A DNA stretch of 64,000 nucleotides. Source: Alteromonas sp. KC3. Its GTDB lineage: Bacteria; Pseudomonadota; Gammaproteobacteria; Enterobacterales; Alteromonadaceae. The translations under genes and the position numbers were made by a program. Numbering within the stretch: the stretch's first letter is position 1; every line of letters begins with the position of its first letter. The stretch is from positions 186,001 to 250,000 of the forward strand of contig NZ_AP024235.1 in assembly GCF_016756315.1 (NCBI RefSeq), written 5' to 3'. This document shows, in pieces, positions 1 through 64,000 of the stretch. The notes under the pieces were generated by a model. The model saw nothing but the letters and a program-made list of their open reading frames with translations, was not told where the DNA came from and did not search any database.

Positions 1-1201
1 GGTTTAAGTTCTCAATAGTTTCTGCTTGGTTTGAGAGCTTTTTTTGATTGAGTGAGCGTTCTTTTGTGATAACCGCAAAACCAAAACACATAAACCCTGT
101 GGTAAGGAAGAACAGCATGCCGATGGTCGATTGTACGGTGTAGACTAAGTCACCAAAGAGATTCAATACCACTAAGGCATAAAACGCAAAGAACGACAGC
201 CATGCCACTGAGTATGTGCGGCTAACTGCAATACTGTCTTTATCTCTAAACAGTTGAGCCAGAAAAACATGGTAGAGCCCCATGCAGGCCATCATCAATA
301 GTATTGCTAAGGTGATGGCATAAGTGTCTAAGGTAAAACTATAGACGGTAACGGCAACAGGAATTATGAAATTGATTGCCCTAAGGACAAACGGAATTCG
401 CTCAAAAAGGTGATGGGTGACTTTACCAATACACAGCAATAGCATGCAAAAGCACACAATAAACGCGAGTTCTATGGCATTAGTTAAACTTGGCCACAGC
501 GATAAACCGCCTTGGGTAATAAAAAGTAACGCGAGCAATACCAAGGAAGACATAGTCAACCAAAAGCGCGTGGGCATGCGTTGCTGAACGTACGAAAACA
601 AGAAATAAAATGCAATTAACGACAGCATACCTGATACCGCGCCAAGTAAAGTGAGCATATTGGTGTCATGCTGCTTTAGCAGATCGCGTTCCCAGATAAC
701 CATGGGAAATTGCGTAAGCCCTTTGTCTTGAACGCCAATGAGCAGCCTTGCATTTTGGTACGGCTGCAGCGTAAAGGGTAATCGTATGGTGGGCAGAGGC
801 TGGCGTAATGAGTAATCACCTTTACTGGCTTGATAGCGATAAGAGCGAATGATGCGTTCGCTGTCATCAAGCAGATAAATCTGTAGATCATCAACATTTA
901 ATCGGTCGATATTAAGCACAAGAGGAATGGCACTATAACCACTGTGGTGTAAATTAGTTGAGAACCACAAGCGTTGATTTTTTTCTTTAGAAACAACGCT
1001 ATTGCTGTTTACTGCACCTCTCAATATATCAAAATAAGTGGCGCTATTCGGTGCAATAATAATTGATGCATGGTCATTGACTGTGGCGCGCTCAAATGAC
1101 TCGTCAACACTAAGCGTAGTGCTACTGGCAAAAGCCACATTCGTCACTATCTGGCAAAGCAAAAATAATAGGGTAGTCTTTGTTAGAGAGATGAAAGGCA
1201 T
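1..1201 (-). CDS. 7TM-DISM sensor protein, C-terminus cut by window edge
   Basis: This reading frame is open on the reverse strand from an ATG at 1201 to the left edge, so only about 400 N-terminal residues are visible. It opens with a signal peptide (about residues 1-25, ending AFA). A periplasmic domain of about 150 residues follows, resembling the 7TMR-DISMED2 sensory domain. From about residue 182 there is a run of seven hydrophobic segments, starting LTLLGAVSGMLSLIAFYFLF. The visible part ends in a polar, probably coiled-coil stretch (KERSLNQKKLSNQAETIENL). In this family that stretch leads into a GGDEF, histidine kinase or similar output domain, which lies outside the window. The product should be an inner-membrane sensor with a periplasmic ligand domain. 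No convincing Shine-Dalgarno sequence precedes the ATG. Architecture is fairly sure; the output type is unknown. Confidence 0.75.
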   Translation of the reverse strand, partial: MPFISLTKTTLLFLLCQIVTNVAFASSTTLSVDESFERATVNDHASIIIAPNSATYFDILRGAVNSNSVVSKEKNQRLWFSTNLHHSGYSAIPLVLNIDRLNVDDLQIYLLDDSERIIRSYRYQASKGDYSLRQPLPTIRLPFTLQPYQNARLLIGVQDKGLTQFPMVIWERDLLKQHDTNMLTLLGAVSGMLSLIAFYFLFSYVQQRMPTRFWLTMSSLVLLALLFITQGGLSLWPSLTNAIELAFIVCFCMLLLCIGKVTHHLFERIPFVLRAINFIIPVAVTVYSFTLDTYAITLAILLMMACMGLYHVFLAQLFRDKDSIAVSRTYSVAWLSFFAFYALVVLNLFGDLVYTVQSTIGMLFFLTTGFMCFGFAVITKERSLNQKKLSNQAETIENLN

Positions 1202-1469
1202 TGATTAAAGACCAAACTTAGACACGCTAAGTCCATGGCGTAGTGATTTTGCACAGCATTGGCTTGCACAAATTTGGCTTGCACATACAAAATGATTCAT
1301 TGTTTTTGTAGTAATTAAATATGTGTTTTTAAATAGATTAATACTAGAGTTGGGCAAACGTCAAAAACATTTCATGACTACGCTTACCTTAGTGCGATGA
1401 GTCACCATTATTTAACCATTTATGCTTTTATCTTGTTAACAAGCCTGCGATGGTGAATGAATCGGATGG

Positions 1470-1787
1470 CTATGCTTGATGTAAATAGCGTAAAAGCAGA
1501 TGAGGATCATTATGTGTTCCAATCGGCTCAAGCCATATGGCTTCGCATAGCCATTCTACGCACAGAATACACCTTAGCGACGCGTCATCAGTTTGTGCAT
1601 TCAGTACCAATTGAAAACGGTCTGCTCCCCAGTCAGGCTCTGACTGCGTAAAACCGAATAAGGCCGAGAATTCATTAACCCATTGTTGTGTTTTCAAAGG
1701 CGTAGGGGGTAAGGGTAGACGTATTTCAACACTGTTTTCAGTAAGGGTTGTGTTATCTAAAACGGCGTTTTTCGTCAGTTGTGACAT
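1470..1787 (-). CDS. small conserved protein, DUF3630-like
   Basis: The gene encodes 105 aa with no signal peptide or membrane segment. It is rich in Trp, Leu and Pro, with a C-terminal part VEWLCEAIWLEP. From memory it resembles the DUF3630 family of short gammaproteobacterial proteins of unknown function, but this is not certain. A forward ORF in the same place is a shadow: the reverse frame is longer and lies tail-to-tail with the sensor gene. The Shine-Dalgarno (AGGT about 12 bases before ATG) is weak. No function can be given. Confidence 0.5.
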   Translation of the reverse strand: MSQLTKNAVLDNTTLTENSVEIRLPLPPTPLKTQQWVNEFSALFGFTQSEPDWGADRFQLVLNAQTDDASLRCILCVEWLCEAIWLEPIGTHNDPHLLLRYLHQA

Positions 1788-1914
1788 GATGGACTTACCT
1801 AAAATTTGTAAAGGCGCGCCTTAATTAAACCAGCGTGCAAAAAACGGTGTATAACAATAGACATAATACATCACAATAATAATCGCGTTAATCGAAGCGT
1901 CTTAAGGAACAACT

Positions 1915-2583
1915 ATGCTAACACTGCACCATCTAAATAACTCGCGCTCTCAGCGAATCTTATGGCTAATGGAAGAGCTAGAAGTAGATTATGACATCGC
2001 GTTTTATCAACGCGATAGTGTGACAAACCTTGCACCCGACTCGCTACGTGCAGTTCACCCTCTTGGTCGCTCTCCGGTGTTATCCACTCCGCACGGTGCA
2101 ATTGCAGAGTCGGGGGCCATTGTTGAGTATTTGGTTAACAACTACGCTAAAGACGTATTTGTAACGCCCACTGAGGCTGAAGCGTTGCAGCAGTATTGGT
2201 TTTGGCTACATTTTGCAGAAGGCTCGCTGATGCCACCTCTGGTGGCTAACTTGGTACTAGAGAAAGCGCGTCAAAAAGGCTCAAAACCGTTTTTTATCAA
2301 ACCCATTACAGATAAATTGGTCGATGGCATCTTAAATGCGTATTACGGGCCTAACTTGGCACAAAGCTTACGCTATGTTGAATCGTACCTTTCCAAAAAT
2401 ACGTGGTTTGCGGGCGATGAGCCAACGGGCGCCGACGTACAAATGATCTTCCCGCTAGAATCTTTGGTGGCAAGTGGCAGAGCAAAAGACTTCGCCGCAA
2501 TTCAAAGCTACGTAAAACGCGTTCACGCACGCCCCGCTTATAAAGCGGCGCTTGAGAAGGGTGGAGAATACGCGTACGCCTAA
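1915..2583 (+). CDS. glutathione S-transferase family protein
   Basis: The 222-aa product has the usual length of a cytosolic GST. The N-terminal thioredoxin-like half starts LTLHHLNNSRSQRILWLMEE, with the SR near residue 11 where beta/theta-type bacterial GSTs carry the catalytic Ser. The GAIAESGAIVEYLV stretch matches the glutathione-contacting E-S pair. The C-terminal half is the all-alpha domain, with a TGADVQMIFPLE motif. A strong ribosome site (AAGGA) lies 6 bases before the ATG. The stop overlaps the end of the convergent recQ by 4 bases. It probably conjugates or reduces electrophiles with glutathione; the substrate cannot be told. Confidence 0.85.
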   Translation: MLTLHHLNNSRSQRILWLMEELEVDYDIAFYQRDSVTNLAPDSLRAVHPLGRSPVLSTPHGAIAESGAIVEYLVNNYAKDVFVTPTEAEALQQYWFWLHFAEGSLMPPLVANLVLEKARQKGSKPFFIKPITDKLVDGILNAYYGPNLAQSLRYVESYLSKNTWFAGDEPTGADVQMIFPLESLVASGRAKDFAAIQSYVKRVHARPAYKAALEKGGEYAYA

Positions 2584-4421
2584 CTATCTCTGCTTATATA
2601 ATCGCTAATTAGCTGAATAAAGGCCTCACCATAGCGCTCTAGCTTGGTTTGGCCTACACCACTGACTTCAAGCATGGTATTGCGGCTAGTAGGTAATTTA
2701 CACGCCATATCCACTAAGGTGGCGTCACTAAATACCACATAAGGAGGGACTTCATTCTCTTCCGCCAATACTTTTCGCAAATGCTTAAGACGGGTAAATA
2801 AAGTTCTGTCGTAATTTGCTGGTGCTTGTTTTGCTTTTTTCTTGTCTGGTTTGAACTCAAGTCGTGGCACCGCCAATTGCACGGCTACTTCGCCTTTTAG
2901 CACAGGTCGGGCAGCTTCGGTAAGTCTTAGCGCGGCGTGGGCAGTAATATCAACGCGAATAAGCCCTTTGTGAACCAGCTGGTTAATGATGTTGTGCCAG
3001 TAGCTGTCTGACTTATCTTTGCCAATTCCGTATGTAGACAGCTGGTGGTGCCCCGCCTCTTGCAGTCGGCGTAGTTGTTTTCCTCTGAGCACATCAATAA
3101 CGTACTGGCTTGAAGCCTGCTGAGATAGACGAAGTACACAAGACAGTACTTTTTGCGCAATGACTAGGCCGTCAACCATCTTTGGTGGGTCCAAGCAGAT
3201 ATCGCAGTTGCCACAAGCGCTGTCACTAAATTGTGAAAAGTAGTTAAGTAAAACCTGCCTACGACAGGTCTGCGCTTCTGAAAAGGCTTCCATGGCTGCA
3301 AATTTTTGCAGTTCAATTTGATTGCGCTCGGCAATTTCACCTTGCTCAATCCATTGCTTCACACGCGCTGCGTCTTTTTCATCAAACAATAATAGGGCTT
3401 CTGATTCGAGCCCGTCACGCCCAGCACGTCCGGTTTCTTGATAATAGCTTTCTACACTGCGAGGTACGTCATGATGAACAACATAGCGCACATTAGATTT
3501 GTTGATGCCCATACCAAAGGCAACAGTTGCCACAACGATGTCAATTTTGTCGTTAAGAAACTGACGCTGTACTAACTCTCTTTCGTCGTTGTCCATTCCG
3601 GCGTGGTAGGCTGCACAGCGAAAACCTTGGCGAAATAATTTAGCGTGTAAGTCATCGACTTTGGCGCGGCTATTACAATAAATGATACCACTGCCTTCTT
3701 GCTGCTTGACGTAGGCAACTACCTGGTCGAACGCTTTGTACTTGCTCATTACGCGATAGCGAATATTGGGGCGGTCGAAACTGCCTTTGTATACCAAGGG
3801 TTCGTTAAGGTTAAGTTGAGTCAGTATGTCGACCTGTGTGGCAGAGTCTGCTGTTGCGGTTAACCCAATAACGGGAATAGTGGGAAAGCGAGACTTAATT
3901 TGCCCAAGGGCGCGGTAATCTTGTCGAAAATCGTGACCCCAATGAGACACACAATGTGCTTCGTCTATGGCAAACAATGCAATATCGGCATGGTTTAGCG
4001 ACTGTTGAAAATAGTACTGCATTAGGCGTTCAGGTGACACATACAACAAGTCGAGTCTTCCGGCTTGTAAATCGTCATTAATTCGCGCTTGCTCATCGGC
4101 TTCTAATGTCGAATTTAAGTAGGCTGCGCGAACACCGAGGGCATTGAGTTGTTCAACCTGATCTTGCATTAGCGAGATAAGCGGAGACACGACGATGGCT
4201 GTACCTTCTCTCACTAATGCTGGAATTTGGTAGCAAAGTGACTTGCCGCCACCTGTGGGCAGCAACACCAAGGCATCTCCACCATTACAAACATGGTGTA
4301 TTACTTCGCCTTGCCCATCGCGAAATTCATCGTAACCAAATACATCTTTTAAAACGCGTTCTGGTGTTGGTGAACTGATTATTGGGCTAGCAGGTGTTGA
4401 GTTAGCTATTGCAGTTGTCAT
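2580..4421 (-). CDS. recQ: ATP-dependent DNA helicase RecQ
   Basis: RecQ is a 3'-5' DNA helicase acting in the RecF recombination pathway and at stalled forks. The 613-aa product matches the E. coli length. Walker A is LLPTGGGKSLCYQIPAL (Lys near residue 60). The DEAH box is AIDEAHC, followed by the aromatic-rich loop HWGHDFRQDY that couples DNA to ATP hydrolysis. Helicase motifs V/VI are VATVAFGMGINKSNVR and QETGRAGRDG. The RecQ-specific zinc site follows (CRR...CGNCDIC), then the winged helix. An HRDC domain occupies the last 80 residues or so. E. coli has recQ near yigI and rarD, and both homologues follow here within 4 kb. All key motifs are intact. Confidence 0.97.
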   Translation of the reverse strand: MTTAIANSTPASPIISSPTPERVLKDVFGYDEFRDGQGEVIHHVCNGGDALVLLPTGGGKSLCYQIPALVREGTAIVVSPLISLMQDQVEQLNALGVRAAYLNSTLEADEQARINDDLQAGRLDLLYVSPERLMQYYFQQSLNHADIALFAIDEAHCVSHWGHDFRQDYRALGQIKSRFPTIPVIGLTATADSATQVDILTQLNLNEPLVYKGSFDRPNIRYRVMSKYKAFDQVVAYVKQQEGSGIIYCNSRAKVDDLHAKLFRQGFRCAAYHAGMDNDERELVQRQFLNDKIDIVVATVAFGMGINKSNVRYVVHHDVPRSVESYYQETGRAGRDGLESEALLLFDEKDAARVKQWIEQGEIAERNQIELQKFAAMEAFSEAQTCRRQVLLNYFSQFSDSACGNCDICLDPPKMVDGLVIAQKVLSCVLRLSQQASSQYVIDVLRGKQLRRLQEAGHHQLSTYGIGKDKSDSYWHNIINQLVHKGLIRVDITAHAALRLTEAARPVLKGEVAVQLAVPRLEFKPDKKKAKQAPANYDRTLFTRLKHLRKVLAEENEVPPYVVFSDATLVDMACKLPTSRNTMLEVSGVGQTKLERYGEAFIQLISDYISRDS

Positions 4422-4687
4422 GCTGCGGGATTTTACGCGTTTTTGTCGCGCGCTTCACGGGGCAATTGCAAAAACTAGACTAAAATTCAGCGTAAATTCG
4501 TCACACTGCAAGCGCGTTGGGTTTTCGTTGCCTGATGTATCGTTAAAGCGAACAAATAATGAGCGTGCGAGCTGGGCGAGTGCGCATTCAACTAATCCAA
4601 TTAATGAAAGTAATAAGCGTATATTGGTGCGAAGAATTTTATCGCGAGACAGAAATAGTAGTAGTGTGATGTAACTGCCTGTATTTA

Positions 4688-5197
4688 ATGGAACATGATA
4701 TGAACACAGATGTCTCTGCTACACCGAATAAACTCACGCACAGTGCAATGATAACGCATGTAATTGCGCTCTTTCGTGATACTATGCCGTTTAACCAGTT
4801 GCTAGGATTGAAGTTTATTACGCAAGGGCAAGGCGCCGATACACAGGTGCAATTGCAGCTTGAGTGGCAATCATCCCTCACGGGTAATCCAATGCAAAAA
4901 ATTCTGCATGGCGGTGTCACCGCAACTATGCTCGATACCATTGGTGGTCTGGTAGCCATTATCGAAACCATCAAGCAAACCGAGGAAGATGCTCTCAGTG
5001 AACTGCACGTCCGTTTGCCCACTATGGGAACGGTAGATATGCGCGTTGACTATCTAAGACCCGGAAGGGGCGAGCAATTTATCGCAACCGCATCTATTAT
5101 TCGAAAAGGGAGCAAGTTGGTCGTGTGCAGAATGGAGCTTCACAACGAAAAAGGTGATCACATCGCGTTTGGCACCGGTACTTACATGTTAGGTTAA
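4688..5197 (+). CDS. yigI: hotdog-fold thioesterase, YigI-like
   Basis: The 169-aa single-domain hotdog protein is of the PaaI/YigI type. The key stretch is ILHGGVTATMLDTIGG, where HGG and the following acidic residue form the usual active-site helix. DMRVDYLRPG is the second strand signature. Such enzymes hydrolyse acyl-CoA thioesters; YigI has been linked to medium/long-chain acyl-CoAs. The gene is divergent from recQ, as expected from the E. coli neighbourhood (rarD-yigI-pldA-recQ), but pldA is absent here. An in-frame ATG at 4700 has a better spaced GGA before it than the ATG at 4688, so the protein may start four codons later. Confidence 0.82.
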   Translation: MEHDMNTDVSATPNKLTHSAMITHVIALFRDTMPFNQLLGLKFITQGQGADTQVQLQLEWQSSLTGNPMQKILHGGVTATMLDTIGGLVAIIETIKQTEEDALSELHVRLPTMGTVDMRVDYLRPGRGEQFIATASIIRKGSKLVVCRMELHNEKGDHIAFGTGTYMLG

Positions 5198-5328
5198 TAT
5201 TACTTCGCGATCACAACGTATTTCGCTGTCTTACGCCCCATCTATGGCAACTGGCCCACAAGAGAAGTGCGCAGGCGCTTTCGTCTCGAAAGAGTGCGAC
5301 ATAAAAGTGCTTTAACAGGAGGTGTAGC

Positions 5329-6666
5329 ATGGCAGAGCCATTACCAGATTTAATCGAAGAAATCGTTACCGACAGCATGGGTGACGACCCCGCAACGTTG
5401 TTGGCCACCCTAAGTGGCCAAGATGATGTGTATATTGCCACTTTGCTTGAATCACTTCCTGTCGAAAAACGTTTGGCAGTGTGGGAGGGGATCCCCCGCG
5501 ACCGTAAACTCGATGTGTTAGTCGAAATGCGTAGCGACCCACGTGAAATTCTTATCGATAACACGCCACACAATGAGTGGGCCTCTATTTTTGCAGATAT
5601 TGACGCTGAAGACTTACTCGAACTGCTAGACTCGCTACCAAAGCGTTTAGTGGATATGGCGTATGAGTCACTCGACTCGAAAGAGCGAAAATATTTTAGA
5701 GAAGCCACGCAGTTCCCCGATAATCAAATTGGACACTGGGTTAACCACGAGCAATTAGTATTGCCTTCTAATGCCAAGGTACGTGAAGGGCTACGACTAT
5801 TACGTTGCGATATTCCTCAGCATTGTGACAGTATTTTTTTGGTAAACCGCTCCGGTCAATTTTCAGCGCTAGTGAAAATCAGTCACTTGTTTACCGCCCA
5901 AGATCACGTGTCGTTGTTCGATTTATCAGAAGAAACCGTAACGACCATTCAGGGGGCTGATGACACTATGAATGCCTCGTTATTAGTCCAGCGTTCTGGA
6001 TTGGCTTCGCTGCCAGTCGTGGATGAGAACAACAAGCTGCTAGGGCGTCTAGATGTTACCTCTGCCAGTGAGTTGGTTAATGAGTTTTACGAGCGCCAAG
6101 TGATGGCATCGGCAGGTATGGATGAAGACGAAGATTTATTCTCGCCTGTGGCGAAAAGCGCGCGCAATAGAGCATTATGGCTCGGAATAAACTTACTTAC
6201 CGCTTTCTTGGCGTCGTGGTTTATAGGATTGTTTGAAGGCACATTGCAGCAAGTAGTGGCATTGGCAGTATTAATGCCCGTGGTTGCGAGTATGGGCGGC
6301 ATTGCTGGTAGTCAAACGCTTACTTTGATAGTGCGAGGGCTTGCTTTAGGGCAGGTCACGCCAGCTAACTTACGCGCTCTTATGGTGAAAGAGCTTAAGG
6401 TCGGTGGCGTTAACGGTGTTATTTGGGCGCTCGTCATCGGCATTGTGGCGTATTTTTGGTTTACCGATGTGATGTTAGGTGTGGTCATCTGTTTAGCCAT
6501 TCTCTTTAACATTGTGGCTGCGGCGCTGGCTGGTGTTTTTGTGCCCGTTATCCTCGATAAACTGAAAATTGACCCGGCATTATCGGGCTCGGTTATTCTC
6601 ACTACCGTGACTGACATTGTCGGTTTTGTTGCTTTCTTAGGGCTCGGAACACTTTTCCTTTTATAA
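5329..6666 (+). CDS. mgtE: MgtE-type magnesium transporter
   Basis: The 445-aa product shows the full MgtE layout. An acidic N-terminal superhelical domain (about 1-120) contains LLELLDSLPKRLVDMAYESL. A CBS-domain pair covers about 130-255. Five C-terminal membrane helices begin near residue 280 (ALWLGINLLTAFLASWFIGL). The pore motif region PVVASMGGIAGSQTLTLIVR is present. MgtE is a dimeric inner-membrane Mg2+ channel gated by cytosolic Mg2+ binding to the N and CBS domains. A near-perfect Shine-Dalgarno (AGGAGGTG) lies 5 bases upstream of the ATG. The gene probably stands alone between the thioesterase and rarD. Confidence 0.95.
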   Translation: MAEPLPDLIEEIVTDSMGDDPATLLATLSGQDDVYIATLLESLPVEKRLAVWEGIPRDRKLDVLVEMRSDPREILIDNTPHNEWASIFADIDAEDLLELLDSLPKRLVDMAYESLDSKERKYFREATQFPDNQIGHWVNHEQLVLPSNAKVREGLRLLRCDIPQHCDSIFLVNRSGQFSALVKISHLFTAQDHVSLFDLSEETVTTIQGADDTMNASLLVQRSGLASLPVVDENNKLLGRLDVTSASELVNEFYERQVMASAGMDEDEDLFSPVAKSARNRALWLGINLLTAFLASWFIGLFEGTLQQVVALAVLMPVVASMGGIAGSQTLTLIVRGLALGQVTPANLRALMVKELKVGGVNGVIWALVIGIVAYFWFTDVMLGVVICLAILFNIVAAALAGVFVPVILDKLKIDPALSGSVILTTVTDIVGFVAFLGLGTLFLL

Positions 6667-6820
6667 CCCGTCTTTCTCTAGGGTGAGCATCAACGTAAAG
6701 CGTATCGCACAAAGGTACGCCTTACGTCGCGTTTCCACACCGTTTTGCCTGATAGGAAATCAAAAGAGGTTGTGTATTAGAATAGGCTGATAAACAATAC
6801 GCGCCTCTCGCCCTTTTTGA

Positions 6821-7750
6821 ATGTCGGAGACTTCTTTGTCTAAGCCAACCAATGCCGCACAGGTCGGCGTCATTTGCGCAATTGCAGCCTATAGCATGTG
6901 GGGTGTTGCGCCCGTTTATTTCAAGCAACTTATGGTACTACCCGCAGCTGAAATCTTGATGCATCGTGTCATTTGGTCGGTTGTTCTACTTGTCGGGCTT
7001 ATCGCGGCACTTAAGCAATGGCCAAAAGTACTGGCGGCGTTTAAAAACAAACGCGTTATGCAAATACTGTTCGTCGCAGGCCTCTTATTGGGGGCGAATT
7101 GGCTGTTGTTCATATGGGCTATTAACAATGACCATATTTTAGATGCCAGCTTGGGCTACTACATCAACCCCTTAATAAACGTGTTTTTAGGTCGATTGTT
7201 TTTGGGCGAAAGGCTTAGAAACCTGCAGCGTGTGGCAGTAGGGCTTGCCGTTATTGGCGTAGCAATTCTGGTATTTTCCTATGGGCAGGTTCCCTGGATT
7301 GCGCTGGTATTAGCAGGTAGTTTCAGTGTTTATGGCTTATTGCGTAAACAAGTGGCGGTGGACTCCTTACCTGGCTTGTTTATAGAAACCCTAATGTTAT
7401 CGCCATTAGCGCTTTTTTATTGGTGTTTCTATGGCTCTGAGTACAGCAACTTGTTTGTCAACGACACCAGCTTGAACTTGTATATTTTAGCCGCCGGCAT
7501 TGTAACTACGGCACCACTGTTGTGTTTTACCGCGGCCGCTAGACGCATCATGTATTCAACTTTGGGCTTTTTTCAGTATATCGGTCCAACGCTGATGTTT
7601 ATTCTTGCCGTCTACCTCTATTCGGAGCCTCTTGAAGAAGCGCGTTTGGTAACATTCGGATTTGTATGGTGTGCACTTGTTTTGTTTAGTGCCGATTCTT
7701 TAGTGCACTACCGCAAACAAAAACAAGCACAAAAGCTCGCCGTAGAATAA
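6821..7750 (+). CDS. rarD: RarD, EamA-family permease
   Basis: The 309-aa, ten-helix inner-membrane protein belongs to the EamA/DMT superfamily, RarD subgroup. The signature start AAYSMWGVAPVYFKQL and the stretch GANWLLFIWAINNDHILDASLGYYINPL are typical. E. coli RarD is associated with chloramphenicol sensitivity, but its physiological substrate is not settled. The start is uncertain: the ATG at 6821 has no ribosome site, while an in-frame TTG at 6836 has GGAG 6 bases upstream and may be the true start. Synteny with recQ/yigI supports orthology. Confidence 0.88.
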   Translation: MSETSLSKPTNAAQVGVICAIAAYSMWGVAPVYFKQLMVLPAAEILMHRVIWSVVLLVGLIAALKQWPKVLAAFKNKRVMQILFVAGLLLGANWLLFIWAINNDHILDASLGYYINPLINVFLGRLFLGERLRNLQRVAVGLAVIGVAILVFSYGQVPWIALVLAGSFSVYGLLRKQVAVDSLPGLFIETLMLSPLALFYWCFYGSEYSNLFVNDTSLNLYILAAGIVTTAPLLCFTAAARRIMYSTLGFFQYIGPTLMFILAVYLYSEPLEEARLVTFGFVWCALVLFSADSLVHYRKQKQAQKLAVE

Positions 7751-9037
7751 CTAGAGCAATGACGCCTGCTCGAGTTGGGGGGCGTCAGGTTCTTCGCACA
7801 TTACCCGGTTTCGGCCACTGTTCTTAGCGGCATAAAGCTGCTTATCGGCAAGGCTGAGTAATTTGTCAATGCGCTGGGTTTGAGTACCGCAAACACCAAT
7901 ACTGCACGTGACTTTAATGTCGGTGCTGGGTAATTGGATGACTTCTGCTTCAACCACTTTTCTAAACGCTTCCAGTCGCTCGCAGGCTTCATCAAGAGGC
8001 GTGTTTGGCAGATAAATACAAAATTCTTCACCACCAAAGCGGGAAATGATTTCGTCAGGAAAATAAAACTCGATCAAAGCAGCCATCGCTTTTAACACAA
8101 TATCGCCGGCGTCGTGCCCGTGTGTGTCGTTGATTGACTTAAAAAAGTCTAGGTCAATAAGCGCAAGTGCGTGATGCTGTGAAAGCAACTGATGCTGAAC
8201 CGTCACCATGTAGAAAAAATGACGTCTATTTGGTAAGCCTGTAAGGTAATCGGTGTTGGCTACACGACGAATTTCTTCAACACTTTCAATGTACTCTACG
8301 TTTTGCATCACACGGCAGAGAAATTCTTCATGGCAATAAGGCACGCGTAAAAAGTCATTCGCACCACTTTTGATAAAGTGCGCTGACATCAGCATGCCTT
8401 TACCGCCAGCAATGCCCATGATGGCCAATTGTTCTTTTGAAAAGGCTTTTCGTAGACTCGCAACAAACTGGGTACCTGTCATATCAGGCAGTGTGTTGTC
8501 GGTAATAACAAGCTTAATGTTATTGTGTTCTGCCAGTCGCTGCATAGCGTCTGTGGCGGTAAGGCACTCAAAGGCCATAAAGTTGTGGCGTTGCAATAGC
8601 GACACTGTGCGGGTACGCAATAAGCGATTTGTACTCACGACAATAACGCCGGTGGATTTGTTTTTTTCTAGCCGACCAATAAGGCGGCTTAAGTAGTCGT
8701 AGTTTTGCGAGTTTTCTTTTGGCACATAGTCGACGACATCGCGCTCTAACACTTTGTCGCGAATAGCGCTGTCGAGTGTTTCTGTTGTGGCAATGGTAGG
8801 AATGAACGCGTTAGCAGCAAAATCGATAGCTTGCCCTTGTTTGGCATCAGGCAACGAGTAGGCAACAATAGCGCACAGAAACGATTCGGGCATATTTTGT
8901 TTAAAGCGTGCACGCCCTTCAATTAGCGATGTTGCGCCCACAGGAGTAAGTCCCGCACGACGCACAAGTTTCGCAATTAATTCAAGGTTGCTTTCACCGT
9001 TTTCGATGATCAGCACGTTTTGCTGCATACATTTCAA
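7751..9037 (-). CDS. REC-REC-GGDEF diguanylate cyclase (PleD-like)
   Basis: The 428-aa cytoplasmic response regulator has two receiver domains and a GGDEF output. The first receiver (about 5-125) is degenerate: the acidic pocket reads VLIIENGESN and the phospho-acceptor position reads AIVAYSLPD, so the Asp appears lost. The second receiver (about 130-255) keeps LVITDNTLPDM with a plausible acceptor Asp, but has RVPY where KP is usual. The GGDEF domain (about 265-415) has TDYLTGLPNRRHF, the metal-binding Asp in ALIDLDFFKSIND, and an intact active loop RFGGEEF. It should make cyclic di-GMP on phosphorylation of the second receiver; the partner kinase is not in the window. Start is either 9037 or the ATG three codons later. 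It is tail-to-tail with rarD. Confidence 0.9.
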   Translation of the reverse strand: MKCMQQNVLIIENGESNLELIAKLVRRAGLTPVGATSLIEGRARFKQNMPESFLCAIVAYSLPDAKQGQAIDFAANAFIPTIATTETLDSAIRDKVLERDVVDYVPKENSQNYDYLSRLIGRLEKNKSTGVIVVSTNRLLRTRTVSLLQRHNFMAFECLTATDAMQRLAEHNNIKLVITDNTLPDMTGTQFVASLRKAFSKEQLAIMGIAGGKGMLMSAHFIKSGANDFLRVPYCHEEFLCRVMQNVEYIESVEEIRRVANTDYLTGLPNRRHFFYMVTVQHQLLSQHHALALIDLDFFKSINDTHGHDAGDIVLKAMAALIEFYFPDEIISRFGGEEFCIYLPNTPLDEACERLEAFRKVVEAEVIQLPSTDIKVTCSIGVCGTQTQRIDKLLSLADKQLYAAKNSGRNRVMCEEPDAPQLEQASLL

Positions 9038-9071
9038 CTATGGTTTGGGCTACCTTGCCACACTTTTAGTT

Positions 9072-11243
9072 CTACGCTTTCTCCAGCTTAGCGTAGGCGA
9101 GGACGAGCCATTTACTGCCAAACTCATCGAAGTTCACTTGAACACGACCGTGTTCTCCGCTACCTTCGTAATTCAGTACAATGCCTTCGCCAAATTTGCG
9201 ATGTACCACACGTTCACCCAACTGGAACCCCGTTTCTTCAAAGCTTGCATGTGACGTAGCTTGGCTAAAACGATTGTGAACCGGTCGAGAAATGGTTGAT
9301 TTTAATCGCACTTCTTCAACACAGTCGGCTGGCATTTCACGAATAAATCGTGACGCCGTATGATACTTATCTTGACCATATAATCTACGACTTTCTGCAT
9401 AAGTTATATACAACTTTTGCATAGCTCGCGTCATACCTACATAGCACAGGCGGCGTTCTTCTTCCATTCTGCCGGGTTCATCATTTGTCATTTGGCTTGG
9501 GAACATACCTTCTTCAACCCCCGCCATAAACACAAGCGGAAACTCTAAACCTTTCGCGGTATGAATAGTCATCATTTGCACAGCGTCTTGATCAGTATCG
9601 GCCTGAGTTTCTCCAGCTTCAAGAGATGCGTGGGCGAGGAATGCTGCCAGCGGAGTCATTTCCTCCGCCTCTTCAGGCACAATAAAGGTTTTACAGGCGC
9701 TCACCAGTTCTTCTAAGTTTTCTAGACGAGCCTGTGCTTTTTCTCCGCGTTCCGCTTGATACATGGCGTAAAGACCTGATTGCCTTATTGCCTTATCGGC
9801 TTGCTGATCCAAAGGCTCATCCAACGTGGCCTGTTCTAATTCAGTAATGAGCAGCACAAAACTTTGTATTGCGTTTAACGCGCGACCTTTGAAACCGCCT
9901 TCGTTGATAAGTAGCTGACAGGCCTGCCACATCGAACAGTTGTGGGCTCTGGCAGTGTCACGCACCTGAGACAGGGTTTTTTCTCCAATACCGCGACTGG
10001 GTGTATTAACTACACGCTCAAAGGCTGCGTCATCGTGCGGGTGGCTAACCATACGCATATAACCCAGTGCGTCTTTGATTTCTTGGCGTTCGAAGAAGCG
10101 CAAGCCCCCGTATATACGATAAGCTAATCCCTCGTGCAGCAGTGCTTCTTCTAGCACGCGCGACTGTGCGTTGTTGCGATACAAAATAGCGGTATCACTT
10201 AGGGCATTACCTTGGTTAAGCCAGTCTTTAATTTTCGACACAATAAAACGGGCTTCATCAAGTTCGTTAAAACCGGCATAAACAGAAATCAGCTCACCCT
10301 GAGCATCTTCAGTCCATAGCTCTTTGCCTAAACGACCGGTGTTGTTGTCAATAACCGTGTTGGCAGCTTTAAGAATGTTACCTGTAGAACGGTAGTTTTG
10401 TTCAAGACGAATGGTGGTTGGTTGATTAAAGTCTTTAAGAAAGTGCTGAATATTATCTACGTTAGCACCGCGCCAACCGTATATAGACTGGTCGTCATCA
10501 CCTACAATCATGATGTTGTTATTTTCACCGCTGCAAAGCATGCGTAGCCAAGCGTATTGGATATTGTTGGTATCTTGAAATTCGTCAACAAGTACCGCGC
10601 GAAAACGGCGTTGATAGTGAGCCAATACTTCTGGGTTTTTCGCCCACAGTTCATGTGCGCGTAGCAATAACTCAGCAAAATCGACGAGACCCGAACGGTC
10701 ACAGGCATCTTGATAGGCCGCGTATACTTCACGCATGGTTTTTTGAATATGATCGCCATGCGTTTCTATGTGCTGAGGGCGTAGCCCTTCGTCTTTATTG
10801 CCATTGATGTACCACTGGATTTGTCGCGGAGCCCAATGCTTTTCGTCCAAATTCATGGCTTTAAGAATGCGTCGAATAAGACGGTATTGATCGTCTGAGT
10901 CGATAATCTGAAAGTTTTCGGGTAGGTTAGCCTCAGCATGGTGAGCGCGTAACAAGCGATGAGCGAGACCGTGGAAAGTACCAATCCACATATTGTGGAG
11001 GCTGCGCCCCATCAGCGATTCAATGCGGCCGCGCATTTCTTTTGCTGCTTTATTAGTAAACGTAACGGCTAAAATTGAGAATGGTGCGATGTTTTCGACT
11101 TCCATTAACCATGCAATGCGATGTACCAGTACGCGCGTTTTACCACTACCCGCGCCAGCCAATACAAGGGCATTCGATAATGGGGCTGCTACCGCTTCAC
11201 GTTGTTTATCGTTAAGCTCGTCTAGCAGTCGAGATACATCCAT
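9072..11243 (-). CDS. uvrD: DNA helicase II UvrD
   Basis: UvrD is the superfamily-1 3'-5' helicase of nucleotide excision and mismatch repair. The 723-aa length matches E. coli (720). Visible motifs are the Q motif LNDKQREAV, Walker A VLAGAGSGKTRVLVHRI, motif Ia AVTFTNKAA, motif II VDEFQDTN, motif III VGDDDQSIYGWRGA, motif IV LEQNYRS, motif V MTIHTAKGLEF and motif VI LCYVGMTRA. The C-terminal tail ends in a Tudor-like segment (GERVVHRKFGEGIVLNYEG) that contacts RNA polymerase in E. coli. In E. coli uvrD closes the dapF-xerC-yigB operon; here cysE and a cyclase gene separate them. I see no LexA box in the 320 bases upstream. Confidence 0.97.
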   Translation of the reverse strand: MDVSRLLDELNDKQREAVAAPLSNALVLAGAGSGKTRVLVHRIAWLMEVENIAPFSILAVTFTNKAAKEMRGRIESLMGRSLHNMWIGTFHGLAHRLLRAHHAEANLPENFQIIDSDDQYRLIRRILKAMNLDEKHWAPRQIQWYINGNKDEGLRPQHIETHGDHIQKTMREVYAAYQDACDRSGLVDFAELLLRAHELWAKNPEVLAHYQRRFRAVLVDEFQDTNNIQYAWLRMLCSGENNNIMIVGDDDQSIYGWRGANVDNIQHFLKDFNQPTTIRLEQNYRSTGNILKAANTVIDNNTGRLGKELWTEDAQGELISVYAGFNELDEARFIVSKIKDWLNQGNALSDTAILYRNNAQSRVLEEALLHEGLAYRIYGGLRFFERQEIKDALGYMRMVSHPHDDAAFERVVNTPSRGIGEKTLSQVRDTARAHNCSMWQACQLLINEGGFKGRALNAIQSFVLLITELEQATLDEPLDQQADKAIRQSGLYAMYQAERGEKAQARLENLEELVSACKTFIVPEEAEEMTPLAAFLAHASLEAGETQADTDQDAVQMMTIHTAKGLEFPLVFMAGVEEGMFPSQMTNDEPGRMEEERRLCYVGMTRAMQKLYITYAESRRLYGQDKYHTASRFIREMPADCVEEVRLKSTISRPVHNRFSQATSHASFEETGFQLGERVVHRKFGEGIVLNYEGSGEHGRVQVNFDEFGSKWLVLAYAKLEKA

Positions 11244-11572
11244 AGTGTGACACCTATTTTAGCGATTTTTAAGAAACAAGTATTATGCCAGCTGCCTGTG
11301 AATTTATACAGTCCAGTTTTGTACCCGTTGAACCGCATGACTTGGCTTTCTGTCGTGAGCCCCAATCTTTAGTAATAACTAATAACGAAACAGTTCGATA
11401 AGTTGATCGAATTCTGCGCTTGATGGGTACAACACGAGTACTGAAACGCAGTAAACTTAGGTACACTACTTCGCACAATCCACAGGGTTGTTGCTAAGTT
11501 GAATACATTCAATCGATATAAGTACGAACAGCTTCTCTCTTTTCAACGCTCAAACCAAATTGGACCATGCTC
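11244..11572 (+). other. intergenic region between uvrD and cysE
   Basis: About 330 bases lie between the divergent uvrD and cysE starts, so both promoters should be here. I found no LexA-type CTGT-N8-ACAG palindrome, no clear -35/-10 pair and no RNA gene. A small reverse ORF (11269-11478) lacks a ribosome site and family resemblance and is not called. Confidence 0.4.
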
Positions 11573-12379
11573 ATGACAGCACTTTCTACGCCCATCGACT
11601 TTTGGTCGACGCTTAAACAAGAAGCGCAAGTTGTTGCCGATAGTGAACCGTTGCTATCGAGTTATGTGCATGCCAGTGTGTTAGCGCATCATAATTTTGA
11701 GTCGTCATTAAGCTTCATTTTGTCGAATAAAATGGCTGATGACGTCATGCCTGCACTGGCCATTAGAGAAGTATTTGATGAAGCCTATCTACTTGAACCC
11801 GGCATCAGTGAAGCGGCGACAGCCGATATTCTTGCGGTAAAAAACCGCGATGCTGCAGTGAATGACTACTTAACTCCACTGCTGCATTTTAAAGGTTTTC
11901 ACGCAGTTCAAGTTCACCGCATGGCTCACTATTTATGGGTGCATGGTCGACATCAATTAGCGCTCTTTCTTCAAAGCCGAAATTCAGCAAGTTTTGGGGT
12001 TGATATTCATCCTGCTGCACGCATTGGCAGTGGAGTCATGTTCGACCATGCGACCGGCATTGTCGTAGGTGAAACCGCAGTTATTGAGGACAATGTGTCT
12101 ATTTTACAAAGTGTGACACTGGGCGGTACAGGTAACGAGTCGGGCGATCGTCATCCAAAAATACGCCAAGGTGTGCTCATTGGCGCAGGTGCTAAAATTT
12201 TGGGTAATATTGAAATTGGCGAAGGTTCAAAAGTGGGCGCGGGTAGTGTCGTGCTTGATAATGTTCCGCCACACGTTACCGTGGTGGGTGTGCCTGCCAA
12301 AGTCGTTGGGAGACCGGTTTGTCAGAGTCCATGTGAGTCAATGCGACAAAACGTACTTGAAGACAACTCGCAGGTTTAA
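11573..12379 (+). CDS. cysE: serine O-acetyltransferase CysE
   Basis: CysE transfers acetyl from acetyl-CoA to L-serine, the first step of cysteine synthesis. The product of about 268 aa has the helical N-terminal SATase domain (about 1-140, with KNRDAAVNDYLTPLLHFKGF). A left-handed parallel beta-helix of hexapeptide repeats follows, with the signature FGVDIHPAARIGSGVMFDHA and VGETAVIEDNVSILQSVTLGG. The catalytic Asp/His pair lies in DHATG and GDRHPKI. The C-terminal tail lacks the terminal Ile typical of tails that bind cysteine synthase. ATGs at 11567 and 11573 are both possible; GGA sits 8 bases before the second. Confidence 0.95.
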   Translation: MTALSTPIDFWSTLKQEAQVVADSEPLLSSYVHASVLAHHNFESSLSFILSNKMADDVMPALAIREVFDEAYLLEPGISEAATADILAVKNRDAAVNDYLTPLLHFKGFHAVQVHRMAHYLWVHGRHQLALFLQSRNSASFGVDIHPAARIGSGVMFDHATGIVVGETAVIEDNVSILQSVTLGGTGNESGDRHPKIRQGVLIGAGAKILGNIEIGEGSKVGAGSVVLDNVPPHVTVVGVPAKVVGRPVCQSPCESMRQNVLEDNSQV

Positions 12380-12406
12380 ATCAAAGGCGTGCGCTGCGCG
12401 TTGGTC

Positions 12407-13915
12407 TCAAATAAGAGTAATGGTATTACCGCCTTTTTCTTTTGACGCGTAAAGCGCGCGATCAGCGCGCTGAATTAAAGTTTCTAGTGAGTCGTCTTGT
12501 TGCATCAGTGTGACGCCGAAGCTCGATGACAATGCGACATTGGAAACAGTGATCGCATTTATGCCTTCACGTACTCTTTCTACTAAATTAAGCGCGTTTT
12601 GTTTGCTGATATTAGGCAAAAGCAAGACAAATTCATCACCTCCGAAACGCGCAAATACATCGGTTTTACGTAGCGCACTTTTGGTCACTTGGCTCAAATT
12701 GCGCAGCGCTTCATCCCCGTCAACATGCCCCAATTCATCATTAATTCGCTTAAACTTATCTAAATCGAACATGACGAAATAAAGTGAATTACCAGATTCA
12801 CGACTTTGTGCCATTTCAAGTGCACTGCGTTGTGCTAAATATTCTCGTGTGTAAGCCTGAGTAAGCGAATCTACAAATACGCGGTCTTTTAACAACGCAT
12901 TGTCCGCTTGTAATTGGGGAATGGCTATACCAAATAAGGCATTGGCAGCAATAACGTTTAGGGCGAATTGATACACTTTTACGTAGTCCATTAAGGCGAG
13001 TGTATGCACGAGTAATACAATACAAAGGCTACTAATGGCCAGGCTAATGACATTGCGTTTAGTGCTTTCGGTGCAGGCTATCCACATGTGAGTAATGGCG
13101 AGAAAAAATATAGCAAATGCACTATCGCGAGACTGCGTAATTTTTGCCAGTAACATAACCAAAACGATTAGCGCTACGTTAATCGCCACTTTCTTGAAAT
13201 AGCGTGTTAAATGAGGTGGATTGTTACTGGAGAATGCCAGTAAATCTATCTTAGGCGCAGCACACACCTTCACTAAAAAACCAGTAAACAGTGGCGCAAG
13301 TACTACAACACCGGCCATATCACCAATCCAAAAGGGTAACATGGCGTCTTTCACATCTGCCGCAGGCATTTGACTTGTGACCACAAGAGAACCAATAACG
13401 AGTTGTGTGGCAATTAAGGAAGAAACGCAACCAATCATTAAAAATGAAACGATTAACAAAGGTGTAGTAACGTCGGGTTTTCTTAAAAGGTGACCAAGTA
13501 CGCTTGCCCCAGCGAAATATGGAATGATGTGGGCAATGCCGAACAAAAAGCCGCCCCAGATGAGTTCGCTATTGCTCAGCGGTAGGGAGTAGTGATGCCC
13601 GTTCCAGACGGTAATGGCAATGGCAGCTATCATAATAGGCACGAGCGCGCGCCAACCAATCACTAAAAAGCATGCAAGTGTATAGCCAGCAGCAGGAAAC
13701 CACACACTGGCGTGTTCAGTGTATTCAACTAAGCGTCCAATTTGCCACACTGCAAGCCAAGATAGGATAAGAAATACGTCGCAATATAGCCCAGACATGG
13801 GCTTAAATGGCCACAGTGAACCACCTCTCTGTGTATGCTCATGTACACGGGTTATTGATTGATCCACATTGGGCGCATGTTGCGACCTTGACTTCGAGAC
13901 TGCTGGTTTTTCCAT
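12407..13915 (-). CDS. MASE1-domain diguanylate cyclase
   Basis: The N-terminal 300 residues form an integral-membrane MASE1-type sensor. The family hallmark ASVWFPAAGYTLACFLVIGW is visible and about eight hydrophobic segments follow. The C-terminal GGDEF domain has DSLTQAYTREYL, a metal-site Asp in VMFDLDKFKRIND, and the intact catalytic loop RFGGDEF. The DRALYASKEKGGN tail is typical. It should synthesise cyclic di-GMP in response to an unknown signal sensed at the membrane. The ORF can be extended to a TTG at 13939, but the ATG at 13915 is preferred. It is the second complete cyclase gene in the window and is convergent with cysE. Confidence 0.9.
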   Translation of the reverse strand: MEKPAVSKSRSQHAPNVDQSITRVHEHTQRGGSLWPFKPMSGLYCDVFLILSWLAVWQIGRLVEYTEHASVWFPAAGYTLACFLVIGWRALVPIMIAAIAITVWNGHHYSLPLSNSELIWGGFLFGIAHIIPYFAGASVLGHLLRKPDVTTPLLIVSFLMIGCVSSLIATQLVIGSLVVTSQMPAADVKDAMLPFWIGDMAGVVVLAPLFTGFLVKVCAAPKIDLLAFSSNNPPHLTRYFKKVAINVALIVLVMLLAKITQSRDSAFAIFFLAITHMWIACTESTKRNVISLAISSLCIVLLVHTLALMDYVKVYQFALNVIAANALFGIAIPQLQADNALLKDRVFVDSLTQAYTREYLAQRSALEMAQSRESGNSLYFVMFDLDKFKRINDELGHVDGDEALRNLSQVTKSALRKTDVFARFGGDEFVLLLPNISKQNALNLVERVREGINAITVSNVALSSSFGVTLMQQDDSLETLIQRADRALYASKEKGGNTITLI

Positions 13916-14030
13916 GAGGACACAAAAACGACGACACAAATTTCAGTGTATAACGGGTGAACAAAGAAATCTATACGCCCTACGAATGAGGCTTATCGAC
14001 CTTTAACGTATCGCAAAAGGTCGGAAATCG

Positions 14031-14771
14031 TTATACAAATTGAACGAGTTCCTGTAACGAATCAAGCTGAACGTGCGGTAGTACTGATACTGGTTCCAAC
14101 GACAACTGCATAGGACGGTTACAGGCAAACCACGCCGCCTGATAGCCTGCATTAATAGCGCCCAGCACGTCTTTAATGATGTTGTCCCCCACATGTAAGA
14201 TATGCGCTGGTTTTACTTTCAAACGCGACGCTGCTTCATTGAACATGTCGGCAGCGGGCTTCATTGGGCGCGCCACACTGGCATGTAAAATGGTCTCAAA
14301 ATAGCTGTCTAGCCCGACTTTTTGCGTGTTTACATTGCCATTGGTGATACCAATGAGCGGTAGGTGCTGACTCAGTTTATCGAGTGTGTCATGAACATCG
14401 ACTGTCAGAGCAAAGTCACTTCTTGCGTCGTAAAAGCAATGAAAGCAATCATCAACAGTATTACGTAAGTTTGCATCTTGGGTAGGGTTAACTGATAACG
14501 CATTTGCAGGTGTGCCAGATAACGCAGCGCTAAGCACAACACGACGTAATTGGCCCATGTCAGATGCAAGACGAGGATTTTTAGTGATGGCTGCGCGTTT
14601 GAGCTCAAGCCAGTCTTGTGGCGTAAGGTCAGCTGCATTGCGATGATGCTGAGCGATATGAGATTGAAGAGCTTGCTCGGCTCGACGAATAATGGGCTCG
14701 TTATCATAAAGCGTATCGTCGAGGTCGAAGGTCATGGCCTTTACGTTGTTCAACGATCTAAAAAACTGCAT
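14031..14771 (-). CDS. yigB: HAD-family phosphatase YigB
   Basis: The 246-aa HAD-superfamily hydrolase has motif I FDLDDTLYDN (nucleophile Asp first), motif II IGITNGN, motif III Lys in ARPMKPAADMF, and motif IV VGDNIIKDVLGAINAGYQ. E. coli YigB dephosphorylates FMN in riboflavin synthesis, and orthology is supported by its place directly after xerC. The start lies 11 bases after the xerC stop, so it is probably the last gene of the lptM-lysA-dapF-yigA-xerC-yigB unit. FMN specificity is inferred from synteny, not from residues. Confidence 0.85.
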   Translation of the reverse strand: MQFFRSLNNVKAMTFDLDDTLYDNEPIIRRAEQALQSHIAQHHRNAADLTPQDWLELKRAAITKNPRLASDMGQLRRVVLSAALSGTPANALSVNPTQDANLRNTVDDCFHCFYDARSDFALTVDVHDTLDKLSQHLPLIGITNGNVNTQKVGLDSYFETILHASVARPMKPAADMFNEAASRLKVKPAHILHVGDNIIKDVLGAINAGYQAAWFACNRPMQLSLEPVSVLPHVQLDSLQELVQFV

Positions 14772-14782
14772 GGTATGGGCCT

Positions 14783-15703
14783 TTATTTTTTGTGTGCGCG
14801 TGGATGCGTGGCATCGTAAACATTAGCGAGGTGCTGAAAATCAAGGTGGGTGTATACCTGCGTGGTAGATAAATTGGCATGACCCAACAATTCTTGAACC
14901 GCACGTAAATCGCCGCTCGACTCTAGTACGTGTGTTGCAAAAGAATGGCGCAGTTTGTGAGGACTAACTTTTTGCGACAGCGACTGAGCCTCGGCCATCT
15001 TATTTAGCCTATTTGCCACTTGCCGGTTTGAAATTCGTGTTTTCCGCTTGCTGACAAAGACAGCGCTCTCATACATTGATGCGTAAGCGGGGCGTACTTT
15101 AAGCCACGCATTAAGGGCTTTTTGGGCTTGCCGGCCAAGGGGCAATATTCGTTGTTTACTGCCTTTCCCCATCACTTTTACTGTGCCATCTTTCAGGCAA
15201 TCAGCTAAGTTTAATCCAGTGAGTTCACTTAATCGCAGGCCACACCCATAAAGCAACTCGAACATGGCGATATCCCGCAACTGCATACCTTCGTCATCAT
15301 CACTACTTTGTGGTGTGGCGTTGAGCAGCTGTTGCATTTCATCAACGCTGAGTTGCTTGGGGAGGGGCTTGCCTTGTTTAGGGGCTTGGATCCCTTCAAC
15401 GGGGTTACTGAATAATTGTTGCTGATCAATGAGATATTGACAGAAGGTTCGTAATGCCGACAAGCGAAGAGCGATACTACGCGCGCTGTGACCGGACATT
15501 TTCGCATCTGCCATAACGCGTTTTATATCGCTTGGCGTGAGCCCAGACCATTCGTAAAGCCCAAGTAATTTGGCGACTTCTGTTAGCTGACGCCGATAAT
15601 TTGAAAGCGTATGAGGTGAAAGCCCGCGCTCTACTTGCAGATGGAGAAGAAATTTTTCCAGCCAGTGCTGACAAGAATCACTAATGAGAGCGTCCGTAGA
15701 CAC
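14783..15703 (-). CDS. xerC: tyrosine recombinase XerC
   Basis: XerC with XerD resolves chromosome dimers at dif during division. The 306-aa product has the N-terminal core-binding domain (about 10-95) and a C-terminal catalytic domain with all six residues. These are Arg in YGCGLRLSE, Lys in VMGKGSKQR, His-x-x-Arg in HKLRHSFATH, His in LGHANLSTTQVY, and the Tyr nucleophile in the same QVYTHLD motif. The start codon is GTG. The gene follows yigA by 5 bases. It is not an integrase of a mobile element: synteny with dapF and yigA identifies it as the housekeeping copy. Confidence 0.95.
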   Translation of the reverse strand: MSTDALISDSCQHWLEKFLLHLQVERGLSPHTLSNYRRQLTEVAKLLGLYEWSGLTPSDIKRVMADAKMSGHSARSIALRLSALRTFCQYLIDQQQLFSNPVEGIQAPKQGKPLPKQLSVDEMQQLLNATPQSSDDDEGMQLRDIAMFELLYGCGLRLSELTGLNLADCLKDGTVKVMGKGSKQRILPLGRQAQKALNAWLKVRPAYASMYESAVFVSKRKTRISNRQVANRLNKMAEAQSLSQKVSPHKLRHSFATHVLESSGDLRAVQELLGHANLSTTQVYTHLDFQHLANVYDATHPRAHKK

Positions 15704-15708
15704 GAAAT

Positions 15709-16404
15709 TTAGTATCCCATCATTTCAGGCAAGATGATATTGAGCACTTGCTGAAGCTGTTGGAGAAGTAGTGTATCCATGTCTGGTGTGAAGTGGCTTG
15801 CATCGCTACTGCTAATACCCAAAATGCCAAGGTCGCGATTATCGCCCAGTAACATTAATGCAACTGACTCAGCGGGGCTTTCTGAGAATAACAACTGGCG
15901 CTCATGCTGAGAGAGGCGGCCAAAAAAGAAATTGGTGTTCTTAAAGCGCTTTTCAGTAAACAAGCGTCTCTGCAGCTCAGGTATTGCGTGAGGACCCTTG
16001 AAACTCTTAATAACGGCAGAGGATAGCTGCAAGCGCTCTTGCAGAACGTCTTCAAGCGTAAACTGCACTTCTGCCACGCTTTCACAACGTAACAACTGAA
16101 CGTTTAAGTCTGTATAAACGCGGTATATCTTTTCATTCTGCTTAGCAATGGTGACCAGTTGCGTGAGCTTGTAATTAAGCTGTCTGACTTTCTTACGCAA
16201 CTGCTCGCTTTGAATTTCAACTAACGACACGCTGCCTTTATGCTCGTGTGGTAGCTTTATCTTTTCAAGAAGATCGGGATACTGAGCAAAAAACTCAGGG
16301 TTTTCTAACAAGAAGGCCCTAACATCTTCAGGTGACAAACCTGAGGTGTCTGTAAATGGCTCTATGATTTTCGTGGCGCTAGATTGCCCTGATACATCGC
16401 TCAT
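15709..16404 (-). CDS. yigA: DUF484 protein YigA
   Basis: The 231-aa protein belongs to the DUF484 family, a GAF-like fold found between dapF and xerC throughout gammaproteobacteria. The family start is recognisable: [20 protein letters not shown], then a short coiled coil ([20 protein letters not shown]) and the GAF-like domain. No catalytic residues are known. The ATG overlaps the dapF stop (ATGA), so the two are translationally coupled. The biochemical role is unknown. Confidence 0.92.
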
Positions 16405-17231
16405 AAATTTATCGTTCCATCGTATACGTGTTCTGCTGGGCCTGTCATTTTAAGTACATTGTCTGGCCCTGGCCAACGAATACGTAAGCTGCCCCCGGGT
16501 AAATCAACCCGTACATCTTTGCTTAATTTACCCTGTATTTGGCCAATTGCAACTGCGGCGCATGCGCCACTGCCACACGCAAGGGTTTCACCCGAGCCAC
16601 GCTCAAATACGCGTAATCTAATGTGCGAGTCGTTTAAAATTTGCATAAAACCGACGTTGACACCTTCAGGGAATCGCTCGTGTTTCTCAACCAAAGGGCC
16701 AATTTCGGCTACATTGGCGGTGTCCACATCGTCTACTTCCATCACGCAATGGGGGTTACCCATAGAGGCTGAACCAATAAACAGGGTGCTTTCGCCCACG
16801 CGCAGTATGTAGGTATTTTCTTGTTTATTTGCTTTAAGCGGAATATTGGCAGGCTCAAACTCAGGTTTGCCCATGTTTACGGTTACCTGACCATCTTTTT
16901 CGAGGTACAGCACCATTTTGCCCGCTTTTGTACTTACGACAATTTTATTGCGATTAATAAGCCCTTTCTGCTTAACAAAACGTGCAAAGCAGCGCGCGCC
17001 ATTACCACATTGTTCCACCTCAGAGCCATCTGCATTAAAAATACGATAATGGAAATCTTGTTCGGGATCATAAGGGGGTTCAACCATCAACAATTGGTCG
17101 AAACCAATGCCAAAATTTCGGTTTGCCAATTGTTGAATTTTTTCTTTTGAGAAAAATACATTTTGCGTAACGTTATCAATCACCATGAAGTCGTTACCCA
17201 AACCGTGCATTTTTGAAAATTGAACCTGCAT
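16401..17231 (-). CDS. dapF: diaminopimelate epimerase DapF
   Basis: DapF converts LL- to meso-diaminopimelate for lysine and peptidoglycan synthesis. The 276-aa product has the twofold pseudo-symmetric fold with both catalytic cysteines: [20 protein letters not shown] (first Cys) and [15 protein letters not shown] (second). The start [15 protein letters not shown] is highly typical. It lies 35 bases after lysA, which makes the last lysine precursor available next to the decarboxylase gene. Normal length; no oddities. Confidence 0.97.
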
Positions 17232-17266
17232 TAACAGCGCATCTATCTTATTTATTTGACCCTAGT

Positions 17267-18517
17267 TTACGGAAGTTTGTACTCACCTTTCCAGAGATCT
17301 TTTTGATTTTCTCTTTCTCGTACCACAATTGCCTTGTCACCATCGACCATAATCTCAGCGGGACGGCAACGGCTATTGTAGTTTGAGGCCATTACAAAGC
17401 CATAAGCACCGGCACTACGCACCGCTAGTAAATCGGTGGGCTCAATGGCTAACTCTCTGTCTTTCCCAATAAAATCACCCGTTTCACATACTGGGCCTAC
17501 TACATCGTATTTACGTGAAGTAACGGTGGCTTCTTGTTTTACAGGGATAATTTTTTGCCATGCTGAATAAAGTGCTGGGCGTAGCAAGTCATTCATTGCA
17601 GCATCAACAATAGCAAAGCTTTTCTCTTCGCCTTCTTTAATAAATTCAACTTCGGTGACTAAAATGCCCGCGTTTGCAGCAATGGCGCGACCAGGCTCGA
17701 GTATTAGCTTTAAATTCTCACGGCCTACCATTTTCTCAGCCATTGCTTGTGCATAGGCTTTAGGATGAGGTGGTTGCTCTTCATTGTAAGTAACACCAAG
17801 TCCACCGCCCACGTCTAAATGCTCAATGATAATACCGCGTTCTGCAAGTTCATCAATGAGTACCAGAAGACGCTCTAGCGCATCTACAAAAGGACCAATT
17901 TCCGTCAACTGAGAACCAATGTGGCAATCCATACCGACCACATTTAAGTGCGGTAGGGACGCAGCCAGCTCGTAAGTCGCGAGTGCGCGTTCTCGCGCAA
18001 TACCAAACTTATTGGCTTTAAGACCCGTTGAAATATACGGATGCGTTTTCGCGTCAACGTCGGGATTTATGCGCAACGAGATGGGGGCTTTAACACCAAG
18101 CTCACCGGCAACTTGGTTAATTCGATGAAGTTCAGGCTCAGACTCTACGTTAAAGCACATAATGCCTTGTTGAAGTGCGTAACGAATCTCGTCATGTTTT
18201 TTCCCTACACCTGAAAAAACCACTTTACCTGCATCGCCACCCGCTTCAATAACGCGAGCAAGTTCACCGGCAGAAACAATGTCGAAACCTGAACCTAGTT
18301 TGGCCAATACACTGAGAACACCAATATTTGAGTTTGCCTTTACAGCATAACAGACAAGATGCGGGTGCTCACCAATAGCGTCATTAAATGCGTGCCAATG
18401 GCGTTCAAGCGTTGCACGAGAATAGATATATACCGGTGTTCCGTGTGTGGCAGCAATGTCAGAAACAGCCACATTTTCAGCGTAAAGCTGCCCTTCGCTA
18501 TAGGCAAAGTAATCCAC
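17267..18517 (-). CDS. lysA: diaminopimelate decarboxylase LysA
   Basis: LysA is the PLP enzyme that decarboxylates meso-diaminopimelate to L-lysine. The 416-aa product is a fold-III (alanine racemase-like) decarboxylase. The PLP Lys is in VCYAVKANSNIGVL, the glycine-rich phosphate site is LDVGGGLGVTY, EPGRAIAANAG carries the substrate-binding Arg, and GPVCETGDF holds the catalytic Cys of the other subunit. The start is a GTG that shares a base with the stop of lptM, indicating tight coupling. The pairing of lysA with dapF is standard in this lineage. Confidence 0.97.
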   Translation of the reverse strand: MDYFAYSEGQLYAENVAVSDIAATHGTPVYIYSRATLERHWHAFNDAIGEHPHLVCYAVKANSNIGVLSVLAKLGSGFDIVSAGELARVIEAGGDAGKVVFSGVGKKHDEIRYALQQGIMCFNVESEPELHRINQVAGELGVKAPISLRINPDVDAKTHPYISTGLKANKFGIARERALATYELAASLPHLNVVGMDCHIGSQLTEIGPFVDALERLLVLIDELAERGIIIEHLDVGGGLGVTYNEEQPPHPKAYAQAMAEKMVGRENLKLILEPGRAIAANAGILVTEVEFIKEGEEKSFAIVDAAMNDLLRPALYSAWQKIIPVKQEATVTSRKYDVVGPVCETGDFIGKDRELAIEPTDLLAVRSAGAYGFVMASNYNSRCRPAEIMVDGDKAIVVRERENQKDLWKGEYKLP

Positions 18518-18705
18518 TAGTTCAGTTCTCCAGATGTAGATGCAGGGACGGTGTTATCGCGCTCTGATGATGTTGTTGAGGTTTGCGAGGTCGGTTGAGC
18601 AGATTCGTTTTGAACAGGCGCCTCTGGAATGTATAGGGCACCCTTATAGCCACAACCACCTAAAGCTGTGAGCGTTAACAGAAAAATAACCGATTTTTTA
18701 AACAC
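18517..18705 (-). CDS. lptM: LptM (YifL) lipoprotein
   Basis: This small lipoprotein has a lipobox LTALGGC at about residue 18, followed by GYKGALYIPE, the conserved core of the YifL/LptM family. In E. coli LptM helps oxidative maturation of the LptD-LptE lipopolysaccharide translocon at the outer membrane. I place the start at a GTG at 18705, preceded 6 bases upstream by GCGGGA. That gives 62 aa with a clean 17-residue signal sequence. The longer frame from an ATG at 18744 would add a hydrophobic extension of 13 residues. The rest is a Ser/Thr/Gln-rich disordered tail. Position before lysA agrees with the yifL neighbourhood in E. coli. Confidence 0.85.
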   Translation of the reverse strand: MFKKSVIFLLTLTALGGCGYKGALYIPEAPVQNESAQPTSQTSTTSSERDNTVPASTSGELN

Positions 18706-18756
18706 GAAAAATCCCGCGAAGAAGACGACAAATGCCGTTATCATCGCATTGCGGCG

Positions 18757-19824
18757 TCAAATTGCAAGAGCCAATAATCGTTCTCGTGTTTTATCGCCAT
18801 ACTGCACGTTTTTCCATAGTGCATCGCACAGGCTTTGCGTGTCGCTGAAGTCACCTTTTTTAAGCCAATCAATTAGCAAATTTGGGTCGTCGGGAAAGGC
18901 GATGGCTTCATTATCTGGCGCTTCAAGCCACTCTTCAACAATGTCTGTGTCCAGTTGAAACAACGTCTGGCATAGGTCAAGCTGGTTTAGCGTAAGAACA
19001 TTCGACAATTGTTCAAACTGGCCATGCAACGGCTTGATTAACAGCTTCTTTCCTAATTGTAATGCTTCGCTGGATAGCTCAAAACCACCATTGGCGATAA
19101 CCCCACTACAATGTTGCAGTGACTTTTGGAATGCGTTTTTAGACGTTGGACTCCAATGAATATGCCCCGCTTCTCGTTTTTCAGGCATATCGGGATGAAA
19201 GCAGTGAAACTCTTGATCACTTAACGGCTCAAGCATCTGCTGTATATCGTCGATATCTTCAAACGGCAAATATACCAGCACGTGGCCTTTGGCCGGAGAA
19301 AGCGCTGGTTTATCAGACACAAATGGCGGAATGATAGGCTGATTGAAATGATACCAGTGCACCCCTAATTGAAGTTGTGTAGGGGCGAAAATTTTCATAA
19401 GTAGGGTATCGAAAATGGTATTTCCACTTTTAGGTACATCGTATGAAAATGCCGCTTGGTGACTGATAGAAATGGAAGGTATAGCTTGTCGTTTCGCTGC
19501 CCAAGCGGTGACAGGTTCAAAGTCATTTACAAGCAAATCATAACCACTGGCATCAAACGCTTTGACATCTTTAACGAATTGCCCCACTTTCGCATTGCGC
19601 AACGTGGCCAATTTATCAACTTTGCCGCCTTTAGTAATAAAGCTAAGCCCAGTGAAGGTGCGATAGTCACCAAAAATGTCCATATCAAAGTACTTTTCTG
19701 GCGCACGGCCAGTAAAGACAAAATCGACATCAATATCGTCGCGGTGCGCCAACGCTGCCGCCATAATTCGTGCTCGCGCAATATGACCGTTACCGGTGCC
19801 TTGCACGCCATACAATAATTTCAT
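18757..19824 (-). CDS. MJ1255-type glycosyltransferase family protein
   Basis: The 355-aa protein has a GT-B like fold. The N-terminus KLLYGVQGTGNGHIARARIM matches the glycine-rich loop of the MJ1255/TIGR00661 family, distantly related to MurG-type transferases. The C-terminal half holds the expected nucleotide-sugar site (SGVIANGGFELSSEALQLGK). There is no signal peptide or full membrane helix, so it is probably cytoplasmic or membrane-associated. The start lies one base past the stop of the PAP2 gene, so the two are almost certainly cotranscribed. A lipid-linked sugar substrate is suggested by that pairing, but this is inference. Confidence 0.75.
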   Translation of the reverse strand: MKLLYGVQGTGNGHIARARIMAAALAHRDDIDVDFVFTGRAPEKYFDMDIFGDYRTFTGLSFITKGGKVDKLATLRNAKVGQFVKDVKAFDASGYDLLVNDFEPVTAWAAKRQAIPSISISHQAAFSYDVPKSGNTIFDTLLMKIFAPTQLQLGVHWYHFNQPIIPPFVSDKPALSPAKGHVLVYLPFEDIDDIQQMLEPLSDQEFHCFHPDMPEKREAGHIHWSPTSKNAFQKSLQHCSGVIANGGFELSSEALQLGKKLLIKPLHGQFEQLSNVLTLNQLDLCQTLFQLDTDIVEEWLEAPDNEAIAFPDDPNLLIDWLKKGDFSDTQSLCDALWKNVQYGDKTRERLLALAI

Positions 19825-19825
19825 A

Positions 19826-20338
19826 CTACCCCAAAATAGAAATACTCAGTGATGCAATAGTGATACCCAATAACGTACCTGCAAATACATCAGACGGATA
19901 ATGCACACCTAATAGAACCCGTGATAGTCCAATTAGTGCTGCCCAGCAATACGCGAGCAGAGCGAAAGGCGGGTAATAGTGCGCCACTATACTTGCCATT
20001 AACCATGCGGCTGCAGTATGTCCAGAAGGAAGAGAGAATTTGTCTGAAGGCGTGACATGTGCTGTTAAATTCATTAGAAAATCGCAAGGGCGTGGGCGCT
20101 TGAACATTTTCTTAAGCAACACATAGATAGGTAACTCCAGCGCATATGCCATCAGCGCTGTATATAGGAAAAGCTCTCCATGCTCTGGCTCAAACGCCCA
20201 CAGCAGCATGCCGATAACGAAGTACAAATAGCCGTCGCCAGTTTTTGACAACCAGATAATACTGCGACAGTCTCTTTTTAGTGTCAGTTTGTAGAGGCGA
20301 TAAAATAGGTCGGTGTCGACCTTAGTCAAGGATTTCAT
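19826..20338 (-). CDS. PAP2-family membrane phosphatase
   Basis: The protein of about 170 aa has the three PAP2 phosphatase motifs: KKMFKRPRP (K-x6-RP), PSGHTAA and SRVLLGVHYPSD (SR-x5-H-x3-D). About five hydrophobic segments indicate an inner-membrane enzyme. Members of this family dephosphorylate phosphatidate or undecaprenyl pyrophosphate. The N-terminus SLTKVDTDLFYRLYKLTLKR is typical of the undecaprenyl/PgpB-like group. The start is either 20344 or the ATG at 20338, which has AAGG at a better spacing. It forms an operon with the downstream glycosyltransferase. Confidence 0.88.
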   Translation of the reverse strand: MKSLTKVDTDLFYRLYKLTLKRDCRSIIWLSKTGDGYLYFVIGMLLWAFEPEHGELFLYTALMAYALELPIYVLLKKMFKRPRPCDFLMNLTAHVTPSDKFSLPSGHTAAAWLMASIVAHYYPPFALLAYCWAALIGLSRVLLGVHYPSDVFAGTLLGITIASLSISILG

Positions 20339-20683
20339 TAGCATCGCCTTGTCCTCTATCGGTTAATTACTGCACAGGCTAAAGTGGGTCTGTGACCAGT
20401 GGGTGACGGAAAAAAGAAACTTTTCTTACATTTTCCTTTTTATGACTGGTGCGACAAAAAGTCCGTGAATAATCACCGTATTGTTATTCTCTAAAATAGT
20501 ACTAAGCAAAATCTAAGCAAAATTTGTGCTCAATGCAGACTGAAAATACAGGGTTTGCGTTATTTTTTATCAAAGTCAAAAATTCGATGAATCGCTATAA
20601 ATCAGTCGTTTGCAATAGGCTTTTTAATGCTATGCTAGACTTAGATTTTCATCTTTATCTCTCTATTCAACAAAGGCGGAATA
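20339..20683 (+). promoter_or_regulatory. divergent promoter region upstream of rraA and the PAP2 gene
   Basis: This AT-rich, gene-free stretch of about 345 bases lies between divergent genes. For rraA there is a plausible extended -10 (TGCTATGCT, 20628-20636) with a TTGCAA 15 bases upstream (20610-20615). The spacing is short, so the call is weak. No RNA gene or conserved operator is recognised. Confidence 0.35.
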
Positions 20684-21169
20684 ATGGAATACAACACATC
20701 TGAACTATGTGATTTGTTTGCAGATAGCGTAGACGTCGTCGACCCAATTTTTGCAAGCTTTGGTGGTCGCTATTCCTTTGGTGGGGAAATCACTACCATT
20801 AAATGCTTTGAGGATAGAGGGTTAATTGATCGCGTTCTCGCACAGCCTGGAGCGGGTAAAGTGCTTTTGGTTGACGGTGGTGGTTCAACGCGCCGTGCTT
20901 TGTTTGATGCTGCCTCTGCGCAAATTGCCATAGATAACGACTGGGAAGGTGTTGTCATTTATGGCAGCGTGCGTGAAGTAGACAGTTTAGCCGAGTTGGA
21001 TATTGGTGTACTGGCAGTTGCAGCTATCCCAGTTAATGCCGAGGGGGAAAGCATAGGTGAGGTAGATTTACCGGTTAATTTTGGGGGCGTTACGTTTTTG
21101 CCCGAAGACCACCTTTACGCCGATAGCACAGGTGTAATCTTGTCTCCAGAGCCACTTGATTTAGATTAG
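20684..21169 (+). CDS. rraA: ribonuclease E inhibitor RraA
   Basis: RraA binds the C-terminal region of RNase E and modulates RNA decay. The 161-aa length equals that of the E. coli protein. The fold is related to HMG/CHA aldolases: [33 protein letters not shown] and [20 protein letters not shown] are all diagnostic. The paired GS(V)R and D positions are kept. A ribosome site (AAAGGCGGA) sits just before the ATG. It is a stand-alone gene. Confidence 0.96.
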
Positions 21170-21214
21170 GCTGTACGCCATTCCTTTTTACCAAGACAGT
21201 CGCGTGACTATGGT

Positions 21215-21250
21215 TGTCCTGTACGCGGTATTATAACCTTGTACAGGACA
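21215..21250. repeat. inverted repeat between convergent rraA and nuclease gene
   Basis: Perfect 10-base arms (TGTCCTGTAC and GTACAGGACA) are separated by a 16-base AT-rich loop. The repeat sits between two converging stops, so a transcript-end hairpin is likely, but no T-run follows on either strand. It may also be a protein-binding palindrome. Confidence 0.5.
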
Positions 21251-21258
21251 TAACCCAC

Positions 21259-22068
21259 TTATTGATTGGCTTCTTCGAATACTTTATTCAAATACATAGC
21301 AATACGAATGCCGGCCATTTGTATGCGCTTTTGTGCAGTGGGTAAGTTGTTGTAGAGGTAATCGTAGCTCATGTTGTTTGCGTTATCTGGGTAGATAGTG
21401 TCGCGTATCTCAGTGCTCTCTTTTATCCACTCTAGTACGTCAGTACTCGCCCAATTGCGGATATCTTGTGGCGTAATACTACGCGTTAGTTGGGCTGTCC
21501 ACTCGGTGTAAGATAGACCGCGTTGCTCTAACATTTGTGAGTCCCATACGCGATGTAAATTGGAGTCTTGCCAGAAAAAACGCACCTTAACATCGTTCCC
21601 ACCGCGATCAGTGCCATTTCCTGCATGAAGGGGCTGATGCAAATCACCAATAATATGCACGATAAACTGCAGCGCTAAGCGCTTTTCATCAGTTGTTGCG
21701 CTCGGGTCTTTAAGGGTATTGGTGAATTGCTCTAACGCGGTAACGGCATCCCCCTCGTCAGGTGCGCCCACTTCAACGTAGGTCTTACCTTCAGGTACAG
21801 AAACATAGTGCCAGGGGCCTGCGGTTTTTTGCCAGAACTCACTTGGGTCCGAGCGCATTTCATCTGCATGTGTGGATGCTTGTGCAAGCGAACTGTTAGG
21901 TAATAGTTCCATCATTGCCGCTTGAGACAATGGGCTTAGGTATTGCTGTGCAATAGCACCGGTCACGCGATGACCTGTTTGACCCCAGCCAAATGCAGGT
22001 GATGCAACACCCGTGGCAAGCAACGTTCCTAGCGCAACGGCGCAAATCCTGTTTGCAAACGCGAACAT
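21259..22068 (-). CDS. secreted S1/P1-type nuclease
   Basis: The 269-aa protein has a signal peptide (about 27 residues, cleavage before Trp in AFG/WGQTGH). This exposes the N-terminal Trp that ligates zinc in the S1/P1 family. Other zinc ligands are visible: HRV after the Trp, HADEMR, HIIGDLHQPLHAG, and HRVWDSQM. The family cleaves single-stranded DNA and RNA and 3'-nucleotides. It probably acts in the periplasm or outside the cell for nucleotide scavenging. It starts only 2 bases after the ubiX stop, so it is in the same transcript, with no obvious functional link. Confidence 0.92.
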   Translation of the reverse strand: MFAFANRICAVALGTLLATGVASPAFGWGQTGHRVTGAIAQQYLSPLSQAAMMELLPNSSLAQASTHADEMRSDPSEFWQKTAGPWHYVSVPEGKTYVEVGAPDEGDAVTALEQFTNTLKDPSATTDEKRLALQFIVHIIGDLHQPLHAGNGTDRGGNDVKVRFFWQDSNLHRVWDSQMLEQRGLSYTEWTAQLTRSITPQDIRNWASTDVLEWIKESTEIRDTIYPDNANNMSYDYLYNNLPTAQKRIQMAGIRIAMYLNKVFEEANQ

Positions 22069-22070
22069 GG

Positions 22071-22703
22071 TTATTCCTCTGAATGTTTAGCGGTTTGATA
22101 ACCCCATCGGGCCACCAACGATTGTTCTATTGAAAGGTGATCTAGTATACGCGCCACCACGAAGTCTACCAAATCGTCTATTGTTTGCGGGTTGTGGTAG
22201 AAGCCCGGCGCAGCAGGCATAATAGTGGCGCCCATTTGTGACAGTTTGAGCATGTTTTCTAGGTGAATTGACGACAATGGCATTTCACGTACCACCATTA
22301 TTAACTGCCCACGCTCTTTTAACACTACATCCGCAGCGCGCTCTATAAGGTTGTCGCTGGCACCAATACTTATCGCTGATAAGGTGCCTGTTGAACATGG
22401 ACAAACCACCATCTTCGATGGCGCCGCTGATCCTGACGCGACAGGAGAAAACCATTCTTCTTTACCAAATACCCTAATTTGGTCAGGTTTGGCGCCGCAA
22501 TGCTGGGTAAAAAATGCGGCCGCATCTTCTGGGCGTGCGGGTATTTTTACGTTTTCTTCGGTAGCAAACACCACCCTTGCTGCCGATGATATCAATACAA
22601 ATACTTGATAATCAGCATTCACCAAAGACTGCATTAATGTAAGTGCATAAGGCGCACCGGAGGCGCCTGTGATAGCAAGTGTAACTTGCTTGTCGTGTTT
22701 CAT
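22071..22703 (-). CDS. ubiX: flavin prenyltransferase UbiX
   Basis: UbiX joins dimethylallyl phosphate to FMN, making the prenyl-FMN cofactor that UbiD-type decarboxylases need for ubiquinone synthesis. The 210-aa product has [14 protein letters not shown] at the FMN site, [22 protein letters not shown] and a [16 protein letters not shown] stretch. The C-terminal [20 protein letters not shown] is typical. ubiD is not in the window. It lies 75 bases after mpl, as seen in many gammaproteobacteria. Confidence 0.96.
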
Positions 22704-22778
22704 TTGTTTACCTCTGAGACTGTCTCTTTGTCATTAATTTCGACATTTCAAGTCAGGTTCTCTTAAGTTATAGCCTAT

Positions 22779-24128
22779 TTAGCAATCCTTTAGTGCAGAC
22801 AAGATACGTCCGTGGATCCCTTCAAACCCGCCGTTACTCATCACTAAAATGTGATCGCCGGGTTTTGCTGTGTCTTTTAACGCTTGCACAATATGTTCAA
22901 CGTTTTTGTAGCAATGAACTGGGGCACTACTATGCGCTGCAGCATCAACGAGTGACCAATCCATGCCACTAGGCTCGAATAAGAAAACGTCGTCTGCTTT
23001 TTGCCACGAATTAGCGAGTGTGTTTTTGTGAACACCCATTTTCATTGTATTAGAACGCGGTTCTAATACGGCTAGAATGCGCGCATTGCCCACTTTTTTA
23101 CGCAAACCGTCAAGGGTGGTTTCGATAGCGGTGGGATGGTGTGCAAAGTCATCATACACCGTAATTCCGCTAACGGTGCCCTTAACCTCCATGCGACGCT
23201 TTACGTTTTTAAACGTCGATAACGCTTCAATGGCATCAGGTAAGGTCACGCCTGCGTGATGACTACTTGCAATTGCCATTAGCGCGTTGTCGACGTTGTG
23301 TTTGCCCATCAACGCCCACTCGATTGTACCTACCTTGTTGCCATTGTGGAGCACATGAAACGCACTGCCATCTTTATTGATAAGTTCACTGTCCCAGGTT
23401 TTGCCCAGCGATTGGCGTGAGGACCAACAACCGCGCGAGAGCATATCTTCGATAGCTGGAGTATTATTGGGGGTAAGAATCAAGCCATTTTCAGGCACCA
23501 TGCGCACCAAGTGATGGAACTGGGTTTGTATGGCAGCTAAATCAGCAAAGATATCCGCGTGATCAAACTCTAAGTTGTTTATAACTAACGTTTTGGGACG
23601 GTAGTGTACAAACTTTGAACGCTTGTCGAAAAAGGCGCTGTCGTATTCATCAGCTTCTATTACAAAAAAGGGGCCTTCTCCAACGCGGGCTGATACGCCA
23701 AAATTCTCTGGTACGCCGCCAATCAGGTAGCCGGGTTTTAATCCTGCAAACTCTAATATCCATGCCACCATGCTGCTGGTAGTGGTTTTTCCGTGTGTGC
23801 CTGAGACACCAATTACCCAGCGATCTTTAAGCAAGTTATCAAGCAACCACTGTGGACCACTGGTATAGGGCAAGTTACGATTTAACACGTATTCAACGGC
23901 CGCGTTGCCTCTAGACATCGCATTACCAATAACGACCATGTCAGGTGCAGGTTCAAACTGGCTGACATCGTAGCCTTGGGTTAATTCAATGCCCAACGCT
24001 TCTAGTTGGGTACTCATTGGCGGATACACGTTGTCATCAGAGCCGGTAACTTTGTGGCCTAGTGACTTTGCAATGGCGGCAATGCCACCCATAAAACTTC
24101 CACAAATGCCTAAAATATGTACATGCAT
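22779..24128 (-). CDS. mpl: murein tripeptide ligase Mpl
   Basis: Mpl ligates recycled L-Ala-gamma-D-Glu-meso-DAP to UDP-MurNAc, so wall peptides re-enter peptidoglycan synthesis. The 449-aa product has the Mur-ligase three-domain plan. The N-terminus HILGICGSFMGGIAAIAKSL binds the UDP-sugar, VSGTHGKTTTSSMVAW is the ATP site, and EADEYDSAFFDKRSKF is the Mpl/MurC-type signature. The stretch DDFAHHPTAIETTLDGL marks the ligase C-terminal domain. It depends on meso-DAP made by DapF, encoded nearby. Confidence 0.96.
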   Translation of the reverse strand: MHVHILGICGSFMGGIAAIAKSLGHKVTGSDDNVYPPMSTQLEALGIELTQGYDVSQFEPAPDMVVIGNAMSRGNAAVEYVLNRNLPYTSGPQWLLDNLLKDRWVIGVSGTHGKTTTSSMVAWILEFAGLKPGYLIGGVPENFGVSARVGEGPFFVIEADEYDSAFFDKRSKFVHYRPKTLVINNLEFDHADIFADLAAIQTQFHHLVRMVPENGLILTPNNTPAIEDMLSRGCWSSRQSLGKTWDSELINKDGSAFHVLHNGNKVGTIEWALMGKHNVDNALMAIASSHHAGVTLPDAIEALSTFKNVKRRMEVKGTVSGITVYDDFAHHPTAIETTLDGLRKKVGNARILAVLEPRSNTMKMGVHKNTLANSWQKADDVFLFEPSGMDWSLVDAAAHSSAPVHCYKNVEHIVQALKDTAKPGDHILVMSNGGFEGIHGRILSALKDC

Positions 24129-24440
24129 AATGCATTCTCAACGAATTGTCATGTGATATGGCTACTGTATCAGAACCTTATTAGTGAGGGATAATGCAAT
24201 TTAGTAAACGCTGCATTGTTTGCCCGGTAAGGTGTAGAAAGCATTGCCATACTGGTATGGTGTGTGAATGCATCACCATTAGCGTGTTTCACTTCACGTC
24301 GAACGCGGTTACAATCTATACACAGGCAATGCGCTTAACAAACGCAGTGTTCTGTATATGTCAGAAGCGATAAGCCGGTAAGGAAAGCTGTGCACCTTTT
24401 GACATAAAAACCCTACATACGAAAAAAAGGCTTACATTTA
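24129..24440 (+). promoter_or_regulatory. divergent upstream region of mpl and fbp
   Basis: A 312-base stretch lies between divergent starts. A TTGACA hexamer lies near 24397 about 45 bases before the fbp start, but no -10 box sits at the right distance from it. I see no riboswitch, RNA gene or clear operator. Confidence 0.35.
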
Positions 24441-25415
24441 ATGAAACGTTTAAACTCCCAATTGCAACAAGACGGTGCGCCGCTTGAGCTTATTTTGCTC
24501 ATTCGTACACTGCTAGCGGGTTGTAAAGAAATATCTTTCCGCGTGAGTCAAGGCGCATTAGCAGGCGTTCTGGGTTCGACTCTTTCTGAGAACGTACAGG
24601 GCGAAACGCAAAAAAAGCTCGACGTTATTTCAAATCACATCCTTAAAGATACGCTAAGAGAGTCTGGCTACGTAAAAGCAATTTCGTCTGAAGAAGAAGA
24701 CGATGTTGTGCCGTGTAACCCAGAAGGAAAGTATCTTGTAAGCTTTGACCCATTAGATGGTTCGTCAAACACAGAGATCAACAGTTTAATTGGTACCATT
24801 TTCTCCATTACACACGCGCCTCAATGGATGGAGCCTGACGATCCGTCAGCCTTTTTGCAGCCGGGAACGCAAATGGTGGCAGCAGGTTACGTTTTGTATG
24901 GCCCATCGACAATGCTAGCGTTAACGACAGGTCGTGGAACGCATATTTATACGCTAGATAAAACCCACGGTGGTTTCTTGCTTACTCATCCAAATATTCA
25001 AGTACCAGAGCAAACGAGTGAGTTTTCTATTAATGCGTCTAATCAGCGTCATTGGGAGCCATCAATGCAAGCTTACATCGCTGATTTGCTTGCAGGTAAA
25101 GAAGGCCCGCGCGGGAAAAACTTCAACATGCGCTGGGTTGCGGCTATGGTGGGTGATATTCACCGTTTATTGTGTCGCGGCGGTATCTTTATGTACCCTT
25201 ATGACAACCGTGATCCATCTAAGCCAGGTAAACTGCGCTTATTGTATGAAGCAAACCCAATGGCATTTCTGATGGAACAAGCTGGCGGTAAAGCAGAAAC
25301 CGGAACCGGACGAATTCTTGAAGTAATGCCAGAGGAAATTCACCAACGAGTGCCTTGTATTATCGGCTCAAAAGATGAAGTTGATATGTGCGTTAGCTAT
25401 CGAGACAAGCACTAA
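24441..25415 (+). CDS. fbp: class I fructose-1,6-bisphosphatase
   Basis: Fbp hydrolyses fructose-1,6-bisphosphate to fructose-6-phosphate in gluconeogenesis. The 324-aa product is of the class I type. The metal site reads SSEEEDD and [19 protein letters not shown]. The sugar-phosphate site is [20 protein letters not shown] with a later [23 protein letters not shown]-binding N-terminal residues are less clear. The AT-rich leader gives an AAAGG at 10 bases from the ATG. It is followed by ppa in the same direction. Confidence 0.97.
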
Positions 25416-25460
25416 ATAGCATCTATAGCGGCAAAATTTAGCGAAATTTAAAGAGATTAC

Positions 25461-25487
25461 TACGACAACAGTCGTAAACCGTTTTTA
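25461..25487 (+). terminator. possible terminator after fbp
   Basis: A short perfect stem (TACGAC/GTCGTA, 4-base loop) is followed by a T-rich run a few bases later. It lies 45 bases after the fbp stop, before ppa. The stem is only 6 bp, so termination may be partial. Confidence 0.45.
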
Positions 25488-25550
25488 TTTTGCCGCACTC
25501 ACCGTATACTTAGCCCCAAATTTCTAATTTATCATTGAAAGGATCAAAGA

Positions 25551-26081
25551 ATGAGCTTGAGTGCTATTCCTGCTGGTAAGAACGTGCCAGACGAAGTAAA
25601 TGTAATCATCGAAATTCCAGCGCACGCTGACCCGGTGAAGTACGAAGTAGACAAAGATACTGGTGCATTATTTGTAGACCGTTTCATGGCTACTTGCATG
25701 CACTACCCAACGAACTACGGTTACGTAAACAACACCTTGTCTGAAGATGGCGACCCAGTAGACGTACTAGTAATGACACCTTTCCCTCTACTTGCGGGTT
25801 CTGTTATCAAGTGTCGTCCAGTTGGCGTACTTAACATGACTGATGAGTCAGGCAAAGATGCAAAGGTTCTTGCTGTTCCAGTAGACAAGCTTTCTACTAT
25901 TTACCGTGATGTTAAAGAAATTGAAGACTGCCCACCGCTTCTACTTAAGCAGATTGAGCATTTCTTCGAGCACTACAAAGATCTTGAGCCTGGTAAGTGG
26001 GTTAAAATTGACGGTTGGGCGAACGCTGCAGCTGCAAAAGAAGAAATTACCGCAAGCATCGCGCGTTTCGAAGCAGAATAA
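25551..26081 (+). CDS. ppa: inorganic pyrophosphatase
   Basis: Ppa hydrolyses pyrophosphate and pulls biosynthetic reactions forward. The 176-aa length matches the hexameric bacterial family I enzyme. The signature [10 protein letters not shown] carries the metal-binding Asp residues. [20 protein letters not shown] and the [14 protein letters not shown] tail are standard. A strong ribosome site (AAAGGATCAAAGA) precedes the ATG, and codon use looks like that of a highly expressed gene. It ends in a good intrinsic terminator. Confidence 0.97.
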
Positions 26082-26110
26082 TTCACGCTTCATCGAATTG
26101 ATGTTAAAAA

Positions 26111-26136
26111 GGGCTGGTGATAAACCAGCCCTTTTT
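26111..26136 (+). terminator. intrinsic terminator after ppa
   Basis: GGGCTGGT and ACCAGCCC form a strong 8-bp GC-rich stem with a 4-base loop (GATA plus A), followed by five T. It lies 30 bases after the ppa stop. Confidence 0.9.
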
Positions 26137-26171
26137 GTTGGAGCTGGTGAAATAAAGATGTAGAGAGTTAT

Positions 26172-26657
26172 ATGCAACAAATAAAGCAATCACTATTCAT
26201 CCTGTTTGCAGTCTTTATTGCTCTGCCTTCGTGGAATGCTAACGCTGCATCACAAGCAGTAGAAGTGTATTGGGAAGACTTGGTGCCAGAAGGTTTTAAT
26301 GAGCTTGCTCCACCTGCTGTGCAACATAACGGTGAAATGAGTCAGCTACAGCCCGACGCGCCAGTAGTCGACACCTACGATGGCAAACGCGTAAAAATTC
26401 CTGGGTTTGTTGTACCGCTTGAAGGAACCGGGGAGCTCACTACCGAGTTCTTATTGGTGCCGTACTTTGGTGCGTGTATCCATGTGCCGCCTCCGCCTTC
26501 TAATCAAATTGTGTACGTGAAGTTTGAAGAGGGCGTGCATATCGATAATATCTACGATGCAATTTGGGTGACTGGCGAGCTTTCTACCGACGGCTGGAAA
26601 GGTGATATCGCTTCAGTCGGCTATCGTCTTAAAGGTGAAGCAGTAGAAGGGTTCTAG
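26172..26657 (+). CDS. exported DUF3299 protein
   Basis: The 161-aa protein has a signal peptide (about residues 1-25, ending NANA). The mature part matches DUF3299: VEVYWEDLVPEGF at the start, VKIPGFVVPLEG in the middle, and LLVPYFGACIHVPPPPSNQIV near the Cys-His motif. The conserved Cys and His suggest a metal or redox role, but none is established. Family members are often encoded with MacAB-like or lipoprotein export genes; here it stands alone between two terminators. Confidence 0.85.
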   Translation: MQQIKQSLFILFAVFIALPSWNANAASQAVEVYWEDLVPEGFNELAPPAVQHNGEMSQLQPDAPVVDTYDGKRVKIPGFVVPLEGTGELTTEFLLVPYFGACIHVPPPPSNQIVYVKFEEGVHIDNIYDAIWVTGELSTDGWKGDIASVGYRLKGEAVEGF

Positions 26658-26671
26658 AAAGAACCCTTTTT
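26649..26671 (+). terminator. terminator overlapping the DUF3299 stop
   Basis: GGGTTC and GAACCC pair around the stop codon and are followed by five T. The stem begins inside the last codons, so the terminator is part of the coding end. Confidence 0.75.
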
Positions 26672-26697
26672 CTTATCAGCCTAAATGAAAAAGGCGT

Positions 26698-28002
26698 TTA
26701 TCTACCATTCAAAATAGCAGCGAAATCACTTGCAAATTGCGATGCCGTCTCAGGTTCTATCTTTTGTATACTGACTCTAATTGCGTGCGAGACTTCATCA
26801 ACATCAAATGAGCTTCCCGGTCTCACTAACCAGCCTTTTTGCGATAGCGCAAAGGCGACGGTTTTACTGTCGGTATTAACAGGGAGCCACACATTCAATC
26901 CATCAATGGCGTGCGTGAATGCAACACCTTCTTTGTTCAGCGCCTTTATGAGCGTATCTCGCTGATGCTTACATTGTTGCTTTGCATCAGTTAATTGCTT
27001 TTGAAAGGTATTATTGGTTAAGCACGTGTATACCAGCGCTTGAAGCACGCGGCTTACCCAAGACATGCCCGGAGCAAGACGCGTATTTATGCGCTTAATT
27101 GATTCTGTATCAGCCGCCACAAATGCCATCCGAAGATCGGGGCCTAACCCCTTTGATACCGAGCGAAATATCGCCCAGTTGCGAGTAGATTCAGGAATAA
27201 CACTGTGATGTACTGTGGTGGCTAACAGTGAAAAATGGTCGTCTTCTAGCACGACTACGTCTGGGTAACGACGCAGAACATCTTGTAACTGCTTAGCACG
27301 CTCTGCAGTGATAGAAACCCCAGTAGGATTATGCGCACGTGGCGTAATCAATACCGCTTTAGCGCCTTTTTCAAGTGCACTTTCTAATGCGTCTGGCCGC
27401 ATGCCCTTTGCATCGACAGCAGCGCCTATTACCTGCATGCCAGACAGTCTAATGGCATTGGCTGAACTGATATAACAGGGGTCTTCTACAACAAACTTGT
27501 CACCTGGAATAAGGTAGGCCGCTATCATGCGCTCAAGAGTATCAATGGCGCCGTTACAAAGCGTTAGTGCGAAGTCATCAGGACAGGCATTGCGAAACCA
27601 TGCTTTTCCATAGGCGCTAACACTAGGAAGAATAGTATCTTCACCGTAGAGATATTGGTTAAGAGGTGTAAGCGAAGCAACTTTATTGAGGTCGGGGAGC
27701 CAGCTTTTGCACGGGCTTCCATCAGCTAAATCAAAAAGGGATGTTTGGGTGCTACCTTCTTGCTCACCAGCACTAATGTCTTCGCAAATACGCGTGCCTA
27801 ATCGCCCTTGCGTAAGAGCAATACCAGCTTGGGATAGTTTCTTGTAGGCAGATGAAACGGTATTTCTATTTACACCCAACTGCTGTGCTAGCTCTCTGAC
27901 AGGGGGAAGTACATCGCCAGAAACGAGGGCTCCCTCTTTTGTGAGTTGGCGCACAGACTCAAAAATAGTGTGTGCAGAATCACCTGTAATCTTGACTTTC
28001 AT
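26698..28002 (-). CDS. MocR-type GntR/aminotransferase regulator
   Basis: The 434-aa transcription factor has an N-terminal GntR winged helix (about 1-75: LPPVRELAQQLGVNRNTVSS) and a C-terminal fold-I aminotransferase-like domain. The PLP Lys is in IFRSVSKGLGPDLRMAF, and ARAHNPTGV... reads here as PRAHNPTGVSI, a normal PLP contact. MocR regulators sense PLP plus an amino compound rather than catalyse. The gene is divergent from the aldolase/MFS pair with 103 bases between, so it most likely regulates them. The ligand is unknown; PdxR- or GabR-like functions are possible by family but nothing here proves it. Confidence 0.9.
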   Translation of the reverse strand: MKVKITGDSAHTIFESVRQLTKEGALVSGDVLPPVRELAQQLGVNRNTVSSAYKKLSQAGIALTQGRLGTRICEDISAGEQEGSTQTSLFDLADGSPCKSWLPDLNKVASLTPLNQYLYGEDTILPSVSAYGKAWFRNACPDDFALTLCNGAIDTLERMIAAYLIPGDKFVVEDPCYISSANAIRLSGMQVIGAAVDAKGMRPDALESALEKGAKAVLITPRAHNPTGVSITAERAKQLQDVLRRYPDVVVLEDDHFSLLATTVHHSVIPESTRNWAIFRSVSKGLGPDLRMAFVAADTESIKRINTRLAPGMSWVSRVLQALVYTCLTNNTFQKQLTDAKQQCKHQRDTLIKALNKEGVAFTHAIDGLNVWLPVNTDSKTVAFALSQKGWLVRPGSSFDVDEVSHAIRVSIQKIEPETASQFASDFAAILNGR

Positions 28003-28105
28003 TTTTGTCCTATGTCAATATAAGTTTTGTCATGGGTGAACATGTAGTGCTCTTTATCCCATTTCGCGGGGCATTTTTCCATATTTTAAACAAAGCGAGG
28101 CGCAA

Positions 28106-29020
28106 ATGTTTACCGGTTTATCTGCATTTCCAATTACACCTTTCACTAATGAAGAAATTGACTATAAGGCATTTGAACGCCTAATAGATAATTTAGTGGC
28201 TGCCCACGTCGACTCTATTTGCGCGATGGGTTCAACAGGGTTGTATCCGTATTTGTCTAAAGCCCAGCTAGAGCAGGTTGCCAAAACGGCCGTTGCTAGC
28301 GCAAAAGGTACGCCCGTAATGGCAGGAATAGGGGCGCTGCGCACCCGTGATGTTCTTGAAAATCTTGAGGCCGTGCAACATGGTGGTGTTGACGCTGTTC
28401 TGCTGGCCCCCGTGTCATATCAACCACTCAATGAAGAAGAAGTGTTTGGGTTGTATCAGAGTGTGAGCCAAGCAACGTCGGTGCCTATATGTGTATATGA
28501 AAATCCCCGAGTGACCAATTTTACGTTTAGCGATAGCTTGTACCAGCGAATAACGCAACTTCCTCATATAGGGGCGATTAAGATACCCGGTATGCCATTT
28601 TCTCCTGAAAATGGTCAAGCAAATGGTCAAAAAGGTGCTGAGCGTTTAGCGACACTTAGAGCCCTAGTGCCACAGCACGTTGCTATCGGCGTAAGTGGTG
28701 ATAGCTTTGGCGCTGCGGGCATGGCACAAGGCTGTGACTTATGGCTTTCCGTTTTAGGTGGTATTTTCCCGAAAACCGTGCAGCACATAATTGCGCTAGC
28801 TCAATCCGACAATGCGAATGAAGCTACAGCATATTCTGCATCGCTCAATCGCCTATGGGCGCTATTTGCCCGTAATGGGGGAGGGCTGCGTGTCGTCGCA
28901 GCAGCAGCGGCTATTTTAGGTTTTAGCGAACGCGTGAATCTACCAGCGCCGTTTTTGCCAATAGATGATGAAGACTTTCTAGCGCTTGAAGGCTTAATTG
29001 AAACACTGGCGCTTGCATGA
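28106..29020 (+). CDS. DHDPS/NAL-family aldolase
   Basis: The 304-aa TIM-barrel protein is of the dihydrodipicolinate synthase/N-acetylneuraminate lyase family. The Schiff-base Lys is in HIGAIKIPG. The Tyr of the proton relay is in VYENPR, where classical DapA has YNVP, so Glu replaces the usual Asn. The GSTGLYPYLS segment corresponds to the GTTGE loop of DapA but lacks its Glu. These differences argue against true DapA and for another pyruvate-dependent aldol or hydrolase reaction. It overlaps the MFS gene by 4 bases (ATGA) and is divergent from the MocR gene, suggesting catabolism or import of the regulator's ligand. Confidence 0.85.
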   Translation: MFTGLSAFPITPFTNEEIDYKAFERLIDNLVAAHVDSICAMGSTGLYPYLSKAQLEQVAKTAVASAKGTPVMAGIGALRTRDVLENLEAVQHGGVDAVLLAPVSYQPLNEEEVFGLYQSVSQATSVPICVYENPRVTNFTFSDSLYQRITQLPHIGAIKIPGMPFSPENGQANGQKGAERLATLRALVPQHVAIGVSGDSFGAAGMAQGCDLWLSVLGGIFPKTVQHIIALAQSDNANEATAYSASLNRLWALFARNGGGLRVVAAAAAILGFSERVNLPAPFLPIDDEDFLALEGLIETLALA

Positions 29021-30231
29021 GTACCCGTCAAACTAACTTGCTACGATATCTATTAGCAGCTATTCCTGCGCGTGTTGTGACTGGAGGGGCTGCGGTTGCA
29101 ACCATACTGCTAGCCCGCTCAGCAGAAATGGATGGCAAAACGGCAGGGCTATTGGTGGCATGCTTAACTGCACCGCATGTTTTAGGTCCTTTATATGGAA
29201 GATGGTTGGACAGCGCGACAGATCCAAGGCGCATTATTGCTGGTGCATGTTGCTTATTTGCCATCAGTTTTCAAGTTGCTGTTTCAGGCTTTGAAGCCAA
29301 TAGTTTAATCCCTACTATCGTCGCGTTACTTATTTGTGGTACCTGTAGTGCTTTCATGATGGGGGGATTAAGTACCCAAGTAGTTAAATTAGTTGGCGAT
29401 GATCTTAGCGAAAAACGCAAAGCACAAAGCTGGGATACCTTTACCTATGGACTGGGACTTACCCTTGGCCCCTTTGTAACAGCGCTATTTACTGAACTTT
29501 ACGCCATACCCGTAAGTGTGCGTATTGTGATGAGCGTGGCGCTTTTTGCAGGCGTGCTTACATTGTTTATTCCGATAAAGCGAAGCCATGATAAAAGTAC
29601 GGCGATTCAGGCTCAAAGTATCGCTTCAGTCATTGCCATGCTACGTCAATCTGGGCCGCTTAAGCGCACGCTTTTAATGACCTCAGGTGCCTCGTTTAGT
29701 CTTGCCGCATTACCTGTGCTTGCTGTTTATCTTAGTGAAAGCTGGATGCAGGGCGCAGAAAATGGGGCCTACTTAGTAACAGCGTATGGTGTGGGTTGTT
29801 TATGCGGCGCACTCATCCTGATGTTACGGCCATTGCGTAGCGAAGCGTTACTGCTGTTGCGTAATGTAGGAGCCGTATTGCTTGTTGCTTTAATGCTTAC
29901 TGCGCTTTGTGTGTCGTTTACCGCTGGGCTTATCGCCTATTGGTGGTGTGGTGTCGTTAATGCCATCTTCTTTGCGGTAACATTGGCCGCACGTAGTGAC
30001 TATGCGCCAAAGCAGGGGGCCGCGCAAATATACATGTGGGTGGCGGCAGCAAAAATCAGCTTCGCATCACTAGGTGCATTTACTGCTGGGTTGTTAGTCG
30101 ATATTGCGCTTAAACTACCGTTAATCACTTCAATGGGTACTCTTGCGCTGTCTTTGCTACTTTGCTTCGCACTGCCTCGCCAGAATTTAAGCATTTGCAA
30201 ACCAGAGGGTGTGCATTCATCAGAGAACTAG
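29017..30231 (+). CDS. MFS transporter
   Basis: The 404-aa product has about twelve hydrophobic segments. The loop between helices 2 and 3 reads GPLYGRWLDSATDPRR, a variant of the MFS motif A (G-x3-D-R-x-G-R-R). There is no signal peptide. Its ATG overlaps the aldolase stop, so it is translated with it. The substrate is probably the compound handled by the aldolase; direction of transport cannot be told. Confidence 0.82.
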   Translation: MSTRQTNLLRYLLAAIPARVVTGGAAVATILLARSAEMDGKTAGLLVACLTAPHVLGPLYGRWLDSATDPRRIIAGACCLFAISFQVAVSGFEANSLIPTIVALLICGTCSAFMMGGLSTQVVKLVGDDLSEKRKAQSWDTFTYGLGLTLGPFVTALFTELYAIPVSVRIVMSVALFAGVLTLFIPIKRSHDKSTAIQAQSIASVIAMLRQSGPLKRTLLMTSGASFSLAALPVLAVYLSESWMQGAENGAYLVTAYGVGCLCGALILMLRPLRSEALLLLRNVGAVLLVALMLTALCVSFTAGLIAYWWCGVVNAIFFAVTLAARSDYAPKQGAAQIYMWVAAAKISFASLGAFTAGLLVDIALKLPLITSMGTLALSLLLCFALPRQNLSICKPEGVHSSEN

Positions 30232-30285
30232 ACGGCGCAGATATACTCTTCATACACCGTCATCTACGTTTAAGTTACGGCGTCA

Positions 30286-30984
30286 TTAACTCGGCGTATA
30301 AATGCGCTCCGCACGATTAAATAAAAGCCAAGACGTAATAATATACTTATCGTTGCTCTTAGGTATTTGACCGCGGTGTGTGTGTGTAAAGTACGCAGGT
30401 GCTATCACCATACGTCCGGCTTTAGGTTTTACTGCTCGGTTCTGATAATAAAACTCGGTTTCACCGCCATCTTCCACATCATTGAGATAGTACATAAATA
30501 GCAAAACACGATGTAGTGCATCATTGTGCTGCAATTGTGGATATACCTCAGAATGCCAGTAAGGATAGCCGCCGCTACCTGCTGTATAGCGCTGCGCGTT
30601 GATGTCGCCCACGCGATATAGATAATTGACCAAGTTGGCTAAATTAGGTTTGCCAACCTCTTCAAAATTGTCACCGGTAACTTTTACTGGCTCGCCAGTT
30701 TTAGGGTGGCGCACTGTTAATCCAATGGGGCCGACCAAAGCATAGAAGTACTTTTCTATGTAGGCTACAAGTTGTTTACTGGTATGCTGCATAACCTGCT
30801 GATAGAGATCTTGAAATTCACTATTGCGGCTAATCGACACGTCCATGCTGCGCTTCTTATCCAAATCTACTCCGCCACCAGTGCGACCCTGCGTCACATT
30901 TGGGCTTTGCTCAAACCTGTCTATAAGCTGAGTGCAAAGTTCAGCGGGTAGGGCGTTATCTATAACTTCTATCAAATCGCTCAT
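30286..30984 (-). CDS. 2OG-Fe(II) dioxygenase, prolyl 4-hydroxylase-like
   Basis: The 232-aa cytoplasmic protein has a C-terminal double-stranded beta-helix of the prolyl-4-hydroxylase type. The iron triad is read as WHSE (His and, unusually, Glu instead of Asp) and the distal His in FTHTHRG. The 2-oxoglutarate-binding basic residue is probably the Lys in SNDKYIITSW. GGETEFYYQNRAVKPKAGRM is the conserved strand before the distal His. It would hydroxylate a protein or small molecule; the substrate is unknown. It lies about 0.6 kb beyond the end of the peptide island, in the same orientation but behind its own promoter space and the thioesterase, so I do not count it as part of the island. Confidence 0.85.
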   Translation of the reverse strand: MSDLIEVIDNALPAELCTQLIDRFEQSPNVTQGRTGGGVDLDKKRSMDVSISRNSEFQDLYQQVMQHTSKQLVAYIEKYFYALVGPIGLTVRHPKTGEPVKVTGDNFEEVGKPNLANLVNYLYRVGDINAQRYTAGSGGYPYWHSEVYPQLQHNDALHRVLLFMYYLNDVEDGGETEFYYQNRAVKPKAGRMVIAPAYFTHTHRGQIPKSNDKYIITSWLLFNRAERIYTPS

Positions 30985-31018
30985 GTTGCCTAAGGCCTAT
31001 TATTCTTAATATCGTTTA

Positions 31019-31435
31019 CTACTTTGAAATGTCTTTAAAGTGGCTTTGAAGCGTAGACTTTATTTCATCTGGGATGGGCGCAGAACGCTGTGTTTTATAA
31101 TCAAAATGCACCATGGTAGTGACACCCGTCGAACACAGTTTGTCGTCTTGCCAAAGCTCTTGAAAAACGTCGAACGCACTGTTTCCCAGTCTGCTAATGA
31201 ATGTTTTCACTGTTACCGGTTTGCCATAGAAAATCTGGGCAAGAAAGTCGACCTTGTAACTGGCTAAAATAAGAGGCCAATTCTTAAGATCAAGTTCTGG
31301 TGTAAACATTCGAAAAATTGGTTCTCTGGCTGCTTCAAACCAAGCAACAAGTGCTGTGTTGCTGACGTGTTGTAACGCATCGGTTTCGCAAAAACGCACA
31401 TCAAACGATGTGACTAACGGTGCTGTTGTTGTCAT
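31019..31435 (-). CDS. 4HBT/YbgC-like acyl-CoA thioesterase
   Basis: The 138-aa single hotdog domain starts SFDVRFCETDALQHVSNTAL, with the acidic residue of the 4-hydroxybenzoyl-CoA thioesterase motif (D-x-x-x-H-V). An AWFEAARE helix and a central ILASYKVDFLAQIFYGKPV strand fit the family. The likely role is hydrolysis of short or medium acyl-CoA. It precedes the dioxygenase with 34 bases between, probably as one transcript. Confidence 0.85.
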   Translation of the reverse strand: MTTTAPLVTSFDVRFCETDALQHVSNTALVAWFEAAREPIFRMFTPELDLKNWPLILASYKVDFLAQIFYGKPVTVKTFISRLGNSAFDVFQELWQDDKLCSTGVTTMVHFDYKTQRSAPIPDEIKSTLQSHFKDISK

Positions 31436-31551
31436 AACTAAGTGTAGGTTTTATGTTTTCTTTAGCGCCCACTTTAGCATTATGTTTTTGTGATTTCAGT
31501 GCTTAATCAATTGGTGTTGGTATTCTTATTGCGCCATAAGTGAAACGTGGT

Positions 31552-31593
31552 GATAGCGAGATAACACGCAAGCGGGTGTTTTATCTCGCTATC
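31552..31593 (-). repeat. long hairpin at the end of the peptide-export island
   Basis: GATAGCGAGATAA is perfectly repeated in inverse (13 bases), and the stem extends through CAC/GTG with a 2-base bulge around an 8-base loop. It lies 8 bases past the stop of the last island gene. No T-run follows on the reverse strand, so it may be a processing or stability hairpin, or a Rho-assisted end. Confidence 0.65.
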
Positions 31594-31601
31594 AATGAAT
31601 G

Positions 31602-32429
31602 CTAGTTAGTGTGAAGTAAGTCCTCTGACTGTTGCCACAAAACTTGCATCTGTTGAGGGTCGAGAAAACGCTTATCGATAGCAACTTTCTTGCTTTTACT
31701 AATAAACTCGCCATTTACATCAGAGCTATCATCACGCAGTGCGATATCGATTATGTCGGTTACGCCTTTTTCAACTGGTTTTAGCGAGAACTTAAGCATA
31801 AAGCGCATAAAGCCTGAAATGGGTTCGTAGATGTTAGTGTCGATGGCCCCTGGGTTTACACTGGTTACCGTAACATTGTCATCTTTGAGTTTCTCTTTAA
31901 GCATTTTGGTGAGCTGAACTTGAGCAAGTTTGGAGCGATTGTACGCCAGTCCCCAATGGTATTTAGGCACCATCTCAAGATCATCCATACTGTAAGCGCG
32001 CATTTTGTAACACTCAGAGGAAACATTGATAACGCGCCCCTGTTTCGACACTCGCAGGTTATCTAACAACATCATAGTAAGTACAAAGTGGCTGAAATAG
32101 TTAACCATCATAGTTTTTTCATGGCCACTGGGTGTCATTTCTTTTGTCATGTGAAAGGCACCTGCGTTATTGACCAGAACATCAATTTGGTCATGCTTTT
32201 TACCGATGGCACGGGCAGCACGCTTTACCGAGTCAATATCTGCCAAGTCGGCTAAGTAGGCGTGTACACATACATTATCTGCAACTGAGCTAAGCTGCGA
32301 TAGTGTTGATTCGAGCTTGTCGGCATCGCGATAAAGTAGAATTAAGTCATGTCCAAGCTTACCCATCTCAATGGCGAGTTGTTGCCCAATGCCACTTGTT
32401 GCGCCGGTAATCAAAACTGTTTTTTTCAT
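31602..32429 (-). CDS. short-chain dehydrogenase/reductase
   Basis: The 275-aa classical SDR has the cofactor loop TGATSGIG, the NNAG motif in VLVNNAGAF, and the catalytic Ser (INVSSE) with YNRSK as the Tyr-x-x-x-Lys pair. An Arg after the first strand (LLYRDADK) favours NADP(H). It looks like the retinol-dehydrogenase/WWOX-type subgroup. The ATG at 32429 has GGAG 8 bases upstream. It starts 22 bases after the FtsX-type permease, so it is the last gene of the island transcript. A redox step on the island's product is possible, but this is inference from position. Confidence 0.88.
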   Translation of the reverse strand: MKKTVLITGATSGIGQQLAIEMGKLGHDLILLYRDADKLESTLSQLSSVADNVCVHAYLADLADIDSVKRAARAIGKKHDQIDVLVNNAGAFHMTKEMTPSGHEKTMMVNYFSHFVLTMMLLDNLRVSKQGRVINVSSECYKMRAYSMDDLEMVPKYHWGLAYNRSKLAQVQLTKMLKEKLKDDNVTVTSVNPGAIDTNIYEPISGFMRFMLKFSLKPVEKGVTDIIDIALRDDSSDVNGEFISKSKKVAIDKRFLDPQQMQVLWQQSEDLLHTN

Positions 32430-32450
32430 CACTTATACTCCATTAAATCT

Positions 32451-33677
32451 TTATTGTGTTAATGCCCGAGAGGGCGATAGGGTACAGGCCTTCGACGCAG
32501 GTATTAGGCTAACTAACACTCCGAGTAAAAAGCAGAATAGAACGACAATACAGCCCGTGGTAATAGGGAACTCGACGGTGTACTTGTCAGGTAAAAACAT
32601 GCTCATCAAAAGCGCTAAAACATAGCCACAAAACATGCCGATGATGCCTCCAGCGGTCGTAAGTACACTGGACTCAAGAATAAAGAGTGAAGAGATAAAC
32701 TTGCGACCGGCACCAAGGGCCATTAGCAGTCCTATCTCATTGGTTCTTTCTGTAATGCTAAGTAAAAAGATGTTGGTCATGCCGACTGAGGCCACTACCA
32801 ACGATAGTGCGACAACGGCAATGAGTGTTACCGAGACTATCTTAATCACACTGTTGAATGTACTGAGCAGTTCATCGGTGGTTTCTACTTTGAAGTCATC
32901 GCGCTTTGCAGCTTCAATGTGATGAAGCTCCCTCAACATGCCCGATATTTGTCTCTTGAGACTGTTGATTTGCGAAACATCTTTCGCATTCATTTGAATG
33001 AGTACATCTTGGTGATCGTCAGCGGGTAAAAACGCTTGGCTAGTTTGGTAAGGCATGATGATGATTTCATCTAAGTCCATCCCAAAAAGACTGCCTTTCT
33101 CTTGCATAACGCCAACAATGACAAACCATTCGTCATTCACTTTTATATATTCGCCTACGGGGTCCGTTAGCGATAAATCATCAACGACGGTTTGCCCAAT
33201 AACCAATGAGCGACGGCGTAACGTATTGTCTGCATCGTTGATGAAACGGCCTTGGGCCACATAACGACTGCGCATTTGCATGTAGCTGTATGTTGTGCCC
33301 AAGGCGCTAGGTTGTAGTGTTCTTCCTGCGTACTGAACGCGAGCACCTGGTACCTGAATGATCGGTGTTATATTTTGTGTCTTGTCAGCGACGTTACGTT
33401 TTATGTATTCGTACTCACTGTGGCTGATGTGGGCTTTTTTACCTTTTAGTTGCTCGGTTAATGGCAAATAGGACGACACGGTTAACGTGTTGGAGCCCAG
33501 GTTTTCAAATTGCCAAACGAGAGATTTTGATAAGGTTGAAGAAAAGGTGAGACCCAAAATGAGCGCCATTACCCCAATAGCAACGCTCACGATGATAAGG
33601 CTGCTTTTTAACGCATTTACGCGCAGACTTTCAAACACGTGAGTCATCACATCAATAGAAAAATTAATGTTTTTCAT
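32451..33677 (-). CDS. MacB/FtsX-type ABC permease
   Basis: The 408-aa permease has four membrane segments. One lies near residue 25 (LIIVSVAIGVMALILGLTF), then a periplasmic MacB-type domain of about 230 residues, then three C-terminal helices with the FtsX motif MTNIFLLSITERTNEIGLLM and ALGAGRKFI. Unlike MacB it carries no ATPase domain; that is the upstream gene, which it overlaps by 14 bases. With the MacA-like adaptor it should form a mechanotransmission-type exporter. Such systems move peptides, lipoproteins or siderophores through the periplasm towards TolC. Confidence 0.9.
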   Translation of the reverse strand: MKNINFSIDVMTHVFESLRVNALKSSLIIVSVAIGVMALILGLTFSSTLSKSLVWQFENLGSNTLTVSSYLPLTEQLKGKKAHISHSEYEYIKRNVADKTQNITPIIQVPGARVQYAGRTLQPSALGTTYSYMQMRSRYVAQGRFINDADNTLRRRSLVIGQTVVDDLSLTDPVGEYIKVNDEWFVIVGVMQEKGSLFGMDLDEIIIMPYQTSQAFLPADDHQDVLIQMNAKDVSQINSLKRQISGMLRELHHIEAAKRDDFKVETTDELLSTFNSVIKIVSVTLIAVVALSLVVASVGMTNIFLLSITERTNEIGLLMALGAGRKFISSLFILESSVLTTAGGIIGMFCGYVLALLMSMFLPDKYTVEFPITTGCIVVLFCFLLGVLVSLIPASKACTLSPSRALTQ

Positions 33678-34344
33678 ACACTTTCCTCACTAATTTACCT
33701 TGCGATAGTTCAAAGGCTTTATGAGCTTTTTGTGCAACGGCAGGATCGTGTGTCACCATAATGATGGTATGTCCGTCATTGTTCAGTTGCTGAAACAATT
33801 CGAGAATGCTGTCGGCTGTTTCTCTGTCTAGTGCGCCGGTGGGTTCGTCGGCCAAAATAAGGCCTGGCTTGCCAACAAGGGCTCTTGCGATAGCAACCCG
33901 TTGGCACTGGCCGCCAGAAAGCTGGCGAGGGTAACAATCCGCCTTATCAGCAATATTGAGCCGTTCTAACATGGCAAGCGCCCGTGCTTTGCGCTCGCTT
34001 TCGCTGATTTTTCTTAACAGCAACGGCAACTCAACATTTTTTCTGATGGTGAGGTGCTTGATAAGGTGAAAGCTCTGAAAGACAAAGCCGATGTTACACA
34101 TTCTAAAGTCGGTAAGTTGATTGCTATCAAGCGCACTAACTTCCATGTCGCCGAATTGATATGAACCTGAGTCGAATTTGTCGAAGCCGCCAAGGATATT
34201 CAGCAAGGTAGATTTACCTTCACCAGAACGCCCTAGTAGGCTTACAAATTCAGACTTTTCTACTCGTAATGACAGTTGGCGTAGCACGTCCACTTTGCCA
34301 TTGTCGCCACTGAACGACTTTTCAATGCTGTGTAACTCAATCAT
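33664..34344 (-). CDS. ABC transporter ATPase, MacB/LolD-like
   Basis: The 226-aa ATPase has Walker [19 protein letters not shown], the Q-loop in VFQSFHL, the ABC signature [15 protein letters not shown], Walker [13 protein letters not shown] and the switch His in MVTHDP. It is closest in type to the LolD/MacB/FtsE branch that partners FtsX-like permeases. The ATG at 34344 (AAGGA 7 bases upstream) overlaps the stop of the adaptor gene by one base; a GTG one codon earlier is also possible. Its partner is the overlapping permease gene. Confidence 0.93.
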
Positions 34345-35486
34345 CACAAGATCCTTACCGACTCGCCGTCAGTGAGATTGAGCAGTACGTCCATTGGCCC
34401 CACTACTACTTTGTCACTCTCACTCAGCCCCGACACAATGCGCTGTAATTGAAAGTCAGACTCACCTGCTTGAATTAACTGGCGACGTACTGCGTTGCCG
34501 TTGAGCACATACACAAATTTTGCATCGTTTTGCTCAACAACCGCTTTCATGGGAACAAGCGTGCCTTCCTTACTTGTCGCTAGCTTAATTTTTACTAAGC
34601 AGCTCATGTTTTGACGGAAATTCAGACCGGTCAGCGCATTTTGATTAAGCTCCACGCGCACTTTATTGCGTATCCCTTGAGAGCTCTTATCCACAGTGGG
34701 ATAGATAAAGCTAATCTTTCCTTCAATAGGCGTGTCTGGGTAGGAGGCGAGAAAGACGCTCGCTGATTGTCCTATGTGTACATTAGCGAGCGAACGCTCA
34801 TCAATTTGTACATCAGCAAACACTGACGAGTTATCAGCCATTGATACCAAGAAGTTGAAATCTACATTCATCTGGTTGGGATAAACGTTTTCGCCTTCTA
34901 CCGCGTTTAAGTCGATGATAAGACCGTCCATGGGGGCTTTAATGGTGAGATAGCGTCGCGAACCTTGTACTTCGTCTAGCTGTACTTGCTTGGCTGCTAA
35001 CAGCGAAGATATATGTTTTACTTCCAGATTCGCATTGGTTAATGCTTGCTGGCTTTGTGCGAGCTTTTCTTTACCAATAAGACCTTTGGCCATCAGTGTC
35101 TGATTGATTTGGTGTTGTCTTTCGGTGTCTTGTGCCTTACCTCGCGCGATAGAAAGCTCAATATCTAAGCTGTCATATTGCTTTTTCAGTAGGGCTTCTT
35201 GACTATCTAGCGTGAAGCTATCGAGCTCTAGCAGCGTATCGCCTTTACTCACGCGCTCGCCGACCTCAACAAACACTTGGGTAACCGTAGAAACCACTTT
35301 AGAGTCAAGGTTGAGCTCTCTGTCATAAGACACTTTGCCAGTGGCAACCAAATGCTCATCCAAGTCACCTTTAGTCACTTGCGCAACCTCTACGTACTTC
35401 TGCTTATCAGACTCTGCTGCAAGTTTCAGAAAGGGAGAGCTAATGCCTAACAGCACTAGTCCCCATACAAGTTTTGAGTTTTTCAT
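34344..35486 (-). CDS. MacA-like periplasmic adaptor
   Basis: The 380-aa membrane-fusion protein has an N-terminal anchor (LVWGLVLLGISSPFLKL). The lipoyl half-motifs are VFVEVGERVSKGDTLLELDS and LTIKAPMDGLIIDLNAVEGE. Between them lies a coiled coil of about 80 residues (roughly 95-170). A beta-barrel follows, and a membrane-proximal domain ends in DVLLNLTDGESVRIL. It links the FtsX-type exporter to an outer-membrane TolC channel. No outer-membrane component is encoded here, so the housekeeping TolC is presumably used. It is 2 bases after the Yip1-like gene. Confidence 0.9.
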   Translation of the reverse strand: MKNSKLVWGLVLLGISSPFLKLAAESDKQKYVEVAQVTKGDLDEHLVATGKVSYDRELNLDSKVVSTVTQVFVEVGERVSKGDTLLELDSFTLDSQEALLKKQYDSLDIELSIARGKAQDTERQHQINQTLMAKGLIGKEKLAQSQQALTNANLEVKHISSLLAAKQVQLDEVQGSRRYLTIKAPMDGLIIDLNAVEGENVYPNQMNVDFNFLVSMADNSSVFADVQIDERSLANVHIGQSASVFLASYPDTPIEGKISFIYPTVDKSSQGIRNKVRVELNQNALTGLNFRQNMSCLVKIKLATSKEGTLVPMKAVVEQNDAKFVYVLNGNAVRRQLIQAGESDFQLQRIVSGLSESDKVVVGPMDVLLNLTDGESVRIL

Positions 35487-35488
35487 CG

Positions 35489-36157
35489 TTACACCACCGC
35501 TAGAAATAAGATTGTGCCGACGATTGCAAGATAAGGTGCGCCATATACTGCTACGGCTTTACCCAATGGGTAATGCGTGCGTTTATGCAGTAAGTAAGCA
35601 CACAAACCAACAAACAGCACTGAACTTAGCGATATGCCATTAGCGAGCGAAAACATGGGATGTGTCGGCGCTAAGTTGAAGATCAAGTTGTTAAAGGTAA
35701 GGAAGTCAACCTGATACAAACTCACTTTATTCTCGGGACTGAGTAGCACGTATAGCGCATACATACCGTGTAATAGTGCTGTGCCAAGAGAAGCAAGTGA
35801 GGCAATGTTAAATGACAGCGCAAACGGTACCTCTTTGTCGGCTGGCATCGCAAAACGGCTAAACAAGGTTACGTATGTCGACATTAACAGTGCGGTTAAG
35901 ATTAGGCCTCCAAGTGCACCAAACATGGTTGATGTCTTTAGTAGGCCTGGTGTGATCATCGCTTTTAGCATGTCGCGTTCTTCAGGCGTAATGTCTGCTA
36001 CAGCGGCCTTCGCGTTAAACATAGTTTGTGATAACCAAGTGCCGTCTACCGCGCTGAAATACCAACTCCAGAAGCCAAAGATGATAGCGGCTGCTAAAAC
36101 AAGGGGGAGCCATTTTACCGATTTTTCGGTCGTGTAATTTGCAATAGAAAAGTTCAT
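35489..36157 (-). CDS. Yip1-like membrane protein
   Basis: The 222-aa protein has about five hydrophobic segments and no recognisable catalytic motif. Layout and sequence feel (an N-terminal helix, a long linker, then four closely spaced helices) fit the Yip1/DUF1282 family of bacterial membrane proteins. It sits between the ABC-2 permease (13 bases) and the MacA-like gene (2 bases), with a strong GGAGG before the ATG. A role as accessory subunit or self-protection factor of the exporter is possible but not shown. Confidence 0.6.
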   Translation of the reverse strand: MNFSIANYTTEKSVKWLPLVLAAAIIFGFWSWYFSAVDGTWLSQTMFNAKAAVADITPEERDMLKAMITPGLLKTSTMFGALGGLILTALLMSTYVTLFSRFAMPADKEVPFALSFNIASLASLGTALLHGMYALYVLLSPENKVSLYQVDFLTFNNLIFNLAPTHPMFSLANGISLSSVLFVGLCAYLLHKRTHYPLGKAVAVYGAPYLAIVGTILFLAVV

Positions 36158-36170
36158 AACCGCCTCCTGA

Positions 36171-37298
36171 CTAAACGATTTCTTTAAGGATAAGTTTCTT
36201 GATATCGAACAAGGTGTTCATACAAATAGCGATGTTCACTAACGTGGCTACCAGTAGGTGCGCATAGTCGACTTCTAAGGCGAGTGCCATATTGACGCCG
36301 CTAAACACATTTAAAACAGGGATAAATGCTGTAAAGAAAAACATGTCATCGCCAAGGTGAATTTTTGAAAGCGCCATTAGTGCCATCATTAGCAAGACAC
36401 CAAGTAACTTAGCTTCTTTCATGTTTTTGGCGATGCAACCCAGTAGATTGGTTAATGCCGAAATGAGAAAAATACTTGGAATGAGGTAACAAAATACGAC
36501 GATGATATCGGTAGTATTGAGCATATCGAGGTATTGGAAGAAAGCTGACATCTTGTCGATATCGCTTGCACTTGTGCTCGCTGCGCTGCCGTAAACGGTA
36601 TCAACAGCAACACTTGATAGTAAGATCCCCACTATACCTAGCGCTGCGGTCAATGCTGCACAGAAAGAAGTGAACACTAACTTACCTGCAAATATTGACT
36701 GGATTTTATCCTTAAACTCGCTGTACAAACGAAATGAACCGCGCTCTTTTTCGCCTACAGTGATGTCCATACCGAAATTCAGTGCACCAACAAAGCTAAA
36801 CACGATAATGAGCATGACAATAATATTGGCTAGGCTAGTACCAATGATATTGACAACACTGGTGTCGCTTTGCAGATCTTCAATTTGCAATGGCGGCGTA
36901 GGCGCGTAAGTGCTGCGTAGATAGAACTGCTCCATTTTTTGCTGCAATGGTTCAGCGGTTAACGCTGCATTGGCAAGTAATAACGTGCCTGAACTCATAT
37001 CTAGCATCGCGTCTAGATGACCATCGCGTAGGTTGTCTTGAATGGTCGTTCTGGCCTCTGGTCCGAAGCATTGCACTTGCCCTGCAATATCATTGGGAAG
37101 TTCGCTGCAATCGTTGTGAAGTACAGCAATAGCGCTGGGTTTGTTTTCAACCCCCATACTTGTGCTGTAGGTAATCAGTGTCACCGCTGGTACAAACAAA
37201 AGGGGTATAAGGAACACAATGATAAGTGTGCGTGTGTCTTGCAAAAATTCGCGAAACTCTTTCGCGTATACTGAACGTACAATGGCAGAGTTAAACAT
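36171..37298 (-). CDS. ABC-2 type permease (NatB-like)
   Basis: The 375-aa protein has one N-terminal helix (TLIIVFLIPLLFVPAVTLIT), an extracytoplasmic domain of about 130 residues, then five to six C-terminal helices. This is the ABC-2/NatB layout. The motif VGEKERGSFR in the cytoplasmic loop is the usual coupling element (EKE-x-G). Its ATG shares a base with the stop of the ATPase gene, so the two form one transporter. Together they probably extrude the island's peptides or protect the membrane from them. Confidence 0.88.
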   Translation of the reverse strand: MFNSAIVRSVYAKEFREFLQDTRTLIIVFLIPLLFVPAVTLITYSTSMGVENKPSAIAVLHNDCSELPNDIAGQVQCFGPEARTTIQDNLRDGHLDAMLDMSSGTLLLANAALTAEPLQQKMEQFYLRSTYAPTPPLQIEDLQSDTSVVNIIGTSLANIIVMLIIVFSFVGALNFGMDITVGEKERGSFRLYSEFKDKIQSIFAGKLVFTSFCAALTAALGIVGILLSSVAVDTVYGSAASTSASDIDKMSAFFQYLDMLNTTDIIVVFCYLIPSIFLISALTNLLGCIAKNMKEAKLLGVLLMMALMALSKIHLGDDMFFFTAFIPVLNVFSGVNMALALEVDYAHLLVATLVNIAICMNTLFDIKKLILKEIV

Positions 37299-38002
37299 TA
37301 TGCAGCCTCCAGCGTTTTCATGTATGACGCTTCTAGGCTGTCTCCACTTGCCTCGAAATCGCTCATTGGTCTGTCGTAGATAAGACGACCTTGCTCTAGC
37401 ATCAACACGCGGTTTGCGATTTGTTGTACTTCAGACATGTTGTGAGTCGACACTATGATGATCTTGCCAAGCCCACTTAGGTTTTGAATGATCTCTATAA
37501 GCTTGTAGCTCGACTCAATGTCTAATCCCGCGGTAGGCTCGTCTAACATTATCACTTGAGGGTCAACAAGAAATGCTTTCGCTAAGCTCACCCGTTGTTT
37601 CATGCCCGTTGAAAGGTCGCCGACTTTTTTGTCCAGAAACGATGCAAGATTGAATCGTCGAGTTACATCATCAATGGTGCTTTCGATACTGCTACGCGCT
37701 ATTTCGTACAAGTCGCAGAAGTAGTGAAGCGTCTCTAACACGGTTAGCTTTTGGTAAAGGTTGTCAGCTGGCGTAAGTAGTTGAACTTGACCATGAGGAT
37801 TGCCGCTTATTTCAACGCTGCCTTCGCTTGGTTGGTAGATACCTGCCAACAATCGCATAAGCGTAGATTTTCCAGCCCCATTTCTGCCTAGTAGAGCAAT
37901 GACGTCACCAGGGTTTGCCACTAAGTTGAGGTTCTTTACACCCCATTGTTCTTGCTTGCGGTTCGCCTTAAAGCGTTTACCTAATTGTTTAGCGATTAAC
38001 AT
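37298..38002 (-). CDS. ABC transporter ATPase (NatA/CcmA-like)
   Basis: The 234-aa protein is a complete ATPase. Walker A is LLGRNGAGKSTLMRLLAG, the signature is DLSTGMKQRVSLAKAF, Walker B is VIMLDEPTAGLD and the H-loop is VSTHNMSEVQQ. The type fits ABC-2 exporters (NatA, antibiotic or bacteriocin self-protection). It overlaps the upstream unknown protein by 7 bases and the permease downstream by one. Confidence 0.93.
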   Translation of the reverse strand: MLIAKQLGKRFKANRKQEQWGVKNLNLVANPGDVIALLGRNGAGKSTLMRLLAGIYQPSEGSVEISGNPHGQVQLLTPADNLYQKLTVLETLHYFCDLYEIARSSIESTIDDVTRRFNLASFLDKKVGDLSTGMKQRVSLAKAFLVDPQVIMLDEPTAGLDIESSYKLIEIIQNLSGLGKIIIVSTHNMSEVQQIANRVLMLEQGRLIYDRPMSDFEASGDSLEASYMKTLEAA

Positions 38003-38901
38003 AGTGATGTCTCCCTAACTTGAAGCTCACTAATTTGATGGCGTAATTGAGCGTTAAAGTAGTCGTTCTTGCCGGTCAGGTGACTTTCGATAAAATCAAT
38101 TTTTTGTGACTGCGGCAGACGTGTCGCAAGTGACTTAACGATGGCGGACTTAGTGCGTAGACAGGTAGTACGCTGTCCTAAATCACTCAGCAACTGACGG
38201 GTATTGTCGTTACCCACTTTGGCAGCGATGTCGGCAAGTACAGGGCCACTGTTTCGATTAATTAGGCTGTGAATGCGCTTATTCTCAAGGTCAAAGCGAT
38301 ACTGGTTAATTCGCGGAAGATCTAGGCTATCTTCCATTAAGTTAATGCTAATCGAGAAAGATTCAGGCGGAATTTGATAGTGAATGTCTTTCTTTCCGCG
38401 ATAAAGCATGACTTTGCCTTGCTCTAATTGAGAGGTACGAATGTATCTCAGATCAACTTTTTCACCCGGCATGCCAATGACTTTGTCATGATCGTATTCA
38501 TAATATTCACTTTTATAGCCAGGGCCGTAATAACCTACTGACAAGAAGTTAAAGTTATGGTCGTGCGGAAGGTAATAGAAAAATGACTCTGGTCCACTCT
38601 CTTTGTAAGACTTGTCTTGGGCACTTGGCCAAAAGCACGCTCTCATAAAGAATTTTTTACAGCGGCCGAGCATCAATACTTGTGCACCGTAATGATTGTC
38701 TTCCTGAAAATTAGCCAGCTTTACTAATTCTTCATTAATCTTGTCGGCAAGGAAGTCACGGTTATTACCCAGTGCTTTCATCATAGGAGCAGCATCTTTA
38801 AGTGATTGCTCATCACGCATATCAACGTGTTCTTCTGCGTACTCTATGAATTCTTCAAGGGAAATAACGTTTGTATTTTGTGGTCTTAATTCAATCGCCA
38901 T
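37996..38901 (-). CDS. unrecognised protein, possible cupin-like centre plus helical-repeat C-terminus
   Basis: I do not recognise the family of this 301-aa protein. No signal peptide or membrane helix is visible. A central region holds His-rich elements: LPHDHNFNFLSVGYYGPGYK (His113, His115) and VMLYRGKKDIHYQIPPESF (His174). Their spacing is reminiscent of a metal-binding cupin, and three His could ligate one ion. The last 80 residues or so look like degenerate HEAT-type helices. The downstream-encoded layout matches that of the next upstream gene: both have G-x-V-x6-G-x3-IH near the centre and helical repeats at the end, so the two look like diverged paralogues. It is the only cytoplasmic enzyme candidate of the island besides its sister and the SDR. 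A role in peptide modification is inference. Confidence 0.6.
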   Translation of the reverse strand: MAIELRPQNTNVISLEEFIEYAEEHVDMRDEQSLKDAAPMMKALGNNRDFLADKINEELVKLANFQEDNHYGAQVLMLGRCKKFFMRACFWPSAQDKSYKESGPESFFYYLPHDHNFNFLSVGYYGPGYKSEYYEYDHDKVIGMPGEKVDLRYIRTSQLEQGKVMLYRGKKDIHYQIPPESFSISINLMEDSLDLPRINQYRFDLENKRIHSLINRNSGPVLADIAAKVGNDNTRQLLSDLGQRTTCLRTKSAIVKSLATRLPQSQKIDFIESHLTGKNDYFNAQLRHQISELQVRETSLC

Positions 38902-38915
38902 GGTGGTAGTCCTTA

Positions 38916-39836
38916 TTAATGTTGTTCGGCAAACATTTCACAGCAGCGCTTGGCCGTTGCTTGTACATCTGGGTGAGGGTCTGATGTGAGCTTGTGAATA
39001 AGTTGAACACCCGCGTCTTGATCTAACGTGTAAAGGTTCATCGCTGCGCTCCAGCGAACGAAATGGTCTGTATGCGTTCCCAGTTTTTCGAGAACAGGGA
39101 TTGAGGCTTTGTGATTGAGGTTGGCGACCATTTCTGCAAACATTTCTGCGCGTGAAGAGGCGATATTCGCTGCACTTACGCCTACGAGCTGAAGCGATGC
39201 AAGGTTGTATTCACCAATGACTTTAATAGGGCTTTTTGAATCAGATACTTCGTGATAAACCATGTCATCGTTCACTTCACGGAAATGAATAGCATTCATT
39301 CCTGCTTTTAGCTTAATGACATCGCCATCATTCAATGTGATAGTTGATTTTAGCTTGATAGTTTGACTGGCATTTTGGCTATCTAACTCAGATGCTATTT
39401 CATAAATATCAAGAATGGTTCCCTTCGCTTTGGCAAAATAAAGCAAAGTATTGTGTGGGGTTATTTTTAATGAAAACTGTTCTTTTACTTTGTTTTCTCG
39501 GTGTACTGAAATACCGGCTTGGTTAAATGAGAAGGTGGTAAGTCTGAAATACGGCGTATTTAAAATAGACCAACCTTTTACTCTGTCATTTCCGTGATAG
39601 AGCGGAAGTTGATAGTACTCCTCGCAATTAAACGCCCCGATTTCTTTGGCAATAACAAAGTCAAGAAAGTCTGAGGCAACAAGTGCTTCAAAGTCATTAC
39701 TAAAGTCGAAGAACGAAAAGTGCTCGATATTCTCTAGCTTCGCCATCAAAGCGTTAAGTAAGGGATGCTGCTTATAGGTTTGGTGAACATTTAATTGAAG
39801 TTCACTAATGTCATGGACGGATTTTTCGGTGCTCAT
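38916..39836 (-). CDS. unrecognised protein with C-terminal HEAT-like repeats
   Basis: The 306-aa protein is of unknown family. The start is set at the ATG at 39836, with GAGGA 7 bases upstream, rather than at the longer 321-aa frame. The C-terminal 80 residues read as two HEAT repeats: THTDHFVRWSAAMNLYTLD and TSDPHPDVQATAKRCCEMF. The central part (about 85-200) shows the strand pattern GDVIKLKAGMNAIHFREVND that aligns with the neighbour's GKVMLYRGKKDIHYQIPP. It lacks the neighbour's HDH pair, so if the fold binds metal this copy may have lost it and act as a partner. It follows the peptide array by 284 bases. Confidence 0.6.
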   Translation of the reverse strand: MSTEKSVHDISELQLNVHQTYKQHPLLNALMAKLENIEHFSFFDFSNDFEALVASDFLDFVIAKEIGAFNCEEYYQLPLYHGNDRVKGWSILNTPYFRLTTFSFNQAGISVHRENKVKEQFSLKITPHNTLLYFAKAKGTILDIYEIASELDSQNASQTIKLKSTITLNDGDVIKLKAGMNAIHFREVNDDMVYHEVSDSKSPIKVIGEYNLASLQLVGVSAANIASSRAEMFAEMVANLNHKASIPVLEKLGTHTDHFVRWSAAMNLYTLDQDAGVQLIHKLTSDPHPDVQATAKRCCEMFAEQH

Positions 39837-40120
39837 TTTATATCCTCGTAATATATAAACTGACCCAATGGGTAAATTCATTATGAGGACATGGCTATTT
39901 TATGTAACTGTCACATCTAACAGTATATAAATAGGGTAGGTTTGGCATAATTACCTACAGTAAATACCAATGATCAAACAAAGAAAGCGCTGAAATATCC
40001 AGATTTATACCAAGCTATCGCTACTCTTGGATGGTCCCCAAGTGTTGGTGCAATTCTCGATACTTCAGCGTACAGCCATATTTTTACGAGGTTTTTAGGC
40101 TAATACTATAACGCTAAGGT

Positions 40121-40246
40121 TTAGCGAAGGTAGATACCAACCGCAATACCGATAGCGATACCTACAGTTATAGCCACTGCTGTCTCATGTTCTGCTTGTG
40201 AGCCGTAAACAGATACTGGTTGATTTAGTGTTGGGATAGCTTTCAT
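40121..40246 (-). CDS. GxxxG peptide A of the tandem array (41 aa)
   Basis: A 41-codon gene with a strong ribosome site (AAGGA, 7 bases before ATG). The product begins MKAIPTLNQPVSVYG, has a polar hinge SQAEHET (residues 16-22), and ends in a hydrophobic run with GxxxGxxxG (Gly29, 33, 37) closing in IYLR. The hydrophobic part (about 23-38) could span or insert into a membrane. There is no double-glycine leader and no Cys. It is the last copy in the array. The function is unknown; bacteriocin-like, RiPP precursor and small membrane toxin are the options I consider. Confidence 0.88.
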   Translation of the reverse strand: MKAIPTLNQPVSVYGSQAEHETAVAITVGIAIGIAVGIYLR

Positions 40247-40288
40247 AAGTTTTTCCTTTTTTTGTTGTTTAATAAAAGTGAGTGTTAA

Positions 40289-40414
40289 TTAGCGAAGGTA
40301 GATACCAACCGCGATACCAATAGCAATACCTACCGTTATTGCGACTGCTGTTTCATGTTCAGCTTGTGAACCGTAAACAGATACTGGTTGATTAAGCGCT
40401 GGGATAGTTTTCAT
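40289..40414 (-). CDS. GxxxG peptide B of the tandem array (41 aa)
   Basis: A near copy of peptide A: it differs at residues 3 and 6 only (Thr3, Ala6). The ribosome site AGAGGA lies 7 bases before the ATG. The third-base differences from copy A across the gene, with the protein kept, show purifying selection and so a real gene. Same GxxxGxxxG segment and C-terminal IYLR. Confidence 0.88.
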   Translation of the reverse strand: MKTIPALNQPVSVYGSQAEHETAVAITVGIAIGIAVGIYLR

Positions 40415-40450
40415 GTGTATTTCCTCTTTTGATTAAAATGTTGTTTTTAC

Positions 40451-40576
40451 TTAGCGAAGGTAGATACCAACCGCGATACCAATAGCGATACCGACAGTAA
40501 TAGCCACCGCAGTTTCATGTTCAGCCTGTGAGCCGTAAACCGAAACCGGTTGATTTAGTGTTGGGATAGATTTCAT
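40451..40576 (-). CDS. GxxxG peptide C of the tandem array (41 aa)
   Basis: Differs from peptide A only at residue 3 (Ser3). The ribosome site AAGGAG lies 6 bases before the ATG. The polar hinge, GxxxGxxxG and IYLR ending are identical in sequence to A and B. Confidence 0.88.
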   Translation of the reverse strand: MKSIPTLNQPVSVYGSQAEHETAVAITVGIAIGIAVGIYLR

Positions 40577-40612
40577 GTGTTTCTCCTTAGTGTTGTTGGT
40601 GTTGCGTTTTGG

Positions 40613-40735
40613 TTATCGAAGGTAAATGCCTATAACAATGCCAATAGGTATCCCTACGCCAATAACTACCGTTTCATGTTCTTTGTGAGAACCGTACAGT
40701 GATACTGGTTGGCAAAGTGAAGGTAAATTTTTCAT
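40613..40735 (-). CDS. GxxxG peptide D, diverged copy (40 aa)
   Basis: A 40-aa relative of A-C with the start MKNLPSLCQPVSLYGS. Cys replaces Asn at position 8, and one residue is missing in the hinge/helix junction. Gly28, 32 and 36 keep the GxxxGxxxG spacing, a Pro lies at position 30 inside the segment, and the end is again IYLR. AGGA sits 7 bases before the ATG. The pattern of kept residues (M-K-x2-P-x-L-x-QPVS-x-YG) shows where the family is constrained. Confidence 0.87.
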   Translation of the reverse strand: MKNLPSLCQPVSLYGSHKEHETVVIGVGIPIGIVIGIYLR

Positions 40736-40855
40736 AATTCTTTCCTATCTAAATGACTTTTAGTTGGTTTCTTTACAATCAATTCTGGGTTTAGGCGTAA
40801 GTAAGCACCTTTGTTGTCACCTGAATGCCCAACATTACGCGTCCCAAAATTTCGC

Positions 40856-40990
40856 TTATATTTTTCTTCTTAAAAAGCTAACGACTAACAACAGCAATAC
40901 AAAAAACGTTAATCTAATTAGCTGTTTAATATAGTGTTTTGTATCTAAAACGTTTGTGCGATAGCGATTAGCTCTGAAATAAACGTTCAT
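40856..40990 (-). CDS. 44-aa single-helix membrane peptide coupled to peptide E
   Basis: This short gene begins at an ATG that overlaps the stop of peptide E (ATGA), so translation is probably coupled. It has no own ribosome site of note. The product is basic: an N-terminal part with four Arg (YFRANRYRTN), one hydrophobic segment RLTFFVLLLLVVSFL (about residues 26-40), and the tail RRKI. It has no resemblance to the array peptides. Its place directly after a peptide gene is that of an immunity protein in bacteriocin operons, which makes this the best candidate for such a role. It could also be a chance ORF; the exact overlap, the membrane-like composition and the charged flanks argue otherwise. 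Confidence 0.55.
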   Translation of the reverse strand: MNVYFRANRYRTNVLDTKHYIKQLIRLTFFVLLLLVVSFLRRKI

Positions 40991-41106
40991 CGGATAATGA
41001 GTCCAAGACCAATAAAGACACCGATTGGAATACTTAGCGTGGTATCAGCCTGGCAGTGCGCGCCATACAGTGAGACTGGTTGATTTAGCGAAGGTACATT
41101 TTTCAT
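40987..41106 (-). CDS. GxxxG peptide E, most diverged copy and first in the array (39 aa)
   Basis: The 39-aa product begins MKNVPSLNQPVSLYGAHC, matching the family N-terminus. It then diverges: hinge QADTT, hydrophobic part with Pro27, Gly29, Gly33 and Gly35, ending LIIR. It has a Cys at 18. The ribosome site AAGGAG is the strongest of the array (7 bases before ATG). It is the first peptide gene downstream of the HlyD-like gene, separated by 156 bases that hold a hairpin and a palindrome. E differs enough from A-D that it may be the partner chain of a two-peptide system. Confidence 0.85.
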   Translation of the reverse strand: MKNVPSLNQPVSLYGAHCQADTTLSIPIGVFIGLGLIIR

Positions 41107-41168
41107 CGAATATCTCCTTGGTCATTAGCAATTTTCTGTTCTGCTTGTCTGCAGGAACAGTTGCTATT

Positions 41169-41186
41169 ATTCGGAAATATTCGAAT
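41169..41186. promoter_or_regulatory. 18-bp palindrome upstream of the peptide array
   Basis: ATTCGGAAATATTCGAAT pairs at 7 of 9 positions, with perfect ATTCG/CGAAT ends. It lies 62 bases before the first peptide start. LuxR-type proteins bind palindromes of 18-20 bp, and a LuxR-type gene is encoded 0.9 kb upstream, so this is a candidate operator. The sequence does not match the classical lux box. Confidence 0.4.
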
Positions 41187-41197
41187 GACATAACTGA

Positions 41198-41224
41198 CAG
41201 ATCTGACAGGGGGGATCAGATCTG
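41198..41224. repeat. perfect hairpin between the HlyD-like gene and the peptide array
   Basis: CAGATCTGA and TCAGATCTG are perfect 9-base inverted arms around a 9-base loop. It lies 38 bases after the HlyD-like stop on the reverse strand, with no T-run. It could end or process the upstream transcript so that peptide messages accumulate separately. A TGGTTACA octamer, seen also before the exported-peptide gene, overlaps its edge (41223-41230). Confidence 0.6.
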
Positions 41225-41262
41225 GTTACATGTTTTTTTCTAACAGTATGATTTTATTGATT

Positions 41263-41871
41263 TTAAGTTTGCTTTTTTATGGTGTATTTTTTTTGAGCTG
41301 ACTTGTTGTTTAGTGAAAGTGCAGCGGTTGTTTGTATTAAAAGCTTAGGATAGGACGTTTTATCTACGTCGCCGATGATCATAGCTAAGCTGCCTGGATA
41401 TGTTTCTTTCTCAATCACTATTTCGAGTTTATCACCTGTGTTCAGTTCGCTTACATCACCATTGAGCACTTTAAAGTAAAGTTGGTTCGAGTCGATGTTC
41501 GGTATAACCACCCCTACAATATCGCCCTTTCGAATATAATCACCGGCAGATTTCTTAAAAGAGAAAGTCCCCGAAATAGGAGACGTGACTATATGCTTTT
41601 GCTGCGAGTTCTCTCTTGATAAGGTCATTAGGATCTCGTTTGCATCCACAGTTTGCCCGTTTTCAGCACTGATATTTACAATTACTGCATCGTCAGGTGA
41701 ATATACTTCGGTTACTGTTGGTGCCGTCAAAGCAGCGGTAAGCGCGCGTGCCTTTTTTGTCGCTTCAAGCAATACAATACTGCTGAGTAATACGCATAGA
41801 ATGAGCAGAAAATATTTCCAATCTCGCGCTGAAGATTGAATCTGCGTTGCTGTCTTCTTTAGCTCACTCAT
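41263..41871 (-). CDS. short HlyD-like membrane protein
   Basis: A protein of about 202 aa with one N-terminal membrane helix (YFLLILCVLLSSIVLLEA) followed by a lipoyl/biotinyl-type beta domain. Its two half-motifs are DAVIVNISAENGQTVDANEI and SFKKSAGDYIRKGDIVGVVI. Compared with normal HlyD/MacA adaptors the coiled-coil hairpin is missing and the length is about half. The reading frame extends to a TTG, but AGGA precedes a run of three ATG codons; I take the third (41871). It lies directly after the acidic peptide gene. It may link the island's peptides to an exporter or serve as a receptor-like scaffold. Confidence 0.75.
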   Translation of the reverse strand: MSELKKTATQIQSSARDWKYFLLILCVLLSSIVLLEATKKARALTAALTAPTVTEVYSPDDAVIVNISAENGQTVDANEILMTLSRENSQQKHIVTSPISGTFSFKKSAGDYIRKGDIVGVVIPNIDSNQLYFKVLNGDVSELNTGDKLEIVIEKETYPGSLAMIIGDVDKTSYPKLLIQTTAALSLNNKSAQKKYTIKKQT

Positions 41872-41885
41872 CATCATCGTCCTAT

Positions 41886-42071
41886 TCAATAATCGCAGGT
41901 TGAAATTGAGAAGTCGCCCTCTGCGAACGTACTGTCAGAGTAGTCATAGCTATCGTTGCACGATGCAAATTCATCGTTTGATGCATCCACATCGTCGCTG
42001 CAATAGCGCTCTAGAATTCGCAATTCTTTCATTGAGATTCCCATTTCCTTAAACGCTTTATTTTTGTCCAT
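41886..42071 (-). CDS. acidic Cys/Ser-rich small peptide
   Basis: A 61-aa product from the ATG at 42071 (AAGG 9 bases upstream). The first 24 residues are charged and helical (MDKNKAFKEMGISMKELRIL), like a RiPP leader. The rest is strongly acidic and rich in Ser and Asp, with three Cys, the last in STCDY at the end. No signal peptide, no double glycine, no known motif. Its stop lies 14 bases before the start of the HlyD-like gene, and it follows the LuxR gene, so it is in the same transcript. It could be a second type of precursor peptide. Confidence 0.6.
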   Translation of the reverse strand: MDKNKAFKEMGISMKELRILERYCSDDVDASNDEFASCNDSYDYSDSTFAEGDFSISTCDY

Positions 42072-42106
42072 TTTCAATCACCTTCTGTTGTGTAGTGAAT
42101 CAAGGG

Positions 42107-42781
42107 CTATAGCACTAAATGTCCCTTCAACAGGCACTTCGCAATGGCCTGTTGTCTGTTAGTGCTCCCGGTTTTCTGAATGTAATTCGAAATATGAAAA
42201 TTAGCGGTGCGCTCGGAAATATTGAGAATTTGGCTTATTTCCCACGACGTCTTACCTTCTGACGCCCACCGAATGCATTCGAGTTCTCGCTTGGTAATGT
42301 GTACTTGGTCCTCTTTCCACGCACAGTCATAGGCCGCGTATAAATAGGGAACGATAATGGACCAAAACCAGCCAAGTTTTTCAGAAATTCGCGTTACTGG
42401 ATTGCTCCCACGTTTGGATATTCCTAAAACGAAATATCCAAAATCATTACCAGCACCGTGAAAAGGTAAAAGCAAAATTCCTGATAAGTCATCGTCAACC
42501 AAAATTGAATTTTCTATCTCTTCTCTAAAAATAAATTCAATTTCAGTTAACTTTCTATAAGAAAATTTATTAGGAAAATTAGAGAGTATTTTTTCTAATT
42601 TATCACTTGGTAAATCACCAATTATTTTCTTATTTACACAAGTGGCTGTTTCATTTTCTTGAATTATTATTCCCGCCCAACAATAGGCATCCAAAGAGGT
42701 TATTCCTTTGAAAAAACTAATGAGTTGGGGCTTGGTTTTTACTTTTTTAATTTCATCTATCAGAAATTTAATTTTTTTCAT
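42107..42781 (-). CDS. LuxR-type transcriptional regulator
   Basis: A 224-aa protein from the ATG at 42781; the ORF reaches further upstream but would then overlap the exported-peptide gene. The C-terminal HTH is clear: ITKRELECIRWASEGKTSWE and ISERTANFHISNYIQKTG. The N-terminal 150 residues have the size and some pattern of an autoinducer-binding domain (ILLLPFHGAGNDFGYFVLG), but the usual Trp-Tyr-Asp-Pro ligand set is not evident. No LuxI-type synthase is in the window. The gene is notably AT-rich (for example 42530-42780), which suggests acquisition. It likely controls the peptide array downstream. Confidence 0.88.
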   Translation of the reverse strand: MKKIKFLIDEIKKVKTKPQLISFFKGITSLDAYCWAGIIIQENETATCVNKKIIGDLPSDKLEKILSNFPNKFSYRKLTEIEFIFREEIENSILVDDDLSGILLLPFHGAGNDFGYFVLGISKRGSNPVTRISEKLGWFWSIIVPYLYAAYDCAWKEDQVHITKRELECIRWASEGKTSWEISQILNISERTANFHISNYIQKTGSTNRQQAIAKCLLKGHLVL

Positions 42782-42812
42782 TTTAATCACCCACATCGTA
42801 GTTCGTGAAAAA

Positions 42813-43001
42813 TTAGTCTCTTCTACATAGCTTAGGAACCATGATGCAAATAGTCGCTGGGTCAGACGTTGTAGTACCATCTTGGTCGGTAACGCTCACT
42901 TCATATGTTGTGCTTTCTTTCGCGTTAACTGTGCTAACAAGTGAAAGAGTAAGTAGTGCTGCTGTGAAAACTGTTTTTACGTTAATGCGTGAAGTAGTCA
43001 T
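42813..43001 (-). CDS. small exported peptide (62 aa)
   Basis: A strong ribosome site (GAGGA, 8 bases before the ATG) supports this 62-aa gene. The N-terminus is a normal signal peptide (to about residue 27, ending STVNA). The mature part is about 35 residues, polar, and ends ICIMVPKLCRRD, with two Cys five residues apart that could form a disulfide. It has no known family. It lies 31 bases before the LuxR gene, in the same direction, behind direct repeats that look like a regulator site. A secreted signal or accessory peptide is possible. Confidence 0.75.
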   Translation of the reverse strand: MTTSRINVKTVFTAALLTLSLVSTVNAKESTTYEVSVTDQDGTTTSDPATICIMVPKLCRRD

Positions 43002-43367
43002 GTTGTATTCCTCAGTAGAGTTGTTTTGTTTGGTTCGAGTTCATACTGGTCAACAATGGCTGTTTATGGAATAACCATGGCAATACTGTTTCATGATTTT
43101 TATAAAACCTTATGTGTAACCAAGCTATTTTTTGATGGTCACAGTTTGGTTACATTTGTAAGTTGTTGAATTTTATGTATTATTTTGTTGTTATTTGAGT
43201 GGGTGAGAAAATGGGTGAGCCATAATTAATTAGGGGGATTAACAGAAAAAAGGCTTTTTAAAGAGAATAAAAGTGGAGTCGATGAGCAGGTTTCATCGCT
43301 TTGACATCATGGTTACAGAATGTTTTACAGTTCGATATGCAACGTCACCATTAAAAAGCGTTTTAAC
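43002..43367. promoter_or_regulatory. control region upstream of the exported peptide
   Basis: A 366-base AT-rich gap without genes. It holds TGGTCACA (43136-43143) and TGGTTACA (43147-43154) as direct repeats 11 bases apart, one helical turn. An inverted copy TGTAACCA lies at 43115-43122, and another TGGTTACA at 43310-43317. Eleven-base direct repeats are typical of OmpR/PhoB-type winged-helix proteins, and the next gene upstream encodes one. The octamer also occurs at 41223-41230 before the peptide array. Confidence 0.5.
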
Positions 43368-45524
43368 TTAATGTTTTGGATTAACAGAGGAGAGCGCAGC
43401 TGCGTCAACCAATAGAATTTCAGCTTCTGAGTACGGCCAGCTTTTGAGGATTGCTTTGTTTCTTCTTTCGTCAATATCGAAAGATGCGCTAATAGAAGAC
43501 GCATTGAAGGTTTTTTCGCTAATACGTTCGCCATTATGGTCGAGAACATTAAAATGTGCATCTCGTCCATCAAAGTCGCTAAAGTAAATATATCGGTTAT
43601 CAGCATACCAATTCGTATTTTCTGCCGAGGGTAGTGAAAAGGGCAATGCTTTAATTGTTTTACTTTTATGATCAAAAACACTTAGTTCATAATTTTCATT
43701 TAAAAGAAATACTTTATCTTTAACTTGCCTAGCTGCTCTGAAATCTGAAAATAAATCTACCGTTTTTTGATTATCTAATTGGTATTCTTTTATTTTCCAG
43801 ATGCCTTGTTCTTTCACACCATAAATTACGCCATCACCGTTGGCATTAAACACACCATCATGTGCGATCATATGGCCACCGGTAGTGATGTATTTCACAT
43901 TATTGGTGTCTACTTCCAAAAGTGCTAGAAGACCATCGAGGGTCAGAAGAATGAAATCGTTTTGAGGGGCTACATCAAGCAAACTAAGATTCATAGTTGT
44001 CTGCAACAATGATACTTGCTCTTTCCCTTCTCTTCTTACAAGCTCAGAACGAGCGCCGTCTTTAACAACGTAAAGCAACTCACCCGATTGACCCAAATAA
44101 CGAACCTCATCCACGGAGTCGCCTGGTGTTGCGATGATTTTTTGTGTGGCGGTGTCAAATGAAGGAAGACTAACTTCAATGAAATACGAGTCAGACAAAG
44201 AATTGCGAACCACCATATATTCGTCACGACTTAAAGGTTCAATGTCGATGGTATTGCTATCTTTATTAAGGGCGATAGACGTTTGTGCAGCACCCTCAAT
44301 CTCAACTTTTACGATTTCTGTGCTATCAAGTAGCATAATTTCTTCATTATTGAGCCAGGTGACTTCGTATAAGCCGCTGCTGTGAAAAAATCGTTTAACG
44401 ATGGCTCTATTGCGTGTATTGAACAGTGAAAGTACGTGCTCTTCCAAGCCGCTCATAGACGTAGTCACAAGCAAGTAATCGCCATTAGGCGAAACATCTA
44501 CGCGGTAATCGTTTGAATTCGTATCGTGAGCAAATGTAATTGCCTCAATATTTCCAGAGGTGTAGTCGAGATAATAAACTTGTCCCGTCCCTTGTGCATC
44601 CTTCACTGCGGCAAAGTACAAACCACTGCCATCGTGGGACTCATCAAAATCGGAAACAATACTGAAGCCTTCTACTAATGTTGTGGTTTCAGCATCGTTG
44701 CTAATGTTTTTACTGAGTATTTTGGAGCCGCCCAAAGACAGATCAATAAAAATAATATTTTGCTGGTCGCGAGAAAATTTCACCTCAGTAACATTATTGG
44801 CATTTTGTGTTAATTGTCGAATGTTCTGGTTTTCTAAGTTTGCATGAAACAGTTGAAAGCCTTGCTCGCCAATGAGTTTGCCCGCAAATACTATTTCACT
44901 CGCGTCGTTGTTAGCACTTGCGCTTATCTTCTCTCCTGAGAAGTTAATCAGTTTTGTTTGGCTTGGCACTGCTGTTTGCAGCGAATAGAATAAAATGGCA
45001 CCCAATAGCAACATGGCGATAACCAGTGCCGAAGAGGGAATCCGGCCAGAGTGACGAAAAACCGTTAAAAATGAGCGTGCACGCGATGTAATTCCAGCGT
45101 GTAGCGCACTGGCTGTATTACCATTTGGACTGTGAGTTTGCGCATGATGTGAAACGGTACAATCTAGCTTGTACCCCCGTTTATGCATCGACTTAATTAG
45201 TGAGTGGTTATCCGTTTCGCCAAGCAGCGTACGCAATTTGCTAATTGCTCGCCTGACAGCGGCATCACTTACAACACGGTCGGCCCACACCTTTTCGTGC
45301 AGTTCATTGATTAATACGTATCTATCGGCGTTTCGGCATAAAAAAACCAATAAATCAAAGACTTTTGGTTCAATTGCGACTTCTTGGTTGTGTTCTAAGA
45401 GTAAGTTTCGCTGGGTATCGACAGTAAACTGTTCAAAGCTGAAGGTTTCAGGGGTAGCCGTGTGCTCGACATCAGTTTGCGAACTTTCAGTTCCCTTGCC
45501 CTGTACAACTACCGTGTTACTCAT
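43368..45524 (-). CDS. winged-helix regulator with membrane helix and beta-propeller-like sensor (CadC-like)
   Basis: A 718-aa protein from the ATG at 45524; the frame extends 18 codons further without a better start. The N-terminus has an OmpR/CadC-type DNA-binding domain (about 28-121: LLVFLCRNADRYVLINELHE and VRRAISKLRTLLGE). One membrane helix follows (ALVIAMLLLGAILFYSLQT, about 166-184). A periplasmic region of about 500 residues has TolB/DPP-IV-like propeller repeats (SRDQQNIIFIDLSLGGSKIL is one blade). This is a one-component membrane regulator. It lies upstream of the exported-peptide gene in the same direction and may be the regulator that recognises the TGGTTACA repeats. The propeller ligand is unknown. 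Confidence 0.87.
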   Translation of the reverse strand: MSNTVVVQGKGTESSQTDVEHTATPETFSFEQFTVDTQRNLLLEHNQEVAIEPKVFDLLVFLCRNADRYVLINELHEKVWADRVVSDAAVRRAISKLRTLLGETDNHSLIKSMHKRGYKLDCTVSHHAQTHSPNGNTASALHAGITSRARSFLTVFRHSGRIPSSALVIAMLLLGAILFYSLQTAVPSQTKLINFSGEKISASANNDASEIVFAGKLIGEQGFQLFHANLENQNIRQLTQNANNVTEVKFSRDQQNIIFIDLSLGGSKILSKNISNDAETTTLVEGFSIVSDFDESHDGSGLYFAAVKDAQGTGQVYYLDYTSGNIEAITFAHDTNSNDYRVDVSPNGDYLLVTTSMSGLEEHVLSLFNTRNRAIVKRFFHSSGLYEVTWLNNEEIMLLDSTEIVKVEIEGAAQTSIALNKDSNTIDIEPLSRDEYMVVRNSLSDSYFIEVSLPSFDTATQKIIATPGDSVDEVRYLGQSGELLYVVKDGARSELVRREGKEQVSLLQTTMNLSLLDVAPQNDFILLTLDGLLALLEVDTNNVKYITTGGHMIAHDGVFNANGDGVIYGVKEQGIWKIKEYQLDNQKTVDLFSDFRAARQVKDKVFLLNENYELSVFDHKSKTIKALPFSLPSAENTNWYADNRYIYFSDFDGRDAHFNVLDHNGERISEKTFNASSISASFDIDERRNKAILKSWPYSEAEILLVDAAALSSVNPKH

Positions 45525-45857
45525 GCCAGCTAGCCTAATTGTCTTTGATTTTAATTTTGCTTTGTTTAAACAATACACACTTTTACGGCATTCTCAAAGC
45601 GTCTTACACCACGTGATTTGTTTAAAAGTATTAATGAAAGTGTCAATGCTTAAAGGAGAGCAGCGTATTGTGGGTTTATATAACATTCACACAACCTAAG
45701 TGGACGTACCTGATAGCCTTGTTTTTACTTCGCTAAAGAGTGCAGTGATTCAACGAATTGACGATATTCATGGGTAAGTTCATAGGATGGAATGATTTTG
45801 TATAGTAGACTTACCCGCTATTTTTAATCATTCAATGCTGGATATGACAACGGAACT
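45525..45857. other. divergent upstream region of the CadC-like gene and the Hsp70 gene
   Basis: About 330 bases carry the promoters of two divergent genes. I found no clear operator, RNA gene or further copy of the TGGTTACA octamer. Confidence 0.4.
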
Positions 45858-47357
45858 ATGACTGCGATTGGGATTGACTACGGTACATCAAATTCTGAGG
45901 TTGTGTATTTTGATGGTGCATCCCATCAGCACATTAAACTTGACCCGTTAGATAAGAAAGGTAACAAAATTCGTTCTTCGGTATTTATTTATTTTGAGGA
46001 TGAGTTGCCGCCACCGCCAGACGCGATGGTTGAAGCGAAAGTTGCCCAACTTCAACGCGCAATCAATGATCAGATAGATAAAGCGAAAGACGGTTACTAC
46101 GCTGCGAAAGATCCCAAAGAACAGGCTATGTATAATGACCGCATAAATTCACTTCGCGGAGATTTGCACAATAAGCCAGCCTTGCAGCGCAAAGCGATTG
46201 CTCAATTGATGCATGCCATGTCACTTGATGAAATTCCACTGTTACGCCTTGTTGAGCACGGTAAGTTTGCGTTTGGTGAAGAAGGGTTCAGACGTTTTTT
46301 GAAGATGCCAGATAAGGGCAGACTAATCTATTCACCTAAAAACTTTTTAGGTGCTTCGCTAGACGGTGATCAAAAACAAGCCTTTATCGGCATTATCGCC
46401 AAGCAACTTGCCTACTTTAAACAGTGTGCAGAGCAGCAGCTAGGTACGGTAGTTGACAGTGCGGTCATTGGACGACCAGTAAAGTTTCATGGAACGCGTG
46501 GCGAAGAAGGCAACGCACAGGCCATTCAAATCATGACTCAGGCCGCGACGAAAGCCGGTTTCTCTGGTGTTAATTTTCTGGATGAGCCTATTGCGGCAGC
46601 GTATAAAATTGAGCAAACACTGCCTAAAGATACTACAACTCTTATTGTGGATATTGGCGGTGGTACTACCGATATCTGTTGTATTAAGCTTTCTCCAGAA
46701 CGCACTAACCAACTAGACAGAAAAGATGATGTTTTGTCGGTAACGGGGCGCCGTTTAGGGGGAATGGATTGCGATAAGAGCTTAGTGTTAAAAGCTATTG
46801 CGCCAGAAATGGGAATGGGCCTTAAAATGATAAATGGCCTGCCTGTACCACCCACATACTTTTCGGATATGTGCGCTGTCGACAACATTCCTGCGCTAAC
46901 GCGATTTTTCTCTGATGATTATGGTTTAGATATTTCGCAAACTATGTCGGTGATAAAAGAGCCTGCGCAATTAGAAAGACTGTTGATTGTGCAGGAAAAC
47001 AAACTATCTGCGCGTGTGGTTAACTCGGCTCGCTTGGCAAAGGAACTGTTGTCGAGTAAGCAAAATATCACGTTACCACTACATTACATCGAAGAAGACT
47101 TTGATGTAGAGATAACACAAGATGCACTTAAAAAAGCACTTAAACCTTGGCTCGATAAAGTAAAAGCATTAGTGGTGGAGTGTTTAGAAAACAGTGTAGA
47201 AAAGCCCGAAGTTGTCATGATTACAGGCGGTATGAGTTTGTCGCCAATTGTCGTTGATGCCCTATATGAAAACTTACTGACGGGGTTACCACGACTAGAA
47301 AATGATGCATTTAATTCGGTATGTGAAGGACTTGCTATTCAGGCTGCTAAGCACTGA
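45858..47357 (+). CDS. YegD-like Hsp70-family protein
   Basis: A 499-aa protein of the actin/Hsp70 ATPase fold. The phosphate-1 loop is GIDYGTSNSEVVYF, phosphate-2 is LIVDIGGGTTDICCIKL, and adenosine-site residues are in VVMITGGMSLSPIV. LDEPIAAAY is the usual Hsp70 connect motif. It lacks the substrate-binding domain of DnaK, as in E. coli YegD. Its role is not established; it may act as a chaperone-like ATPase. The gene ends in a bidirectional terminator. Confidence 0.88.
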   Translation: MTAIGIDYGTSNSEVVYFDGASHQHIKLDPLDKKGNKIRSSVFIYFEDELPPPPDAMVEAKVAQLQRAINDQIDKAKDGYYAAKDPKEQAMYNDRINSLRGDLHNKPALQRKAIAQLMHAMSLDEIPLLRLVEHGKFAFGEEGFRRFLKMPDKGRLIYSPKNFLGASLDGDQKQAFIGIIAKQLAYFKQCAEQQLGTVVDSAVIGRPVKFHGTRGEEGNAQAIQIMTQAATKAGFSGVNFLDEPIAAAYKIEQTLPKDTTTLIVDIGGGTTDICCIKLSPERTNQLDRKDDVLSVTGRRLGGMDCDKSLVLKAIAPEMGMGLKMINGLPVPPTYFSDMCAVDNIPALTRFFSDDYGLDISQTMSVIKEPAQLERLLIVQENKLSARVVNSARLAKELLSSKQNITLPLHYIEEDFDVEITQDALKKALKPWLDKVKALVVECLENSVEKPEVVMITGGMSLSPIVVDALYENLLTGLPRLENDAFNSVCEGLAIQAAKH

Positions 47358-47383
47358 AGCGAGGCGTTGAAAGGATAAAAACG

Positions 47384-47417
47384 AAAAAGCGTTAGTGACA
47401 TCACTAACGCTTTTTTT
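47384..47417. terminator. bidirectional terminator between the Hsp70 gene and a small gene
   Basis: GCGTTAGTGA and TCACTAACGC form a 10-bp stem with a 2-base loop, flanked by five A on one side and seven T on the other. It can end transcription on both strands, fitting the converging genes. Confidence 0.9.
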
Positions 47418-47422
47418 GTCGC

Positions 47423-47590
47423 TTAATGCTGAAGAATATTGTGCTGCTTCAAATAAACAGCAATAGCTTCTGGTGACTCAAAGGCTTTCAGTAACATTTC
47501 TTGGGCACGTGCTTTTACATCGTTGTCTTCAGAAGATGAAAGTAGGTGATACCAAGTCTTCACTAAGGCTAATGGCGGCGTTTGGTTCAT
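47423..47590 (-). CDS. small hypothetical protein (55 aa)
   Basis: A 55-aa product from the ATG at 47590, with GGAG 9 bases upstream; the frame also extends to a TTG at 47608. The sequence TPPLALVKTWYHLL followed by a helical, acidic part has no recognised family or membrane segment. It ends at the shared terminator. The good ribosome site and terminator make it a likely gene; the function is unknown. Confidence 0.6.
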   Translation of the reverse strand: MNQTPPLALVKTWYHLLSSSEDNDVKARAQEMLLKAFESPEAIAVYLKQHNILQH

Positions 47591-47748
47591 GCGTTGTTGC
47601 TCCAGCAATTCTTACTGCAATAAATTCCACGAATCATCGTATCTCATGATTCACCAAAACAAGCTCTGACCAGCGTTATATTTATCAATTTATGCGACAA
47701 AATGACTGCGTTTGGCCATTTTGTCGCCGTAACATGCTGATCTGCTTG

Positions 47749-50571
47749 TTAGAGCATGGGTTTTAAGAAGCGTCCTGTATGTGAAACGTCTTGCTCTGCC
47801 ACATGCTCAGGTGTTCCTTCTGCAATAATCTGGCCACCTCCGGATCCTCCCTCTGGACCAAGGTCGACAATCCAATCTGCGGTTTTGATAACATCAAGGT
47901 TATGCTCAATAACCACAACGGTATTGCCGTGATCACGCAGCCTGTGAAGCACTGCTAATAATTGCTTAATATCGTGGAAGTGCAACCCTGTTGTAGGCTC
48001 ATCGAGAATGTATAGGGTTTGGCCAGTGTCTCTTTTTGACAACTCTTTTGCCAATTTTACACGCTGTGCTTCACCACCTGACAAAGTAGTAGCAGCTTGT
48101 CCCAATCTAATATACGACAAACCCACGTCCATGAGCGTTTGCAATTTTCTTGAGATTGCGGGTATCGCATCAAAGAAATGACGTGCATCTTCCACCGTCA
48201 TCTCAAGAACCTCGTGAATGTTCTTGTCTTTGTACTTAATTTCCAACGTTTCACGATTGTAGCGCTTACCCTGACAGACATCACAAGGCACATACACATC
48301 AGGCAAGAAGTGCATTTCTACTTTTATGACACCATCACCCTGACACGCTTCACAGCGGCCACCTTTCACGTTAAAGCTAAACCTTCCTGGTTTATAACCG
48401 CGAGAGCGAGATTCTTGTGTACCTGCAAACATTTCGCGAATAGGTGTAAAGATACCTGCGTAGGTTGCTGGGTTAGAACGCGGTGTTCGGCCAATGGGAC
48501 TTTGATCGATATCGACCACTTTATCAAGGTGTTCAAGACCGGTCATTGAAACGTGTGGTGCGGGCTCTGAAGTCGTCGCCTTATTTAACTCACGTTGCGC
48601 AATTTTATAAAAGGTGTCATTGATAAGGGTTGACTTACCTGACCCCGATACACCAGTCACACAGGTCATCACACCGGTAGGAATACGCAAATCAACCGAC
48701 TTCAAGTTGTTGCCAGTTGCCCCTTTTAGCTCTAGCCAGATGTCGTCTTTAACCTGATTTCTAGTTGCAGGGACTTCAATTTTCTCTCTACCAGACAGGT
48801 ATTTTCCGGTAAGTGAATGTTCACTATTCTTTATATCTTCCAACGAACCTTCTGCAATAATTTGCCCACCATGTACACCTGCTCCTGGGCCGATATCAAC
48901 GATATAGTCGGCTTCGCGTATGGCATCTTCATCGTGTTCTACGACCAGTACTGTATTACCTAAGTCTCGCAGGTGCGTGAGCGTCCCAAGAAGTCGCTCG
49001 TTGTCACGCTGATGTAGACCGATTGAAGGCTCATCTAGCACGTACATGACGCCGACAAGACCCGCACCAATTTGGCTTGCTAAGCGAATACGCTGGGCTT
49101 CACCGCCTGATAGGGTATCGGCACTACGAGACATTGAAAGGTAATTAAGGCCGACATTGACCAAAAAGCGCAAACGGTCGAGAATTTCTTTTAGGATTTT
49201 CTCTGCTATTTGCGCCTTTTGACCTTCAAGGCTTAATGATTCAAAAAAACCGAAAGCATCAGCTATCGACATATCAGCGATAGCCGGCAAATTAGTACCT
49301 TCGATAAATACATTGCGTGCTTCAACGCGCAAGCGTGTGCCTTCACAGCTATTACATGGCTGTTGACTTAAATACTTAGCTAACTCTTCGCGCACTGAGT
49401 TTGACTCAGTCTCACGATATCGACGCTCCATATTGGGAATAATGCCTTCAAACGGATGCTTGCGCTCCATGATGTCGCCGCGCTCATTAATATATTTAAA
49501 TGAGAGTGACTTTCCCTTTGAGCCATAAAGCACAATGTCTTGATGCTTTTTATCTAACTCTTCAAACGGTACAGTTAGGCTAAAGCCGTAATGATCTGCA
49601 ACAGCTTGCAGCATTTGAAAATAGTAGTAACTGCGCTTGTCCCACCCTCGAATTGCGCCTCCAGATAAACTGAGCTCTTTGTTGCCAACCACTCGCATAG
49701 GATCAAAGAACTGTCTTGTACCTAAACCGTCACATGTAGGGCAGGCGCCCGCCGGATTGTTAAACGAGAACAAACGCGGCTCAAGTTCACTCAAGCTGTA
49801 TCCGCAGTGCGGGCAAGCAAAATTAGCTGAAAACACAATTTCTTCAGCGTCTTTATCATCCATATCGGCAACAACGGCGTTGCCACCTGCAAGACTCAAC
49901 GCGGTTTCAAATGACTCAGAAAGGCGCAGCGCCATGTCATCACGCACTTTAAAGCGGTCGACAACGACTTCGATGGTGTGCTTTTTGTGTAGGTCGAGTG
50001 GTGGTGGATCAGAGAGATCACACACTTCGCCATCGATGCGCGCTCGAATAAAGCCCTGAGCAGAAAGATTCTGCAAGGTTTTAACGTGCTCCCCCTTACG
50101 CTCTTTCACGATAGGAGCAAGTAGCATTAACTTGCTACCCTCTGGCATCGCCAGCACTTTATCTACCATTTGACTAACGGTCTGTGCATCAAGCGGTACA
50201 TCGTGATCTGGACAGCGAGGAGTACCTACGCGCGCGAACATTAATCGCAGGTAGTCGTAAATTTCTGTAATAGTTCCCACGGTCGAGCGCGGGTTGTGTG
50301 ATGTTGATTTTTGTTCAATGGATATTGCGGGCGATAGGCCTTCAATATGATCAACATCTGGCTTTTCCATCATGGAAAGGAACTGACGTGCATACGCCGA
50401 TAAAGACTCAACATAGCGACGCTGGCCTTCTGCGTATAAGGTGTCGAATGCAAGAGACGATTTCCCCGAGCCCGACAGGCCGGTAATCACCACCAGTTTG
50501 TCTCGTGGCAGTGTTAAATCGATGTTTTTCAAGTTGTGGGTGCGAGCACCGCGAATTTCGATTTTATCCAT
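47749..50571 (-). CDS. uvrA: excinuclease ABC subunit A
   Basis: UvrA is the damage-recognition ATPase of nucleotide excision repair. The 940-aa length equals that of E. coli. Two ABC modules are complete: Walker [21 protein letters not shown] and [19 protein letters not shown]; signatures [13 protein letters not shown] and [13 protein letters not shown]; Walker [12 protein letters not shown] and [11 protein letters not shown]. Zinc modules show [20 protein letters not shown]...CPTCDG and [18 protein letters not shown]...CDVCQG. I see no perfect LexA box in the 240 bases upstream, although uvrA is SOS-controlled in E. coli. The classical uvrA-ssb pairing is broken here by about 11 kb of inserted genes. 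Confidence 0.98.
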
Positions 50572-50811
50572 TGAAGCCTAAATGAGAGAAAAAGAATCAG
50601 TATGCCATAGCTGTCAAGTAAAGTGATATGACAATCAAGTTATACTTCGTAAAGGCGCGGGGGATCACATTCGCCAACCCACTAATCCAAGTATTAATCC
50701 ATGTTAAGGTACGTGGGCAGGTGAACAAATTGTGCTACACTTCGTGACCTTAAATTTTCTATTGTAGAGATACTCTACGCGCTATTTCATCTTTTGAGGA
50801 ACACTGACGCT

Positions 50812-52167
50812 TTGAACGCTTTGGAATTACGCGCTGCACTTGCGCTCGCTTCGGTCTATGTTTTACGCATGATGGGTTTGTTCATGGTAATGCCAGTTCT
50901 TGCAGTGGCGGCAATGGACTACCCAGATTACTCACCATTATTGGTAGGACTAGCGGTTGGTGGCTATGGTTTAACACAAGCTGCATTACAAATTCCCATG
51001 GGCATGATGTCAGACAAATGGGGACGAAAGCCCGTTATATTATTGGGTTTATGTGTTTTCGCGATAGGCAGTTTTGTCGCCGCAAGTGCCGATAATATGA
51101 TAATGATGATAGTGGGTCGTATACTACAAGGCGCGGGCGCAATTGCCGGTGCCATTATGGCGTTGGCTACCGATGTCAGCCGTGAAAGCCAGCGCGCCAA
51201 GGTACTTGCCATTATCGGCATTGCCATAGGCTTCTCTTTCTATCTCGCGGTTATTCTAGGCCCATTAATAGCCAACAGTTATGGGTTAGCTGGTGTTTTT
51301 GCCATTACGGGGTTGCTAGCGGTGCTTTGTATGCCCCTAGTCAAATGGGTTGTTCCTGATTCAGAGCAACTCAGTAGTGGTGATACGCTGCCACAAAAAG
51401 ACCAACTAAAACAGCTGTTGTTATCGCCGCAGCTATGGCGCTTAAACGTAAGCGTGCTGTTGTTACACATGCTAATTACGCTATTGTTCGTGCAACTGCC
51501 CGTTACGCTACTGCATTTTGATATGACGCTGGAAAGTCACTGGAGCGTCTACTTGCCGGTTCTAGGTATTTCAATTGTGGGTCTTGTACTGATGATGGGG
51601 GCCGCGCGTGGACGCACGCCAAAATCGCTGCTATTCACGGCGATTGTATTGATGGGAGCGGCGTTCTTCACACTGAGTACGCAGACACACAGTTGGTGGA
51701 TGGTTACTGCGGCAGTCGTTCTATTTTTTACGGGCTTTAATTATTTGGAAGCAAATTTTCCAGCGTTAGTTTCAAGTATTGCACCGGCAGGAAAAAAGGG
51801 GACTGCAATGGGCATTTATGCCAGCTTTCAGTTCTTTGGCGCATTTCTAGGCGGTATTGTTTCGGGCTTTGTAACCGATATATGGACACCTGACATTGCT
51901 TATGGCGTTGGCGCAGCATGCACAGTACTTTGGCTCTTCATTATTGCGGGATTGAAAGAAGTGAGCCGGGTGAAACGCGTAATGATGCAAGCTTCAAAAC
52001 CCGATGCAGTATTAGATGAGCGCTCTCAGCAAGTACTTATGCAAGGGTTAAGCGCAGTTCCCGGCGTACTTGACGTGACATTAAACCACCATAATGGCGC
52101 AGTATATTTGAAGGTCGATAGGGACTTTGATGCGCTAAAAGCGCGAGAAGTGTTAGACGCAACGTAG
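50812..52167 (+). CDS. YajR-like MFS transporter with C-terminal ferredoxin-like domain
   Basis: A product of about 451 aa with twelve membrane segments, then a cytoplasmic tail of about 65 residues (SQQVLMQGLSAVPGVLDVTL and VYLKVDRDFDALKAREVL). The tail resembles the YAM/HMA-like domain of YajR. Motif A between helices 2 and 3 is GMMSDKWGRKP. It is probably a drug or metabolite proton antiporter; the substrate is unknown. The start is not clear: the frame opens with a TTG at 50794 with no ribosome site, while the TTG at 50812 follows GAGGA by 11 bases and is preferred. Confidence 0.82.
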   Translation: MNALELRAALALASVYVLRMMGLFMVMPVLAVAAMDYPDYSPLLVGLAVGGYGLTQAALQIPMGMMSDKWGRKPVILLGLCVFAIGSFVAASADNMIMMIVGRILQGAGAIAGAIMALATDVSRESQRAKVLAIIGIAIGFSFYLAVILGPLIANSYGLAGVFAITGLLAVLCMPLVKWVVPDSEQLSSGDTLPQKDQLKQLLLSPQLWRLNVSVLLLHMLITLLFVQLPVTLLHFDMTLESHWSVYLPVLGISIVGLVLMMGAARGRTPKSLLFTAIVLMGAAFFTLSTQTHSWWMVTAAVVLFFTGFNYLEANFPALVSSIAPAGKKGTAMGIYASFQFFGAFLGGIVSGFVTDIWTPDIAYGVGAACTVLWLFIIAGLKEVSRVKRVMMQASKPDAVLDERSQQVLMQGLSAVPGVLDVTLNHHNGAVYLKVDRDFDALKAREVLDAT

Positions 52168-52198
52168 CTGGGCTTATTGCCGAAAACAGGGGTGAAGG

Positions 52199-52783
52199 AT
52201 GATAGATTTAACGTCTTTTAAAGCCATTATTTTTGATATGGACGGCACTTTGGTTGATTCAATGGCGGCGCATATTGAAGCGTGGCAGCGCACTTGTGAG
52301 GCGTTTGGATACCCTTTTGATAACGACTATCAGTATAGTCTTGGGGGCGTTCCATCATTGGCAACTGTAGAACTGATGAATGCGCGTTACAACATGTCGC
52401 ATTCTCCTCTAGCGGTTGCTGAATTTAAAAAACAGGCTTATGAAGGGCTTAGTCACACACCCACCCTTATTCAAGATACCTTAGCAGTATTTAATCACTA
52501 TAAAACGCGTATGCCGATAGCCGTGGGTACAGGCTCAGATAGACAGCATGCGCAGTGGGTACTTTCAGAGCATGGAATATTGGCGCAACTTGACGCGTTG
52601 GTTACTGCTGATGATGTTGCTCATGGTAAACCTCACCCAGAAACTTTTATAAAAGCTGCAGATTCGATGAATATTGCGCCACACCATTGCGTAGTGTTTG
52701 AAGATACCGATATGGGTAAACAAGCGGCTATCGCTGGCGGTATGACCTGCATTATGGTCAAAAATGGTCGTATAGTTCGTTAG
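52199..52783 (+). CDS. HAD-family phosphatase, YqaB-like
   Basis: A 194-aa subclass I HAD hydrolase. Motif I is FDMDGTLVDS, motif II Thr/Ser in VGTGSDRQHA, motif III Lys in AHGKPHPETF, and motif IV EDTDMGKQAAIAGG. It is close in size and pattern to E. coli YqaB, a fructose-1-phosphate/6-phosphogluconate phosphatase and beta-phosphoglucomutase relative. It follows the MFS gene by 31 bases, likely in the same transcript. Confidence 0.88.
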   Translation: MIDLTSFKAIIFDMDGTLVDSMAAHIEAWQRTCEAFGYPFDNDYQYSLGGVPSLATVELMNARYNMSHSPLAVAEFKKQAYEGLSHTPTLIQDTLAVFNHYKTRMPIAVGTGSDRQHAQWVLSEHGILAQLDALVTADDVAHGKPHPETFIKAADSMNIAPHHCVVFEDTDMGKQAAIAGGMTCIMVKNGRIVR

Positions 52784-52787
52784 CCAG

Positions 52788-53396
52788 CTAAATTGCGTTT
52801 GCGCTTTCTACAACGTCATCGCATTCATGTAACAAAGAAGATTTTACACGACGAGTAGCTTGCGCTATTGCTTCCTTAATCGCTTCTTCAGCAATGTCGT
52901 GTTCTTCATTAATTGAGGTACTTGAATGTACTTGCATGCTTTGACCGCGGTAAGAGACACTTGGTGAGTACTCGTCTGCGTAGTGGGGTTTGTATTGCAC
53001 ATCAATGATAACAGTGGCAACTAAGTTGGTGCCTAAAGTTTTCACAAATGCGCGCTCTAACGATACTTTTACACTATTATCAGCATTGGTATGGGGCGTA
53101 ACATTCATTTCAAGCAGGCTTTGTTCAAGAATTGAATAAAGCGCATCTTTCGATACATTATCATTTCCGACCAATAAGTCTTTGCTTGCCCTTTCATCGG
53201 TGAGTTCTGCAAGATACATCGGGCAGGCTTTGGCTTTTGAAAGACTGGCCTGATGCGCTTCTCGTTGTGAGGCTGGAACGAGCGCTGAGTCTAAATCAGG
53301 CTCAGGTGTTGATACACAAGCAACGAGAAATGAGAGGCTGCAACACACTAACGTACTACGAATAAGACGCTTCGATTGTTTTGTGCTTTTTATCAT
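52788..53396 (-). CDS. predicted lipoprotein of unknown function
   Basis: A 202-aa protein with a lipobox FLVAC at Cys27 after a 26-residue signal. The mature part is mixed alpha/beta (VKVSLERAFVKTLGTNLVAT, strand-rich) and ends in a helix EEAIKEAIAQATRRVKSSLL. The pattern is like that of YajG-type outer-membrane lipoproteins, without certainty. It faces the HAD gene tail-to-tail. Confidence 0.65.
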   Translation of the reverse strand: MIKSTKQSKRLIRSTLVCCSLSFLVACVSTPEPDLDSALVPASQREAHQASLSKAKACPMYLAELTDERASKDLLVGNDNVSKDALYSILEQSLLEMNVTPHTNADNSVKVSLERAFVKTLGTNLVATVIIDVQYKPHYADEYSPSVSYRGQSMQVHSSTSINEEHDIAEEAIKEAIAQATRRVKSSLLHECDDVVESANAI

Positions 53397-53666
53397 ATTA
53401 ATTCACTACTTGTTTTGTCTCGCTGCCTGAATCTCGCTTGAAACCAATAAAGTGTTTATCGCGAAGTTTAGTCACAATGAAATAAGCCGTAACGGCAAAC
53501 TAAATACTTAACTGGCAGTATAAGTAAATAAATCATCATCACAAATACCTGAACTGTTGCAAACTGTTTCAGCCATCGATGTAGAAATTATCAACACTGT
53601 GCTACAGTAAACGTAAGTTTCAGATGTGATGCGAACAACAGTTTTTCAACACGGACAGTTTTACCC

Positions 53667-54527
53667 ATGGTTTTACGCAAGCTCATTTTAAGCGCTTTAG
53701 TGTGTCTCTTCGTCAGCGGTTGTGCGATCAATGTTTCACCTTCTGCCTTTTTTTATCAAGACTCAGCACAAAAGCCCCTCGATACCACCAAATTGCACGC
53801 CGCTATTCAGCAGGATGGTACCTCGGCCGGCATCACCCGTGTTGAGGTTAAAAATACGCAGGGACTGATGTTAAGGGGGGTCGCAGTTTCCTATCCCGAC
53901 CCAATAGTGAACGTGGTCTTTTTTGCTGACAATAGGATGTCGATAAGCGAGAACAACAGCGTGTTACATCGCATTGGAAAGCTGCCAGCCAACATATTAT
54001 GGCTCGATTATCAGGGAGTGGGGACAAGCGAGAAAGCGAAAAATCTGAGTATTGATGCGATTAAGCAAGATGCCTTGACGCAATTCGATTACGTAAAAAA
54101 CACGTTCGATAACAGTCTACCGACTATTGTTCACGGGCGCGGTATTGGAAGTTATTTTGCCAGCTATGTGGCCGCAAATCGTCAAATAGACGGCTTAGTG
54201 TTAGATGGTGCGTTTAACAATATATCTGACCTTATTGCCAACATGGTACCTGGGTTTTCTAATTCGTTTACGAGTATGCGTTTACACGATGAAGTGCACA
54301 GTATGCAAATTGCGCCAATACTGCGCCACTACGATGGCCCACTGTGGTTGGTTGTAGCCGAGAAAGATAAAATTACGCCTTACCCCATTAGCCAACAGTT
54401 ATTAGACGTTTCAGCAAGCGACAAAAAGCGCATCTCTATTATTCCTGGTGTTACCCACAGTGCAACCTTGAAATCAGATTTCGCAATCAGCGAATATCGT
54501 CGATTTTTGTCCAGTCTTTCTCGCTAA
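53667..54527 (+). CDS. lipid-anchored alpha/beta-hydrolase fold protein lacking the nucleophile Ser
   Basis: A 286-aa protein with a lipobox LFVSGC at Cys19, so probably membrane-anchored in the periplasm. The alpha/beta-hydrolase core is clear: ILWLDYQGVGTSEKAKNLS, a nucleophile elbow IVHGRGIGSYFASYVA, VLDGAFNN, an acid in VAEKDKITPYP, and a His in PGVTHSATL. The elbow reads G-R-G-I-G where G-x-S-x-G is expected: the Ser position is Gly. Asp and His are kept. It is therefore likely non-catalytic or uses another residue. The start ATG at 53667 lacks a strong ribosome site. Confidence 0.75.
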   Translation: MVLRKLILSALVCLFVSGCAINVSPSAFFYQDSAQKPLDTTKLHAAIQQDGTSAGITRVEVKNTQGLMLRGVAVSYPDPIVNVVFFADNRMSISENNSVLHRIGKLPANILWLDYQGVGTSEKAKNLSIDAIKQDALTQFDYVKNTFDNSLPTIVHGRGIGSYFASYVAANRQIDGLVLDGAFNNISDLIANMVPGFSNSFTSMRLHDEVHSMQIAPILRHYDGPLWLVVAEKDKITPYPISQQLLDVSASDKKRISIIPGVTHSATLKSDFAISEYRRFLSSLSR

Positions 54528-54889
54528 AATGTCTTGTGGATAAGTAGTGGGTAACCTTGTTGGTAAGTCTGTTAATAGCCTTATGCATCAAGCGATCACG
54601 ATCATAATAGCCTTATCTGGTCGGATCACGAAATATCAGTAAAATCAAGCGCTGTAGCGAAGTTTGATACGATCACATTGCTTTTTGATCCTAAGTGTTC
54701 AGAGGATCGTGGAATTTTGTTGATTGGGGATAAAAATATAAACCGCTACGATCACATGCTAGTTATTGTCAATAGATTTACGCTATGAAATTTTTAGAAG
54801 TAGCGTGATGATTTATGCAGCATATTTCGATTAACAATGCTGCATATTACACACTTATTAGACGAAGAAGGGGAAAATATGGGCTCGCG
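54528..54889. other. convergent intergenic region with a cluster of GATC sites
   Basis: No gene. Seven GATC sites lie within 160 bases (54594, 54600, 54624, 54671, 54687, 54705, 54750), about ten times the chance density; four read GATCAC. Further on, ATGCAGCAT and ATGCTGCAT (54815-54845) are perfect 9-base inverted arms that may end galR transcription. No T-run follows. An untranslated RNA or methylation-sensitive site is possible. Confidence 0.45.
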
Positions 54890-55891
54890 CTAGACGCGAA
54901 CCACAGAGTCCCGTTTAACGACGGTGGGAGTGTATTTAAATGTCAGCCCTTCTTCCGGTTTACTACCTGAAGCGTATTTGAGCGCAAGTTCCGCGGCCTT
55001 GGCAGCCATCATTTCAACAGGGTATCGCAACGTCGTGAGTTTGGGTCGACAATATTTGGCTAGTAATACGTCATCATACCCCATCACTGAAACTTGCTCC
55101 GGTACTGCAATGCCATGGTCTTGAAGCATTGTCATTGCGCCTGATGCCATAGCATCATTGTAGGCCAATACTGCGGTAAACTTAGCTCCTGTAGCAAGTA
55201 AGTTCTGCATAGCCAATTCACCACCTTCTTGGTCAGGCGTGGCGTATTCCACCATACTTTCGGGCAATGTCAGGTTGGCTTCTTTAACCGCGTTATGAAT
55301 GCCTTCTAGTCTGTGATTAGGGTCGTCAATGCGATATTGACTGCTGATCACTGCTAAATGCTGGTGGCCCTGATTAATGGCGTATTCCGCCATAAGTCGT
55401 CCGCCTGTAACATTATCCAGCCACACACAGCGATTAGCTATTTGTGGGATGTATCGGTTAATTAGCACAAAACCCGGTACCTGATTGGCAAAATCAATAA
55501 GGGTAGCGTCATCCAGTGCTTTACTGTGTACAACCATAGCCTCAACGCGGTGTTCTAGAAGTGTTTCAATTGCTCGCAGCTCTGTTTCCTTTTCAATCGA
55601 GCCCGCACTCAACAGTATTTGTACGTTGTTCTTGCGCGTGATTGATTCCACACCATGAGCAAGCATCGCAAAGAAAGGATCGTGCAATTCCGCAATAACT
55701 ACGCCTAATGACGCACTGCGCTTTGTAACCAAAGCCCTTGCATTGGCATTAGGGCGGTAGCCCATTTCTTCCATTATTTTTTTTACGCGTTGGCGAGTCT
55801 CGTCACCTACCTTTGGACCATTATTAATAACCCGGGATACGGTAGCTAATGACACACCTGCAGCTTGGGCTATGTCTTTTATTGTTGCCAT
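54890..55891 (-). CDS. galR: LacI-family regulator, GalR-like
   Basis: A 333-aa repressor. The N-terminal HTH is IKDIAQAAGVSLATVSRVIN with the hinge helix NANARALVTKRS. The sugar-binding domain shows ALAYND-type residues in FTAVLAYNDAMASGAM and VMGYDDVLLAKYCRP. GalR/GalS is the closest E. coli type, and the gene is divergent from galM-galT-galK. It should repress the gal genes unless galactose binds. A candidate operator is seen before galT. GalR rather than another sugar repressor is inferred from context. Confidence 0.9.
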   Translation of the reverse strand: MATIKDIAQAAGVSLATVSRVINNGPKVGDETRQRVKKIMEEMGYRPNANARALVTKRSASLGVVIAELHDPFFAMLAHGVESITRKNNVQILLSAGSIEKETELRAIETLLEHRVEAMVVHSKALDDATLIDFANQVPGFVLINRYIPQIANRCVWLDNVTGGRLMAEYAINQGHQHLAVISSQYRIDDPNHRLEGIHNAVKEANLTLPESMVEYATPDQEGGELAMQNLLATGAKFTAVLAYNDAMASGAMTMLQDHGIAVPEQVSVMGYDDVLLAKYCRPKLTTLRYPVEMMAAKAAELALKYASGSKPEEGLTFKYTPTVVKRDSVVRV

Positions 55892-56186
55892 TATCTTTTA
55901 AACTTCATTTTTGGGGGTAACGTAGTGGGTTAAGTATTAAACCCAATTTTCCATAGCGTACATTATATTTACAAAAAAAGATAAGTTTGCAATCGAATGC
56001 ATGTCTCGAAAACCGCAAAGTGGTTATACCATACATACGAATTCGCTAAATCGCTGTAAATAAGTACGGAAAACGTATAACCTCAGCGTAAAGAAATGCG
56101 TAAAAACACGTTTATGTTGAGCTTGAAATTAAACGATTGAGACCATCTTTGTTTGGATTATTCCCGTTAAAGGTAAATAGTTTGTT

Positions 56187-57212
56187 ATGAATATAGAGAT
56201 TTCAAATTTTGGTGAAATAGATGGGGTATTGGTGAAGGAGTTCACCCTAACTAACGCCAATGATATGCAAGTAAAACTGTTGAATTACGGCGGCATAATC
56301 AAAGACATCATCTTGACCGACAATGTGGGGAAACGAAAACATTGTGTTCAGTCTTTTGACTCTCTTGATGAATACATTGATGACCCAAGTTACCGCGGTG
56401 CCATTGTCGGACGCTACGCAAACCGCATCGGAAACGCGGAGTTTTGGCTAGAGGGGAAACACTACGTACTTGATAAAAACGGTGGCGAGCACAATCTCCA
56501 CGGCGGTCTTGCAGGTTTTCATAAAAAAGTATGGGAAGCGGCTGTTGATAAAACTGACGAGCGAATAAGTGTATTGCTAACACTCAGTAGCCCTGATGGT
56601 GAAGGGGGATTTCCTGGCAACGTTGAAGTAAAGGCATGTTATACGTTAACGAATGACGATATTCTGTCGTTGGAAATCACCGCCACATCAGACAAAGCAA
56701 CGCCGCTCAGCTTTACACAGCACGCTTATTTTACATTAAGTAATGACAATCACGTGGGCTCAACATTGCTACAAATTGATGCAGATAAAGTCACTGATGC
56801 TGATACTACTTTACTACCTACAGGCACGTTTATAGACGTGGCTGACACGGCGTTCGATTTTAGACGGTTGACGAAGATCCACGAAAGAGCGACTAGCCAA
56901 GACCCCATCCCACTATTTCAAATGGTGGGTGGTTACGACCATAATTATGTGCTGCGCAACGCTGAACAAGACGTACCACAAGCTCGCGTTAAAGCGCTAG
57001 ATACAGGAATTAATATGGCGTTATACACATCGCTGCCTGGATTGCAGTTTTACACAGGAAGCTTACAAACAGAGCAACAACTCGGTGCGTTGTGCTTAGA
57101 ACCACAGCATTTTCCTGACGCACCAAACAAACCTCACTTTCCAAGTAGTATTGTTTATCCAGGTCAAGTGGTGCAGATGTCGATGCGCTATGAGTTCTCT
57201 GTTGGCGATTAA
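56187..57212 (+). CDS. galM: galactose mutarotase GalM
   Basis: GalM interconverts alpha- and beta-anomers of galactose. The 341-aa product has a beta-sandwich with catalytic residues in IVGRYANRIGNAEFWLEGK, NLHGGLAGFHKKVW (His), LSFTQHAYFTLSND (His), GGYDHNYVL (Asp) and LCLEPQHFPDAPN (Glu general base). The upstream 295 bases form the divergent control region with galR. The gene starts the gal block; galT follows after 168 bases with its own promoter. Confidence 0.96.
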   Translation: MNIEISNFGEIDGVLVKEFTLTNANDMQVKLLNYGGIIKDIILTDNVGKRKHCVQSFDSLDEYIDDPSYRGAIVGRYANRIGNAEFWLEGKHYVLDKNGGEHNLHGGLAGFHKKVWEAAVDKTDERISVLLTLSSPDGEGGFPGNVEVKACYTLTNDDILSLEITATSDKATPLSFTQHAYFTLSNDNHVGSTLLQIDADKVTDADTTLLPTGTFIDVADTAFDFRRLTKIHERATSQDPIPLFQMVGGYDHNYVLRNAEQDVPQARVKALDTGINMALYTSLPGLQFYTGSLQTEQQLGALCLEPQHFPDAPNKPHFPSSIVYPGQVVQMSMRYEFSVGD

Positions 57213-57276
57213 TTCTCACTGGCAAAAAGAAAACTAATTGTTATGAATTTAACAAATATTTTTCTTTGTTACAGAA

Positions 57277-57326
57277 TTGATAAAAAGGGATTCTTAATAT
57301 ACTATTGTTGGGTAAACGTTTAACCC
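57277..57326 (+). promoter_or_regulatory. promoter and LacI-type operator before galT
   Basis: A -35 TTGATA (57277-57282) and -10 TACTAT (57300-57305) are 17 bases apart. Directly after the -10 lies GGGTAAACGTTTAACCC (57310-57326), a near-palindrome centred on AAACGTTT, the typical LacI-family core. Bound GalR there would block transcription start. The left arm is one base shorter than the right. Confidence 0.65.
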
Positions 57327-57380
57327 TTTTGTCTCTTGTTGTGTTCAGACCACGATAAGGCCAATTCAGAGAGAGTGAAT

Positions 57381-58436
57381 ATGGGAACGCCATTTGATCC
57401 TACTAATGATCCGCACCGTCGATTTAACCCGTTACTGGGTGAATGGGTGTTGGTGTCACCGCATCGTGCAAAACGCCCTTGGCAGGGTCAATCTGAAGAA
57501 CCAAACAACGAGCAAAAACCGTCTTACGATGAATCCTGTTATTTATGCCCAGGTAATACTCGGGTAAACGGTGAAGTAAATCCGACCTATACAGGGACTT
57601 TTGTTTTCGAAAACGATTTTGCCGCACTTAAGAAAGACACTGAGGTTACCAGTGAAAAGAAAGGGCTCTTTCAGTTCGAAACAGAGCAGGGATGTAGCCG
57701 CGTTATTTGCTTTTCTCCTGATCACAGCAAAACACTTCCCGAACTTACAGACGAAGAGCGCGCAGAAGTTGTTGCTTGCTGGCAAGCACAAACCAAAGAA
57801 TTAGGCGAAAGCTATCGCTGGGTGCAAGTTTTCGAAAATAAAGGCGCTATGATGGGGTGTTCGAATCCACACCCTCATGGGCAGGTTTGGGCACAACAGC
57901 ACTTGCCTACTGACCCTGCTAAAAAGCTTGTCCAACTAAAGCAGTATTATGCAGATAATAATACGCCGCTTTTAGCCGATTACGCCGAACAGGAAGTGGC
58001 TAAACAAGAGCGTGTTGTTTGCCAAAATGATGATTGGGTTGTTGTTGTACCTTATTGGGCCGCCTGGCCATTTGAAACCTTATTACTACCGCGTTTTAAC
58101 GTGCAGTCGATGCCCGAACTAAACAAGGAACAGGCTTTTTCACTGGCGCAAATCATCGGTGATATCACCGCGAAATATGACAACTTGTTTGAAACTTCTT
58201 TCCCTTATTCAATGGGCTGGCACAGTGCGCCATTTGACAATGAAGCACACCCAGAGTGGACACTACATGCGCATTTCTTTCCACCGCTTTTGCGTTCGGC
58301 AAGCGTTCGCAAGTTTATGGTTGGCTATGAAATGATGGCCGAAGCACAGCGTGACCTAACCCCAGAGCAAGCAGCAGACAGACTTAAAGCACTTTCAACT
58401 GTGCACTATAAAAAACGTGAGAATGCGAATGGATAA
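57381..58436 (+). CDS. galT: galactose-1-phosphate uridylyltransferase GalT
   Basis: GalT exchanges UMP between UDP-glucose and galactose-1-phosphate in the Leloir pathway. The product of about 351 aa starts at the ATG at 57381 (GAGAG upstream); the longer frame from 57336 lacks support. Zinc ligands are in [11 protein letters not shown], the catalytic nucleophile His lies in [10 protein letters not shown], and a second zinc/iron site in [19 protein letters not shown]. galE is not in the window. It overlaps galK by 8 bases. Confidence 0.97.
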
Positions 58437-59568
58437 CCAAACACTATCTTCAACTTTTCAGCAATATTACGGCGAAGCGCCGACGCTTGTTGCCCATGCA
58501 CCGGGACGTGTAAACCTTATTGGTGAACACACCGATTATAACGAAGGTTTTGTTTTTCCTGCTGCGATTAACTTCGGCACTTGGGTTGCTGCCTCAAAAC
58601 GCGGTGATAACGAAATTAGTGTTACCGCAATGGACTATGATAATCAGCAAAACCAGTTTGCGTTGTCAGATATTCAGTATGACGAAGAGCAAGGTTGGGC
58701 TAACTATGTTCGCGGTGTGGTTAAAGTACTTAAAGAAAGCATGCCTGATTTTGGCGGTGCTAATTTACTGGTAACGGGCAATGTGCCGCAAGGTGCCGGT
58801 CTTAGTTCCTCGGCGTCGTTTGAAGTAGCAATACTCAAAGCAATCAGTGCATTGTACGAATTACCGCTTGATGGTGTTAAAGCGGCGTTGCTAGGCCAAA
58901 AAGCAGAGAATACGTTTGTTGGTTGTTCATGTGGCATTATGGACCAATTGATTTCTGCGATGGGCAATGAGGGCATGGCAATGCTTTTGGACTGCCAGTC
59001 TTTAGCGATTGAACACTCGCCACTACCTGATTCACACCAAATTGTGATTATCAATTCAAATGTAAAACGCGGTTTGGTAGACAGCGAATACAATTTGCGT
59101 CGCCAACAGTGTGAGCAGGGAGCGTCACTGTTAGGGGTAGCGTCGTTGCGAGAAGCTAACATTGACATGCTGGAAACAGCTAAAGCGCATATGCCTGAAG
59201 TAGTATACCGTCGTGCAAGACATATTATCACTGAAAATGCTCGCACGCTTAAAGCCAGCCAAGCGCTTAAAACCGGCGATATTGAGACCGTGAGCAAAGC
59301 CATGGCTGAGTCGCATGTTTCAATGCGAGATGATTTTGAAATTACTGTACGCCCTATTGATTACTTAGTAGAAATAATTGATGAAGTATTGGGGACGTCT
59401 GGTGGCGTGCGCATGACTGGTGGTGGTTTTGGTGGTTGCGTTGTTGCGCTGGCACCTACTGACAAGGTTGAAGCCGTTAAGCAAGTGGTCGCCAACAAAT
59501 ACTTTGATGAAACAGGGTATAACGCCGACATCTACGTTTGTACTGCTACTCAAGGTGCTTTCGCCTAA
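58429..59568 (+). CDS. galK: galactokinase GalK
   Basis: GalK phosphorylates galactose at C1. A protein of about 379 aa starting at the ATG at 58429 (GTGAG 7 bases upstream) and overlapping galT. GHMP-kinase motifs are [20 protein letters not shown] (sugar site), [17 protein letters not shown] (ATP loop) and [14 protein letters not shown] (third motif). A strong terminator follows the gene. Confidence 0.97.
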
Positions 59569-59633
59569 CAGACTTGTTTTATTACTCCTTTATATCAGAA
59601 CAATCTATCCCGTACGGTTGTCTGTGTCCCTTA

Positions 59634-59661
59634 AGCCGCATCATTGATTGCGGCTTTTTTT
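59634..59661 (+). terminator. intrinsic terminator after galK
   Basis: AGCCGCA and TGCGGCT form a 7-bp stem with an 8-base loop, followed by six T. It separates galK from the symporter gene, which therefore needs its own promoter. Confidence 0.9.
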
Positions 59662-59905
59662 ATAAAAACGCTAATTTGGAACAATTTAGTTAAAAAAAGT
59701 AAACAAAGTGTGATACTAATATTATCCGCAATGTGAATGCGATAAATGTTCTTCATTTTCACATGCATCGCATAGCGAATTGGCATCTTTTAAAGATGCG
59801 ACACTGGTGTGGCAAAACCTTAAGAATAATAAAAACAATTTTTCACCTGTGTACCCTGCATTGACTTAAACCGCCGCACCCAAAATTAGAACTTTGGGAA
59901 AAACT

Positions 59906-61468
59906 ATGAAATTAGCATCATTAGATATCACGTTGTTTGTGATATACGTCGTCGCGCTTATTGGTATTGCGTGGTGGGTATCACGTGAAAAGCAGGGTCA
60001 CGAAAAAGATACCAACGATTACTTTCTTGCAGGCTCAAGCCTTCCTTGGTGGGCAATTGGTGCATCGCTTATCGCTGCAAATATTTCGGCAGAGCAAATT
60101 ATTGGGATGTCCGGCTCGGGCTATCAATTAGGTCTTGCGATAGCGTCCTATGAATGGATGGCTGCCATTACATTGCTATTAGTTGGTAAGTTCTTCCTAC
60201 CCATATTTCTTAAGCATAAAATTTACACCATGCCGCAATTTTTAGAGCAGCGGTATGATCATCGTGTAAGAAAAGTGATGGCCATTTTCTGGTTAGGCGT
60301 TTATGTATTCGTAAACTTAACTGCCGTATTGTGGTTAGGCGCCTTAGCCATAAATACTATTTCTGGCGTAGACATGATGTATGGCATGATGTTCTTGGGC
60401 TTATTCTCACTGGCTTATTCGCTATATGGTGGACTTAAAGCGGTCGCACTGACAGATATTATTCAAGTTGTGCTATTGGTGTTTGGCGGACTGTTTTTAT
60501 CATACACGGCGCTTAATCTCATTAGTGATGGTAATGGAGCGCTGCAAGGTTTTGTCGACTTAACCAATAAATTACCTGAAAAGTTCGATATGATTTTGTC
60601 GAAAGACAATCCGCACTATATGGACTTACCTGGTATTTCGGTATTGATTGGCGGCATGTGGATCATGAACCTTTCCTATTGGGGCTTTAACCAATATATC
60701 ATTCAACGAACATTGGCAGCCAAAAGTGTGCAAGAAGCACAGAAAGGTATTGCGTTTGCGGCATTCCTGAAGCTACTTATGCCGCTTATCGTTGTGTTGC
60801 CAGGTATTGCAGCTGTGCTTATCGTACCTGACCTGCAAAAGCCTGACCAAGCCTATCCAAGTCTAATGACACTCATGCCAGTTGGCCTAAAAGGTATTAT
60901 TTTCGCTGCGCTTGTTGCCGCAATTGTATCTTCACTAGCGTCAATGACTAACAGTGTCTCTACCATTTTTACTATGGATTTGTATAAAGATAAGCGTCCT
61001 AATGAATCGCAACAGCATTACGTGAAAGTAGGGCGAATTGTGAGTTTTGCGGCACTGGTTATTGCGATGGTGGTTGCGAAGCCACTGCTAGGTAATTTCG
61101 ACCAGGCATTCCAATATATTCAAGAATTTACAGGTTTCTTTACACCTGGCATCTGTGCTTTATTCGTATTGGGCATGTTTTGGAAGAAGACCACTGCAAA
61201 TGGCGGTCTTTTGGCTGCGCTGGGCTCATTTGTGCTAAGTATCGTGTTTAGAGAGTTTTGGCCAGAGTTGCCCTTCATCGACCGTGTAGGACTTGTTTTC
61301 TTGCTATGTGTAGGTTTAGCCGTGGTTGTCTCTTTGTTTGAGAAAAAAGGGGTAAGTGAAAACGCTGTTGACCTAAATGAAGTGCAGTTTAGTACCACTA
61401 CTGGCTTTAACGTGGCGTCGCTTGCGGTTGTTCTGCTTACCGCAGCGTTCTATATTACGTGGTGGTAA
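59906..61468 (+). CDS. sodium/sugar symporter (SGLT family)
   Basis: A 520-aa, about 14-helix symporter. The family start FVIYVVALIGIAWWVSREKQ and DYFLAGSSLPWWAIGASLIAANISAEQ match the SGLT/vSGLT pattern. The sodium-site helix is in FAALVAAIVSSLASMTNSVS and TDIIQVVLLVFGG. It lies after the gal genes and is likely the galactose importer. The ATG at 59906 is preferred over the TTG at 59894. The 337 bases after galK hold the galK terminator and otherwise no recognised site; I found no second copy of the galT operator. Confidence 0.9.
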   Translation: MKLASLDITLFVIYVVALIGIAWWVSREKQGHEKDTNDYFLAGSSLPWWAIGASLIAANISAEQIIGMSGSGYQLGLAIASYEWMAAITLLLVGKFFLPIFLKHKIYTMPQFLEQRYDHRVRKVMAIFWLGVYVFVNLTAVLWLGALAINTISGVDMMYGMMFLGLFSLAYSLYGGLKAVALTDIIQVVLLVFGGLFLSYTALNLISDGNGALQGFVDLTNKLPEKFDMILSKDNPHYMDLPGISVLIGGMWIMNLSYWGFNQYIIQRTLAAKSVQEAQKGIAFAAFLKLLMPLIVVLPGIAAVLIVPDLQKPDQAYPSLMTLMPVGLKGIIFAALVAAIVSSLASMTNSVSTIFTMDLYKDKRPNESQQHYVKVGRIVSFAALVIAMVVAKPLLGNFDQAFQYIQEFTGFFTPGICALFVLGMFWKKTTANGGLLAALGSFVLSIVFREFWPELPFIDRVGLVFLLCVGLAVVVSLFEKKGVSENAVDLNEVQFSTTTGFNVASLAVVLLTAAFYITWW

Positions 61469-61698
61469 TGGTTAGCCACTAAGTAATATCTCAAAACAAG
61501 GCGAAAGTGCAGAAGACGCTTTCATAAAATGTTGTTAGCATTTAATAAGAAAGCCAGAGTCGGTGAAAAACTTCCAATTTTGTCGATAAAATACGATATA
61601 CTAGCCGGCTAATACCGATGAACTTTCGCGCTTGTTGCAGTTGTGCTGCTTAGTACAGTAAGGCAATAAGCCATACACAAACGTTACAGGAGACATCA

Positions 61699-62283
61699 AT
61701 GGCAACGAAAGGCGTTAATAAGGTTATTCTTGTTGGAAACCTTGGCAATGATCCTGAAGTTAGATACATGCCTAACGGAAACGCCGTTGCGAACTTAAGC
61801 CTTGCAACTAGCGAAAGCTGGAAAGATCAACAAGGTCAGGTTCAAGAGCGCACTGAGTGGCATCGCCTTACTATGTACCGTCGCTTAGCAGAAATTGCCG
61901 GAGAGTACCTGAAGAAGGGCTCACAGATTTACGTTGAAGGTAAATTGCAAACGCGTAAGTGGCAAGACCAGCAAGGTCAAGATCGCTACACAACTGAAAT
62001 CATCGTAGATCAAATGCAAATGCTAGGTGGTCGCGGTGGTGAAGGTGGCGGCGGTAATGGTGGTTACCAGCGTCCTCAAAACAATCAAGGCGGTTACAAC
62101 CAAGCACCTGCACAAGGCGGCTATAATCAAGCGCCGCAGCAAGGTGGTGGCCAACAAGGCGGTTACAACTCAAACCAAGGTGGTGGTTATAATCAAGCGC
62201 CTCAAGGTGGTAACCAGTCTCAGCCTAAGACACCACCAATGGCAGAGCCTGACTTCGATTTTGATGACGATATTCCGTTCTAA
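61699..62283 (+). CDS. ssb: single-stranded DNA-binding protein
   Basis: SSB coats single-stranded DNA and recruits repair and replication proteins. The 194-aa product has the OB fold (about 1-110: [39 protein letters not shown]). A Gly/Gln/Asn-rich linker with imperfect repeats (GGYNQAP) follows, and the conserved acidic tip DFDDDIPF ends the protein. The ribosome site ACAGGAGA precedes the ATG. Followed by a strong terminator. Confidence 0.98.
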
Positions 62284-62310
62284 ACTCGAACAGTTCTACG
62301 CAGTTTAAAA

Positions 62311-62335
62311 AGCCCTTCTTTGAAGGGCTTTTTTC
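62311..62335 (+). terminator. intrinsic terminator after ssb
   Basis: AGCCCTTC and GAAGGGCT form an 8-bp stem with a 3-base loop, followed by six T. Confidence 0.92.
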
Positions 62336-62430
62336 GTTTAACGACTTATGTGTGAGACGCATGTCCTGCAATCATGAGGTGATTACTCTAGAATTTGCGC
62401 TCTTTTTTGATCGTTTTTTAGGCATGTATT

Positions 62431-63399
62431 TTGTTGAAAATAGTTTCAATGCTTTTATCTAAAAGTGTAATGCTGGTTGTGTTGGCATTTTGTATGCCCC
62501 AACACGTCCAAGGCCATCAGATAGAAAATACTGAAAACGACAAACCTACGGTTGTTTGGTTGCGACCACCTGAAGTAGGCATGCGAGTTGACGGCGTAGA
62601 GATTAACGATGGCCCCTTATTCAAAAATATGTCTTACTTGGCGTCATATTTGCCGCAATATACGCACCGCTTTGAAACCTATCCGATAAAACGCGCATGG
62701 GCAATGATTAGCTCTAACAATGACCCCAGCATCGTATATTGCTTTTTTGGTGCGTCTTATCGGGAAGACCGCTTAGCGTGGGGGTATTTTTCCGAACCAA
62801 CATCCATTAATTTGCCCCTATTAATGGTCACGTCATCTGAACTCAATCAAGCCATAAAAAGCAAAGAAGCAAGCCAGGTGAGCGATAGCGAAAAATTGTA
62901 TGAAAAGGTTTCTCTGCAAAGGTTGCTAGAAAAGCGCTACAAAACGGTACTCTATAACGATGTAAAAAACGCCTATAGCAACGCTGTCAAGCAGTGGGGG
63001 AAACCCTCTAACATTGTTACATTGAATGGGCTAGGTAAAGATTTAGGGCTTCACACTATCGACCTTATAGAGACTGGACGCATAGATTTTGGTTACGTTG
63101 GTCATAAAGAGCTTAATAGCCTGACATCGGAACAATATTCTTCAATGGGCGTTTATCAAATCTCTGAGTTATCGAAAGAAATACGCGGTACAAAACGGCT
63201 GTTTTGCGCTAAAACGGAACTGGGTAAACAGGTGACTGAGTCGCTTAATCAAGCACTTCTAGACATTAAGGAAAGCCACATCGCAAACCGAGAACTTCGC
63301 GAAATTAACTTCGTTGCTGATGGCTATCCACAGATGCTAAAGCCGATATTTAATAAACGTTGGGAAGATGCGGAAGATACATTCGATATTGCTGACTAA
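62431..63399 (+). CDS. periplasmic substrate-binding-like protein
   Basis: A 322-aa protein with an N-terminal signal sequence (about 29 residues: LLSKSVMLVVLAFCMPQHVQG). The mature part resembles solute-binding proteins of the type-2 periplasmic fold: an N-terminal strand PTVVWLRPPEVG, RAWAMISSNNDPSIVYCFFG in the first lobe, and a hinge near DLIETGRIDFGYVGHKEL. No transport or signalling partner lies beside it. It could be an orphan binding protein. The start is a TTG at 62431 with TTTAGG 8 bases upstream; the ATG at 62449 has no ribosome site. Confidence 0.65.
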   Translation: MLKIVSMLLSKSVMLVVLAFCMPQHVQGHQIENTENDKPTVVWLRPPEVGMRVDGVEINDGPLFKNMSYLASYLPQYTHRFETYPIKRAWAMISSNNDPSIVYCFFGASYREDRLAWGYFSEPTSINLPLLMVTSSELNQAIKSKEASQVSDSEKLYEKVSLQRLLEKRYKTVLYNDVKNAYSNAVKQWGKPSNIVTLNGLGKDLGLHTIDLIETGRIDFGYVGHKELNSLTSEQYSSMGVYQISELSKEIRGTKRLFCAKTELGKQVTESLNQALLDIKESHIANRELREINFVADGYPQMLKPIFNKRWEDAEDTFDIAD

Positions 63400-63560
63400 T
63401 TAATGTATCTGAAGGGGATACGTTTACCTTAATGGCGCAGTACTGTATTAGCACGCCTTATTGCCAAAAATAAGCAATAACAATGTTGTCAGTCTTGTTA
63501 ACCGCTATAAGCAGGGTAATATTACTTATTGCCTACAAATTACCCGTAAAGTTAATAATT

Positions 63561-64000
63561 ATGAAAACGTTATCCCTGTTTTTTGGTGCAAGCCTGCTAG
63601 CGTCGACCGCCGCAACAATGCCTGCTTTTGCCGCTCAAAATCTCTACAAGCCCTTTCCTGCTGATGTTATGCCCGAGCTCAGTGCAGATGGTGCGTACCA
63701 CGTTGGGGTTAAAACGGTTGAAGCTACCTACCCTCAGTTAGTGCCAGACTTTGTAAAAGGGCAGGCAGAACGAAGCCTTATGCTTGAGGTGTGGTACCCA
63801 ACCAAAGAAGAAACTGCGCTTACACAATACAGTGACGAAACACGCAGCGGCATAACGTTTGAGGTGCAAGCTAACGCTTATCGCGATGTTGCTATAGCAA
63901 AGACAGACACCAAATATCCGGTCATCGTTATCTCTCATGGATATACAGGTTATCGCACGTTAATGCACTACCTTGGCGAACACTTAGCATCACATGGCTA
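63561..64000 (+). CDS. exported alpha/beta hydrolase, C-terminus beyond window
   Basis: The frame from the ATG at 63561 is open to the right edge (146 residues visible). It has a signal peptide (about 25 residues, ending PAFA). A domain start RSLMLEVWYPTKEE and the strand PVIVISHGYTGYRTLMHYL with the oxyanion HGY match the platelet-activating-factor-acetylhydrolase/dienelactone hydrolase group. The nucleophile elbow lies outside the window. It should be a periplasmic or secreted esterase. Confidence 0.78.
   Translation, partial: MKTLSLFFGASLLASTAATMPAFAAQNLYKPFPADVMPELSADGAYHVGVKTVEATYPQLVPDFVKGQAERSLMLEVWYPTKEETALTQYSDETRSGITFEVQANAYRDVAIAKTDTKYPVIVISHGYTGYRTLMHYLGEHLASHG

Follow-up and report, generated by a model that had tools for sequence, protein, structure and literature searches.

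What would a marine bacterium do with five near-identical peptide genes set in a row beside two cupin-fold proteins and two export systems? The question is raised by the window, a stretch of 64,000 nucleotides from Alteromonas sp. KC3 (contig NZ_AP024235.1, positions 186,001 to 250,000) whose numbering is used throughout. The first-pass annotation had described five short paralogous peptide genes, each with its own ribosome site. All five ORFs (A-E) were found within 40121-41106 on the minus strand (Table 1), with an AGGA-type site 5' of every one. The proposed N-terminus M-K-x2-P-x-L-x-QPVS-x-YG is indeed common to A-E, and 17 of the 41 alignment columns are invariant, including M1, K2, P5, L7, Q9, P10, V11, S12, Y14 and G15. 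The glycine spacing was likewise borne out (i, i+4 and i+8 in A-D; i and i+4 in E), as was the hydrophobic C-terminus: for A, D and E, mean hydropathy is 1.9 to 2.1 after residue 22 and -0.35 to -0.74 over residues 1-22. Cysteine is absent from A-C and occurs once each in D and E, and no double glycine is present in A-E.

Table 1. Features of the peptide array and its gene row (window coordinates)
Feature	Coordinates	Strand	Basis
Short-chain dehydrogenase, end of gene row, kept in Thalassotalea	31602..32432	-	Pfam, locus comparison
MacB/FtsX-type permease	32451..33677	-	Pfam PF12704, PF02687
ABC ATPase adjoining MacB-type permease	33664..34347	-	Pfam PF00005
HlyD-type membrane fusion protein	34344..35486	-	Pfam PF16576
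222-aa protein without family, kept in Thalassotalea gene row	35489..36157	-	Pfam, locus comparison
ABC-2 permease	36171..37298	-	Pfam PF12698
ABC transporter ATPase adjoining ABC-2 permease	37298..38002	-	Pfam PF00005
CupA, thiol-dioxygenase fold, invariant HDH and later His, C-terminal helices; putative peptide-modifying enzyme	37996..38901	-	predicted fold, inferred role
CupB, paralogue of CupA with a cupin fold but no HDHNF motif; HEAT-like helices at the C-terminus	38916..39881	-	Pfam, predicted fold
Putative precursor peptide A (41 aa)	40121..40246	-	ORF, alignment, ribosome site/dN/dS
Putative precursor peptide B (41 aa)	40289..40414	-	ORF, alignment, ribosome site/dN/dS
Putative precursor peptide C (41 aa)	40451..40576	-	ORF, alignment, ribosome site/dN/dS
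Putative precursor peptide D (40 aa)	40613..40735	-	ORF, alignment, ribosome site/dN/dS
Putative precursor peptide E (39 aa)	40987..41106	-	ORF, alignment, ribosome site/dN/dS
Short HlyD-like protein (208 aa)	41263..41889	-	Pfam PF13437
63-aa acidic ORF, 4-base overlap with HlyD-like gene	41886..42077	-	ORF
LuxR-type (GerE) regulator, kept in Thalassotalea	42107..42880	-	Pfam PF00196
62-aa ORF, signal-peptide-like N-terminus, C-terminal ICIMVPKLC; possible peptide signal	42813..43001	-	ORF, pattern

Copies A-C had been said to differ at one to three residues. The count is one or two, so that the paucity of changes stands and the upper figure falls. Between these copies 11-15 synonymous changes accompany 1-2 non-synonymous ones, and dN/dS values of 0.05, 0.02 and 0.03, far from 1, agree with the earlier claim of selection on the protein: purifying selection acts on A-C. 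Comparisons with D and E give 0.10-0.35 where the ratio is defined, dS being near saturation there and infinite for C-D. Low dN/dS and the existence of relatives together rule out chance or spurious ORFs. Promoter- and terminator-like sites at the locus were not above those of shuffled sequences.

Downstream of the array, the genes from CupB through the short-chain dehydrogenase follow on the same strand with overlaps or gaps within 20 bases. The order is the same in Thalassotalea marina, where the LuxR gene, a 40-aa peptide (MKTLPSLSQPVSVYGSRLESETAAVLAGIAIGIAIGIYLK), CupB and CupA (74% identical) lead on to the dehydrogenase. About 600 bases past the latter, the window carries a 2OG-Fe(II) oxygenase gene (30286-30984, minus strand); a tblastn search of the Thalassotalea locus with its product gave nothing better than E 0.38, and it is therefore probably outside the system.

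Relatives of the peptides, on which the first-pass annotation had made its reading depend, do exist, among seven protein clusters and in a larger, diverged family. A five-peptide profile retrieved the clusters from 5.8 billion sequences. Two of them, P0002 and P0005, correspond to D and E of the window; a third, P0001, closely resembles A-C and may include them. The other four (P0003, P0004, P0006 and P0007) are distinct from the window peptides and include two from Alteromonas sp. D210916BOD_24 with neighbouring locus tags. Within its own genome, and up to E 10, the array profile matched A-E and nothing else. Against 146 related genomes it reached eight at E up to 0.1, among which only the own genome and one other (G051, E 9e-8) appear convincing, with E 0.005 for G055 and 0.06-0.09 for five further genomes. 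The earlier statement that no named family covers the peptides also stands, since no Pfam model reached its cut-off for the three of the five that were scanned. No NCBIfam model did so for peptide A or six relatives. Weak matches of peptide A to DUF3487 (E 0.068) and TIGR03750 (E 0.013) were set aside. The NCBIfam model daptide_Mpa2 turned up once, at E 0.09, scoring 12.5 bits where 40 are required. No description of a system of this peptide, CupA and CupB was recognised among the papers listed from 5.39 million open-access full texts, a collection that takes in few subscription journals.

The window peptides belong to a large family, widespread and apparently undescribed, that combines a conserved N-terminal motif with a mostly hydrophobic C-terminal part. 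The motif is roughly [LI]PxLxxx[VT]GxxG[SA], and a looser pattern fits 83 of the 91 members collected below. Across the family the N-terminal half is conserved and the C-termini diverge between clades. The window peptides have the kind GIAIGIAVGIYLR; many sphingomonads have EVGGxxC and similar ([VIT][GA]GxxC in 21 of 91), Novosphingobium and Erythrobacter relatives IVVLMTYVYE and similar, and Sphingomonas LIVGIAILIYEIAP and similar. C-terminal residues are very diverse, with R, K, N, G, F, I and A among them. Acidic residues occur in many Sphingomonadales C-termini, for example DDLFELIVGIAILIYEIAPDF, unlike typical antimicrobials.

In the loci and genomes examined, this family occurs only beside adjacent CupB and CupA genes. 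Three profile models built from 24 typed seed peptides were run against 29,236 six-frame ORF segments (25-250 aa) from 90 loci. Their union comprises 91 matches (24 containing a seed, 67 without one) in 71 loci, which are not independent events because one place is represented twice (L026 and L038) and some loci are near relatives. Ninety of the matches lie on the CupA strand, 868-2086 bases upstream of CupA, and the remaining one (L047) occupies the same slot on the opposite strand; the three models matched no family member elsewhere in these segments. No peptide reached the model threshold in 19 of the 90 loci. Inspection by eye reveals a clear family-like ORF in five of them (L027, L056, L067, L088, L090) and a possible one in three (L029, L033, L083), leaving eleven, some of them cut contigs, without a trusted ORF (L032, L059, L062, L070, L076, L082, L086, L087, L094, L095, L098).

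The same association holds at the scale of whole genomes. Among 398 from Pseudomonadota, a set that may share species with the 90-locus collection, 15 have CupA (E up to 1e-8), and 12 of these 15, but no others, have the peptide (E up to 1e-3); a 15-sequence model made without window sequences found the peptide in none of the 383 CupA-free genomes. All 13 peptide matches are upstream of CupA on the same strand. An internal stop interrupts two of the 16 CupA matches, and three CupA genomes (G446, G539, G611) have no peptide match at threshold. The 15-sequence model also matches window peptides B and C. Applied to eight whole genomes of named loci, it matched five and missed three, including Thalassotalea (L034), where other models find the peptide, so that it is not sensitive to all kinds. 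Nine further CupA matches among the relatives (L025-L033) have at least one candidate short precursor ORF upstream of CupB, of variable clarity and doubtful in L032.

CupA itself has a broad and uneven distribution. A tblastn scan of one genome per species over 84,980 species (E up to 1e-3 against candidates) yielded 415 relatives, the best 80 of which were examined: 79 of these 80 carry the CupB-CupA pair, most with a family peptide, and 59 belong by name to Sphingomonadales. Other names among the best 80 are Thalassotalea, Alteromonas, Tahibacter, Lysobacter, Dyella, Stenotrophomonas, Nevskia and Aquisalinus, together with Mucilaginibacter, Blastopirellula, Verrucomicrobia, Acidobacteria and one 'Bacillus'. 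A protein search returned 517 homologues at E up to 1e-3; four of the 120 listed are named transposase and the rest are hypothetical or nameless. The presence of CupA in nine of the 146 related genomes (10 matches, the own genome included) makes it patchy. At E 1e-5, phage records gave no CupA match and plasmid records gave two. One locus (L027) is the same place as the 252-kb A. stellipolaris plasmid CP013927.1, and a second, diverged CupA (L032) lies on a 4.65-Mb contig of that species. The Vibrio plasmid NZ_CP080241.1 carries a weak relative (25% identity). Such placements suggest horizontal spread. In six Sphingomonas and Polymorphobacter loci (L040, L050, L051, L061, L071, L092) the CupB-CupA pair occurs twice in tandem, each copy preceded by one or more peptides of its own.

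Structure prediction makes CupA and CupB a paralogous pair with the thiol-dioxygenase/cupin fold, in which CupA, shaped like an iron oxygenase, is modelled as a cupin barrel holding three histidines as ligands. Confidence is low for about the first 20 residues of the CupB ORF, and its start may thus be an internal Met at about 39836. Pfam assigns no family to CupA at E up to 10, and CDO_I (PF05995) is absent from the 25 families listed, of 28, for 73 CupA members at E up to 1. HHalign of the CupA profile with eight CDO_I proteins, one of which (L119, its match lying elsewhere in the locus) was in the wrong frame, gave a weak link (P 0.018, probability 2.5). PF05995 was found in none of the 60 relatives searched and above cut-off in 8 of 185 class genomes. 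No NCBIfam or PADLOC model fits CupA at its cut-off, and matches to DUF693 (best E 0.013, 7 of 73 members) and PRK11644 (E 0.006, 15 bits against 408) were set aside as weak. HEAT_2 is matched by 23 of the 73 CupA members (best E 2e-5) and by CupB (E 5e-5, below its cut-off), which is taken as real helical-repeat likeness. Among PDB sequences, the CupA profile matched E2F8 over profile positions 8-82 (E 7e-4) and, more weakly, two transcription factors; these matches are taken as helical likeness outside the cupin part. The shared fold alone does not show what CupA does.

The most probable explanation, in our view somewhat better than even, is that A-E are redundant precursors of a RiPP-like product, matured by CupA/CupB and exported by the ABC systems of the row. 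As far as sequence can tell, the elements that define a RiPP locus are together here: an encoded precursor, a conserved N-terminus with a variable core, and linked candidate modifying genes. The conserved N-terminus would serve as the leader that CupA and CupB recognise. CupA, with its predicted intact three-histidine fold, would modify the peptide oxidatively, and the motif-less CupB may be a recognition or scaffold partner that helps binding. In the window genome, export would proceed through the ABC-2 exporter and the HlyD/MacB system, and the LuxR regulator perhaps controls the row. Pfam names no leader peptidase among 19 region products scanned (three of them the peptides), so that the leader protease would be encoded outside the region.

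The composition of the peptides constrains the chemistry. Since A-C lack cysteine, CupA cannot oxidise cysteine there and its target would be another residue; and because 54 of the 91 family peptides are free of cysteine, the family as a whole cannot rely on the usual dioxygenation of a thiol in the peptide. A bolder reading, which we hold only tentatively, is a new RiPP class spanning phyla, whose maturase, a three-histidine thiol-dioxygenase-fold enzyme paired with its inactive paralogue, performs O2 chemistry on cysteine-free peptides. C-H oxidation, oxidative decarboxylation or cross-linking would be candidates; we know of no such reaction for the thiol-dioxygenase fold. If the pair modifies the peptides, it would bring a new enzyme fold into peptide natural-product biosynthesis and raise the question of how a sulfur-oxidation fold acts on sulfur-free peptides.

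Export need not be part of every such system. In 89 loci, ABC ATPase clusters were found in 25, HlyD in 15, MacB in 10, ECF sigma factors in 12 and winged-helix regulators in 25; these counts come from clustering and are not careful gene calls, and same-strand clusters were used because shadow ORFs in GC-rich genomes blur neighbour counts. None of the five kinds lies within about 8 kb in 36 of the 89 loci, several of which are short contigs. By these counts exporters are not universal, and where the peptide, CupB and CupA alone were identified a regulatory role is possible.

Class IIb two-peptide bacteriocins have GxxxG motifs, a double-glycine leader and a C39-peptidase transporter, and the first-pass annotation had looked to GxxxG helix packing, as in these and some microcins, for the function of the array. 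Unmodified membrane-active peptides of this kind, packed through GxxxG and exported by ABC transporters with CupA/CupB as immunity or escort proteins, would account for the hydrophobic C-terminus with its glycines at i, i+4 and i+8 in A-D, the several distinct peptides adjoining one another and the two exporter gene sets nearby. GxxxG is present in A-E, as in class IIb peptides, but occurs after residue 18 in only 34 of the 91 family members, and the conserved part is the N-terminal half while the C-termini differ. The constant companions are the cupin-fold pair, also where no exporter was found, and not bacteriocin genes; the first-pass annotation makes no mention of this pair. Moreover, in contrast to class IIb systems, A-E lack a double glycine and the Pfam matches of the gene row are of MacB and ABC-2 types, with no C39 peptidase. 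The earlier reading is therefore not supported as the explanation and is rather unlikely; the end product of the window peptides may still be membrane-active.

It is also unlikely, on our assessment, that the peptides act within the cell as small membrane peptides with a sensory or regulatory role, CupA/CupB being their soluble partners (sensing oxygen or a metal, for instance) and a sigma factor or winged-helix regulator the output. The sigma and winged-helix clusters, the many loci in which no exporter was found and the acidic Sphingomonadales C-termini would suit such a role, but five gene copies next to two exporter sets are more in keeping with secretion, and a kept N-terminus with C-termini that differ between clades is the pattern of leader and core. 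PQQ and the pearlins are small molecules built on, and released from, a peptide carrier. A short precursor with an oxygenase-fold pair would be compatible with such a carrier; the C-terminal residues vary, however, while a carrier for a single molecule should keep the residue that is consumed, which makes this very improbable. Finally, tandem short hydrophobic ORFs recall toxins of type I-like toxin-antitoxin modules, an idea hardly credible given the conserved N-terminal motif, the constant CupA/CupB, the exporters nearby and the lack of a PADLOC match for the five proteins scanned.

The RiPP-like reading can be set against known systems. Thiol dioxygenases include cysteine, 3-mercaptopropionate, mercaptosuccinate and ergothioneine dioxygenases, plant cysteine oxidases and ADO. 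CupA differs from them by a C-terminal helical extension, the motif-less paralogue CupB, a linked peptide gene, the lack of a Pfam CDO_I match and the many thiol-free partner peptides. Daptide clusters, like the window, have several short hydrophobic precursors, but they also carry a decarboxylase, aminotransferase and methyltransferase set, which Pfam did not reveal in any of the 19 scanned products.

Cupin-fold proteins have been met in peptide systems before. PbsQ and BpmG are reported to be cupin-like (JmjC-related) hydroxylases in RiPP clusters for biphenomycin-like peptides (PMC12257519). The likeness lies in a cupin-fold protein within a peptide system, the PbsQ type hydroxylating a ribosomal peptide; the JmjC-related PbsQ is there one of several enzymes (MNIO, arginase, B12-rSAM; PMC12257519), whereas the constant partners of the present peptides are the thiol-dioxygenase-like CupA and its paralogue. 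Cupin-4 genes with NHLP domains linked to proteusins (PMC9426513) and a Nif11/cupin cluster in Synechococcus (PMC10783134) have also been noted. TMcins are short transmembrane RiPPs with a leader and a hydrophobic helix, secreted by an ABC transporter (PMC13252029). The window peptides resemble them in being short ribosomal peptides with a hydrophobic helix and, on the proposed reading, a leader and ABC export. TMcin clusters encode a protease together with DsbA-like and escort proteins, and their description mentions no cupin (PMC13252029); no Pfam match to such a protease, DsbA-like protein or escort was found among the 19 region products. The TMcin product, as described there, has a disulfide, and the window peptides have no Cys (A-C) or one each (D and E). 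In these sources, as far as their available text goes, none of the PbsQ, cupin-4/NHLP, Nif11/cupin and TMcin systems has a thiol-dioxygenase-like protein or a CupA/CupB pair. The peptide family and the enzyme pair together suggest a new type of peptide that is made on the ribosome and then modified by enzymes.

The upstream end of the locus has features of its own. In five loci, a LuxR-type gene is immediately preceded by a short ORF that has a signal-peptide-like N-terminus and two cysteines close together at its C-terminal end. The pair is contained in ICIMVPKLC in the window (42813-43001) and in VCRLAPQLC in Thalassotalea (L034 6702-6965). Three tandem ORFs of a same-genus genome (L124 830-1499, reversed coordinates) end in VCILLPQLCN plus K or R, one ORF (L125 1187-1465) has two ICADSPTRC repeats, and another (L127 1054-1212) has CWFIC; none was seen in L126. 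The pattern C..[AVILM]P.[LIVM]C near the C-terminus is matched by two of the 29,236 segments, the window and Thalassotalea ORFs. This ORF resembles a cysteine-loop peptide signal, here in a Gram-negative setting, with a LuxR regulator as its partner.

Small acidic ORFs (about 50-63 aa) stand between the LuxR gene and an ORF of 208-221 aa in the window (41886-42077, minus strand), in Thalassotalea (L034 7751-7903) and in L128 (2939-3094, reversed coordinates). The three have no clear sequence likeness to each other, and a comparison at E 1e-3 gave no match between the window HlyD-like protein and the larger ORF of either L034 or L128. For the 63-aa ORF of the window, DUF7938 is matched weakly (E 0.001, below cut-off). 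Beyond the cysteine-pair ORF, at 43368-45578 on the minus strand, the window encodes a regulator in which an OmpR-type DNA-binding domain is combined with a beta-propeller. A relative occupies the corresponding position in Thalassotalea (L034 3835-5946), and partial relatives (267 and 382 aa matched) lie in the same place in L128 and L129. Since the genome of L128 (G001) has no CupA match, the peptide signal, the LuxR regulator and the OmpR/beta-propeller protein may form a separate, portable module.
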